A stretch of DNA of 37,387 nt, taken from the NCBI GenBank assembly GCA_025057135.1, contig JANWXY010000092.1, forward strand, positions 1 through 37,387, in the 5' to 3' direction. The DNA comes from Bacteroidia bacterium. Its GTDB lineage: Bacteria > Bacteroidota > Bacteroidia > SpSt-205. Both the position numbers and the translations under genes were made by a program. The notes under the pieces were generated by a model. It was not told the origin of the DNA. It saw only the letters and a list, made by a program, of their open reading frames with translations, and made no database searches. Below, piece after piece: positions 1-37,387 of the stretch (position 1 is the stretch's first letter; the number at the start of each line of letters is the position of its first letter).

Positions 1-414
1 TATCTGGATGCGGCGGGTGTGCGTTTACCGCGTACGGCTGATGCTCAAGCCCTTGTTGGGCAGCCTGTAAAGAAAGAAGAGCTCCAACCAGGTGATCTCG
101 TATTCTTTAAAGAGCCGGGAAGGCGCAGCATTACCCATGTGGGCATAGTCCATAAAGTAGAGAATCAAGAAGTTGGCTTCATTCATGCTGCCTCTGTTCG
201 GCGGCAGGTCGTGGAAGATAGATTATCTGATCCGCACTGGCAGCTGAGATTTGTTTGCGCCCGTCGTCCGGTCATTCCTTCAAAGCCAACAAATGGAGAA
301 ACTCATCGGTCAGAGACCTTTCGGGCAGACACCGCCTCAGGAGCTCTGAGGGCCGTATCTCCCGATTCTATAAGCTCCCCTGCCGATGTGCCAAAAAGTT
401 CGGTGAGTCCTTGA
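1..414 (+). CDS. NlpC/P60 family peptidase, C-terminal part (5'-truncated)
   Basis: The reading frame is open from the first base, so the gene starts upstream of the window. The visible part begins YLDAAGVRLPRTADAQ and continues with ELQPGDLVFF, THVGIV and FIHAAS. This is the second half of an NlpC/P60 cysteine peptidase domain, which cuts D-Glu-to-diamino-acid bonds in murein peptides outside the cytoplasm. The His of THVGIV (about residue 47 of the open frame) is the expected catalytic His. The catalytic Cys lies upstream and cannot be checked. The domain ends near residue 97. The last 40 residues are Ser/Pro/Arg-rich and resemble no domain known to me. The gene converges on yhhQ with 58 bases between the two stops and no convincing terminator hairpin there. 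Confidence 0.85.
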   Translation, partial: YLDAAGVRLPRTADAQALVGQPVKKEELQPGDLVFFKEPGRRSITHVGIVHKVENQEVGFIHAASVRRQVVEDRLSDPHWQLRFVCARRPVIPSKPTNGETHRSETFRADTASGALRAVSPDSISSPADVPKSSVSP

Positions 415-472
415 TGGACTTTGAGCTTATTTTATCTGAGGATAATAGAGGCATGGAGCCTATCCGAGCATT

Positions 473-1258
473 CTATTCCCTCAGGCGTCCCCAAGCTGAG
501 CTCTCGGCCGCAGCCCTCTCTATCATGTAATGGGCTTGCTCTACCCCCAAGTACTTGTCAATCACCCAGTGTAAGCCATAGATTACGGGTGTAAGTATCA
601 GTGCCATTCCAGCTTTGTAGGTGTAGTTCAGTAGAGCTATGACGCTGACTTGCGCTAAGCTCCAGCCTGCGCCCCAGTAGAAAGCGATGTAAAGTACGAC
701 GAAACTATCCACGAGCTGAGAGATTAGGGTAGAACCGGTCGCCCTCACAGCTAACCAGCGCCCTTTCGTCAGGCGGCGTAACCAGTGAAAACTAATCACA
801 TCTATCAGCTGACCAATCAAAAAGGCAACCAGAGACCCTAAAACTATCCAAAGGCTTTGCCCAAAAATCGCTTGAAAAGCGTCAGGCATGTAAAGGCGCC
901 CGTTAGGAGCATTGCGCCAGAGCCAGAAATCCGCCGGCGGTAGAAGGATGGCTATGCCCACCATCAGAAAAGCATATGAGATTATTCCAATGGCAAGCCA
1001 GGACAGAAATCTGACGGCTCGCAGCCCAAAGTACTCATTGATAATATCAGTAGTGATAAAAACCCAGGGCCAGAGGAGAACTCCCGCTGATAAGGCCATC
1101 GTCAGAGGGCCCTGCCCAAATAGAAAGAATGGCCGAGTCGGTAGTCCGAAGGCGCGTTCTAAAGCAAATATTTTGACCCCGATGAACTCTGCAATCAAAG
1201 CATTGCTCAAAAAAAATGCTGAGAGGATAATGAATAAGCGTTGAGCCTTGCTGCTCAA
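473..1258 (-). CDS. yhhQ: Queuosine precursor transporter, YhhQ/VUT family
   Basis: A 261-residue, very hydrophobic protein with about six membrane segments. Family motifs include FIGVKIFAL near the N-terminus, FITTDIINEYFG (residues about 67-78) and a VRATGSTLISQLVDS segment typical of the YhhQ/vitamin-uptake family. Known members import 7-deazaguanine precursors of queuosine across the inner membrane. The start is TTG at 1258: no in-frame ATG lies near the N-terminus, and the TTG overlaps the rnz stop as TTGA, which fits translational coupling. It is the last gene of the long minus-strand run. Family assignment is firm; the exact substrate is inferred from the family. Confidence 0.88.
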   Translation of the reverse strand: MSSKAQRLFIILSAFFLSNALIAEFIGVKIFALERAFGLPTRPFFLFGQGPLTMALSAGVLLWPWVFITTDIINEYFGLRAVRFLSWLAIGIISYAFLMVGIAILLPPADFWLWRNAPNGRLYMPDAFQAIFGQSLWIVLGSLVAFLIGQLIDVISFHWLRRLTKGRWLAVRATGSTLISQLVDSFVVLYIAFYWGAGWSLAQVSVIALLNYTYKAGMALILTPVIYGLHWVIDKYLGVEQAHYMIERAAAESSAWGRLRE

Positions 1259-2166
1259 GGGAATGTGATGGTTTGCCCTTCTTCCACCAAATAAGTTTCT
1301 GGGAAAAACTGCCGAGCTTCTTCCAGTAAAGGAAGGAGGTTTCTGTACCTCGTAGAATAATGTCCTATGTAGAGCCGCTGAGTTTTACTGGCAGAAGCGG
1401 TGAGAGCGGCTTCGCGAGCGGTACTGTGGAAAGTCTGCGCAGCACGCTGCTGGTGTTCTGTAAGAAAAGTCGCCTCATGATAAAGTACTGTGACACCTGA
1501 GATGAAGTCTGCAGTCTGCTGGGAAAACATTGTGTCCGTACAGTATGCGTAGCTTTTGGGGGGAGATGGGGGTAAGGAAACGGAATCCCAAGTGATTTCT
1601 TGTCCATTATACTCTACCACTCCCTTTTGACGTAGGATGGGGAGGAGGCTTTCTGGAAGCCCGAGTTTAGAAAATTTTTCAGTGTCTAAGCGCTTAGGTT
1701 TGGGTTTTTCAGCGAAAAGGTAACCTATGGTAGGTACTCCATGCCTGAGAGGGAATGTCCATATCTCTATGCGTGCGTCTTCCCATAAAAGAACCTTTTC
1801 TCGGCGTAAAAAAACCTCTCTTACATATAGAGGGTAACGAAGGGCCGCAAATGTCCCGAGAAGCTGAAGCTCAATCAGATTGCGTAATCCACTTGGCCCG
1901 AAGATATACAAGGGCCTCTGGTGCCCCTGCATATGTAGCGTGGTGAGTAGCCCACCTATGCCTGCGACATGGTCCGCATGGAGATGAGAGATAAATATCG
2001 CTCTAAGCTTATGGAGGGGGAGGCGATACCGCAGTATTTGATGCTGAGTCGCCTCCCCACAATCTATAAGCACATGCGTACTTTCATACTGAAGCCATTG
2101 AGCAGAATGGTGGCGGCCATGCAAGGGCATGGCGCTACTGCTTCCCAAAATGCGGACAGAAAACAT
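1255..2166 (-). CDS. rnz: Ribonuclease Z
   Basis: A 303-residue metallo-beta-lactamase-fold protein of the usual short-form RNase Z length. The zinc motif HLHADH is at residues 61-66 and is followed by VAGIGGLL. Further signatures are GSSSAMP at the N-terminus, LIDCGEATQHQ (33-43), YHEATF, and a late GHYSTRY that supplies the C-terminal zinc His. RNase Z removes 3' trailers from tRNA precursors in the cytoplasm. The ATG at 2166 follows the STAS gene stop by three bases, and the stop overlaps the yhhQ TTG start. Confidence is high because both the zinc motif and the RNase-Z-specific C-terminal motif are present. Confidence 0.93.
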   Translation of the reverse strand: MFSVRILGSSSAMPLHGRHHSAQWLQYESTHVLIDCGEATQHQILRYRLPLHKLRAIFISHLHADHVAGIGGLLTTLHMQGHQRPLYIFGPSGLRNLIELQLLGTFAALRYPLYVREVFLRREKVLLWEDARIEIWTFPLRHGVPTIGYLFAEKPKPKRLDTEKFSKLGLPESLLPILRQKGVVEYNGQEITWDSVSLPPSPPKSYAYCTDTMFSQQTADFISGVTVLYHEATFLTEHQQRAAQTFHSTAREAALTASASKTQRLYIGHYSTRYRNLLPLLEEARQFFPETYLVEEGQTITFP

Positions 2167-2169
2167 CAG

Positions 2170-2742
2170 TTAATCTTCCGTGTCATCCTCATCCTCCTCA
2201 TCATCCTCCTCCCAGTCATCCTCTTCCCAGTCTTCATCTTCCCATTCTTCATCTTCCCAGTCCTCGTCGTCCTCCCACTCTTCGTCTTCCCAATCTTCAT
2301 CTTCCCAGTCTTCGGTTTCTTCATCTTCCCACTCTTCCTCTTCTTCCCACTCTTCTTCTTCCTCTTCTGCTTCTTCGGCTTTCTTTGACAACAGGGCTGT
2401 TTGCTGATGCATGTACTTCAAGGCATCTTCTATGTTCGTCATAAGCGTGAAGATTTCGTTCAGTTTAGAGAGAGAAAAGACGGATTGCAGGGCGGGTGTA
2501 GGAGCTACGACAGCGAGCGACCTACCTGCCTGCAGCAGCATCCGCCGCAAAAGTAAAAGAGCGCTAAGCACTGAGCTATCTAAGGTCTGGACTGCGCTTA
2601 GGTCTATAATCACTCCGTCTGTGGAGCTATGAGCGAGAACAGTGAGCTGAGACTTGAGATCGGGAGTAAGTGCAGCATTTAGGCGCTCTTCCATGGGGCG
2701 AAAGATGACGGTTTCACCGACTGTTTCCACTTGATATTTCAT
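2170..2742 (-). CDS. STAS-domain (anti-sigma-factor-antagonist-like) protein with acidic Trp-repeat tail
   Basis: Residues 1-110 form a STAS domain of the SpoIIAA/RsbV type, including VIIDLSAVQTLDSSVLSALL. Ser56 in LDSS aligns with the Ser phosphorylated by partner-switch kinases in SpoIIAA. Residues 121-190 are almost entirely Glu, Asp and Trp. Trp occurs at 132, 138, 146, 151, 156, 162, 167, 172 and 177, mostly every five residues. The tail is probably disordered and strongly negative, and I know of no function for it. The start overlaps the MBL gene stop (ATGA). A PP2C phosphatase and HATPase-like kinases lie in the same run of genes, so this protein may be another substrate of that switch; that is inference. 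Confidence 0.88.
   Translation of the reverse strand: MKYQVETVGETVIFRPMEERLNAALTPDLKSQLTVLAHSSTDGVIIDLSAVQTLDSSVLSALLLLRRMLLQAGRSLAVVAPTPALQSVFSLSKLNEIFTLMTNIEDALKYMHQQTALLSKKAEEAEEEEEEWEEEEEWEDEETEDWEDEDWEDEEWEDDEDWEDEEWEDEDWEEDDWEEDDEEDEDDTED
2212..2349 (-). repeat. Degenerate 15-base tandem repeat encoding W-(E/D)4 pentapeptides
   Basis: This lies inside the STAS gene tail. On the plus strand the recurrent unit is close to TCTTCATCTTCCCAG, one Trp plus four acidic residues per 15 bases. Nine Trp codons (CCA on the plus strand) mark the units from 2347-2349 down to 2212-2214. Copies differ in the third base and in Glu/Asp choice, so the array is old or kept for protein sequence rather than freshly expanded. 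Confidence 0.85.
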
Positions 2743-3380
2743 GTGTGCTGTAAAAAGGCATTTGTTTCTCGCTCATACCCTATAAAAGTCGGCTCACCGT
2801 GTCCTGGCCAGACCTCGGTATCGTCGGGTAAAGTCATCAGCTTTTCCCAGATAGATGACATAAGCGTACGATAATCAGCCAAAGGTAGCTCATAGTTGCC
2901 TATGCTGCCACGGAAAAGGACATCCCCCGAAAAAACCTTTCGCGCATTAGGAAAGTAGAAGCCAATGTGACCTGGCGAATGTCCAGGGATGTACAGCACT
3001 TGGGCGAGCTCTCCGTCCAGAAATAATGTACTATTCTCAGAAATATACTCTTCTGCAGGGGGGCCGGCTTCATAATGGAGTCCCATGAGTGCAGCCCATG
3101 TAGAGGCATTCTGATAGACAACTTCCTCACTTTCATGATAATAAACGGGGACCCCATATTTGGAGGTTATCCAGCGCAAGCCGAGGATATGGTCAATATG
3201 AGCATGGGTGAGATAAACAGCTTCAAGCCGAGCCTTTTCTGCAGAGAGAACGGACTCAAAGGCTCGACGCTCCCCTTCGGTATAAATCCCAGGATCAATC
3301 ACCCATGCGCTCCCGTTATTCCCAAACAGGAGATAGGTATTTTCCTGATAGGGGTTAGTAACTAAACGACGAACGCGCAT
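2739..3380 (-). CDS. MBL-fold metallohydrolase (glyoxalase II-like)
   Basis: A 213-residue metallo-beta-lactamase-fold hydrolase. The metal motif THAHIDH is at residues 58-64. Further ligands are His134 (GHSPGH), Asp153 (SGDVLF) and His194 (WPGHGEP), so the binuclear site is complete. The size and the GDVLFRGSIG segment match the YcbL/GloB-like group, which act on thioesters such as S-lactoylglutathione; the substrate here is not determinable. There is no signal peptide, so it is cytoplasmic. It is tightly packed: the start shares one base with the hbd stop (TGATG) and the stop overlaps the STAS start by four bases. Confidence 0.88.
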   Translation of the reverse strand: MRVRRLVTNPYQENTYLLFGNNGSAWVIDPGIYTEGERRAFESVLSAEKARLEAVYLTHAHIDHILGLRWITSKYGVPVYYHESEEVVYQNASTWAALMGLHYEAGPPAEEYISENSTLFLDGELAQVLYIPGHSPGHIGFYFPNARKVFSGDVLFRGSIGNYELPLADYRTLMSSIWEKLMTLPDDTEVWPGHGEPTFIGYERETNAFLQHT

Positions 3381-4231
3381 CAGCTATATTCGTAAAACCC
3401 ACGCCCAGATTTACGGCCGAGATAACCGGCATTTACCATATTCACGAGTAAAGGGCAGGGAGCGTATTTAGGGTCTCCAAAGCCTTCATGAAGCACGCGT
3501 AAAATAGACAAACAAACATCCAGTCCGATGAAGTCGGCTAACTCAAGAGGGCCCATCGGGTGATTCATGCCAAGCTTCATGATGGCATCTATGGCTTCGC
3601 GGGTGGCTACACCTTGATAAAGGGCATAAATCGCTTCGTTTATCATCGGCATGAGCACCCGATTAGAAATAAATCCAGGATAATCCTGAGTGAGCACGGG
3701 TTCTTTTGCAAGGCTGCGGGCTATATCCATGGTCCTTTGAACGGTTTCAGCACTTGTTTGAAGACCCTGGATAACCTCTACCAAACGCATGACAGGGACA
3801 GGGTTCATGAAGTGCATACCGATAAACCGTTCTGGATGCTTCACATGGACAGCGAGCCTCGTGATAGATATAGATGAGGTATTCGTTGCGAGGATAGCTG
3901 TGTCAGGAGCATGCTCACTAACCTCTCTCCATACAGCCACTTTGAGGGAAATATCTTCTGGGACAGCTTCTACTATGAGAGCTGCTTCTTTAACCGCAGG
4001 AGGGATGTCCGCATATAGAGTTAGCCGACTAAGAAGGGACTCTTTCTCTTCGGGTGTGAGCGTGCCTTTTTTCACTTGGCGGTCTGCATTTTTTGAGACG
4101 GTATTGAGGGCATTTTGCCATTTAGCCCGATCTACCTCCACCCAAGCGACAGGGTGCCCGAACTGGGCAAATACATGGGCTATTCCAGTGCCCATCGTGC
4201 CAGCACCGAGTACAGCCACAGGAAACTTCAT
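3380..4231 (-). CDS. hbd: 3-hydroxyacyl-CoA (3-hydroxybutyryl-CoA) dehydrogenase
   Basis: A 283-residue single-module dehydrogenase that oxidises or reduces the 3-hydroxy group of acyl-CoAs with NAD(P). The Rossmann loop GAGTMG is at residues 9-14. ATNTSSISI (115-123) and the catalytic pair His140 (MHFMNP) and Glu152 (RLVEV) are intact. The C-terminal helical domain carries DYPGFISNR and MNHPMGPLELADFIGLDV. The length matches stand-alone Hbd/PaaH enzymes rather than the FadB fusion. It overlaps the upstream gene by four bases and the MBL gene by one, so it is translated with them. Fatty acid/CoA genes also occur at 22985-23643 and 32505-33299, but not in one pathway cluster. Confidence 0.93.
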   Translation of the reverse strand: MKFPVAVLGAGTMGTGIAHVFAQFGHPVAWVEVDRAKWQNALNTVSKNADRQVKKGTLTPEEKESLLSRLTLYADIPPAVKEAALIVEAVPEDISLKVAVWREVSEHAPDTAILATNTSSISITRLAVHVKHPERFIGMHFMNPVPVMRLVEVIQGLQTSAETVQRTMDIARSLAKEPVLTQDYPGFISNRVLMPMINEAIYALYQGVATREAIDAIMKLGMNHPMGPLELADFIGLDVCLSILRVLHEGFGDPKYAPCPLLVNMVNAGYLGRKSGRGFYEYS

Positions 4232-4812
4232 AAGGCGAATGTTTTTTCAGCGACGACTTGCTGGAGCATTATATCGTACAGCCTAATGAGGAAAGTTCCT
4301 CGTAGAATGGGAGGCCATGTGTAAGCTACCTGTTGTGGAGCTGCTATATCCAAAGGTATCGTGAATATCTCTTCTCCAAAGCGATTGAAAGCTCTGATGA
4401 TGTATTTACCGGCATTGGGAAAATCTATATACAAGAGAGAGGGCTTTCCTGTTTTCAAAGTAATGATGGGAGGGGAGGGGGGCTCGCCCCAAGGATATCC
4501 TTCATAGAGGATTACTCTGGGCCCAGATTTACTCAGCGTAGAGAGAACGATTCGAACTTTCTGTCCTAACCTTCCGTGTTTGCGGCAGAGTTGATATGAC
4601 TTGGGTAGTTCCCCACGGTCTACTCTTACCTCCTCGAGGGTGGTCCATTGATTTGTACCGGTGCTTTCTTGCCATGAGATGAGCAGAATTCTATCCGCTG
4701 CTTTTATGAGCACCTCTGTGCAGAATCCCTTCGGAGCTGAGGTCAGCCCTTTCCATTCATAACTGATACCTGGAAGGGAGTCGCACAACAGCAACAGACC
4801 TAATAAAAACAT
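4228..4812 (-). CDS. Secreted protein of unknown function with possible T9SS-type C-terminal domain
   Basis: A 194-residue protein not recognised as a named family. Residues 1-18 form a hydrophobic signal sequence (FLLGLLLLCDSLPG). The last 75 residues alternate in a beta pattern: GKYIIRAFNRFGEEIF, then ILRGTFLIRLYD, then a Lys-containing end (EKTFAL). This resembles the small beta-sandwich sorting domain of Bacteroidota type IX cargo (G-x-Y-x-I/V-x-L followed by a final K and hydrophobic residues). The protein is much shorter than typical cargo, so it may instead be a periplasmic or surface factor using the same fold. The ATG at 4812 lies four bases after a perfect TAACTTTG box. The stop overlaps hbd by four bases. 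Confidence 0.7.
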   Translation of the reverse strand: MFLLGLLLLCDSLPGISYEWKGLTSAPKGFCTEVLIKAADRILLISWQESTGTNQWTTLEEVRVDRGELPKSYQLCRKHGRLGQKVRIVLSTLSKSGPRVILYEGYPWGEPPSPPIITLKTGKPSLLYIDFPNAGKYIIRAFNRFGEEIFTIPLDIAAPQQVAYTWPPILRGTFLIRLYDIMLQQVVAEKTFAL

Positions 4813-4816
4813 ACTA

Positions 4817-4824
4817 CAAAGTTA
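4817..4824 (-). promoter_or_regulatory. Bacteroidota -7 promoter box TAACTTTG
   Basis: Perfect match to TAnnTTTG on the minus strand, with four bases (TAGT) before the ATG at 4812. It lies in the 24-base gap after the coiled-coil gene stop. It predicts an internal promoter with a leaderless mRNA for the secreted-protein gene and hbd. Confidence 0.6.
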
Positions 4825-4836
4825 GGGGATGAGAAG

Positions 4837-5304
4837 CTATTTACCTTTCAAAGCCTCCATAAGTTCTACCGCCCGGACAGGGTCAAAAATCAAGTAATAT
4901 AACATGAATAGAACAATAACTGTAAGGACCGCGACCATCACAACCAGAGCTATTTGAATGCGTCCGACCCGTTTATCTATTACGTTCTGCTCTTCGGACA
5001 GCCTCTGATAGTTATGGATGATGGCTTTTTGTGTCTTTTTTGCTTCTTCTTCTTTCTCACGCAGGAGCTGGTTTTGTCTCTCGAGCTCTGCATTCATCTC
5101 ATCCAGTCGCCGTTGATTTCGGTCTGCTATTCGGGTGAGAGTTCGGGCTTCGCCGAGGAGGCGCTCGTACTCCTCTACCATCCGCTTATAGCTCTGCTGC
5201 CATTCTGCATCCGTCATGTCTACACGCGCCAAAGTGAGGCGAGCTTCCTGCAGGAGCTGCAGCTCCTCTGCAAAGAGATTTTTATTACTCCCTACTGTGC
5301 TCAT
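4837..5304 (-). CDS. Coiled-coil, C-terminally membrane-anchored protein (paralogue 1)
   Basis: A 155-residue protein of no family I can name. Residues 10-60 are helical and contain FAEELQLLQEAR, DAEWQQSY and a YERLL...LTRIADRNQRRLDEM run. A charged coiled coil occupies about 45-112. One membrane segment (about 116-140) is followed by only about 15 residues, so it is tail-anchored with the coiled coil in the cytoplasm. The N-terminal half is clearly homologous to the next gene upstream, so the two arose by tandem duplication. The linker resembles the helix before output domains in some SpoIIE phosphatases and cyclases. I chose ATG 5304; an in-frame TTG at 5313 belongs to the promoter box TACCTTTG. 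The location beside SiaB/SiaC suggests a membrane scaffold or signal input (inference). Confidence 0.8.
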   Translation of the reverse strand: MSTVGSNKNLFAEELQLLQEARLTLARVDMTDAEWQQSYKRMVEEYERLLGEARTLTRIADRNQRRLDEMNAELERQNQLLREKEEEAKKTQKAIIHNYQRLSEEQNVIDKRVGRIQIALVVMVAVLTVIVLFMLYYLIFDPVRAVELMEALKGK

Positions 5305-5310
5305 ACTAAG

Positions 5311-5318
5311 CAAAGGTA
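5311..5318 (-). promoter_or_regulatory. Bacteroidota -7 promoter box TACCTTTG
   Basis: Perfect TAnnTTTG on the minus strand, six bases before ATG 5304, in the 28-base gap between the two coiled-coil genes. Its last three bases are an in-frame TTG, which can pass for an upstream start codon. Confidence 0.6.
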
Positions 5319-5332
5319 CGACCAGAGCTGCA

Positions 5333-5788
5333 TCATTGAAGACCTCGGACTTTTTTTACAAACTGTATCATAGTATCCGTATCTATAAAGATGTAGTATG
5401 AAACAAACGCTACTATCACTAAAAGCACTGCGAAGAGCACGATGAGCATCATCCATGTGCGTCCCATCTGGTCGTACAGCGTGTCACGCTCCTTGACTTT
5501 TTTATGAATTTCTTTTTGCTGGTGTTCTATTTGGCGTTCTAAGCCTTCTACCTCATGGCTAAGCGCTTTTCTTTGGAGTTCAAGTTGCGCCCGAGCCTTC
5601 TCAAGCTTCGATTCAAGTTGGTCGGCTTGATGGGTAAGGACTTGGACGACCTTGAGAAGGCTTTCGTAGTTTTCCACAATCTTCAAATAAGCATCGCGCC
5701 ATTCTTGGGAAGTTATGCCGCCGCGCTCAGCTTTGGCGCGTGCCTCTTGTAGAAAAGCAGTTTCTTCTGGAAAGTACTGATCTTTCAT
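5333..5788 (-). CDS. Coiled-coil, C-terminally membrane-anchored protein (paralogue 2)
   Basis: A 151-residue protein with the same plan as its downstream paralogue. An N-terminal helix contains FPEETAFLQEAR and SQEWRDAY. Then come VENYESLL and LTHQADQLESKLEKA, a long coiled coil (about 40-108) and one membrane segment (about 111-134) with about 17 residues after it. Shared positions between the two include EE, LQEAR, EW, VE.YE..LL, LT..AD. The coiled coil itself has diverged, which would let the two form a heteromer or bind different partners. The ATG at 5788 overlaps the SiaC stop (ATGA), which suggests coupled translation with SiaC and a role in the same switch. Function unknown. Confidence 0.82.
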   Translation of the reverse strand: MKDQYFPEETAFLQEARAKAERGGITSQEWRDAYLKIVENYESLLKVVQVLTHQADQLESKLEKARAQLELQRKALSHEVEGLERQIEHQQKEIHKKVKERDTLYDQMGRTWMMLIVLFAVLLVIVAFVSYYIFIDTDTMIQFVKKVRGLQ

Positions 5789-6159
5789 ACAGGCACTAGC
5801 TCAAAAGGCACATCTAACAGGGCTTGATAATCCTGTCCTGTTTCTGCCATATCTTCATCGTCAGAATCATAATGCCATCGTATGGATACCTTATGACCGC
5901 TTTTGTGCATCCGCTCTAACTTCCTAAATATGTCTAACAGACACTTGGAGGAGCTGGTATTGAAGTATTCTAACTGAAACTTGAAGGTGGTCTCTGGCAG
6001 TGGGGATTTGCCGTATTCTTCTATCCAGTCCAAAACCTTTCTGTAGAAGCCAATGGCATCCTCGGGAATACTTCTGCCAGTTATTTCAAATATCCCCAAA
6101 TCAGCGTTCAGGATGACCTTGGGGGTTTTTGAGGTAGGTTCTATAACAAGGTTTCGCAT
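5785..6159 (-). CDS. siaC: SiaC family regulatory phosphoprotein (DUF1987), copy 1
   Basis: A 124-residue protein matching the SiaC/DUF1987 family along its whole length. It has IEPTSKTPKV, ITGRSIPEDAIGFY, YFNTSSSK (residues 65-72) and the acidic DSDDEDMAETGQDYQALL near the C-terminus. In Pseudomonas SiaC, Thr68 is phosphorylated by SiaB and dephosphorylated by the PP2C phosphatase SiaA, and the unphosphorylated form binds a diguanylate cyclase. Thr68 is present here at the same number. No GGDEF gene is visible in the window, so the effector is unknown. The stop overlaps the coiled-coil gene start by four bases. A perfect TAACTTTG box lies eight bases before the ATG. Confidence 0.93.
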   Translation of the reverse strand: MRNLVIEPTSKTPKVILNADLGIFEITGRSIPEDAIGFYRKVLDWIEEYGKSPLPETTFKFQLEYFNTSSSKCLLDIFRKLERMHKSGHKVSIRWHYDSDDEDMAETGQDYQALLDVPFELVPV

Positions 6160-6167
6160 GAGCGGGG

Positions 6168-6175
6168 CAAAGTTA
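6168..6175 (-). promoter_or_regulatory. Bacteroidota -7 promoter box TAACTTTG
   Basis: Perfect TAnnTTTG on the minus strand, eight bases before the SiaC copy 1 ATG at 6159 and just beyond the SiaB stop codon. It suggests that SiaC copy 1 and the coiled-coil genes can be transcribed without the upstream kinases. Confidence 0.55.
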
Positions 6176-6176
6176 T

Positions 6177-6740
6177 TTACTTCTCAGGTATGCGCGACAC
6201 ACGGGCTTCCAAGCTGAAAAATGAATACTTGTCATTGACGGGGTGAAAGTCATATCCCAGACGCTGTCCCGACTTGCGAGCTATGTCTATCATACCTAAA
6301 CCAGCCGTTCCCTTTTCGCTAAACCCCGTTCCTGTTAGAATCTCTTGATACAGCTGCTTGAGCTCTTCCTTGGATGCTCTATTGATTCTATCCAAGCGCG
6401 CTTTGACTTCTGGAATGCGATCATTCATCACATGATTGCCTGTGATGATATAGTAATCCTTTTCCTCGCGTCCGATCATGAGGAGGGCTGTTTTGTCTCG
6501 GACGGGATTGGAGGGGTCAGTGGGGGGTAGGGCGTCTAAATGATGGTATACGTTCTGGAGACATTCTACCATCACGTTGAATACGCGTTTCTTCACTTTA
6601 CGGTCTTCTCCCTCGCCTTCCAGCTTGTTTTCTACCATTTGGAGAATAGATGATACTAAGTCAGCTGTAACCTCACCTTGATACACAAAGATGATGTTAT
6701 TCAGCTGCATATTCTTGTAGTAGCTATAAGTCATGCTCAT
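6177..6740 (-). CDS. siaB: SiaB family protein kinase (DUF6272), catalytically intact copy
   Basis: A 187-residue SiaB-type kinase with a GHKL ATPase-like fold, expected to phosphorylate SiaC on Thr68. The N-box is FNVMVECLQNVYHH with Glu59 and Asn63 in the E-x3-N position. The G-box is GTAGLGMIDIARKSG (residues 144-158) with Gly147 and Gly149 present. The C-terminal YSFFSLEARV strand is shared with the other copy. ATG 6740 is used here; a second ATG at 6734 is equally possible. Five bases separate it from the upstream SiaC gene and 17 from the downstream one. No TAnnTTTG box precedes it, so it depends on upstream transcription. Confidence 0.92.
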   Translation of the reverse strand: MSMTYSYYKNMQLNNIIFVYQGEVTADLVSSILQMVENKLEGEGEDRKVKKRVFNVMVECLQNVYHHLDALPPTDPSNPVRDKTALLMIGREEKDYYIITGNHVMNDRIPEVKARLDRINRASKEELKQLYQEILTGTGFSEKGTAGLGMIDIARKSGQRLGYDFHPVNDKYSFFSLEARVSRIPEK

Positions 6741-6745
6741 AGGCT

Positions 6746-7129
6746 TCAGGATTGAACTTTTACTGAAAGTTCTATGGGAAGGTTCAGTAGAGCTTGATAA
6801 TCTTGACCCGTTTCTTCCATATCCTCATCGTCCTCATCGTAGTACCATGTAACGCGCACCTCATACCCCGCATTGTGTATGGCCTCTAAGCGCTTCAGCA
6901 CTTCTAAGATGTTTTTAGAGCTGCTGGTATTGAAATATTCCAAGTCAAAACGGACATGCGTAACGGGGAGGGGTTGCTTGGAATAGCCATCAAGCCAGTC
7001 AAAAATTGGAGTGTAAAAGCCTACCGAGTCCTCCGGTATACTTCGCCCTGAGAACTCAAAAATTCCATTCTCCGGGTCCAAGATAACCCTCGGAGTTTTA
7101 TGGGTAGACTCTATGCGTAAGGCTTCCAT
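6746..7129 (-). CDS. siaC: SiaC family regulatory phosphoprotein (DUF1987), copy 2
   Basis: A 127-residue SiaC paralogue. It has IESTHKTPRV, FSGRSIPEDSVGFYTPIFDWL, YFNTSSSK (residues 65-72, Thr68 retained) and EDDEDMEETGQDYQALL. It keeps every family hallmark, so unlike its SiaB neighbour it is not degenerate. The two SiaC copies are clearly similar but differ across the helices that contact partners, for example WIEEYGKSPLPET versus WLDGYSKQPLPVT, so they may have separate effectors. It is separated by six bases from the degenerate SiaB upstream and five from the intact SiaB downstream. Confidence 0.92.
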   Translation of the reverse strand: MEALRIESTHKTPRVILDPENGIFEFSGRSIPEDSVGFYTPIFDWLDGYSKQPLPVTHVRFDLEYFNTSSSKNILEVLKRLEAIHNAGYEVRVTWYYDEDDEDMEETGQDYQALLNLPIELSVKVQS

Positions 7130-7135
7130 ACGGCA

Positions 7136-7708
7136 TTATGATTTAGACTTTTTTATGCGCGCTTCCAGAGAGAAAAACGAATCGGTGTCATCCAGGTACT
7201 CAAAGTAGTACTGAAGAAAGTCGTGGGACTTTCTGGCTAAGTCCAAGATGCTTATGGTAGGAATGCCACCGACTTGGGGGGGCATACCGGTGTTCTTGTT
7301 TTGAAGGAGGTCGTGATAGGCATCCCGAAGTTGCTCATCCTGTAAGCTATTTACCCAATCTATGAAAGATTTTATCATATAGACAGAACTGCTGGATACA
7401 CGGCGCCCTATGCTCACAGAGTATAGATAGGGCAGCTGTCGAACCAATAAAGTGGCATTCCCACGGTTCTGGTCCTCTCCGAGAGTGAAAGATTCCACCA
7501 TGATATTGAATAGCTTTTTGCTTACTCGGCGTTCCTCTTTAGTATCTTCTAACCGATACTCGACGAGATTCAAAACGTCTACCATGAAATCAGTCGTGAT
7601 AGGACCATTGTACATAAAGACAATGTTATTGTCCAGCATATTCCGATACAGGGGATATGCGTAGCTTAGCGCAGGCTCGTGTAAGAGCTCAGAATCTACG
7701 GCAATCAT
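7136..7708 (-). CDS. SiaB family protein with degenerate ATP-binding site (predicted pseudokinase)
   Basis: A 190-residue paralogue of the SiaB at 6177-6740. Both ends align well: NNIVFMYNGPITTDF at the start and DSFFSLEARI at the end. The catalytic motifs have decayed. Numbered from the upstream GTG 7714, the N-box reads FNIMVESFTLGEDQ, keeping Glu74 but with Leu78 where the intact copy has Asn63. The G-box GTAGLG is replaced by GIPTIS. About nine residues are also missing after the N-box. ATP and magnesium binding therefore look unlikely, while the fold should persist. I use ATG 7708, eight bases after a TATCTTTG box; GTG 7714 lies between box and ATG. It may bind SiaC as an antagonist or scaffold (inference). 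Confidence 0.85.
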   Translation of the reverse strand: MIAVDSELLHEPALSYAYPLYRNMLDNNIVFMYNGPITTDFMVDVLNLVEYRLEDTKEERRVSKKLFNIMVESFTLGEDQNRGNATLLVRQLPYLYSVSIGRRVSSSSVYMIKSFIDWVNSLQDEQLRDAYHDLLQNKNTGMPPQVGGIPTISILDLARKSHDFLQYYFEYLDDTDSFFSLEARIKKSKS

Positions 7709-7716
7709 ACCCACTA

Positions 7717-7724
7717 CAAAGATA
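7717..7724 (-). promoter_or_regulatory. Bacteroidota -7 promoter box TATCTTTG
   Basis: Perfect TAnnTTTG on the minus strand, eight bases before ATG 7708, in the gap after the phosphatase gene. It predicts an internal promoter for the SiaB/SiaC genes independent of the phosphatase. Confidence 0.6.
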
Positions 7725-7732
7725 GCTAAACC

Positions 7733-10474
7733 TCATAAACGCAAACCTACAACGGTGATATCGTCTGTCGGGGAGTTTTCCCCCATCCATCCACTTAGCT
7801 CTTCTAAGAGTTTGGTATGCTGTTCGCGCATAGGTAAGTGGGCCCATGTGGCGATAAACTCGCGGAAGCGACGATGTGAATATCGGCGTTGTCCGGTGGT
7901 ATCAAACTGGTCTATGTACCCATCAGTGTAGAGATACAATAAATCACCGCTTTGATAGGAGAAGGTATGCGTGGTGAAGTTCTTGAGCTTGTCCAGCCAG
8001 AGGGCGCCTCCGAGACCGGTAGGGGCTCCTGAGAGGAGATTCCAGCGCCCCTGTTGGCATACGAAAAGGGGGCGATGCGCTCCTGCGAATCGGACGATTC
8101 GCCGCTCAGGGTCTATGCTGCAAATAACGAGGTCCATGCCATCCTGCATAGCTTCTTGTTGGCTTGAGAGGAGCTGACGGAGCCGCGCGTCCATGTAGTA
8201 TAGAATTTCTGCAGGGTCCGTGATTCCCCTTTCTCTAATAGCTGATTCTATGAGAGTATAGCCTAAAAATGTCATAAAAGCCCCAGGGACGCCATGTCCT
8301 GTACAATCCACCACAGCGACTATGCGTTGCCCATGGGCTTCCCCGCACCAGTAAAAGTCTCCACCTACAACATCCCGCAGCCAGTGCAGAACAAAGCTAT
8401 CGGGGAAAATAGCTCGCAGTCCCTCCTCTCCGGGTAGGAGAGCGCCCTGGATGCGGCGAGCATAGGTGATGCTTTCCATGATATCCCGATTTTTTTCCTC
8501 CAACTCTTGCTTTTGGACCTCCAAAGTCTGGCGGGCTTGCTCTAAGCGAAGATTCTGATGGTGGAGCTGCTCCTGTACCTGCCGTAGCTCAGTGATATCC
8601 TGCAAAAGGATGACCATCGTCTCCACTTCCCCATCAGGGCCTACCTCGGGGATGCCGCGAACAGCCATTTTTCGCATGCCATAGACTGAGGGAAAATCTA
8701 TCTCCGCAGACTGAATACTCAATGTGCTGAATAGCTTATCAATAAAAACCGACCAAAAGCGAACCTCATCCAGGGAAAACCCAACCGAATAGATGGTATT
8801 TCTGATGTAGTGAGCAGGAGAGTATCCCGTGTACTTCTCTATCGTGGGATTTACATACAGAAAATGTCCCTCTCTGTCTGTGCGAAAGATAATGTCGGGG
8901 GAGTTTTCTACCAGAGACTGAAACTTTAGACGGGTACGATACTGCTTTTCGTACTCTATTTCCTCCGTAACATCTCGCAAGATCAGCAATACGGCTTCTA
9001 TTCCAGGATGAGATAAATAGTTGCGTCCCGTGGCTTCTAACCAGAGTAAGCGTCCATCTTTATGATGGTAGCGGAAACGAAGGGTTTGAGGTTGTCCATT
9101 AGAGGTGTGAGTGGAAAGAAGGGACTGGAAATACTGGCGGACCGGCTCAGCATCCATGCGTTCAACGGGGCGGAAAAAGACTTGCAGCTCCTCTTCGGAA
9201 TACCCTAAGAGGCGTCGTGTGGCTGGACTCAGGTACCGGGGACGACCTGTGGAGTCAAAAAATACAATCGCTTCCTGGAGATGTCCCACGATCGCTTCCC
9301 AGCGGCTGCGGAGGGATACGAGCTGCTTCTCTAAGTGCTGATAGTTCGCCTGGGTGTCTGAGGCTCGCTGTTCTATGAGTTCAAGTGTATATCGCAGGTC
9401 CTGATTGAGCTTCTGGTAATAGGCAGACTGATTTTCAAGGCGTTCAATTTGAGCTTTCAAAGCGGCTCTTTCCGAGGCGAGGGATGATTCGCGTTCCGCT
9501 TCTTCTCTGAGAAAATATCCGACGGCAAAAAATGGGGTGATCGCTTCTGCGAGCGTCTGCTGTTCGGCATCCCATTCGGTGAAGCTCGCTACATCCCACA
9601 CCCCCCGAATACTATCAGCAGCGATGACTGGCAATACAGCGACGGCTTGAGGGGGGGCTTTTCCTAAGCCTGAAAGCGCCTGCATGTACCCCTGAGGAAG
9701 CGAAGGTAGCCATAGAGGGCGCCCCTCCCGAGCGACTTGCCCAATCCACCCTTCACCGAGGAGAAATTTTTCAGGGGCATCCAGGGGATAGGCGTAACTA
9801 TAGAGCCGTCGTAGATACTCTCCTTCTACCTTGTAAAAAGCTCCCATCGCTGCGCCTATGGTTTCTATGAATAGGGGCCCAGCTTTGGCTAAATACCCTT
9901 CTACGGAGAGGCTCTGCTGTCCGAGGCGGAGAAACGTCTGACCGCTATTCAGGATTTTGGTGCGTATTTTTTCTGTAAAATGGTTTTGTTGAAACTGTTC
10001 AGCCAATCGGGAGCATAATCCCTGGAGTACAGGCGGCCAATCTGCAAGGGTAGGAGGCACAGTTTGTCGCTCCCGACGCAGGAGCTGATGGATGAAGTTC
10101 AGCGCATCGTTTAGTTCATCTACGATTTGGACTATCTCGCTAGTTTCTGATGGGGATGGGGGAGGGGGCTCGGTCTCTGTGATACCCTCCCACAGTATTC
10201 GCCGGAGACGCTCACGCAAATGAAGGACGGGGCGTGCTAAACGGGCCCACCACCAAAGGGCTAGTCCAATCAAAACGCCCAAGAGTATCAGTAAGACCAC
10301 ATATGCCCATATGTAAAGTGCTCGGTCCCAGTTTTCCCAAGCTGCTGAACCGCTCATTAGCGCTGCGTCTCGCTGGGTGATAATCCAGATTCCTCCCAGC
10401 ACTGAACCGCCGACGACAGCTACCAGTATAGCTAACCCAAACCCTAAATAATCCGCGATATTCCAGCGGCGCAT
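7733..10474 (-). CDS. Membrane-bound GAF-PAS-PAS-PP2C (SpoIIE-type) phosphatase, SiaA-like
   Basis: A 913-residue sensor phosphatase. It has two membrane segments (about 10-32 and 53-76) with a short 20-residue outside loop, then a HAMP-like/linker helix to about 135 interrupted by a Pro-rich stretch. A GAF domain (about 190-325), coiled coil (325-390), PAS 1 (395-505), PAS 2 (515-630) and coiled coil (630-668) follow. The C-terminal PP2C/SpoIIE domain (695-913) has complete metal-binding acidic residues: GGDFYW (Asp706), VVDCTGHGVPGA (Asp723), YTDGYID (Asp851) and TDDITVV (Asp904/905). By position and family it should dephosphorylate the adjacent SiaC proteins, as SiaA does. The start shares one base with the PEBP stop. 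The GAF and PAS domains suggest input from small ligands or redox state; no ligand can be assigned. Confidence 0.93.
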   Translation of the reverse strand: MRRWNIADYLGFGLAILVAVVGGSVLGGIWIITQRDAALMSGSAAWENWDRALYIWAYVVLLILLGVLIGLALWWWARLARPVLHLRERLRRILWEGITETEPPPPSPSETSEIVQIVDELNDALNFIHQLLRRERQTVPPTLADWPPVLQGLCSRLAEQFQQNHFTEKIRTKILNSGQTFLRLGQQSLSVEGYLAKAGPLFIETIGAAMGAFYKVEGEYLRRLYSYAYPLDAPEKFLLGEGWIGQVAREGRPLWLPSLPQGYMQALSGLGKAPPQAVAVLPVIAADSIRGVWDVASFTEWDAEQQTLAEAITPFFAVGYFLREEAERESSLASERAALKAQIERLENQSAYYQKLNQDLRYTLELIEQRASDTQANYQHLEKQLVSLRSRWEAIVGHLQEAIVFFDSTGRPRYLSPATRRLLGYSEEELQVFFRPVERMDAEPVRQYFQSLLSTHTSNGQPQTLRFRYHHKDGRLLWLEATGRNYLSHPGIEAVLLILRDVTEEIEYEKQYRTRLKFQSLVENSPDIIFRTDREGHFLYVNPTIEKYTGYSPAHYIRNTIYSVGFSLDEVRFWSVFIDKLFSTLSIQSAEIDFPSVYGMRKMAVRGIPEVGPDGEVETMVILLQDITELRQVQEQLHHQNLRLEQARQTLEVQKQELEEKNRDIMESITYARRIQGALLPGEEGLRAIFPDSFVLHWLRDVVGGDFYWCGEAHGQRIVAVVDCTGHGVPGAFMTFLGYTLIESAIRERGITDPAEILYYMDARLRQLLSSQQEAMQDGMDLVICSIDPERRIVRFAGAHRPLFVCQQGRWNLLSGAPTGLGGALWLDKLKNFTTHTFSYQSGDLLYLYTDGYIDQFDTTGQRRYSHRRFREFIATWAHLPMREQHTKLLEELSGWMGENSPTDDITVVGLRL

Positions 10475-10947
10475 CAGCGCTTCTGTCGCTTGTAAGTTAC
10501 ATAGGTTTGACCCTGCGCAAGGATTTTACCTGTCATGGCTGCGCGTAGTTTTTCCCATGTAACTGTACCTGAAAGAGAAAGCGGCTTAGCCAGGGCATAG
10601 ACTTCGGCAATGTACCGATGAGCCTCATCCTTTTTAGGAGGACAGGGGCCGCCGTATCCTATTTGACCGAAATCATTATATCCTTGGGAAAGGTTCTGAG
10701 ATTGGGCGGTTACTTGGGTCTCTCTGAGATTATAGACTATCCAGTGGATAAAAGTATCACCTGGTGCGTCAGGGTCATATAGGCGCAGGACATAGACCTG
10801 TGATGGTGCGGGTGCGCCTCCCCACTGAATAGTGGGAGGGATATTAGCCCCATCACAGGTATGTTCTACACCTATCGGACTCCCGGGCGGGAGGTCGCCG
10901 ATTTTCACCCACATCTGCAACCACCACATCAGCCCTAGAAGGCTCAT
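10474..10947 (-). CDS. YbhB/YbcL family (phosphatidylethanolamine-binding protein-like) protein
   Basis: A 157-residue PEBP-fold protein. Family motifs are CDGANIPPTIQW, LYDPDAPGDTFIHWIVYN (the DPDAP and HW ligand-site residues) and GYGGPCPP. The N-terminus has only a short hydrophobic stretch (LLGLMWWLQMWV), which could be a weak signal sequence or the first strand. Bacterial YbhB/YbcL proteins have no settled biochemical role; eukaryotic relatives regulate kinases. It lies between CheB (four-base gap) and the phosphatase (one-base overlap). A TAACTTTG box lies seven bases before the ATG. Any role in the kinase/phosphatase system is speculative. Confidence 0.9.
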   Translation of the reverse strand: MSLLGLMWWLQMWVKIGDLPPGSPIGVEHTCDGANIPPTIQWGGAPAPSQVYVLRLYDPDAPGDTFIHWIVYNLRETQVTAQSQNLSQGYNDFGQIGYGGPCPPKKDEAHRYIAEVYALAKPLSLSGTVTWEKLRAAMTGKILAQGQTYVTYKRQKR

Positions 10948-10951
10948 ACTT

Positions 10952-11533
10952 TCACAAAGTTATAGCTTGGATGCACACTTGTACGAAATCAGCGGCTTTG
11001 AATCGTGCGTTTGGCTCAAATAAAAGGAGGGCAGACTCGGGCATGGTCCGAATATCAGCATCTGTGGGCTCTTGGACAGCTGTGAAGTATCCCGCGCGAT
11101 GCATGAGATACATGCCGCGTGCTCCATCTTTATTAGCCCCAGAGAAAAGCGCCGCGGCTGCCCGTTTCCATCGGGCTTGGACTACCGATTCTAATAGAAC
11201 ATCAATGCTCGGCCTAGAAAAATGTACAGGCTCCTCCACCGATAGGCTAAAATAGCCTCCCGCCTCTACAAGTAAGTGGTAGTCTGCAGGGGCTATATAC
11301 ACATAACCGCCTTGGATTTGCGTTTTGTCATCTGGTTCGCAAACCTTCCAATCGTGGAGATGGCCTATAGCTTCCGCCATGCCTACTCTGGGGTTGCGCA
11401 TTCGGTGGAGGCATAAAACTATAGCTGTCTGAGGATAGTAAGGCATGTGATGTAGGAAGCTTCGGATGGGATTGAAGCTGCCAGCCGAACCGCCGATAAG
11501 CCACAGAAAAACTTCCCGCTTTTCCACCATCAT
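10952..11533 (-). CDS. CheB-type methylesterase domain, stand-alone
   Basis: A 193-residue protein consisting only of a CheB C-terminal methylesterase/glutamine deamidase domain, with no receiver domain. The catalytic triad is present: Ser16 (GGSAGS), His43 (CLHRM) and Asp136 (SGANKDGARG). GGYVYIAPADYHLLV is also typical of CheB. Normal CheB removes methyl groups from glutamates of chemoreceptors after phosphorylation of its receiver; here that control is absent and no chemoreceptor gene is visible. Two ATGs (11533 and 11530) are possible; both overlap the cheR stop. The adjacent phosphatase or coiled-coil proteins are possible alternative targets, but this is a guess. Confidence 0.9.
   Translation of the reverse strand: MMVEKREVFLWLIGGSAGSFNPIRSFLHHMPYYPQTAIVLCLHRMRNPRVGMAEAIGHLHDWKVCEPDDKTQIQGGYVYIAPADYHLLVEAGGYFSLSVEEPVHFSRPSIDVLLESVVQARWKRAAAALFSGANKDGARGMYLMHRAGYFTAVQEPTDADIRTMPESALLLFEPNARFKAADFVQVCIQAITL
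10955..10962 (-). promoter_or_regulatory. Bacteroidota -7 promoter box TAACTTTG
   Basis: Perfect TAnnTTTG on the minus strand inside the last codons of cheB, seven bases before the PEBP ATG at 10947. It could drive PEBP and the phosphatase separately from cheRB. Confidence 0.55.
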
Positions 11534-12363
11534 CTCTGCTTGCGAAAGATTCGCTCAGTGTCATTCACAGAGACTAATCGCTTGGCTGCTGAGCACCAGA
11601 AAAGGGACTCTTTCGTCCCTACCATTAGTATGCCTCCTGTGACCAAGCTATCAACCAGCTTCGTAACCACTTGATCTTGAAGGGCCGGCGTGAAGTAAAT
11701 AAGTAGATTCCGGCACAGAATCACCTCAAACTCCCCAAATGGATTTTCCGTCACGATATTGTGCCTAAGGAACTTCACATTCTGTAAAAGTTCGGGCCTG
11801 AATACCAGTTGATTATTGCTTTCCGCGGTATATTGGGTCAATGATTTTCCGGGAAAAACGGCTTGAAAGTTCTGCTCATAGAGAGGCTTGAGGCGTATGG
11901 GGTAGCGAGCCTGAGCGGCTTTTTCTATGGATATGTCATCTATATCCGTCGCAAAGATGCGCGCCTTATCATACAGACCGATTTCTTTGAGCAGGATGGC
12001 CATGGAGAGAACTTCCTCACCTGTGGATGCCCCTACGTGCCAAATCCTTATCTCGGGTAGAGTGAAAAGCGGAGGGAGAGCTTGCGTACGAAATGCAATC
12101 CATGCTGAGGGGTCCCGAAACAACTCTGTAGTAGAGACGGTAATCTCATTGATGAAGTAACGAATGTATTCGGGCTGCGTGAGAAGTCTATGATTGAGAA
12201 TAGTAAGCCCTGGGAGACCATATTTTTTTATCACGGACCCAAGACGTCGCTTGAGCGAGGCAGGGGCATAGCCACGAAAATCGTGTCCGTATTGTGTAAG
12301 CATTATCTGCATAAACTGCTCCAACTCTGCATCAGATATTTCAGGCAGGACCTCTATCAGCAC
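11530..12363 (-). CDS. CheR-type protein-glutamate O-methyltransferase
   Basis: A 277-residue CheR with the N-terminal helical domain (RRLGSVIKKYG, residues 39-49) and a SAM-binding domain. STTELFRD (77-84) and HVGASTGEEVLSMA (109-122) match the usual TEFFRD and GCSTGEE motifs, and ILCRNLLIYF supplies the late motif. It transfers methyl groups from SAM to glutamate side chains of receptors. The start is GTG 12363, four bases after the near-consensus box TATCTTTA; no in-frame ATG lies near. It is the first gene of the long minus-strand run and overlaps cheB by four bases. No TPR or receiver fusion is present. Confidence 0.92.
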   Translation of the reverse strand: MLIEVLPEISDAELEQFMQIMLTQYGHDFRGYAPASLKRRLGSVIKKYGLPGLTILNHRLLTQPEYIRYFINEITVSTTELFRDPSAWIAFRTQALPPLFTLPEIRIWHVGASTGEEVLSMAILLKEIGLYDKARIFATDIDDISIEKAAQARYPIRLKPLYEQNFQAVFPGKSLTQYTAESNNQLVFRPELLQNVKFLRHNIVTENPFGEFEVILCRNLLIYFTPALQDQVVTKLVDSLVTGGILMVGTKESLFWCSAAKRLVSVNDTERIFRKQR

Positions 12364-12367
12364 TCCA

Positions 12368-12375
12368 TAAAGATA
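12368..12375 (-). promoter_or_regulatory. Near-consensus -7 box TATCTTTA for the cheR-led run
   Basis: Seven of eight positions fit, since the last base of TAnnTTTG is A. It lies four bases before the cheR GTG. A TTG about 16 bases further upstream is a possible -33 element. The box overlaps the left arm of the palindrome at 12369-12388. Confidence 0.5.
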
Positions 12376-12388
12376 AGTCGTTATCTTT
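12369..12388. promoter_or_regulatory. Perfect 8-base inverted repeat at the divergent cheR / kinase promoter
   Basis: AAAGATAA, GTCG, TTATCTTT: arms 12369-12376 and 12381-12388 are exact reverse complements around a four-base spacer. Each arm contains most of the -7 element for one of the two divergent genes. It could be an operator, or simply the result of two back-to-back -7 boxes. Confidence 0.6.
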
Positions 12389-12389
12389 G
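12382..12389 (+). promoter_or_regulatory. Bacteroidota -7 promoter box TATCTTTG for the kinase pair
   Basis: Perfect TAnnTTTG, eight bases before ATG 12398. It predicts a leader of about 0-4 bases for the first kinase mRNA. Confidence 0.65.
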
Positions 12390-12397
12390 TACAAGTG

Positions 12398-13939
12398 ATG
12401 CAGGTTGGTAACTATGTTCTGCAGCAGGTTCTTGGCGAGGGTGGGATGGGGCGCGTTTGGTTGGCACAGCATATTCACCTCGGTACCTCTGCGGTAGTCA
12501 AGTCCTTGCATCCGCAGTATGCCCAGAATGAGCAGCTGCATCAGCGTTTTCTTGCGGAGGCACGCCTATTAGCACAGCTCAGGCACCCGGCGGTGGTTCG
12601 TTTGTACGACTTCACTATTCAGGAGGGCATTCCTTACCTGATTATGGAATATGTCCAGGGGGAAAGCCTGGAAAGTTATATTCAATCTCGTGGTACACTA
12701 TCGCTGCCGGAAATAATAACTATTCTTTCGCCGATCTTTGACGCCCTGAGATACCTTCATGCCCAGCGTGTCATACACCGAGATGTCAAACCATCTAACA
12801 TTCTGGTTCGTCCAGATGGTACGGGAAAGCTCATAGATTTCGGTATAGCCAAAGCTCTGGATGAGGACTTCAAGCTCACGAGGACCGGCACACAAATCGG
12901 TACCGCCCTGTACATGGCTCCTGAGCAGATCAAAGGTGAAGCAGTGTCCCCGCAGACGGATTTATATGCCATAGGACTGGTAATATACGAGTGCTTTTTT
13001 GGGCGTTTTCCATGGGAATGGCAAGGGCTAACTGCATTTCAAATATACCAGCGCCTTCTTACAGAGCCCCCACCGATTCCACAAACTACTCCCCCGGCGG
13101 TACAGGCCTTCTTCAATAAAGCGCTTGCTAAGGAGGTGGCTAATCGCTTTTCCTCCGCAGAAGAAATGCATCAGGCCCTCGTCGCTTTGAATCAGCGAGA
13201 CGGTGTAAAAAACAGTGCTGCTGTAGTCCATAGTAGCTCTGTATCTTCTGATACACAGGACTCCCCTGCCTTACAGAAAGATTTTACTCCTACACCTTCT
13301 CTCTCCTCTGCGTCAGTAGAAGCCTCTATTCCATCCACTGCTAAGCCGACCCGTTCGCCAGTATTTTCCCTGCTCATTCTCGGGGGCGTTCTCTTGGTGG
13401 CTGTTTTAGCTTTCTTCCTTTTCAGATTACTCAACTTCTCTGAGGATGCCGATATTTCCCCAAGGGATAGGATAAAGATTGCATCGGAGGACGATGAACT
13501 GCGAACCTCTAAGCCCGTAGACATTGGTGATAAAGTGCGGAACGACCTGCGTGAATACTTGCGTTCCTACGAGCCATCGGAAACCGTGGAAATCTTATGG
13601 GGCTCTATACCTACATCGCCGATCTATGATTACACGGGGACTTTATCAGTTCCAGTGACTGTGAATTACATAATGATTAGGGAAGATGTCGTGGAATCCT
13701 CCGAAGATTGCTATATCTCAGGGATACCGATAGGACCTCCGCTCGGCACGCAACGCGTATGGACTCACTATCGGGTGCGGTACTTATGTACTACTTCTGA
13801 TTATGCCAAGGTATCCTATGATTACAATCCTGTCTCAGACCACACCAGCTTTTCCATCCAGTTACCGCCTCGACCTGAGGATAACTGCCAAGAAGTAGAT
13901 AGGGAGCGTATTCGGGAAGAAAGAGGAGATTGCGAATGA
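12398..13939 (+). CDS. Membrane Ser/Thr protein kinase (Hanks type), first of pair
   Basis: A 513-residue kinase. The domain (about 5-265) is complete: glycine loop GEGGMGRV (13-20), Lys35 in VVKSL, Glu55, HRD at 127-129 within HRDVKPSNIL, DFG at 147-149 and APE at 174-176. A Ser/Thr/Pro-rich linker (about 270-320), likely disordered, leads to one membrane segment (322-345). About 165 extracytoplasmic residues with four Cys follow, belonging to no domain I recognise and without PASTA repeats. ATG 12398 is chosen over GTG 12395 because it sits eight bases after the -7 box and begins the conserved MQVGNYVL segment. The stop overlaps the second kinase start (ATGA). A PP2C phosphatase is encoded divergently. 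Confidence 0.92.
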   Translation: MQVGNYVLQQVLGEGGMGRVWLAQHIHLGTSAVVKSLHPQYAQNEQLHQRFLAEARLLAQLRHPAVVRLYDFTIQEGIPYLIMEYVQGESLESYIQSRGTLSLPEIITILSPIFDALRYLHAQRVIHRDVKPSNILVRPDGTGKLIDFGIAKALDEDFKLTRTGTQIGTALYMAPEQIKGEAVSPQTDLYAIGLVIYECFFGRFPWEWQGLTAFQIYQRLLTEPPPIPQTTPPAVQAFFNKALAKEVANRFSSAEEMHQALVALNQRDGVKNSAAVVHSSSVSSDTQDSPALQKDFTPTPSLSSASVEASIPSTAKPTRSPVFSLLILGGVLLVAVLAFFLFRLLNFSEDADISPRDRIKIASEDDELRTSKPVDIGDKVRNDLREYLRSYEPSETVEILWGSIPTSPIYDYTGTLSVPVTVNYIMIREDVVESSEDCYISGIPIGPPLGTQRVWTHYRVRYLCTTSDYAKVSYDYNPVSDHTSFSIQLPPRPEDNCQEVDRERIREERGDCE

Positions 13940-15690
13940 CTGTTGGGGAGTATAATATCATTCAGGAGCTTGCTTCTGGCGGAATGGGCAAGGTGTATAT
14001 TGGTCAGCATGTACATTTGGGCGGTTTAGCTGTCATCAAAACCCTCCTGCCCGAATACGCGCAGAACGAAGTTCTCGTCCGGCGTTTCTACACTGAAGCT
14101 CGGATTATGGCAGAGCTGGACCACCCTGCTATTGTAAAGCTGTATGACTTCTCCATACAAGATGGCATGCCCTATCTCGTGATGGAGTACGTTCATGGCA
14201 GGTCTTTGGAGGAAGTTCTGAATGCTCAAAGTGGTAATCCGTTGGGTATAGACTGGGTTATGGCTAACCTCAGCTCTATTTTTGATGCGTTGGGGTATAT
14301 CCATCGGAAAGATATTATCCACCGAGACATCAAGCCCTCAAACATCATAATTCTACCCGAAGGGGGCTCCAAGCTATTAGACTTCGGGATAGCGAAAGCG
14401 ATGGATGCAGATTACAAGCTTACGCAGACTGGCACGCATATAGGGACGGCGCTCTATATGGCACCAGAGCAAGTAGCGGACGGCGCTGTTTCACCCCAGA
14501 CGGACCTATTCGCAATGGGGCTGATAATATATCAGTGTCTTTTCGGGCGATATCCTTGGGCGTGGGAGGGCAAAACGCTTTTTCAGATTTACCAGACTAT
14601 CCTCACCGAAAGGCCACCGATACCAGCCGAAGCACCTGAAATAGTCCATTTTTTCTTTGATAAAGCCCTGGCTAAATCTCCCAAAGAGCGCTTCTCATCA
14701 GCCGAGGCAATGCTGACAGGTCTGCGGGAGATACAGGCTCATTTCACACCTCAGAGGGGGCCGACGCCTCAGGTTGAGGTGAAAGCCTTGTTTGAGGATG
14801 TCCTGACGGACTTCTTTCATCTGCCTGAAGCGGTTAGTTCAGACCAAACCCCCGAAGTTCTCCGTGCGGCGACCCAGAGCTCAGAGAATAGGCATCGAAT
14901 CCCTTTCCCAACTGGTATTCTATCCATAGCAGTTGGCATAGCTGTGGCCTACTTCCTACACTCCCCTCTGGGTATAGTTGGATGGATAAGTTGGACGGGA
15001 CTTATAGGTGGGCTCCTTTATACACTGCTTGGTCAACATGCTGTTTTACGCCCCTTCTCCTACCTATCTGTGGGCGTATTCGGGGGGTTTTTGGCATACT
15101 TTCACCTCTTTGCATTTCCCAAGTTCAAAGCTGCCCACGATGCTCAAATCAACATATATAGTGCCCTTCTCACAGAGACGGAGGGGTATAGGTCGGATTC
15201 GCTTTCGCCCTTAGTGCGTCGTCGATTACGGGTAAAAGGCATAGACCCCCAAGATATCCAAATAGAGATTGAGCCGCTTCCAGAGCCGCCTTCTTTCACT
15301 GATAGAGAGCTGAGTTTGCGAGAAATCGTACGAGTACTGCGAGGTAAAGTGCAGGAGATTTATCCGCTTAGTAAAGAGCTCGTTCTCAACTCCACCATCT
15401 CTTACAAGAAAAATGCAGCTGTGCGCTATTCCCAAGAAGTCAGTTGTACAGCCAGCTGTGGATTTTTCGGCCTAAGCACGTGCTATGGGACTCAGACAGT
15501 CTGGTTTCTCGCTACATGGAAAGAAAGCTGTACTATGCGGGGAAAGCTGGTGATTTCGTATGACTACGACACCAATACGCAAAAACTCAGACGAAGAATA
15601 ACCCCAAGGTTTGATTACAATCCGAAATGTGAGGAGATTCCAGGTACTCGTACGAAGCGAGTAGAATTCCAGGGAGCGTGTTTGTATTGA
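13936..15690 (+). CDS. Membrane Ser/Thr protein kinase (Hanks type), second of pair
   Basis: A 584-residue paralogue of the preceding kinase. The domain spans about 5-265: glycine loop ASGGMGKV with the first glycine replaced by Ala, Lys35 (VIKTL), HRD at 129-131 (HRDIKPSNII), DFG at 149-151 and MAPEQ. Unlike its partner it has three membrane segments (about 325-342, 345-366 and 373-393). The roughly 190-residue C-terminal part is Cys-rich (SCTASCGFFGLSTCYG) and resembles only loosely the end of the first kinase (DYNP, Cys spacing). With three segments the C-terminal part should be extracytoplasmic. ATG 13936 overlaps the first kinase stop; the upstream TTG 13930 is less likely. The kinases share activation-loop and substrate-lobe sequence, so heterodimers are possible. 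Confidence 0.92.
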   Translation: MTVGEYNIIQELASGGMGKVYIGQHVHLGGLAVIKTLLPEYAQNEVLVRRFYTEARIMAELDHPAIVKLYDFSIQDGMPYLVMEYVHGRSLEEVLNAQSGNPLGIDWVMANLSSIFDALGYIHRKDIIHRDIKPSNIIILPEGGSKLLDFGIAKAMDADYKLTQTGTHIGTALYMAPEQVADGAVSPQTDLFAMGLIIYQCLFGRYPWAWEGKTLFQIYQTILTERPPIPAEAPEIVHFFFDKALAKSPKERFSSAEAMLTGLREIQAHFTPQRGPTPQVEVKALFEDVLTDFFHLPEAVSSDQTPEVLRAATQSSENRHRIPFPTGILSIAVGIAVAYFLHSPLGIVGWISWTGLIGGLLYTLLGQHAVLRPFSYLSVGVFGGFLAYFHLFAFPKFKAAHDAQINIYSALLTETEGYRSDSLSPLVRRRLRVKGIDPQDIQIEIEPLPEPPSFTDRELSLREIVRVLRGKVQEIYPLSKELVLNSTISYKKNAAVRYSQEVSCTASCGFFGLSTCYGTQTVWFLATWKESCTMRGKLVISYDYDTNTQKLRRRITPRFDYNPKCEEIPGTRTKRVEFQGACLY

Positions 15691-15768
15691 GAGGGGAGGG
15701 GGTAGCGATGGGAGGGGACGGAGACTGGTAATGTAGCTTACCGAGGCGAACTCTACCCGCTTGCCTCC

Positions 15769-15776
15769 TACCTTTG
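15769..15776 (+). promoter_or_regulatory. Bacteroidota -7 promoter box TACCTTTG for asnS
   Basis: Perfect TAnnTTTG, four bases before the asnS ATG at 15781. The 90-base gap after the kinase stop contains no other clear signal. Confidence 0.65.
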
Positions 15777-15780
15777 TCTG

Positions 15781-17178
15781 ATGGCGCATAAAGGCCTAAC
15801 TACTATTGCCGAGATATATCAAGCCCCTCCAATTGAGCAAGAAATAACTATTTACGGCTGGGTTCGTACGCGTCGTACGACCCGGAGCCTGAGTTTTTTG
15901 GAGGTTCAAGATGGCTCTACTTTGCGGGCCCTTCAAGCGGTTTTACTTCATGATAGACTTTCGCGTGAGCGCATAGAGGCAGAGCTGCACACTGGTGCCG
16001 GGGTTCGGGTCACAGGTATTCTCAAAGCCACCCCGAATCGACCGCAGCCCTTTGAGTTAGAGGTGGTGGAATACACTTTATTGGGTGCAGCGGATCCAGA
16101 GGCATACCCACTCCAGAAGAAAAGTCATTCTTTGGAGTTTCTCCGAGAGATAGCTCATCTGCGCCCGCGCACGAGGACTTTTCAAGCGATATTTAGACTT
16201 CGGAGTGGTATTTCCTTCGCCATACATCAGTACTTTCAGTCGCAGGGATTTGTGTATGTGCATACACCGATTTTGACCCCCTCTGACTGTGAGGGGGGCG
16301 GGCAACTCTTTCAAGTGACTACCCTGCCGCTTTCTGAGGTTCCCAAACTCCCTGATGGAAGTGTCGCTTACTCAAAGGACTTTTTTGGACGCCCGGCTTA
16401 TCTTACAGTTAGTGGTCAGCTTGAAGGGGAGCTTTTAGCGATGGGGTTAGGCAAGATTTATACATTTGGACCGACGTTTCGGGCAGAGCCTTCACATACG
16501 CCTCGCCACTTGGCGGAGTTTTGGATGATAGAACCAGAGATGGCGTTTTATGATCTTCCCATGACGATGGACCTTGCCGAAGACTTTCTAAAATACCTTA
16601 TCCGTCATGCTCTGGAGCATTACGAGGCGGAACTGGCATTTTTGGCGGAGCACTATGAAAATCATCTCTTCAACGAGCTACGCATGGCTGTGGAAAATGA
16701 CTTTGTGAAACTCTCTTACACAGAAGCCGTGGAGATTTTACAGAAAAGTGGTCGGGCATTTCAGTATCCCACGCAATGGGGGAGCGACTTGCAAGCTGAA
16801 CATGAGCGCTATCTCGTAGAAGAGTACGCTCAACGCCCAGTGATAGTGTATAACTATCCTCGCGACATAAAGGCTTTCTACATGCGGCAGAATGACGATG
16901 GGCGGACGGTAGCTGCTTTTGATGTGCTTTTTCCGCGAATAGGGGAAGTCATTGGAGGCTCACAGCGGGAAGAGCGATACGATTATCTCTTGCAGCGCAT
17001 GCAAGAGCTCAGAATGGACCTTTTCTCGTATCAGGCCTATTTAGATACCAGACGATACGGGACCGTTCCACATAGTGGCTTTGGATTGGGTTTGGAGCGG
17101 ATACTCCTGTTTATCACTGGAATGGCCAACGTCAGAGATGTAATACCCTTTTTCAGGGCAGCTGGTCAGATGGGGTAA
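15781..17178 (+). CDS. asnS: Asparagine--tRNA ligase
   Basis: A 465-residue class IIb aminoacyl-tRNA synthetase of normal length. Residues about 15-105 form the OB-fold anticodon-binding domain (ITIYGWVRTRR, LSFLEVQDGS). The catalytic domain shows motif 2 (TFRAEPSHTPRHLAEFWMIEPE) and motif 3 (GFGLGLERILLFITG). The YNYPRDIKAFYMRQNDDG segment and GGSQREERYDYL distinguish AsnRS from AspRS. It attaches Asn to tRNA-Asn in the cytoplasm. The start is ATG 15781, directly after the promoter box. It is probably expressed on its own and converges with murA. Confidence 0.96.
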   Translation: MAHKGLTTIAEIYQAPPIEQEITIYGWVRTRRTTRSLSFLEVQDGSTLRALQAVLLHDRLSRERIEAELHTGAGVRVTGILKATPNRPQPFELEVVEYTLLGAADPEAYPLQKKSHSLEFLREIAHLRPRTRTFQAIFRLRSGISFAIHQYFQSQGFVYVHTPILTPSDCEGGGQLFQVTTLPLSEVPKLPDGSVAYSKDFFGRPAYLTVSGQLEGELLAMGLGKIYTFGPTFRAEPSHTPRHLAEFWMIEPEMAFYDLPMTMDLAEDFLKYLIRHALEHYEAELAFLAEHYENHLFNELRMAVENDFVKLSYTEAVEILQKSGRAFQYPTQWGSDLQAEHERYLVEEYAQRPVIVYNYPRDIKAFYMRQNDDGRTVAAFDVLFPRIGEVIGGSQREERYDYLLQRMQELRMDLFSYQAYLDTRRYGTVPHSGFGLGLERILLFITGMANVRDVIPFFRAAGQMG

Positions 17179-17264
17179 GACGACTTTATGGCGCCGAAGC
17201 CTGCCAAATATAGCCGTCAGAATAAGGGCGTGCTCCCTACTGGTAGAGAAAGTCTGCTGCGAGG

Positions 17265-18569
17265 CTATCCCTCTCTGTGGATGACCGCCCCGAGCGCGCT
17301 TAGGCGTTCATCCAAAGCTTCATAGCCCCGTTCAATCTGCTCGGCTTGTTCTATGATGCTGCGTCCTTCGGCGGACAGAGCAGCTATCAGCATGGCCATT
17401 CCAGCCCGAATATCTGGACTACTCATGCGGATGCCGCGAAGAGCGGCTCGCCGTCCCAGACCTATTACCACTGCCCGATGGGGATCACAGAGTACGACTT
17501 GAGCCCCCATCTCAATCAGTCTATCTACGAAAAATAGACGGCTCTCAAACATTTTTTGGTGAATAAGCACCGTACCTGCGGCTTGGGTGGCGACTACCAA
17601 TAGTACGCTGAGCATATCAGGCGGAGTTCCAGGCCAAGTGTGGTCAGAAATGGTCAGCATGTCTCCATCCAGCGTTTCAGGCTCATATACCGCAGGGGGA
17701 TGAATGGACAAAGTATTCCCTTCTATGCTCGTAGAGATGCCCATTCGGTGGAAGGGGCGGATAATAGGCTGGATATGCTCCACAGGTACATCGGTGATTT
17801 GGATTGAACTCTGGGTCATGGCGGCTAAGGCAGTGATGCTACCTATTTCTATGATGTCGGAAAGTAGCTGGTGCTTGGCGCCGCGGAGCTCGGCTTTTCC
17901 GTATATATGTAGCCGATTTGTACCTAATCCTTGGATTTGTGCGCCCATCTGAATGAGGAGCTGTCCAAGCTGCTGGATGTATGGCTCACAGGCTGCGTGA
18001 TATAGAGTAGTTTCGCCTTCGGCAAGTGCGGCTGCCATGAGGAGATTGGCTGTGCCGGTCACAGAGGCCTCTTCCAGCAAGATATAAGTGCCGCGTAAGC
18101 GACGTGGCGTGGTGAGGCGATAAACCTCTTTTTGGGTATCGTAGGACAAGGTCGCGCCCAAGTCTGCCAGTCCAAGTAAATGCGTATCTATACGACGACG
18201 CCCGATTTTATCTCCGCCAGGCTTGGGAAAGTAGGCCTCTCCGCACCGAGCTAAGAGCGGCCCCACAATCAACACCGAGCCCCGAATACTCCGAAAAAGT
18301 GCCTTGCCTTCTGGAGTCAGGAGTGCTTGGGGGAAAAGGGTACGGGCTTGAATACGCACTTGATGGGAGGATATTTTCTCTACCTCGGCGCCCAGCAGCT
18401 GGAGGAGCTCTAACTGCCGTTGGACATCCAGTATGTTTGGAAGGTTCTCAATCTCTACGGGCTCTGGGGTCAGGAGAGCAGCGGAAAGGACTTGTAAAGC
18501 TTCATTCTTGGCGCCCTGGGGCTTGTATATACCATTCAGCCGAGCGCCGCCTTCTATGATGAATCTCAT
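17265..18569 (-). CDS. murA: UDP-N-acetylglucosamine 1-carboxyvinyltransferase
   Basis: A 434-residue MurA, the enzyme that transfers enolpyruvate from PEP to UDP-GlcNAc, the first committed step of peptidoglycan synthesis. It has GAKNEALQV (residues 19-27, with the conserved Lys-Asn pair), SIRGSVLIVGPLLAR and a two-fold repeated beta/alpha architecture. In the active-site loop, PGGDKIGRRRIDTHL has Asp120 where Escherichia coli has Cys115; Cys-to-Asp enzymes are active but not inactivated by fosfomycin. From memory, Asp is usual in this phylum. The start overlaps the DUF4290 stop by four bases. No terminator hairpin was found in the 86-base gap to asnS. Confidence 0.95.
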   Translation of the reverse strand: MRFIIEGGARLNGIYKPQGAKNEALQVLSAALLTPEPVEIENLPNILDVQRQLELLQLLGAEVEKISSHQVRIQARTLFPQALLTPEGKALFRSIRGSVLIVGPLLARCGEAYFPKPGGDKIGRRRIDTHLLGLADLGATLSYDTQKEVYRLTTPRRLRGTYILLEEASVTGTANLLMAAALAEGETTLYHAACEPYIQQLGQLLIQMGAQIQGLGTNRLHIYGKAELRGAKHQLLSDIIEIGSITALAAMTQSSIQITDVPVEHIQPIIRPFHRMGISTSIEGNTLSIHPPAVYEPETLDGDMLTISDHTWPGTPPDMLSVLLVVATQAAGTVLIHQKMFESRLFFVDRLIEMGAQVVLCDPHRAVVIGLGRRAALRGIRMSSPDIRAGMAMLIAALSAEGRSIIEQAEQIERGYEALDERLSALGAVIHREG

Positions 18570-19174
18570 CGGCGTCGCCGGAAAGGCTTATGAACCTTTC
18601 GGTGGGAGGGGCGATCCGCAGGGGGCGGTGATTGTGCAGCGAGGTCCTCGGTTTGCAGGTGGAGATGGCCATCACTGAGGCGGACGAGATTTTGAACCAG
18701 GGTATCCTCATCGGTAGGCATGCCCTGCTGGCGCAGATACTGGTACAAGTGCCGAAGAAGCCGTCCGCCTAAGAGCTTTTGTTCATTTTCAGGTCTGGTA
18801 GCAAGGGCTTCTGTCCATGAAAGGCTCAGTAGTCCGTATTGCCGGAAAGGTATATGTGCCTGGGGATAGTGAAGCTTAGGTGATGGAGCTGCGGGTAAGG
18901 GCTCTGGCGGTTCCCACGGAAAGTAAGACTTCAGCCGTTCAGGCAGCAACTGATAGAACCGTTCTCTGCGCAGCCGTAGCTCCTCTTCAGAGAGGCGTTC
19001 TATCCCATCTATGTGTAGCGTCCAGCGAAAGATGTACCGCAAAAATCCGGGGAGGCTATTTTCGGGGATTTCGTCGGCGACCGCTTCCAGCAGGTGAGTG
19101 AGCCAGATACCTGTTTCGTGTTTGGGCTGGGGACGCGGTACGGTCAGTTTAGGAGACAATCCGAAGTTTTGCAT
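18566..19174 (-). CDS. DUF4290 domain protein
   Basis: A 202-residue protein of the Bacteroidota-specific DUF4290 family, whose function is unknown. The best matches to my memory of the family are LHYPQAHIPFRQYG (about 100-113), DEDTLVQNLVRLSDGHLHL (about 154-172) and the very basic tail ending KVHKPFRRRR. The N-terminal part is divergent and lacks the usual PEYGR-like motif. Location directly upstream of murA with a four-base overlap is the typical arrangement and supports the call. It overlaps the uvrD end by 26 bases; the only nearby ATG (19174) is used. The basic tail suggests nucleic-acid or envelope contact, but nothing more can be said. Confidence 0.82.
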   Translation of the reverse strand: MQNFGLSPKLTVPRPQPKHETGIWLTHLLEAVADEIPENSLPGFLRYIFRWTLHIDGIERLSEEELRLRRERFYQLLPERLKSYFPWEPPEPLPAAPSPKLHYPQAHIPFRQYGLLSLSWTEALATRPENEQKLLGGRLLRHLYQYLRQQGMPTDEDTLVQNLVRLSDGHLHLQTEDLAAQSPPPADRPSHRKVHKPFRRRR

Positions 19175-21314
19175 AACGCAGGTCTAGTTTCTTTTTTCCG
19201 TGAGTATCAAAGAGAACTTCTACCACGCCTGCGGCGCCGTTTTCCTCTCGGCTGAGCACTTTTCCCAGGCCGAAATGGGTATGTTCTACACGCAGCCCAG
19301 GAAATATTTGAGAAGGGGGCGAAGCGCATTCAGGAGGAAATGCAGGTTTTGAGAGAGTCGTGGAAGATATAGAAGGCCTGGAATGTATTCGCCCAATCAC
19401 CGCAGGGCGTGGGGGCGTTGTTTTCTTGGGCTGTATTTCTGCCAAAAATCGGCTTGGAGTCGCAGGACGAGGCGTACTGTACCGCATGTCAAACTGTGGT
19501 TGCAAGAGATATAAGTGCCTCGCTGCCCGAGTAAGGGCGACATAAAAGATGCGCCTTTCCTCTTCCAGAGCTGCTATACCCTCTTCCTCTGCATAGGCGT
19601 GAGGGAAAAGCCCTTCTATGACACCAACCAAAAATACCGTGTGAAACTCTAAACCTTTGACCCCGTGCACTGTGGAGAGCCAAACGGCATCTGGCGGACC
19701 ATCGCTCGGGTCATCAGTAGGAGAGGCGAGGGCTACCCGTTCCAGAAAGTCTCTCAAAGTAGCCGTCTCCCTCGCTTGCAAGGCGAACTCTTGCGCAGCG
19801 GCGACTAACCCTCGGAGGTTTTCTTGGCGTTCTCGGGAGCGCTCATCCATCTCATAGTACTGCAATAATCCGCTCTCTCGGAGAGCAGCCTCCACCTGTT
19901 CTACGAAAGGTAGAGCGAGCACTTGTCCTCTGAAGTGGGTCAGTCGCGCGCGCAAACTTTCAAGGGCGCGCTTAGGTGTGCCTTTCATCTCTTCCACAGC
20001 GTACGGAATGGCTCCCCAAAGAGAGAGTTTGTACTTCTCGGCGGTGGTCAGCAGATGAGCGATGGTACTGTCCCCTATGCCATTACCGATCACGCCGATG
20101 ATTCTGAGTAGAGCCTGTTCATCGTCGGGGTTGAGCAGGAACCGAAGGAAAGCTAAGAAGTGCTTAATTTCCTCCCGCTGATAGAAAGAGATTGTTCCAA
20201 TCAGCCGATATGGAATGCCAGCGCTTCGCAGCTCTTCTTCAAAAGTCCGAGAGTAGGCATTAGTCCGATACAATACAGCAAAGTCTCTATATCGCAAATG
20301 GTATCGCGCCATCTCCTCCCGAATCTTGTTGGCGACGAAGGAAGCCTCTTCCCGAGAATTCAAAATAGCTGTTTGAAAAATAGGCTCAGGTCCATCTGGA
20401 TTGCGAGTATAAAGCTGCTTTGAATAGAGTTCTTGGCTATTCTTCAGTAGGGCGTTGGCTACGGAGAGTATCTGGGGTGTAGAACGATAGTTCTGTTCCA
20501 GACGAATTATTTCTACTGGGGCGAAGTCTCGCTCCAAGTTGCGGAAGTTTCTTATATCTGCCCCCCTAAACCGATAGATGCTCTGTGCATCGTCTCCAAC
20601 TACGAAAATGTTTCTATGCCTTTCGGCTAAAAGTCGGAGAATCTGATATTGCAGGGGATTGGTGTCCTGATACTCATCTACGAGGATGTGCTGGATTTCA
20701 GTTTGATATCGCTCGAGGACATGAGGGTCTCGTAGAAAGAGCCTTTCTGTCTCTAACAGTAGGTCATCAAAATCTAAGGCTTGGGCGGCCCGCAGTCGCA
20801 TTTCGTACTGCTCATAAACCTGGGCGGCGATGCGCTCGTTTTGGGTCTTTGGAGAAACATTTCTCCAGCTGAGCCCTTCATTTTTCCATCGGCTGATAAG
20901 GCTACGGATGGAGGGGGTGAGCTTAGGATCATAGCCCATCTTTTTTAGAATCTCGCGAATAGCTCCCCTTGCGTCATCTTCATCGTAAATACTAAAGCTT
21001 GGATTTACAGGAATGCCATTCAATTCACGGCGGAGCCACCGAGCGAAGATGCTATGAAAGGTACCCATGCGCACGGATAGAGCACCCGTACCTGTCAGCT
21101 GAATCAGCCGTTGACGCATGGTGTCAGCGGCTTTGTTTGTGAAGGTGAGGGCTAATATCTGCTGAGGTGCAACGCCTTGATGGAGGAGGTAAGCTATGCG
21201 GTAAGTCAAAACTCGAGTTTTTCCGCTGCCTGCCCCTGCGAGGACCATCACTGGCCCACCAGGGTGGCATACAGCTTGCCACTGCTGGTCGTCTAACTCG
21301 CTCTGCCAGTTCAT
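19149..21314 (-). CDS. uvrD: UvrD/PcrA-type superfamily 1 DNA helicase
   Basis: A 721-residue 3'-5' helicase with all SF1A motifs: Walker A GAGSGKT (27-33), motif Ia LTFTNKAA, Walker B VDEYQDTN, motif III GDDAQSIYRFRGAD, motif IV LEQNYRST, motif V STVHGVKGLEFH and motif VI FYVALTRA. The last about 45 residues (EHTHFGLGKVLS, VLFDTHGKKKLDL) form the Tudor-like C-terminal domain that contacts RNA polymerase in PcrA/UvrD. It works in nucleotide excision repair, mismatch repair and removal of bound proteins from DNA. The ATG overlaps the ctp stop by four bases. PcrA and UvrD cannot be separated by sequence here. Confidence 0.95.
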   Translation of the reverse strand: MNWQSELDDQQWQAVCHPGGPVMVLAGAGSGKTRVLTYRIAYLLHQGVAPQQILALTFTNKAADTMRQRLIQLTGTGALSVRMGTFHSIFARWLRRELNGIPVNPSFSIYDEDDARGAIREILKKMGYDPKLTPSIRSLISRWKNEGLSWRNVSPKTQNERIAAQVYEQYEMRLRAAQALDFDDLLLETERLFLRDPHVLERYQTEIQHILVDEYQDTNPLQYQILRLLAERHRNIFVVGDDAQSIYRFRGADIRNFRNLERDFAPVEIIRLEQNYRSTPQILSVANALLKNSQELYSKQLYTRNPDGPEPIFQTAILNSREEASFVANKIREEMARYHLRYRDFAVLYRTNAYSRTFEEELRSAGIPYRLIGTISFYQREEIKHFLAFLRFLLNPDDEQALLRIIGVIGNGIGDSTIAHLLTTAEKYKLSLWGAIPYAVEEMKGTPKRALESLRARLTHFRGQVLALPFVEQVEAALRESGLLQYYEMDERSRERQENLRGLVAAAQEFALQARETATLRDFLERVALASPTDDPSDGPPDAVWLSTVHGVKGLEFHTVFLVGVIEGLFPHAYAEEEGIAALEEERRIFYVALTRAARHLYLLQPQFDMRYSTPRPATPSRFLAEIQPKKTTPPRPAVIGRIHSRPSISSTTLSKPAFPPECASPPSQIFPGLRVEHTHFGLGKVLSREENGAAGVVEVLFDTHGKKKLDLRYAKLRIVS

Positions 21315-22975
21315 TCAGCCTTGAGTACGAGATCTTTGTATCGCTGCTTATCTAATTTGCCTGTGCGTTCCAGCTCTTCCGCGGCCTGGACGAGCAGGAG
21401 AGCCCGCTTAAGCTGGATGTCTCTTTCCATCTCTACACGAGTGCGAGCCTCCTCCCCATAGACGAGCTTGCCGACAAATGCCCTCAGATACCATTCTATA
21501 TCCCGCCGTATGGTGTCGGACGTGTAAGCACAAGAGAGCTTTCTCTCCTGCGCTTTTTCCTGAAATATTTTCCACAATTCGGAGTCTACCTTGAATCTAT
21601 TGGCAAAATCTTCCGCTGATGTAAAGTGGCTTTTGAGGTCTGGATGGCGCGCAACGTAGGCTTGTGCTGAGAGGAGATATATATTACGATTCTGTGCAGC
21701 TACGGCACAAGCGGCTGGGCGTCGTGTAGTATCTATGGGGAAAAATATATCTGGTACGATTCCGCCTCCTCCATAAACGATCCGTCCAGCAGCAGTGCGA
21801 TACTGTAAGGAGTCGGGTAGATTGATTTTACTTTCGTCAAAAAACTCCCCTTTTTTGGCGCGCTCCTCTAATTCTTTTTCGTAGGCTTCGGCGCTTACAT
21901 CTTCAAAGGGCTTCTGGATACAGCGTCCGCTGGGAGTAAAGTACCGAGAAAATGTGATTCTCACAGCGGAACTGTCTGGCAGATACCGCTGGGTTTGAAC
22001 TACCCCCTTTCCAAAGGAGCGTTGTCCGACTACCAAGCCTCGGTCCCAATCTTGTACTGCTCCGGCGACGATTTCGCTCGCAGAGGCACTACCTGGTCCT
22101 ATCATGATAATGAGCGGGCCTTTCTCGTAGGTACCGTAGTAGCTCGTAGCTACATAGCTTGTATTGCTTTCTGGGACGCGTCCTTGGGTATAGACGATTT
22201 TTTTGCCCTCAGGGAGAAACTCATCCGCTATTTTCTGGGCCATATGCAGGTAGCCACCCGGATTGTCTCGTAAGTCTAAAATGATGCCCTTCACTCCAGC
22301 TTGCTTGAGGTCGCGCAGGGCCTGGCGAAGCTCTTCATGACTGGTTTCTGAGAATCGCAGCAGGCGAATATATCCTACATCTCCAATCTTCCCTGCGAAA
22401 GCCACCGCATGCATAGGTATTCTGTCCCGAGTGATTTCAAAATCAATGGACGCACCTTCGGACGGACGCCAGATTTTGACACGAACTTTGGTGCCCTTCT
22501 TACCTCGCAAAAGGCGCATTACATCTTGATTTTTTATGCCTTTTCCTGCCACATTTTGCCCATCCACCTCTATGATGCGGTCCCCAGATTGAATCCCCAA
22601 AAGCTCACTCGGTCCCCCTCGTATAGGGGCTATTACCATGATGGTATCGTCTACGATTTGGAACTCTATTCCGATTCCCTCAAAGCCGCCCGACATTTGG
22701 GCTTCTTCTTGCTGCTGGATTTCCTTGGGGATATAAAACGAATGAGGGTCCAGCTGTCCAAAGAATCCTTCTATGGCCTTGCGTACGATTTCTTCCTGCG
22801 AAATGGGACGATAGTAGTTCTTCTCTACCAGCTCAAAGATTAGTTGGAGCTTGCGAAAGTCGTCTATTGTTTCGCGTTGCGGTTCATCTTCGCGCCAGCG
22901 GAAGCCCAGCAAGAACAGAAAGAGTCCCAGACACACCCCAATGCCGCCCCATCCTAACCATCGTAGGTTACGCAT
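21311..22975 (-). CDS. S41 family C-terminal processing peptidase
   Basis: A 554-residue periplasmic protease tethered by an N-terminal membrane segment (about 8-25). The order is an N-terminal cap (about 40-90, with FFGQLDPHSFYIP), a PDZ domain (about 95-180) that selects substrate C-termini, and an S41 catalytic domain. Catalytic residues are the Ser in GPGSASASEIVAGA (293-306) and Lys323 in SFGKGVVQT. A 150-residue helical C-terminal extension, present in many Bacteroidota CtpA proteins, follows. The ATG lies four bases after a perfect TAGCTTTG box, so it can head its own transcript with uvrD, DUF4290 and murA. Confidence 0.94.
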   Translation of the reverse strand: MRNLRWLGWGGIGVCLGLFLFLLGFRWREDEPQRETIDDFRKLQLIFELVEKNYYRPISQEEIVRKAIEGFFGQLDPHSFYIPKEIQQQEEAQMSGGFEGIGIEFQIVDDTIMVIAPIRGGPSELLGIQSGDRIIEVDGQNVAGKGIKNQDVMRLLRGKKGTKVRVKIWRPSEGASIDFEITRDRIPMHAVAFAGKIGDVGYIRLLRFSETSHEELRQALRDLKQAGVKGIILDLRDNPGGYLHMAQKIADEFLPEGKKIVYTQGRVPESNTSYVATSYYGTYEKGPLIIMIGPGSASASEIVAGAVQDWDRGLVVGQRSFGKGVVQTQRYLPDSSAVRITFSRYFTPSGRCIQKPFEDVSAEAYEKELEERAKKGEFFDESKINLPDSLQYRTAAGRIVYGGGGIVPDIFFPIDTTRRPAACAVAAQNRNIYLLSAQAYVARHPDLKSHFTSAEDFANRFKVDSELWKIFQEKAQERKLSCAYTSDTIRRDIEWYLRAFVGKLVYGEEARTRVEMERDIQLKRALLLVQAAEELERTGKLDKQRYKDLVLKAE

Positions 22976-22979
22976 AATA

Positions 22980-22987
22980 CAAAGCTA
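22980..22987 (-). promoter_or_regulatory. Bacteroidota -7 promoter box TAGCTTTG
   Basis: Perfect TAnnTTTG on the minus strand, four bases before the ctp ATG at 22975. It overlaps the last codon of the thioesterase gene. Confidence 0.6.
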
Positions 22988-23347
22988 ACGCTTTTTGAGG
23001 ACTTTTTGTGTCTGCTCCCCATAGGCGACTCGCTGATTTTCCCACCAGACCTCATAGCTGCAATGGACCGTCCGGTCACGCACCCACAATAGCGTAGCGA
23101 CGATTTCTACCTCGCTACCTTCGGGCACGGAACCTATGTGATGAATGGAGAGAAAAGTACCTATGCCTTCTTCATCTTCCTCTTTCATGTCCAGGACGAA
23201 CAGCCTACATGCCCATTCAGCATCCTGAGCTAAGGCGAAGGTAGAGTAATAGGGATGCACGGTGTCGCCATGAAACTGCGCGACCTTATCCGGAGTTACT
23301 CGGGTGCGATAGCGCTTTTGCTCTCCAATCTGAAAAGGCTGGCGCAT
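22985..23347 (-). CDS. Thioesterase (hotdog-fold) family protein
   Basis: A 120-residue single-domain protein. The pattern resembles hotdog thioesterases of the fluoroacetyl-CoA thioesterase-like/4HBT group: an N-terminal strand, a helix with STFALAQDAEWACRLF, IHHIGSVPEGSEVEIVATL, then VHCSYEVWWENQRVAYGEQTQ. The last two segments (a strand pair ending G-x-Q-x-Q-x-V) are the most diagnostic. Substrate unknown. It shares one base with the SCP2 gene stop (TGATG), so the two are translated together, suggesting a lipid or acyl-CoA role. Confidence in the fold is good, in the reaction modest. Confidence 0.75.
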   Translation of the reverse strand: MRQPFQIGEQKRYRTRVTPDKVAQFHGDTVHPYYSTFALAQDAEWACRLFVLDMKEEDEEGIGTFLSIHHIGSVPEGSEVEIVATLLWVRDRTVHCSYEVWWENQRVAYGEQTQKVLKKR

Positions 23348-23643
23348 CAGAGAATCCTACTGATCGCCAGCGCGATAGACATATTGCCCTCTATTTTGAT
23401 TTTGCCAAACATGTAGGCCATCGCAGCACTACTATTTCCCGAAATGATATCGGAAAAAGTGCTTCCACTCACCCGGACTGTGCAATCGGCAGGTTTATCT
23501 TCTGTGGAAATGACAGGTGGCTTTTGCGTCGCATCTACATGAACGACTTTGTCTCCATCTACGACGAACTTGACCGTGGCATTGAGGTCAGAGGCGCGGC
23601 TGACACGCTCGGCGATCGCCTCTCTGATCTGTTCCAGCGTCAT
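23347..23643 (-). CDS. SCP2 sterol-binding-domain protein
   Basis: A 98-residue protein consisting of one SCP2-like lipid-binding domain. It has TVKFVVDGDKVVHVDA, ADCTVRVSGSTFSDIISG and the C-terminal MAYMFGKIKIEGNMSIAL typical of the family. SCP2 domains bind acyl-CoAs, sterols or other lipids in a tunnel. Coupling with the thioesterase suggests binding of an acyl-CoA substrate. The ATG at 23643 lies four bases after a TACCTTTG box and is divergent from khtT. Confidence 0.9.
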   Translation of the reverse strand: MTLEQIREAIAERVSRASDLNATVKFVVDGDKVVHVDATQKPPVISTEDKPADCTVRVSGSTFSDIISGNSSAAMAYMFGKIKIEGNMSIALAISRIL

Positions 23644-23647
23644 GCTT

Positions 23648-23655
23648 CAAAGGTA
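23648..23655 (-). promoter_or_regulatory. Bacteroidota -7 promoter box TACCTTTG for SCP2-murA genes
   Basis: Perfect TAnnTTTG on the minus strand, four bases before ATG 23643. It is the likely main promoter of the SCP2-thioesterase-ctp-uvrD-DUF4290-murA run. Confidence 0.65.
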
Positions 23656-23667
23656 AAGCAAATCGGT

Positions 23668-23675
23668 TACCTTTG
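23668..23675 (+). promoter_or_regulatory. Bacteroidota -7 promoter box TACCTTTG for khtTU
   Basis: Perfect TAnnTTTG, four bases before ATG 23680; a leaderless mRNA is predicted. Confidence 0.65.
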
Positions 23676-23679
23676 AGAA

Positions 23680-24168
23680 ATGGAACTCCGCGAGACTCAC
23701 CTCCCAGGTGTGGGGAGAAAATATACACTCGGACTTCGCCAGGGTGGGAAGCTCGTCCTTCTCATTTACAATACGGGACAGCGTGAAGTTTTTTGGGTAG
23801 AACCTGAGGAGGATGACCCCACTTTAGCCATCAAACTCACCGAAGAAGAAGCCCGTGAGATAGCCTTTATTCTGGGAGGGGTGCGATACCAGCCGCTACC
23901 CGCCGATAAAGTGAATTTTCTCCTACAAGAGGTGGTCATGGAGTGGTTGCCTGTGGAGAATAACTGTGCCATGGAGGGGCGCACACTCGCAGAACTGGAA
24001 CTGCGCCGAAAAACGGGCGTGTCAGTAATAGCCATCCTTCGTAATGGAAAGACTATCCCCAGTCCGGATCCGTACCGAGAGCGTATATCAGAAGGTGATA
24101 CCCTTGTCGTAGTCGGGACGCGTTCGCAGATAGAGCAGGTTTTGCCTTTGTGCAAGGCTAGGGTCTGA
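23680..24168 (+). CDS. khtT: KhtT-like regulatory subunit of cation/proton antiporter (TrkA-C domain)
   Basis: A 162-residue cytoplasmic protein. The N-terminal half (about 1-75) has ETHLPGVGRKYTLGL, then LLIYNTGQREVFW and LTEEEAREIAFILGG, as in Bacillus KhtT. The C-terminal half (about 88-160) is a TrkA-C/RCK-C domain ending EGDTLVVVGTRSQIEQV, the nucleotide-binding part that gates KhtU. Its TGA stop overlaps the next ATG by one base (TGATG), so stoichiometric expression with the antiporter is likely. In Bacillus the pair exports potassium in response to nucleotides and alkaline pH; the ion here is inferred. Confidence 0.88.
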   Translation: MELRETHLPGVGRKYTLGLRQGGKLVLLIYNTGQREVFWVEPEEDDPTLAIKLTEEEAREIAFILGGVRYQPLPADKVNFLLQEVVMEWLPVENNCAMEGRTLAELELRRKTGVSVIAILRNGKTIPSPDPYRERISEGDTLVVVGTRSQIEQVLPLCKARV

Positions 24169-25307
24169 TGCCTGTGTTTATTCCTGAGCTGGGGGTTGTT
24201 GGTGTTTTGTTCATCGGGCTTTTTTTGCTGTCGTGGCTCCTTCAACGCTGGCGCATCCCTGCGCTTTTAGGGTTTATGATAGCGGGCTTTTTGATTCAAT
24301 CGTATCCTTCGCGTCTCATGGAGTCTTTCTTACCTATTGCAGGAGAGATCGCCGTTTGGCTCTTGTTTTTCTTTGTGGGGTTGGAGTATTCTCCCGAGCA
24401 TCTCAAGCGCCTCAGTAAAAGTATCGCCAAGCCGGGCTTGATAGATTTCGGAATTAACTTCGGCGTTGTCACGCTTTTGGGTCTATGTTTTTCGTCGCCT
24501 TTGGAGTCGGCTATTCTTGGGGGAGCTCTGTATCCGAGCAGTACGGCGATAGTGGCTCGGCTTCTACTGGATTATGGACGGCTTGCCAGTGCAGAGGCAG
24601 AATTGCTTCTTGGACTGCTGATTTTTGAAGATATAGTTGGTGTGGTGCTCCTTGGATTTTTGACCCCCCTGACTATGGAAGGGACGTGGAGTTATGTATT
24701 CATTCTGTCAATTGTTGGTGCTCTCTTAGGCGTGCTTTTTGTATTCTGGGGCTTGTATCGGTGGTTTGTGCCCTGGCTTGCCCGTATTGCTGCGCCCGTG
24801 GGAGATGAGCCGCTGACAGTCTTTCTGACTCTGGGTTTAGTACTTGCCATCGGTGCTGCCGGGCATGGTATAGGGCTTTCAGGCGCTTTGACCTCTTTCC
24901 TCTTAGGTGTGCTATTGCCAGAAGGTAGTGAGCTTTACAAAGCCGCTGAAAAGTCCCTCGCCCCTATTCGTGAGCTGAGTGTGGGGCTTTTTTTCCTTGC
25001 TCTGAGTTATTCCGTAGAGATAGCGAAATTGCCTTTGGGGCGAGGCATAGGATGGTTACTTTTAGCTCTCGCTTTGAAAGGTATATCAACCTTTTGGGCG
25101 GCGCGAGTTTGGGGATTACAGCCACGGACGGCCCTCAGGGCGGCTTTGAGCTTCCTTCCGAAAGGGGAGTTTTCCCTTCTATTCGGGACGCTGACGGAAT
25201 ACTGGCGTTCTGTCATCCTTTTGAGTGTAATAAAGAGCTCCATTTTAGGCACTGCGGCATTTGCGGCAGCAGGAAACATTACCCGTCGCCTATTTCCGAA
25301 GCGGTGA
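24168..25307 (+). CDS. khtU: CPA2-family cation/proton antiporter (KhtU/KefB-like)
   Basis: A 379-residue integral membrane protein with about 12 segments and almost no hydrophilic tail. Signatures of the Na+/H+ or K+/H+ exchanger domain are FFFVGLEYSPEHLKRL (about 63-78), ALYPSSTAIVARLLLDYG (about 120-137), LLIFEDIVGVVLL (with the acidic pair Glu-Asp) and LSGALTSFLLGVLLPE. There is no RCK/TrkA-N domain fused to it; regulation is supplied by the separate KhtT-like subunit, as in KhtTU. It acts in the inner membrane in cation and pH balance. A weak hairpin follows in the 110-base gap to the convergent TauE gene. Confidence 0.9.
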   Translation: MPVFIPELGVVGVLFIGLFLLSWLLQRWRIPALLGFMIAGFLIQSYPSRLMESFLPIAGEIAVWLLFFFVGLEYSPEHLKRLSKSIAKPGLIDFGINFGVVTLLGLCFSSPLESAILGGALYPSSTAIVARLLLDYGRLASAEAELLLGLLIFEDIVGVVLLGFLTPLTMEGTWSYVFILSIVGALLGVLFVFWGLYRWFVPWLARIAAPVGDEPLTVFLTLGLVLAIGAAGHGIGLSGALTSFLLGVLLPEGSELYKAAEKSLAPIRELSVGLFFLALSYSVEIAKLPLGRGIGWLLLALALKGISTFWAARVWGLQPRTALRAALSFLPKGEFSLLFGTLTEYWRSVILLSVIKSSILGTAAFAAAGNITRRLFPKR

Positions 25308-25374
25308 ATGTGCCTATAGAATGAAGGTTGATGAGGAGCAGGCCTTCCGGGAGGTTGGTTTATGCCCTCGGCAC

Positions 25375-25398
25375 GATACGGGGTATATCGGCCGTATC
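25375..25398. terminator. Weak hairpin between convergent khtU and TauE genes
   Basis: GATACGG (25375-25381) pairs with CCGTATC (25392-25398) across a 10-base loop, followed on the plus strand by AG and TTTT. It sits between converging genes where a terminator is expected. The loop is long and the T-run short, so the call is tentative. Confidence 0.35.
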
Positions 25399-25417
25399 AG
25401 TTTTACGGCGGCTTAGG

Positions 25418-26173
25418 CTATCGGAGGAGGAGGAGTATTCCCATAATCCCAATAGTTATCGCAAAAATCTGTGCCAGCAAGGGACCTCTTAGCTTTTGAG
25501 CCCACTTGGACGAGAGAAAACTACCGATAAGTATGCCTCCAAGCAGCCCCCACACCAGCATCCAACGCACATGGCCATGTTGCCAATACGGTATCGCTGC
25601 CATAAATGCGACTGGAAGCGTCATCGTCAGTAAACTAGTTCCCTGAGCGGTGTGCTGGTCAATTTTAGCCAACAAGAGTAAGAGAGGCACGATGATGACT
25701 CCTCCGCCGAGACCCGTCAGTCCTTTGATGATTCCCGTAAGAGCTCCGACAATCAGACCAATGACGAATTCTCGTTTAGGGCTTTGGGGTGCTGGCTTAG
25801 CTTCGATGGGGTGAAACGACTTCCAGAATACATAGACTGCCATAATCACCAGAAATACACCGAAAATCTGCTTGAGTTTTTGGCTGTCTATGCTCTGGAC
25901 CCACTGCGCCGCGAGATAGCTCGTGATAGCCAGAGCTATGGACATGCCTATCGCGAGTCTCCAACGCACTCGTCCGAAACGATAATAGTTCCACGTAGCC
26001 GCGGCGAATATGGGGAAAGCAAAAGCCATCAGTGCTGTACCCTGAGCTTCATGTTGGCTGTATCCTAAGCCCAGTACGAGGATGGGAATAATGATAGTGC
26101 CCCCACCTACTCCAACTAACCCACTAATAAACCCAGCAAATAGTCCCACCCCTAATCCGACGAGGATTTCCAT
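25418..26173 (-). CDS. TauE/SafE family membrane permease
   Basis: A 251-residue protein with about eight membrane segments in two repeats. Each half begins with a glycine-rich signature: LFAGFISGLVGVGGGTIIIP near residue 14 and ALTGIIKGLTGLGGGVIIVP in the second half. Both are diagnostic of TauE/SafE anion exporters, which move sulfite, sulfoacetate or related organic anions across the inner membrane. The substrate cannot be read from sequence. I chose ATG 26173, six bases after a perfect TATATTTG box. The alternative in-frame TTG at 26182 is the end of that box and would add three residues. Confidence 0.92.
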   Translation of the reverse strand: MEILVGLGVGLFAGFISGLVGVGGGTIIIPILVLGLGYSQHEAQGTALMAFAFPIFAAATWNYYRFGRVRWRLAIGMSIALAITSYLAAQWVQSIDSQKLKQIFGVFLVIMAVYVFWKSFHPIEAKPAPQSPKREFVIGLIVGALTGIIKGLTGLGGGVIIVPLLLLLAKIDQHTAQGTSLLTMTLPVAFMAAIPYWQHGHVRWMLVWGLLGGILIGSFLSSKWAQKLRGPLLAQIFAITIGIMGILLLLR

Positions 26174-26179
26174 GGCGGG

Positions 26180-26187
26180 CAAATATA
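26180..26187 (-). promoter_or_regulatory. Bacteroidota -7 promoter box TATATTTG
   Basis: Perfect TAnnTTTG on the minus strand, six bases before the TauE ATG at 26173. TTTTG at 26204-26208 on the same strand is a possible -33 element. Confidence 0.6.
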
Positions 26188-26236
26188 CTGCGCGTTAGTG
26201 CAACAAAAGTATCAATAAGTCAGCCGTTGGGCATCG

Positions 26237-26244
26237 TAAATTCG
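26237..26244 (+). promoter_or_regulatory. Near-consensus -7 box TAAATTCG for htpG
   Basis: Seven of eight positions match TAnnTTTG; it lies five bases before the htpG ATG at 26250. No separate heat-shock element was recognised. Confidence 0.4.
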
Positions 26245-26249
26245 CGCGC

Positions 26250-28007
26250 ATGCGCACGGGTACGCTGGGTGTGAATCTCTCGGGCCTACTCCCAATCATT
26301 CGAAAGTATCTCTACACTCATTCAGATGTATTTCTACGAGAGCTGATAGCGAATGGCGTTGATGCTTGTCAAAAGCTGCTGGCTATAGCTCCAAGCGAGG
26401 GGCTGGAGGTTTCTTTGCAGGACCTCAAAGTGGAGATTTTAGTTTATCCTGCAAAGCGTCAGCTCGTTATTCGTGATAATGGCATCGGGATGACTGAAGA
26501 TGAGGTGGAGCAGTTTCTGACAGTGATAGCGGCGTCTAGTGCTCGGGAGTTCGCAGAGAAGTATAAGGAGACGGATATTATCGGGCTTTTTGGGATGGGG
26601 TTTTATTCGGCATTTATGGCTGCGGAAAGGGTAGAGGTTCTTACTCAATCCTATCGTTCGGATGCTCCGGCCGTTCGGTGGATAGGAGATGGTTCGGAAA
26701 AATATGAAATAGAACTCACGCAGCGGCCAGAGGGGCGCGGTACGACCATCACCCTTCACTTGACGAAGGAATATGATGAATACGCTCAAATCTGGAGAGT
26801 GCGTCAAGTTGCTGAAAAATATGCTCGTTTTCTCTCTATTCCTATTTATGTAGAAGGAGGAGCCATCAATCAGAAGCCGCTCTGGCGGGAACATGCCACC
26901 AGTCTTTCTCCGGAAGATTACAAGAAGTTCTATCAGCTCATTTATCCAGGTCGCCCAGACCCTGTTTTTTATGTGCATCTGAATATGGATTATCCTGTTC
27001 ATTTGCAGGGCATTTTGTATTTTCCGCCTCTGCGTCCCGAGATGATGATAGAAAAAAACGGTCTATTCCTATATGTGCGGGGAATGTTCATTACGGACCA
27101 GCTAAGTGAAATTTTGCCGCCATACTTTGAGCTCTTGCAGGGGGTTATAGAGTCAAGCGATATTCCACTGAATGTCTCGCGCAGTCAGCTACAGGTAGAC
27201 CCTACGGTTCGGAAGATTAGCCAGTATATCAGTAGGAAAGTAGCCGATAAGATCAAGGAGTTGGCGGAAACTGACCGACCGCAGTATGAAAAGGTCTGGG
27301 ATAGCATAGGACCTTTCGTCAAATACGGGATAGTGAGGGATGAAGATTTTGCCAAAAGGGTGAAGGATTTTGCGCTTGTGCGAACAATAGATGGAAGCGC
27401 TTTCATGTTTCCTGAGTATAAAGCAAAGGCTTCTACTGTCAAGGATCAAAAAGGCTCTTCGGTGGGGTTCTATGTGAATGATCTCAAAAAGCAGGGAGCC
27501 TTAGCTCAGCTTTTTCGCGAGAAAGGGTACCTGGTAGCCTTAGCAGATACGGTGATAGACCCTTACTGGCTTTCTTACTTGGAGGTTCATGAGAATATGC
27601 GATTTATTCGGGTGGATGCGGAAGAGGCTGCTCGTTGGTTGGAAGCTACCGATTCTGAAAATGCTTTATCTGACTCCGAAAAGCAGGCCGTGAAAGAGGC
27701 CATAGAAAGATTGACTCACCTTAGGGTAGAGCCCCAAGCTCTGGGGCCCAAAGGGCCAGCGGCGCTTTTATTACGGGAGGAATCTCAGCGTCGTCTGTAT
27801 GAAGTCGCTCTGTCCGGAGAGAGTCCCGCACCTTCTCGCTTCGTCTTCAATACGCAACATCCGATTTACCGCCGATATTTGCTCTCTCAGGATATCCGAT
27901 GGTTAGAACATGCAATAGACTGGGCCCGATTACTCAGCGGCGACCTTCGGGAAGCCGAACTCCAAAGCTTCTTAGAACGCGACTGGGCGCTTTTGTCTGG
28001 AGCTTAG
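26250..28007 (+). CDS. htpG: Molecular chaperone HtpG (Hsp90)
   Basis: A 585-residue Hsp90, somewhat shorter than the usual 610-630. The GHKL ATPase domain has FLRELIANGVDACQKL (Glu31, Asn35), IRDNGIGM (Asp77) and IGLFGMGFYSAFM (111-123). The middle domain shows GILYFPPL, LYVRGMFITD, PEYFELL-like PPYFELLQGVIESSDIPLNVSR and the catalytic-loop Arg in NVSRSQLQ. It is a cytoplasmic, ATP-driven chaperone for client maturation. The C-terminal dimerisation part is the reduced region. The 3' end overlaps the most upstream possible start of the next gene by 109 bases. Confidence 0.94.
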   Translation: MRTGTLGVNLSGLLPIIRKYLYTHSDVFLRELIANGVDACQKLLAIAPSEGLEVSLQDLKVEILVYPAKRQLVIRDNGIGMTEDEVEQFLTVIAASSAREFAEKYKETDIIGLFGMGFYSAFMAAERVEVLTQSYRSDAPAVRWIGDGSEKYEIELTQRPEGRGTTITLHLTKEYDEYAQIWRVRQVAEKYARFLSIPIYVEGGAINQKPLWREHATSLSPEDYKKFYQLIYPGRPDPVFYVHLNMDYPVHLQGILYFPPLRPEMMIEKNGLFLYVRGMFITDQLSEILPPYFELLQGVIESSDIPLNVSRSQLQVDPTVRKISQYISRKVADKIKELAETDRPQYEKVWDSIGPFVKYGIVRDEDFAKRVKDFALVRTIDGSAFMFPEYKAKASTVKDQKGSSVGFYVNDLKKQGALAQLFREKGYLVALADTVIDPYWLSYLEVHENMRFIRVDAEEAARWLEATDSENALSDSEKQAVKEAIERLTHLRVEPQALGPKGPAALLLREESQRRLYEVALSGESPAPSRFVFNTQHPIYRRYLLSQDIRWLEHAIDWARLLSGDLREAELQSFLERDWALLSGA

Positions 28008-30847
28008 GTTTCGGGCTGCTTGTAGCTCAGACTTCCTCGAAGCCTCCACCATACATTCGTTCAGACCTTTCCTGGGTGGAGAATAAGCTCAAGCAGATGA
28101 GCTTGGAGGAGAAAATCGGGCAGCTCCTTATGGTTCCAGCTTACAGCGATCCCAAGCGCTCTAATAGACGAGAAGTAGAGCGCTGGATTACGCATTATCA
28201 TGTTGGGGGGGTCATTTTTATGCAGGGAAGCCCTCATGCGCAAGTAGCCCTTACGAATGCCTTTCAGACGCAGAGCGCGCTGCCTCTGCTGATATCTATG
28301 GATGCAGAGTGGGGTCCTGCTATGAGATTAGATAGCTTGCCTCGTTTCCCCAATGCCCTCACATTAGCTGCCGTACCCGATGACTCACTTGTGTATCAGG
28401 TAGCCAGAGCAATTGCCCGTCAGTGTCGCCGTCTAGGAGTGCATATCAACTTTGCCCCTGTCGCCGATATCAATAGCAATCCTCAAAATCCCGTGATTGG
28501 TTTCCGAGCTTTTGGGTCAGATAGGCATCGGGTCACGCAACTTAGTCTTTTATTTATGCATGGGTTGCAAGATGAAGGTGTCATCGCTGTGGCGAAGCAT
28601 TTTCCTGGGCATGGAGATACGCATTTAGATTCACATTTTGACCTTCCGGCTATTTTACATGACTCTGTACGCTTGGATAGTGTGGAGTTTTACCCGTTTC
28701 GTCATTTGATACGCGAAGGTGTGGGAGGGGTAATGGTAGGCCATCTGCTCGTCCCGCAGATAGATACCTTGACTGCGACAGTCTCTCGCCGAGTGGTTCA
28801 TGACTTGTTGAGAAAAAAGCTCGGATTTCAAGGGATTATCTTTTCAGATGCGCTTAACATGAAAGCTGTTTCACTGTACTTTGCTCCCGGCGAGCTGGAA
28901 GTGAGGGCGCTGGAAGCTGGTGCAGATATTTTATTGTATGTGGAAAATGTCCCCGTTGTCGTTCGCGCTATTCATGAAGCCGTTCTCAAAGGGCGCCTTT
29001 TGGAAGAGGAGATAGATGAAAAAGTGCGAAGGATTCTCATGCTTAAAGCTTACTTTGGACTTACGCAATCGCGCTCTTTGGTCCCTACTCAGGGATTGAT
29101 GGCAGATCTTTGGGCTGAGTCTATTCTTCAACCTTTACGAGAGGCATACATCCGTTCAGTCACGCTCTTGCAGAATCGCGCACGTATCCTTCCCTTGGGG
29201 TATGCTTCTGAGCGGAAGGTAGCTTATGTTCAGATTGGCTACGAGCGGCCAGCCCCGTTTTATAGATATATCTCTCAATATGCTGCCGTTGATGCGATAG
29301 TTTTGCCTTCTTTTGAAAAGTCTCCACCGGACTCTATAGTTCAGGCGATGAGGGGCTATACGACCTTCATCGTCAGCTTATTCAATCTGTCCAATAATCC
29401 TCGGCGCAGCTTTGGGATTCGTCCGAAGCTTCTAGATTTCCTCTGCGAGCTTGGCAGTGCGAAGTACGAGGTGATTCTCTGTGTTTTCGGCAATCCTTAT
29501 GCCTTATCGTTTTTGGGCGAGGAGGATGCCACGATACTGGCTTACCAGGAAGATACACTGGCTCAGTGGCAGACAGCCAATATCATTTTCGGTGCCAATC
29601 CGCCGAGTGGACGGCTGCCCATTTCCATTCCTATGCGATACGACCGCATGGTGGAGTATGATTTGACTCCCTATCGCCCATTATACCCGTATCGCTTGCC
29701 TTACTCATTTTCAAGGACGGATTCTGTTCTTCGGGCTGCAGTTCAACAGAAACTCGCCCCTGGATTTGCAGTGACGGTGATTTACAGGGATACCATTGTG
29801 TATAGTCGGGGTGCAGGCACGCTGAGCTATACAGACCCAAGGACTCCTTCTCCTACACATCATTTGTATGATGTAGCTTCTCTCACGAAGGTATTTGCCA
29901 CTACGCTCATGGCGATGGACTTGTATGAGCAGGGGAAGTTGAGCCTGACAGAGCCTTTATCTGTCCGAGTGCCTCAGTGGGCTCCTTATCCTATTGGAAA
30001 ACTGACTCCAATGGAGCTACTTACGCATACCGCCGGTTTTCCTCCGGGACTGCCCCTTGTACAAGAGCTTCTGAAGGAGCCTACTGCGCTATCAGATACA
30101 CTCAGTGAGACGCATTCTATTCCTGTGAGTCGGCGTAGATTTCTCCACAAGAGCTATCCTCAAAAGGTCTGGCTGAGTGTGCGTAGTTATCCTGTACAAC
30201 CGACCACTCGCCCGATTTATTCGGATTTGGGGATGGTGGTGCTCAAGCGGTACATGGAATATTTAGCAGGAGTCCCGATGGAGAGCTATCTCGCTCAACG
30301 ATTTTATCAGCCCATGGGATTGTATCGGGTTGTTTTTTATCCGAGTCAAGCATGCATGGATACCCTTTGTGCGCCCACAGAGATAGATACAGTATGGCGG
30401 CGAGATACCTTGTGTGGGTATGTACATGACCCTACCGCTGCCCTTTTAGGAGGTAGTGCAGGAAATGCTGGGCTTTTCGCCAGTGCCAGCGACCTGGCTA
30501 AAATTTTGTGGATGTTGTGTAAAGGGGGGGAATATGCGGGATACTGCTACTTGTCGCCAACTACGATAAGTACTTTCACTCGGGAAGTCAATCGCACTGG
30601 GCGCGGTTTAGGTTGGGATAAACCTGCCCGAGATAAACATAGCTCTTTGCCCAGTAGTTTCTCTAAGGATACGTTTGGACATTTGGGCTTCACAGGGACG
30701 GCAGCGTGGTGTGACCCGCAGCGAGAGCTGGTGGTAGTTATTTTATCTAATCGCGTCTATCCGACAAGCTCTGACCCTCGTTTCAATCAGCTCAATCTCC
30801 GCCGTCAAATCATAGAAGCGGTAGAATATGATTTACGGCTGCGATAG
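27899..30847 (+). CDS. GH3 beta-N-acetylglucosaminidase (NagZ-like) fused to serine hydrolase (class C beta-lactamase fold)
   Basis: Up to 982 residues. Residues about 55-390 form a GH3 N-terminal barrel with NagZ hallmarks: KHFPGHGDTH (233-242, the His-Asp dyad) and FSDALNMKAV with nucleophile Asp317. About 400-600 resembles a GH3 C-terminal alpha/beta domain. About 605-980 is a beta-lactamase/esterase-type serine hydrolase with SLTK (661-664), YSD (774-776) in the YxN position and GHLGFTG in the KTG position. NagZ removes GlcNAc from murein fragments; the second domain probably acts on linked peptides. A signal sequence is visible at about 24-44. ATG 27899 gives a 109-base overlap with htpG; a later non-ATG start close to the signal sequence is possible. 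Confidence 0.9.
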   Translation: MVRTCNRLGPITQRRPSGSRTPKLLRTRLGAFVWSLGFGLLVAQTSSKPPPYIRSDLSWVENKLKQMSLEEKIGQLLMVPAYSDPKRSNRREVERWITHYHVGGVIFMQGSPHAQVALTNAFQTQSALPLLISMDAEWGPAMRLDSLPRFPNALTLAAVPDDSLVYQVARAIARQCRRLGVHINFAPVADINSNPQNPVIGFRAFGSDRHRVTQLSLLFMHGLQDEGVIAVAKHFPGHGDTHLDSHFDLPAILHDSVRLDSVEFYPFRHLIREGVGGVMVGHLLVPQIDTLTATVSRRVVHDLLRKKLGFQGIIFSDALNMKAVSLYFAPGELEVRALEAGADILLYVENVPVVVRAIHEAVLKGRLLEEEIDEKVRRILMLKAYFGLTQSRSLVPTQGLMADLWAESILQPLREAYIRSVTLLQNRARILPLGYASERKVAYVQIGYERPAPFYRYISQYAAVDAIVLPSFEKSPPDSIVQAMRGYTTFIVSLFNLSNNPRRSFGIRPKLLDFLCELGSAKYEVILCVFGNPYALSFLGEEDATILAYQEDTLAQWQTANIIFGANPPSGRLPISIPMRYDRMVEYDLTPYRPLYPYRLPYSFSRTDSVLRAAVQQKLAPGFAVTVIYRDTIVYSRGAGTLSYTDPRTPSPTHHLYDVASLTKVFATTLMAMDLYEQGKLSLTEPLSVRVPQWAPYPIGKLTPMELLTHTAGFPPGLPLVQELLKEPTALSDTLSETHSIPVSRRRFLHKSYPQKVWLSVRSYPVQPTTRPIYSDLGMVVLKRYMEYLAGVPMESYLAQRFYQPMGLYRVVFYPSQACMDTLCAPTEIDTVWRRDTLCGYVHDPTAALLGGSAGNAGLFASASDLAKILWMLCKGGEYAGYCYLSPTTISTFTREVNRTGRGLGWDKPARDKHSSLPSSFSKDTFGHLGFTGTAAWCDPQRELVVVILSNRVYPTSSDPRFNQLNLRRQIIEAVEYDLRLR

Positions 30848-30897
30848 GACCGAGTATGATGGGAGTAGGCATCCCAGATAAGTTACCGCGCTGGTAG

Positions 30898-30905
30898 TAC
30901 ATTTG
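30898..30905 (+). promoter_or_regulatory. Bacteroidota -7 promoter box TACATTTG
   Basis: Perfect TAnnTTTG 14 bases before the methyltransferase ATG at 30920. A nearer ATG at 30907 is in another frame and stops after six codons. Confidence 0.55.
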
Positions 30906-30919
30906 CATGGCGTATAGTC

Positions 30920-31957
30920 ATGCGTAGGGATGTCTTACATTATGCAGCTTGTCCTCGCTGCTTATCCTCACTGAGAATAGGAAGTATTGAGGAAGAAGTA
31001 GGAGAACATATAATGGAAGGAACGCTGCTATGTGAAGGATGCCAGGCGAAGTTTCCAATAAGGCGAGGGATACCACGCTTACTGCCAGAGGCGCTCTTAG
31101 ACTCAGATTGGCATGAAAGAACCGTCAAGCGATTTGGCATCCAGTGGCATATCTTCAATGAAGCTGATAGGAAATTTTACGAAAGTCAGTTCATTAGCTT
31201 TATTCAGCCAGTTCAACCTGAGTTTTTCAGGGGCAAAGTTGTATTAGATGTGGGCTGTGGTAAAGGTCGGCATGTTCGCCTGGCTAGCTTGTGGGGAAGT
31301 CGGACAGTGATCGGGTTTGACCTGAGTGAAGCTGTAGAAGTAAGCTTTCAAAACACGCGGGATCTACCTAATGTGCATATCCTGCAAGGGGATATTTTCC
31401 ATATGCCTATAAAAAAGGGAGTAGTTGATTATGCTTACAGCGTCGGCGTGATTCATCACACACCTGATCCAGAGTTAGCTTTCCAGAAAATAGTGGAGCG
31501 AGTAAAACCGGGAGGCGCTATTTCAGTATGGGTGTATGGAAAAGAGAATAACTGGTGGGTCACCCAAATCATATCTCCAATCAGAGAAAGATATACCTCT
31601 CGCATGCACTGGCGCGCCCTAATGGTCATATCTTGGTTCCTCACTCTACCCCTTTACGCTCTTTCAAAGACGATATATAAACTCAGGTTTCTGCGAAAAG
31701 TTCTGCCGTATTTTGACTACATACACCATCTCAAACACTTCTCCTTCAAGGAGATATGGAGTATTGTGTATGACCATCTTACGCCTTCGGTCGCATATTA
31801 CCTCAGCCGTGAGGAGTTTGAGTCTTTCTGGAAAAGAGCTGGGATTTCTCCAACTCTTTCATGGAGAAATAGAAATTCTTGGAGCGGCTTCGGCTACGTC
31901 CCGAGTGCTGAGGTTGAGCCTCTGGAGAAAATAGGCTTGGAAACCCGTTCTGAGTGA
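30920..31957 (+). CDS. SAM-dependent class I methyltransferase with N-terminal zinc-ribbon (Trm112-like) segment
   Basis: A 345-residue protein. Residues 1-60 have a Trm112/UPF0434-like zinc ribbon with Cys11, Cys14, Cys38 and Cys41 and the following FPIRRGIPRLLP. The SAM-binding core (about 105-215) shows VVLDVGCGKGRH, IGFDLS, LQGDIFHMP and SVGVIHHTPDPELAF followed by VKPGGAISVWVYG. A roughly 130-residue C-terminal region includes hydrophobic, aromatic helices (LMVISWFLTLPLYALSK) that may associate with the membrane. The substrate is unknown; proteins of this plan are common among glycan or lipid-modifying loci, and an FkbM methyltransferase lies 5 kb away. Confidence 0.87.
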   Translation: MRRDVLHYAACPRCLSSLRIGSIEEEVGEHIMEGTLLCEGCQAKFPIRRGIPRLLPEALLDSDWHERTVKRFGIQWHIFNEADRKFYESQFISFIQPVQPEFFRGKVVLDVGCGKGRHVRLASLWGSRTVIGFDLSEAVEVSFQNTRDLPNVHILQGDIFHMPIKKGVVDYAYSVGVIHHTPDPELAFQKIVERVKPGGAISVWVYGKENNWWVTQIISPIRERYTSRMHWRALMVISWFLTLPLYALSKTIYKLRFLRKVLPYFDYIHHLKHFSFKEIWSIVYDHLTPSVAYYLSREEFESFWKRAGISPTLSWRNRNSWSGFGYVPSAEVEPLEKIGLETRSE

Positions 31958-31968
31958 GTAATGTTAGG

Positions 31969-31986
31969 AAAGAGTGTCCTCTCTTT
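31969..31986. terminator. Small hairpin after the methyltransferase gene
   Basis: AAAGAG (31969-31974) pairs with CTCTTT (31981-31986) across a six-base loop, 12 bases after the stop codon. It is not followed by a long T-run, so it is only a tentative bidirectional terminator between convergent genes. Confidence 0.3.
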
Positions 31987-32064
31987 TGAATGATTGGGGC
32001 CGGGGGGCGTTCCTGATTGAGCGTTTTTTGCTTTCTCAACTTGTGGAGCTTGTAGGTGTTTTAT

Positions 32065-32511
32065 TTATTCTAACCACACTTCCCATCCCTCCGCACCGAT
32101 GCGCACGCGCACATACTCCTGCAAGGTGGTCGCTAATCTAATGCCCACATAGTCTGCACATATAGGATAATGTCGGTGCCCTCTATCTATGAGTACGAGC
32201 GTTTCTATGGAAGCCTCCGGATAGCGTGTCAGCGCACTCACAATCTGCCTTAGAAGCGTCCGTCCTGTGTGGAGCACATCGTCTACGAGGAGCAGGCAAG
32301 TAATCTCAGAGGGCGGTGCAGAGTCTGGCAAGGGGGGCGCCCCTTCGGCTTGTAGGTAAGTTTTGAGCTTTTCTGCGAGCTGGTTTCCCATAGGGCTCGC
32401 AGGGATTATGAAGGGGAGCGCATATCCATAATGCCTTTCCAAAATCTCCAGAGCCATCCGTTGGAGGATGCGCTCTACATCTGGGGGACTCAATATGCGG
32501 CGGCCTACCAT
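32065..32511 (-). CDS. pyrR: PyrR-like phosphoribosyltransferase
   Basis: A 148-residue type I PRTase. The PRPP loop is LLLVDDVLHTGRTL (about 73-86). LVLIDRGHRHYPICADYVGIRLATT matches the PyrR-specific stretch that follows the PRPP loop. PyrR converts uracil and PRPP to UMP weakly and in some bacteria binds pyr mRNA. No pyrimidine genes are nearby, so here it may only be an enzyme. At 148 residues it is somewhat shorter than Bacillus PyrR (about 180). The start overlaps the enoyl-CoA hydratase end by seven bases, so the two are co-transcribed. Confidence 0.78.
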   Translation of the reverse strand: MVGRRILSPPDVERILQRMALEILERHYGYALPFIIPASPMGNQLAEKLKTYLQAEGAPPLPDSAPPSEITCLLLVDDVLHTGRTLLRQIVSALTRYPEASIETLVLIDRGHRHYPICADYVGIRLATTLQEYVRVRIGAEGWEVWLE

Positions 32512-33299
32512 TCTATCTTCTCCTTGCGGAGAAAAGCGGTGATACCCCGGCGAAAATCCTCTGTGGCTCGAGCGTGGGCATTCATTTTTGCAGCAAACTC
32601 GAGACCGGGTTGTAAAGGCATGTCTTGCATATCAGCGATTAGTTTGCGGATAAATTCTAACGAAGTGGGCGAATTCTGGCGAGATATTTTCATAGCGAGC
32701 TCATGAACAAACTCGGCGATTTTGTCTTTTTCCACGATATGATTGAAAAGTCCGAGAGCCTGGGCCTCTTTTGCTGAAAACGGCTCTGCTGTAAGCAGTA
32801 GTTGGCGAGCCCATCCTTCGCCCACCCGGCGTAATAAAAAGTATGTAACCATGGCGGGCAGAAAGCCTATTCGTGCTTCAGGGTAGCCTATGGTAGCTTC
32901 GGGGGTGGCGACTACAATATCACATACCGTGACGAGTCCCGCTCCTCCTGCCAGAGCTGGGCCTTCTACCTGAGCGATAAGGGGCTTTTTGTATCGGTAC
33001 ATCAGAAGGTACAACTCCATGAGGTGCATAGAGTCTGCGAGGTTTTCCTGGAAGGTGTAGTCCTGCAGCTTTTGCAGGTATTCAATATCTGCACCTGAGC
33101 AGAAAACGGAGCCTTTTGCTCGCAAGACGACTATCCGAATGTCCGGATTATCCTGCCACTCAGAGAGGGCCTGTTTGAGTTGGCTCACGAGAGCGTAGCT
33201 CAAAGCATTGCGCCGTTCTGGGCGGTTGAGGGTGATGTAGCCTATACGGTCTCGTATTTCTGTCTCTATAAGAGTAGCAGGCTTTACCTGTTCTTCCAT
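32505..33299 (-). CDS. Enoyl-CoA hydratase/isomerase family protein
   Basis: A 264-residue crotonase-fold protein. It has ITLNRPERRNALSY (residues 19-32), the oxyanion loop GSVFCSGADIEYL and AQVEGPALAGGAGLVTVCDI followed by GYPEARIGFLPAMV. The Glu of GYPEARIG matches the second catalytic Glu of hydratases; the first (GGGCEL in classic enzymes) is replaced by Gly-Leu, as in a Bacteroidota subgroup often annotated methylglutaconyl-CoA hydratase. Reaction is therefore uncertain. The gene follows the large outer-membrane protein gene by 14 bases. A near-consensus box TTATTTTG lies four bases before the ATG. Confidence 0.88.
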   Translation of the reverse strand: MEEQVKPATLIETEIRDRIGYITLNRPERRNALSYALVSQLKQALSEWQDNPDIRIVVLRAKGSVFCSGADIEYLQKLQDYTFQENLADSMHLMELYLLMYRYKKPLIAQVEGPALAGGAGLVTVCDIVVATPEATIGYPEARIGFLPAMVTYFLLRRVGEGWARQLLLTAEPFSAKEAQALGLFNHIVEKDKIAEFVHELAMKISRQNSPTSLEFIRKLIADMQDMPLQPGLEFAAKMNAHARATEDFRRGITAFLRKEKIEW

Positions 33300-33303
33300 A
33301 GCA

Positions 33304-33311
33304 CAAAATAA
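33304..33311 (-). promoter_or_regulatory. Near-consensus -7 box TTATTTTG
   Basis: On the minus strand, four bases before the enoyl-CoA hydratase ATG at 33299. It matches TAnnTTTG except for the second base, and lies in the 14-base gap after the outer-membrane protein gene. Confidence 0.35.
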
Positions 33312-33313
33312 CG

Positions 33314-36300
33314 CTAAAAGTTTGCTCGGGCTTGCATTCGGGCAGAGTGTATGGGCGCCCGCTCACTGATGCGCCCTTCGTAGAGCACAGATAGCTCCAC
33401 ATACCGGCTAAGTGGAAAGCTTATAGTAACGCCGCAGAAGAGATTTCGTCCTATTTGCATTCCCTCCAGAAGGTCAAAAAGTAGTAGACTGGGGAGGGCT
33501 TCTGCTCTGGTTCCGTATAGAGCGGGCTCCAATCGGATATTTACTAATGCGCCTGCTTTCCAGCTCCAGCGCTGCTCTATGGATAGGCGCCCCCCCCTCA
33601 CCCTAAATCCCAGTGGTATTCTACCCCTCCTTTCTCGGTAGGCTATACCTACGGTGGTTCGCCATTTACCCGAGGGCTGATAAATCAGCTGAGGATAGAC
33701 ATCTACACCTTCGTAGGTGTAGTTCATATCTCGTTGGGCAGGAGCTAAACTGCTCTTTTCCACATAGCTGAGAACCATTTCCCCCCCCAAGCGTCTCGTG
33801 AAGTTATAGCGAGAACGCGAGCTATACTGCCGCAGAACCTGTCTCTGCAAGCCTGAAAGCGGTACGAGTTGAGTTAGCTGATACTGAAAGGAGAAAATCT
33901 GGTCCCCTTTTATCGCTTGTCTGAAAAGGAAAATATCCTGTCTGTGAGCGAGAGTCCACTGGAGAAAGGAGGTATCGATAGGTGGCGGACTGGGAAGATA
34001 GCGACTTAGGCGATTATCTGGAGCATTTTGACGCTGCTCGAGGCGAGTGTTCGCTTGATAGCTTAGCCACCTGAGTCGCTTCTCCGGTTGCCAGCGGAAA
34101 GTAAGCGCTACGGATAAGGCGATCGTGGGAATAAACCGTCCCGTCGCCCGCTGAATGCGGATATAGTTGGCTAATAGAGGATTTATAGCGGGGATAAACT
34201 CTTCTATTTGTTGGAGACCATCGGCATTTAGGTCTCGCCATTCATGTGTCCCCTGACCGGGATTCACAGCGACGAAAAGTATCTGGCGCTGGGGCGTCTG
34301 CTCGGATGAAAGCTGATAGAATCCTTCCACATCCCAAGGGCGCCATCGTAGGCGGAAGCTATTCTGACTTAGGAGATTTCTGGAAGATACCAAACCAAAA
34401 GCTGTATCGCCAGGCTCAAACCATCTATATGAAGTTATCGTGGAAACACTGAGCCGCTGACCTTGATAGCGGATTTCTATCTGAGGCATAAATGCCCGAA
34501 ATCGCTGCCTTAGAAAGTAGGACGAGTCCCCTCTCAGGCTCTGCCACTCATACCGCCATTGATAGGCTACTCGGCCTGACCACTTTTCACCCGAGTATCG
34601 AATGTATGGGGTGTACTCATGAAAGCGAAAGTTGGCTGTGTCGATGAGGTCACTGCGACGACGCTCTGTCCAAAGCAACGTCCCGAGCTGCCAAGCTTTT
34701 CGGGTGTAGAAAATTCGGCCTGAGTGTCTCCACCAGCGGTCTACCTTAAGCCCTGTATAGGAAGGGATGTATTCTACGAGATAGGTGCCGCCTATGCCTT
34801 TGGTGGTGTCGGTGCCTTCCCAAAGGAAAGCGGTGCGAAGGGTCCTGAGGGAGTCTCCCCAGCTGCGCCAGCCTGCGCTCGGAGTAAAACGATAACGCTC
34901 TCGATAACCCAAAGCTAAACGCCCCTCAACGAGTCGTTCTATTTGGCGAGTGGTAAGGTCGTTGTAGTTCCAGTATCGTCCATATTCGCGAGCGTAGACT
35001 CGGTCAGCATTCTGGTAGCCTGCGCCGACGTACTGAAATGTCATCTCCGGAGAGAGCCACCATGAAGCCGTATCAGGGAAAGGACGCCAGCGAAGCGTAT
35101 GCCTTAGAGCTACATCTTGAATGCTGCGCCGAGCAAATCGGTTTTCTACATAACGGCTTCCGTCTATTTCCCCCTCCCAAGTAAATCTGGGAAGGACTTG
35201 CCAGCTGTACTGCAAGCTCAATACCTCTATGGATTTCGGGAGAGGGACAGCGCGTCCGATAATATATTCCCCTTGTCCCATGCCTACCCAGCGAAAAGCG
35301 TTGCCATTCAGCGAGCTTGGCTCTCGGATGTATTCCCCTCGGCCCGCCCCGACGAACACGAAGCTTACTTGATAGAGGGCTTCCTGCGGGTTTTGACTCA
35401 CAACAAAGTACTGATACCGCTGACCTTCTATCATAGTATCTCGTGCAGCATAACGGATGCTACCTGCTTCGTATGGCAGAGTATCTATGCCTCGGAGCAG
35501 TCCTTGCTGAGAACCCGGGGGAAGGTTGGACAGCAGCTCTTCTTCCGCGGGAGCTAATGTGAAGTCCAGTGGTCTGCGAGGATTATCAGCTTGGCGGAAA
35601 TAAAATGTACCTATGGAAAGTTTTCTCCCCTGCCATTTCTCACCTAACCAGATAAAACTTCGTCCATAACTGCGATCGGCATATTCAAAATCCACTACGA
35701 TGCGTGTAGCTGCTGTGATTGGAATCCTCGGCGTGAAAGTAATTTCCCCCACGGTGTAGTCAATTACATAGTCTCTATCCTGCCCGCGTTGCATGAGTAC
35801 GCCATTTACATAGACCTTTTCTGAGCCAGCCAAAATCGGAATGAATCGTTCTCCATTTTTACCTGTGAGGGGGTAGGGACCCTGTCGTCCTTCTTGACCC
35901 ATGAAAGAGTTTGTGTGAAATTGTCCCTTGGCTTCGGCGAATGCGGCATGTACTTTATGTTCGCCCAAGGGAGCTCTGAGTTCTATGCCCAGTACATTTC
36001 TGTAAAAGTTGGCAAAATGGGTACGGCTTTCTTTGAGTTCCAAATCTCCCAGGAGGAGCTGCGTTTTGCGCCATCGCAGACCTATATTTACTCGGTCAAA
36101 GTCGGCGAGACTTTGCGTCGCAGCGGTCTGGAAGGGTAGGTTTTCATCAGTCAGAGCCGCTATGATGTATAAATCCGGGGCTACCTTGCCCTCTAAGTTG
36201 AGCCGGAAAGCACTATTTAGAGTGGCATTTTGCCCTGTTCCTACTGTGAGAGAACGGATTAGACTTCCGCTTCTATTTATCTTTGGCGTAAAGGTATCTT

Positions 36301-36664
36301 CGGCTGTGATGTCAGGAGACGATGGAGGGGGCGAACGAGAGCTCTGAGCCAAGCTATCCCACTTTTCCAGAGCGCTCCACGGAAGGGGAGTGAAGCGGGC
36401 CTTTTCTCGGGGCAGGGGAACTATCTGTACCCGAAGCCGTACGGTATCAGGCTGCGGTTCCCACCGAATGCTGTGCGTCGTCGTATCGTATCGCCACCTT
36501 CGGGGTGGGTCAAAAATAACCGAGTTGGGAAGCAGCCAGCCTTCTGGGAGTTTCCATTCGGACTGATTAGGAGGCAAAATTGTATCTATACGCTGCCCAT
36601 AGAGTACGCTTCCTGTCCCACTCCATATCGTGAGCCATATCCCTAATCTGACGGGACACCTCAT
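33314..36664 (-). CDS. Large outer-membrane beta-barrel protein, conserved in Bacteroidota
   Basis: A 1116-residue protein with a signal peptide ending near LYG-Q (about residue 24) and a final Phe, as for BamA-assembled barrels. About 130-230 has the recognisable GSLIRSLTVGTGQNATLNS, IIAALTDENLPFQ and a FDRVNIGLRW...LLLGDLEL run. About 285-340 includes VYVNGVLMQRGQDRDYVIDY and GEITFTPRIPI, a segment resembling SprA-type proteins. A calcium-loop-like DLNADGLQQIEEF lies near 811-823. The remainder, roughly 480 to the end, is rich in alternating aromatic strands and Arg, consistent with a big barrel. No plug or TonB box was recognised. Function unknown; export, surface assembly or adhesion are possible. 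Confidence 0.8.
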   Translation of the reverse strand: MRCPVRLGIWLTIWSGTGSVLYGQRIDTILPPNQSEWKLPEGWLLPNSVIFDPPRRWRYDTTTHSIRWEPQPDTVRLRVQIVPLPREKARFTPLPWSALEKWDSLAQSSRSPPPSSPDITAEDTFTPKINRSGSLIRSLTVGTGQNATLNSAFRLNLEGKVAPDLYIIAALTDENLPFQTAATQSLADFDRVNIGLRWRKTQLLLGDLELKESRTHFANFYRNVLGIELRAPLGEHKVHAAFAEAKGQFHTNSFMGQEGRQGPYPLTGKNGERFIPILAGSEKVYVNGVLMQRGQDRDYVIDYTVGEITFTPRIPITAATRIVVDFEYADRSYGRSFIWLGEKWQGRKLSIGTFYFRQADNPRRPLDFTLAPAEEELLSNLPPGSQQGLLRGIDTLPYEAGSIRYAARDTMIEGQRYQYFVVSQNPQEALYQVSFVFVGAGRGEYIREPSSLNGNAFRWVGMGQGEYIIGRAVPLPKSIEVLSLQYSWQVLPRFTWEGEIDGSRYVENRFARRSIQDVALRHTLRWRPFPDTASWWLSPEMTFQYVGAGYQNADRVYAREYGRYWNYNDLTTRQIERLVEGRLALGYRERYRFTPSAGWRSWGDSLRTLRTAFLWEGTDTTKGIGGTYLVEYIPSYTGLKVDRWWRHSGRIFYTRKAWQLGTLLWTERRRSDLIDTANFRFHEYTPYIRYSGEKWSGRVAYQWRYEWQSLRGDSSYFLRQRFRAFMPQIEIRYQGQRLSVSTITSYRWFEPGDTAFGLVSSRNLLSQNSFRLRWRPWDVEGFYQLSSEQTPQRQILFVAVNPGQGTHEWRDLNADGLQQIEEFIPAINPLLANYIRIQRATGRFIPTIALSVALTFRWQPEKRLRWLSYQANTRLEQRQNAPDNRLSRYLPSPPPIDTSFLQWTLAHRQDIFLFRQAIKGDQIFSFQYQLTQLVPLSGLQRQVLRQYSSRSRYNFTRRLGGEMVLSYVEKSSLAPAQRDMNYTYEGVDVYPQLIYQPSGKWRTTVGIAYRERRGRIPLGFRVRGGRLSIEQRWSWKAGALVNIRLEPALYGTRAEALPSLLLFDLLEGMQIGRNLFCGVTISFPLSRYVELSVLYEGRISERAPIHSARMQARANF

Positions 36665-36677
36665 GAGGTATCTATCT

Positions 36678-36685
36678 CAAAGTTG
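36678..36685 (-). promoter_or_regulatory. Near-consensus -7 box CAACTTTG
   Basis: On the minus strand, 13 bases before the ATG of the outer-membrane protein at 36664. One mismatch (C for the first T) to TAnnTTTG. Confidence 0.4.
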
Positions 36686-36732
36686 GTAAATATTTCTGCC
36701 CTCTGACAATAAGGCATATCAACTGGTAGTAA

Positions 36733-36747
36733 AGCGATTTTATCGCT
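36733..36747. promoter_or_regulatory. Short palindrome in the divergent region upstream of FkbM gene
   Basis: AGCGAT, TTT, ATCGCT: two exact six-base arms with a three-base centre, 15 bases before the TACCTTTG box of the FkbM gene. It could be an operator, but a match of this length also arises by chance. Confidence 0.3.
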
Positions 36748-36761
36748 ATCGCATTAAGCTG

Positions 36762-36769
36762 TACCTTTG
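36762..36769 (+). promoter_or_regulatory. Bacteroidota -7 promoter box TACCTTTG
   Basis: Perfect TAnnTTTG, 17 bases before the ATG at 36787; it predicts a short leader of about a dozen bases, unlike most other genes here. Confidence 0.55.
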
Positions 36770-36786
36770 CTCGCTCCGGCTTTGTT

Positions 36787-37387
36787 ATGAATTGGAGACC
36801 CGTAGCAGCTCGTCTATACTACAGGACTCTCTCCACTTTGGGGATTTACATGAAAAGCAGATATGGGTTCAAGTGGTATCCTGAGCTAAACTACAACTTT
36901 GTAACTATTTTTCACTGGCATCAGCATCCCGAAGAATGGGATATTCGCTTTATACAGCGCTTTTTACAGCCTGGGGACACTTTCATAGACATTGGTGCTC
37001 ATCATGGTCTCTACACTCTTATTGCGGGGATGAAGGTTCATCCCTCGGGAAAAGTGATTAGCTTTGAGCCCTCCCCCAGAGAGAGAAAGCGGCTCGCAAG
37101 ACATGTAAGGCTCAATCGCCTGCAATCTGTGGTTCAGATAGAAGGCTATGCTTTATCCAAAGATATCGGAGAGACAGAATTTTTCGTGGCGCGCGACTAC
37201 GACAGTGGGATGAATAGCTTAGCAGCCACCGAGTATAATACGCGCAATGGGAAAAGAGTGAAGGTATCCAAAATAACCCTGGACAGATACATAACACACC
37301 GAAATATATCCGAAATAAAGCTCATAAAGATGGATGCAGAAGGTGCTGAGTTGGATATATTGAGAGGAAGTACTTATGTTTTAGAGC
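36787..37387 (+). CDS. FkbM family methyltransferase (3'-truncated)
   Basis: The frame runs from ATG 36787 to the window edge, giving 200 visible residues. The SAM-binding motif FIDIGAHHGLYTL is at about 66-78, VISFEPSPRER at 90-100, and the FkbM signature IKMDAEGAELDIL at about 180-192. FkbM-type enzymes O-methylate sugars or polyketides and often sit in polysaccharide loci. The first 60 residues (with HWHQHPEEWDIRFIQRFL) are of ordinary length for the family. Only the last few dozen residues should be missing. Divergent from the outer-membrane protein gene across 122 bases. Confidence 0.9.
   Translation, partial: MNWRPVAARLYYRTLSTLGIYMKSRYGFKWYPELNYNFVTIFHWHQHPEEWDIRFIQRFLQPGDTFIDIGAHHGLYTLIAGMKVHPSGKVISFEPSPRERKRLARHVRLNRLQSVVQIEGYALSKDIGETEFFVARDYDSGMNSLAATEYNTRNGKRVKVSKITLDRYITHRNISEIKLIKMDAEGAELDILRGSTYVLE

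Follow-up and report, generated by a model that had tools for sequence, protein, structure and literature searches.

What does a SiaB-type protein do once it has lost its ATP motifs, when an intact SiaB is encoded two genes further on in the same operon? The locus lies in a window of 37,387 nucleotides (the whole stretch of DNA that was analysed; contig G000:C44). The window is part of a 2.08 Mb genome, 98% complete; the named genomes nearest to it are labelled "Bacteroidia bacterium" and were assembled from metagenomes (KatS3mg025/026, SKYB and SKW isolates). Read along the minus strand, the genes are CheR, CheB, a gene called PEBP-like from its translation, a SiaA-like phosphatase, the degenerate paralogue SiaBp, SiaC1, SiaB, SiaC2, CC1 and CC2. 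The features are as follows.

11530-12363, minus strand: CheR, upstream of siaA
10952-11533, minus strand: CheB, upstream of siaA
7733-10474, minus strand: SiaA-like PP2C/SpoIIE phosphatase with a GAF and two PAS domains
7136-7714, minus strand: SiaBp, degenerate SiaB paralogue (DUF6272), ATG start at 7708 (as first placed), alternative GTG start at 7714, 190-192 aa
7454-7495, minus strand: N-box lesion site of SiaBp, where ESFTLGEDQNRGNA replaces ECLQNVYHHLDALPPTDPSNPVRDKT; the Glu is kept, and the Gln, the Asn, His-His and the next helix are lost
7250-7267, minus strand: G-box lesion site of SiaBp, where GIPTIS replaces GTAGLG
6746-7129, minus strand: SiaC1 (PF09345), phospho-acceptor motif YFNTSSSK intact
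6177-6740, minus strand: SiaB, presumed active kinase, N-box and G-box intact
5785-6159, minus strand: SiaC2 (PF09345), YFNTSSSK intact
5333-5788, minus strand: CC1, coiled coil and one transmembrane helix, with the diverged stalk-like motif LTHQADQLESKL
4837-5313, minus strand: CC2, putative SiaC target, coiled coil and one transmembrane helix; LTRIADRNQRRL resembles the SiaC-binding stalk motif of SiaD

The operon encodes together a SiaA phosphatase, a SiaB kinase and SiaC with its Thr motif, as in the SiaABCD system of Pseudomonas aeruginosa. The phosphatase part of SiaA matches the solved P. aeruginosa SiaA domain (6k4e, E 1e-37), the intact SiaB matches 6kko and SiaC2 matches solved SiaC (6kko/6kkp/7e6g). 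SiaBp shares with P. aeruginosa SiaB (PA0171; PDB 6kko) the DUF6272 family, the fold, the siaA and siaC partner genes and the equivalent of Glu61, but its N-box Asn, TGN motif and glycine box are gone, as is the stretch that follows the N-box. Promoter and terminator scans of the locus gave signals no better than chance.

The original prediction, that the gene at 7136-7708 is a SiaB paralogue, is borne out by 33% identity to the SiaB at 6177-6740 (E 9e-31). The PF19788/DUF6272 profile (cut-off 26.6 bits) gives 51.6 bits for SiaBp and 141.7 for the intact SiaB. With the NCBIfam model for SiaB family protein kinases (NF038262, cut-off 85 bits), SiaBp falls below the threshold at 78.0 bits and the intact SiaB lies above it at 168. 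Alignment of the two copies locates the losses. The N-box MVE-C-L-Q-N-V-Y-H-H of SiaB reads MVE-S-F-T-L-G in SiaBp. Asn63 had been predicted to become Leu; the Asn is gone under any alignment, and whether it is matched by Leu or by a gap depends on the alignment. The replacement of GTAGLG by GIPTIS holds as described. The loss behind the N-box had been put at about nine residues; the net loss is 12. SiaBp thus lacks Gln62-Asn63, His-His, these 12 residues, the Asn of the TGN motif and the glycines of GTAGLG. Both termini are conserved, as had been noted: an N-terminal Y..Y..M..N(N/S)I...Y.G.(I/V)T pattern and the ARKS/FFSLEA end are common to dead and active copies.

The fold itself appears to be kept. 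The AlphaFold model of SiaBp (43 homologues) has a pLDDT of 86.6, and its best PDB match is 6kko, the SiaB of the SiaB-SiaC complex (TM 0.73/0.80, E 6e-11), followed by SpoIIAB. According to this model, SiaBp is a protein that retains the SiaB fold without the ATP motifs.

A duplicate that has lost its motifs and evolves faster than its intact copy might be decaying and functionless, an explanation that we regard as extremely improbable. The same gene was found at the same place, with an open frame and the same lesions, in 10/10 other species of the genus examined, and the order SiaA, SiaBp, SiaC1, SiaB, SiaC2 and two membrane coiled-coil proteins is found in 11/11. The identical lesion in 11 separate genomes rules out decay or a sequencing artefact. 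Across these 11 species every frame is open, length is constant and 67/195 columns are invariant, with synonymous sites saturated in 53/55 SiaBp pairs and a pN of about 0.21. Selection is therefore not relaxed, and the substitution pattern indicates that SiaBp is under strong purifying selection. In all 11 species the Glu of the N-box E..QN is kept and Gln-Asn is gone, the G-N of TGN102 has become G-R, and the glycine box G(G/T)(A/G)GLG is replaced by GIPTIS or GVPSIS. With 27 intact SiaBs of the class as reference, the genus copies keep family-conserved positions at 3/16 ATP-site columns vs 28/45 elsewhere (Fisher P = 0.004). ATP motifs have thus been lost clade-wide under purifying selection, the mark of a pseudokinase. 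The rate of change of SiaBp is about six times that of SiaB (median distance ratio 6.3). Two genomes from other genera of the same order show no SiaBp, an absence that is not firm because they are only 66% and 77% complete.

To follow the lineage further, a profile built from the 11 genus SiaBp sequences was run against 395 genomes of the class. It retrieved seven further genomes at 119-145 bits; unrelated SiaBs reached 98 or less and the intact SiaBs of those same operons 109-118. All seven belong to one other order (7/22 genomes of that order examined) and all have the order SiaB'-SiaC1-SiaB-SiaC2. Their SiaB' carries a milder lesion: the second Gly of AGLG and both His are lost in 7/7 and Gln62 in 6/7, with Glu59 retained in 7/7 and Asn63 in 6/7. 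The motif loss therefore marks a conserved clade that extends beyond one genome, from the 11/11 species of the genus to these seven genomes, and such syntenic orthologues rule out SiaBp as an oddity of the genus. Among 396 genomes of the phylum, no member outside the clade was found at a strict threshold. E..QN is intact in the remaining DUF6272 domains of the class that were aligned, and so, a few partial exceptions aside, is the glycine box. In many Bacteroidia a SiaC is preceded by a protein that joins two SiaB domains in a single chain (L045-L051, L063-L066), and in some of these proteins the second domain has a reduced glycine box (for example KEAGLG or KNAGIG).

In the SiaB tree (a quick search with SH-aLRT support only), SiaBp and SiaB' of both orders form one clade (99) that adjoins the intact SiaBs of the same operons (92). 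SiaC1 likewise groups apart from SiaC2, and members of both orders occur in each group (93). Long branches leave it uncertain where exactly the clade of SiaBp and SiaB' is rooted; the synteny is independent of the rooting. Taken with the shared order, the trees imply that duplication of a siaB-siaC cassette predates the split of the two orders, or that the cassette moved between them as a unit. They indicate that both SiaB copies and both SiaCs derive from one old cassette duplication, and that catalysis was lost stepwise. The duplication would have given SiaB with SiaC2, in which kinase and substrate were kept, and SiaB' with SiaC1. The glycine box and residues after the N-box would have gone first; later, in the line to this genus, the N-box Asn and the segment behind it would have followed. 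Throughout, the fold and the N-box Glu would have persisted in SiaB', together with those elements at both termini that are common to all SiaBs.

The retained Glu raises the question of residual activity. E59 is present in 18/18 copies (11 from the genus and the 7 orthologues), and its equivalent in P. aeruginosa SiaB, Glu61, is the predicted catalytic residue (PMC7647112). Six of the seven orthologues of the other order also keep the N-box Asn and may therefore still bind ATP weakly. Some pseudokinases are known to bind nucleotide or to have other activities. Residual enzyme activity of SiaBp, together with an unusual mode of nucleotide binding, is nevertheless quite improbable, given that none of the Asn, TGN motif, glycines or helix following the N-box is left in the genus copies.

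The gene neighbourhood bears on the probable partner of SiaBp. Directly downstream of SiaBp or SiaB', SiaC1 is found in 18/18 loci, with an unchanged YFNTSSSK Thr motif. SiaC1 and SiaC2 are separated by eight positions, five of which lie in helix alpha2, just after the Thr (hypergeometric P 0.005, for a window set after seeing the data). In P. aeruginosa, this helix of SiaC contacts SiaD (PMC8457831). As the differences lie mainly in the partner-binding helix, the two SiaCs probably have different partners. Moreover, P. aeruginosa SiaB forms a tight 2:2 complex with SiaC, which is released once ATP makes SiaC-P (PMC7647112); a SiaB without ATP should therefore hold on. From these comparisons we infer that SiaBp has lost ATP binding, that SiaC1 is its partner and that it exerts an effect on SiaC1. 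As the ATP parts have been lost and yet the gene has been kept for very long, SiaBp probably holds or senses the kinase's target and does not phosphorylate it. The leading explanation, to which we give slightly less than an even chance, is a conserved pseudokinase role for SiaBp: it would be specialised for binding SiaC1 in its unphosphorylated state, with no release driven by ATP, and might or might not also form a heterodimer with SiaB. One point sits badly with it: a rate about six times that of SiaB fits lost catalysis but is odd if the partners SiaB and SiaC1 are nearly invariant.

Two roles had been proposed for the paralogue, SiaC binding and heterodimer formation with SiaB. The former is favoured, because SiaC1 is the neighbour in 18/18 loci and its differences from SiaC2 lie mainly in the partner-binding helix. 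The latter is the main rival: SiaBp would act chiefly through a heterodimer with active SiaB, and so control how active or stable that SiaB is, or which of SiaC1 and SiaC2 it uses as substrate. SiaB does act as a dimer within the 2:2 complex (PMC7647112), and the N-terminal segment and ARKS/FFSLEA end are conserved in both dead and active copies, but they could equally serve SiaC binding, and SiaBp and SiaB are just 33% identical. The fused chains of other Bacteroidia are examples of unlike SiaB domains paired with each other; the idea that they join a dead kinase to an active one is unsupported, since E..QN and the glycine box are largely present in both domains. We consider a mainly heterodimeric role unlikely, and it could coexist with SiaBp acting as a reader or buffer of SiaC1.

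Rates and positions also bear on a link to SiaA. In the genus, SiaBp directly follows siaA in 11/11 species, and its rate is SiaA-like, with identities of 56-72% for SiaA and 61-75% for SiaBp vs 90-97% for SiaB and the SiaCs. SiaBp might then serve not as a SiaC binder but as an adaptor, either for the SiaA phosphatase or on the CheR/CheB-SiaA input side. In the other order, however, SiaA adjoins SiaB' in 2/7 loci (13/18 overall); in the five others it is non-adjacent and SiaB' and SiaC1 are adjacent there. This renders the adaptor rather improbable.

Returning to the preferred reading, in which SiaBp binds SiaC1, SiaA would produce unphosphorylated SiaC1, which SiaBp would most likely capture. 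Being without ATP, SiaBp could not phosphorylate SiaC1, hence would not release it, and would serve as a reader of its phosphorylation state or as a buffer. It may withhold SiaC1 from the membrane coiled-coil proteins or hand it to them, and the active SiaB would meanwhile phosphorylate the SiaCs.

On the output side, the operon departs from SiaABCD. It has a second, intact SiaB and a second SiaC, and the genome (98% complete) has no GGDEF match, so that no SiaD-type diguanylate cyclase was found. SiaC should therefore not act via a SiaD-like cyclase. CC1 and CC2, downstream of siaC2 (4837-5788, minus strand), are two paralogous single-pass membrane coiled-coil proteins. Searches of Pfam with both, and of the PDB with CC2, returned coiled-coil chance matches only. 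The CC2 motif LTRIADRNQRRL is close to the SiaD stalk residues R80-I81-S82-D83-R84-Y85-Q86 (PMC8457831), and every genus genome in the alignment preserves it apart from one or two changes. Diverged forms of it are carried by CC1 and by the other order's single coiled-coil protein. The genome's other siaB locus (L002) shows the same arrangement, with SiaB, SiaC and a coiled-coil protein in that order. On the strength of motif and gene order, membrane coiled-coil proteins of the CC1/CC2 type are likely SiaC targets, and may be a new class of such targets in a GGDEF-less genome. Rather more tentatively than for SiaC1 binding itself, we propose a partner-switching pathway with a built-in dead kinase. 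After a duplication of siaB-siaC, one of the two kinases would have changed step by step into a protein that reads unphosphorylated SiaC1, giving a two-channel switch (SiaC1/SiaC2) that would act on membrane coiled-coil proteins and not through c-di-GMP, with living intermediates in the related order.

Related kinases provide partial parallels. The GHKL anti-sigma kinases SpoIIAB and RsbW share the partner-switching logic and are the next-best fold matches to SiaBp, but they are active kinases that bind sigma factors, whereas SiaBp is without ATP motifs. Pseudokinases are already known among histidine kinases: DivL of Caulobacter is a repurposed histidine kinase (PMC4211667) and ChrS a pseudokinase (PMC9491836). 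Like SiaBp, these are GHKL-type kinases, repurposed or pseudokinases, kept for signalling; unlike the SiaB type, which are Ser/Thr kinases, they belong to two-component systems. Our literature search found no pseudokinase described for SiaB or for any GHKL Ser/Thr kinase of a partner-switching system, nor any paper that refers to DUF6272. Here, the steps from kinase to pseudokinase can be read as intact SiaB, glycine-box loss with the Asn kept, and full loss, each beside its SiaC. The role of a SiaB without ATP is thus directly testable on small soluble proteins.

Several further observations concern the surroundings. The L002 locus (526-2013, minus strand, contig G000:C40) is a third siaB-siaC pair with intact motifs, followed by a membrane coiled-coil protein; its type of SiaB occurs in 11/11 genus species and diverges fast. 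Two more weak partial SiaC-domain proteins (53 bits each) are encoded at G000:C26:5391-5621 and G000:C74:36155-36394. Within the window, a STAS-domain protein whose long, repetitive tail is acidic and rich in Trp and Glu (2170-2742, minus strand) is kept near the sia operon across the genus. Two adjacent Hanks-type Ser/Thr kinase-like genes, read from translation (12395-15690, plus strand), point away from the operon. Finally, CheR/CheB genes also lie upstream of the sia operon in three loci of the other order (L113, L115, L116); their presence ahead of it in two orders suggests methylation-type signalling linked to SiaA.

Follow-up and report, generated by a model that had tools for sequence, protein, structure and literature searches.

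The window, the whole stretch of 37,387 nucleotides from a Bacteroidia bacterium, carries two adjoining reverse-strand genes at positions 10952–12363. The first (11530–12363) starts with GTG and encodes a 277-residue CheR-type glutamate O-methyltransferase; the second (10952–11533) overlaps it by 4 bases and encodes a 193-residue CheB-type methylesterase. CheR contains the CheR domain (PF01739, 4.4e-36, 124.6 bits against a cut-off of 27) and CheR_N (PF03705, 5.6e-8), together with the SAM motif and catalytic residues of its family. In CheB the sole domain is CheB_methylest (PF01339, 8.9e-36, 123.7 bits against a cut-off of 24); Pfam finds no receiver domain, which sets the protein apart from chemotaxis-type CheB. 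The closest solved structures are 5ftw for CheR (9e-30) and 1chd for CheB (6e-19), and S16, H43 and D136 of CheB align with the residues of the Salmonella CheB structures 1chd and 1a2o that we take to be the Ser-His-Asp catalytic triad. This triad is intact in all 52 sequences that cover these positions (a contig stops within the one other sequence in the set of 53), and R83, E117, D140, R218, N219 and Y223 of CheR are invariant in 51 of 51 sequences, so both enzymes look active as judged from sequence. Coordinates, Pfam and the alignment to 1chd and 1a2o thus agree with the first-pass annotation, which had described a stand-alone CheR and an overlapping, receiver-less CheB with a full triad.

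Downstream on the same strand, a gap of 4 bases separates cheB from a gene for a PEBP/YbhB-family protein (10474–10947; PF01161 3.2e-33, TIGR00481), which shares one base with the gene for a membrane sensor phosphatase of 913 residues (7733–10474; PF07228 1.3e-24). The phosphatase begins with two apparent transmembrane helices, read from the sequence, and continues through a linker, a GAF domain, a coil, two PAS domains and a second coil to the SpoIIE domain; its catalytic half is SiaA-like, residues 631–913 matching NCBIfam SiaA at 8e-59, a score below the family cut-off. It is followed by a SiaB-like protein lacking the N-box Asn and Gly loop (7136–7714; PF19788 9.9e-14), a SiaC with phospho-acceptor Thr68 in the motif FNTS (6746–7129; PF09345 5e-41), a SiaB kinase with intact boxes that scores above the SiaB family cut-off (6177–6740; PF19788 1.5e-41) and a second SiaC, also with Thr at position 68 (5785–6159; PF09345 1.7e-43). 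A SpoIIE phosphatase, a SiaB kinase and SiaC Thr68, the components of a SiaABC partner-switch module, are therefore all present. The last two genes of this block (5333–5788 and 4837–5313) encode tail-anchored coiled-coil paralogues, each with a hydrophobic segment at the C terminus that apparently spans the membrane. The earlier description of phosphatase and Sia genes following CheB is right as to the run itself, but the PEBP gene intervenes before the phosphatase. The short or negative gaps from cheR onward make a single transcript likely.

Looking beyond the window, the genome (2.08 Mb in 94 contigs, completeness 98.1) contains one CheR and one CheB only, by profile search of its contigs. 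The same genome has no match to the MCP signalling domain PF00015 and none to the CheW domain PF01584, which CheA normally carries. MCP, CheA and CheW are likewise absent among the 14 window proteins scanned, as had been noted, and the genome-wide check for chemoreceptors, set beforehand, came out the same way, without a second CheR or CheB. One copy of CheB is found in each of the 13 genomes of the order and MCP in none of them (0/13); on these MCP and CheW searches a hidden chemotaxis system was rejected. Across the class, CheB occurs in 127 of 396 genomes and MCP above cut-off in 15 of 396, and 113 of the 127 CheB-bearing genomes lack an MCP above cut-off. That the CheR/CheB pair is at once real, competent and non-chemotactic is close to certain in our judgement.

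The neighbourhood is conserved among relatives. The order cheR-cheB-PEBP-phosphatase is found in 10 of 11 genomes of the genus (the window, L021, L022 and L024–L030), and in the eleventh (G003) the contig stops inside the PEBP gene; the full block down to both coiled-coil genes is present in all nine genus genomes whose contigs reach it. In L031, from another family of the order, the phosphatase gene lies directly after CheB without PEBP, and in L023 (G002), which belongs to a second genus of the window's own family, CheB is followed by a different gene. For the class, 40 stand-alone CheB loci were sampled (short-ORF places hand-chosen among the matches listed, with loci of the order taken separately), a partner was counted if it lay on the same strand no more than three genes away, and neighbours were recognised with HMMs built from one to seven sequences each, drawn from the window and the sampled loci. 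CheR lies immediately upstream of CheB in 39 of the 40; a GAF-SpoIIE gene is nearby in nine, a multi-receiver histidine kinase in 23, and neither in eight. The nine GAF-SpoIIE loci span six families (three in f16, two in f47, and f34, f63, f74 and f75), and a GAF protein occupies the PEBP position in L034, L041, L042 and L049. Among the eight loci with neither partner, L039 continues from CheR-CheB into SiaB-SiaC-SiaB-SiaC, with no SpoIIE found within the stretch examined, and in L067 CheB sits at a contig end. The adjacency of cheR, cheB and SpoIIE, which the first-pass annotation had suggested checking, hence recurs both in the genus and in the class sample. Sia modules also occur independently of CheR/CheB, since SiaC is found in 193 of 396 class genomes against 127 of 396 for CheB. 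Three loci of family f39 (L033, L044 and L070) carry CheR-CheB-CheR triplets without a recognised partner; the CheR upstream of CheB in L033 gives no CheR_N match.

A tree of CheR and CheB joined (51 rows) contains one branch, with support of 99/100, that parts a phosphatase/Sia side of 25 rows from a kinase side of 26. The former holds 21 rows labelled SpoIIE (including L020 and L023, whose labels are unproven), one Sia and three others, and the latter 23 histidine kinase rows and three others. L033, L044 and L070 fall on the SpoIIE/Sia side despite having no recognised partner. Six label changes are needed when L020 is left out and L023 is counted as other, and five when both are taken as SpoIIE. 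With a length of 1.21, the branch to the window's order is a long one, and we are unsure of the exact place of the order inside the phosphatase/Sia side. As the tree splits by partner kind with only these few changes, the link between CheR/CheB and the phosphatase is old and mostly inherited, and we hold it highly probable that CheR/CheB are functionally tied to the sensor phosphatase.

The two kinds of partner share an architecture. Kinase partners run from a sensor, which is 4HB_MCP or CHASE3 in four of five partners scanned, through GAF, coil and HisKA to receivers, and phosphatase partners from GAF through coil and PAS to SpoIIE, with HAMP in some; common to both is a GAF domain followed by a coil, and the output domain varies. 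Glu pairs are dense in the coils of the kinase partners, and EEMQAT or EEMRAT follows the GAF domain in the phosphatases of L034, L042 and L049; no such motif follows GAF in those of L036, L040, L041, L046, L050 and L051. In two phosphatase-linked clusters a receptor-like protein with no output domain lies directly upstream of CheR, a dCache-HAMP-GAF protein in L041 (9668–11599, reverse strand) and a HAMP-GAF protein in L050 (4951–6552, forward strand). Each closes with a Glu-pair coil that contains EEMQAT or EELKAT. The methylation consensus of E. coli receptors is Glx-Glx-x-x-Ala-Ser/Thr, which the EEMQAT, EELKAT and EEMRAT motifs fit. The common GAF-coil arrangement, the Glu-pair coils and the consensus-like motifs point to the partner coil as the putative substrate, the output domain being incidental. 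A profile of the kinase-partner coil (A2) finds matches in 67 of the 396 class genomes, and 52 of these also have CheB, compared with 127 of 396 overall (Fisher p 3e-17, relatedness ignored); since partners of CheR/CheB were the source of the profile, this association shows the coil occurring with CheR/CheB and not its methylation. Of the 28 coil matches scoring at least 80 bits, 24 lie within 6 kb of a listed CheB; of the remaining four, G298, G258 and G037 have CheB beyond the places listed, and the listed CheB of G181 is on another contig.

Taken together, the intact catalytic residues, the lack of a chemoreceptor, the recurrent gene order and the coherent CheR/CheB lineage form the sequence basis for a proposal towards which we lean, namely that CheR and CheB are dedicated to the sensor phosphatase two genes downstream, which they methylate and demethylate outside chemotaxis. 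The pair would probably represent an adaptation device of the chemotaxis type put to work in another signalling pathway; what we infer is which protein is methylated, at which sites, in which direction this acts and what the output is. CheR would methylate Glu residues on the cytoplasmic signalling coil of the sensor, most likely the post-GAF coil, and CheB would strip the methyl groups. With no receiver domain to restrain CheB, the methylation balance is proposed to follow the conformation of the sensor, and the methylation state would determine the gain at which the SpoIIE phosphatase works or how it adapts. The phosphatase, together with SiaB, may then control phosphorylation of SiaC Thr68, and unphosphorylated SiaC would bind the tail-anchored stalk proteins.

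The proposed methylation region of the window's phosphatase is the coiled coil after GAF (9311–9520, reverse strand; residues 319–388). In nine genus sequences this is the least conserved stretch of the protein, with a mean column conservation of 0.47 against 0.55–0.89 in other regions. Only E324, E325 and E/Q327 (9494–9505) remain E or Q in all genus sequences of the coil, E/Q-only columns are found outside the coils of the genus phosphatases too, and the motif EExxA[ST] is absent from the post-GAF coil of the window. Such poor conservation and so few kept glutamates leave room for a substrate in trans, that is, for CheR/CheB acting on another GAF-coil sensor or on an output-less receptor that cooperates with the phosphatase. 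The output-less proteins with Glu-pair coils beside CheR in L041 and L050 speak for this arrangement, as do the lack of the EExxA[ST] motif in the coil of the window's phosphatase and the 16 SpoIIE-domain matches of the genome, one alone of which lies beside CheR/CheB. The window has no such receptor gene next to the pair, however, a search of the window's genome with the kinase-coil profile gives no match at E 1e-8, and the phosphatase is the conserved partner in cis; we consider a trans substrate a rather unlikely alternative, though one to be taken seriously.

The output side bears on a second alternative. The second SiaB has an N-box Asn and a Gly loop that are missing from the first in the window and in 10 of 10 related loci among the matches listed (L003 duplicating L026, and L006 duplicating L024), and for this reason the product of 7136–7714 is probably a pseudokinase; the first SiaB of L039 and L040 retains the N-box Asn. 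No GGDEF domain is found in the window's genome, which thus lacks a diguanylate cyclase target of the SiaD kind, and SiaC must therefore have another target. According to the available text of PMC8457831, phosphorylation of T68 in P. aeruginosa blocks the binding of SiaC to the SiaD stalk, where the contact residues are R80, I81, S82, D83, R84 and Q86. The sequence LTRIADRNQ in the 4837–5313 product resembles these contacts when compared by residue list rather than by alignment to SiaD, and a weaker stalk-like motif is present in the 5333–5788 product, placed by alignment with its paralogue and itself without a Pfam family above cut-off. The closeness of RIADRNQ to the SiaD contacts suggests a part in the output and not in methylation, so that the tail-anchored pair resemble stalks that bind SiaC more than they do substrates of CheR and are a candidate replacement for SiaD as the target of SiaC. 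PDB sequence searches with the paralogue-alignment profile and with the single protein did not retrieve SiaD, giving unspecific matches, mostly coiled coils, and an identification as SiaD by sequence was rejected. Five SiaC matches alongside the 16 SpoIIE matches in 2.08 Mb indicate that partner switching is expanded in this genome.

The first-pass annotation had offered these Glu-rich proteins as candidate methyl acceptors, while also proposing a search for methyl-Glu in the phosphatase. Its suggestion of a non-chemotaxis role gains support from the lack of MCP and CheW in the genome and from the recurrent adjacency, but its choice of the coiled-coil proteins does not. They are Glu-rich coiled coils that are kept in the genus and also occur in L039 and L040, yet they go undetected in the kinase-linked and the other phosphatase-linked clusters examined; the sister CheR/CheB group goes with GAF-coil-histidine-kinase sensors, no Sia or stalk gene is detected around the kinase-linked pairs, and the SiaC-binding-like motif in one of the proteins gives them another role. 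Methylation of the tail-anchored proteins is accordingly improbable, and the sensor phosphatase is the better target. It is about as improbable, or slightly more so, that CheR/CheB are merely co-transcribed with a signalling operon, by chance or hitch-hiking: SpoIIE genes are common in this genome and the adjacency is broken in L023, but it recurs in nine class loci of six families as well as in the order, and the tree separates the partner kinds. A degenerate chemotaxis system, in which CheR and CheB formerly worked or still work on a chemoreceptor, has in its favour that both are classical chemotaxis families, but it is largely refuted and barely credible given the fully kept catalytic residues, the lack of CheW in the genome and of MCP throughout the order, and the 113 of 127 CheB-bearing class genomes without an MCP above cut-off.

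The proposed device for the sensor phosphatase can be set against several known systems. With chemoreceptor adaptation in E. coli and Salmonella it shares the enzyme families, the catalytic residues and the proposed Glu-bearing coil of a membrane sensor as substrate; it differs in that the genome has no MCP or CheW, the neighbouring sensor is a phosphatase, and CheB has no receiver domain for CheA to phosphorylate. Pathways with alternative cellular functions are chemosensory pathways with chemoreceptors and CheA, whereas the window's genome has neither MCP nor CheW; as described in the available text of PMC3447774, those with CheR-TPR resemble the present case in using CheR beyond flagellar taxis and with diverse outputs. 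The SpoIIE phosphatase, SiaB kinase and SiaC Thr68 recall SiaABCD of P. aeruginosa (PMC8457831, PMC7647112, in the parts available), but the window adds CheR/CheB, doubles SiaB and SiaC with one SiaB probably inactive, and has tail-anchored stalk proteins, in a genome without GGDEF, in the place of SiaD. CheR/CheB beside multi-receiver hybrid histidine kinases are already published (PMC5108060, available text), and the kinase-linked loci found here, with CheR/CheB adjoining a sensor kinase with receivers, look like that kind; the window's output is instead a SpoIIE phosphatase with SiaB/SiaC, and its CheR/CheB belong to a separate lineage. For the phosphatase/Sia-linked form, and for CheB, CheR, SpoIIE and GAF together, no published description was found in the open-licence literature, and subscription papers could contain one.

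A broader reading, to which we give even chances, is that throughout the Bacteroidia CheR and receiver-less CheB adapt non-chemoreceptor sensors built of GAF and a signalling coil, whatever their output, one ancient lineage working with SpoIIE phosphatases and Sia partner switching and the other with multi-receiver histidine kinases. If this is true, reversible glutamate methylation would serve adaptation generally beyond chemotaxis. In bacterial chemotaxis the methylation of receptors is the textbook form of memory, and the same enzymes acting on a partner switch and on kinases would extend adaptation by methylation to these. Culturable Bacteroidia with the same clusters would allow testing, with SiaC phosphorylation as a directly readable output.

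Two further features flank this block. Two PknB-like Ser/Thr kinases (12395–15690, forward strand) diverge from cheR with 31 bases between; they were rejected as members of the unit, since of the loci compared none but the window, L024 and L025 has such kinases next to CheR. A STAS-domain protein (2170–2742, reverse strand) lies within the same-strand run and is kept across the genus loci.
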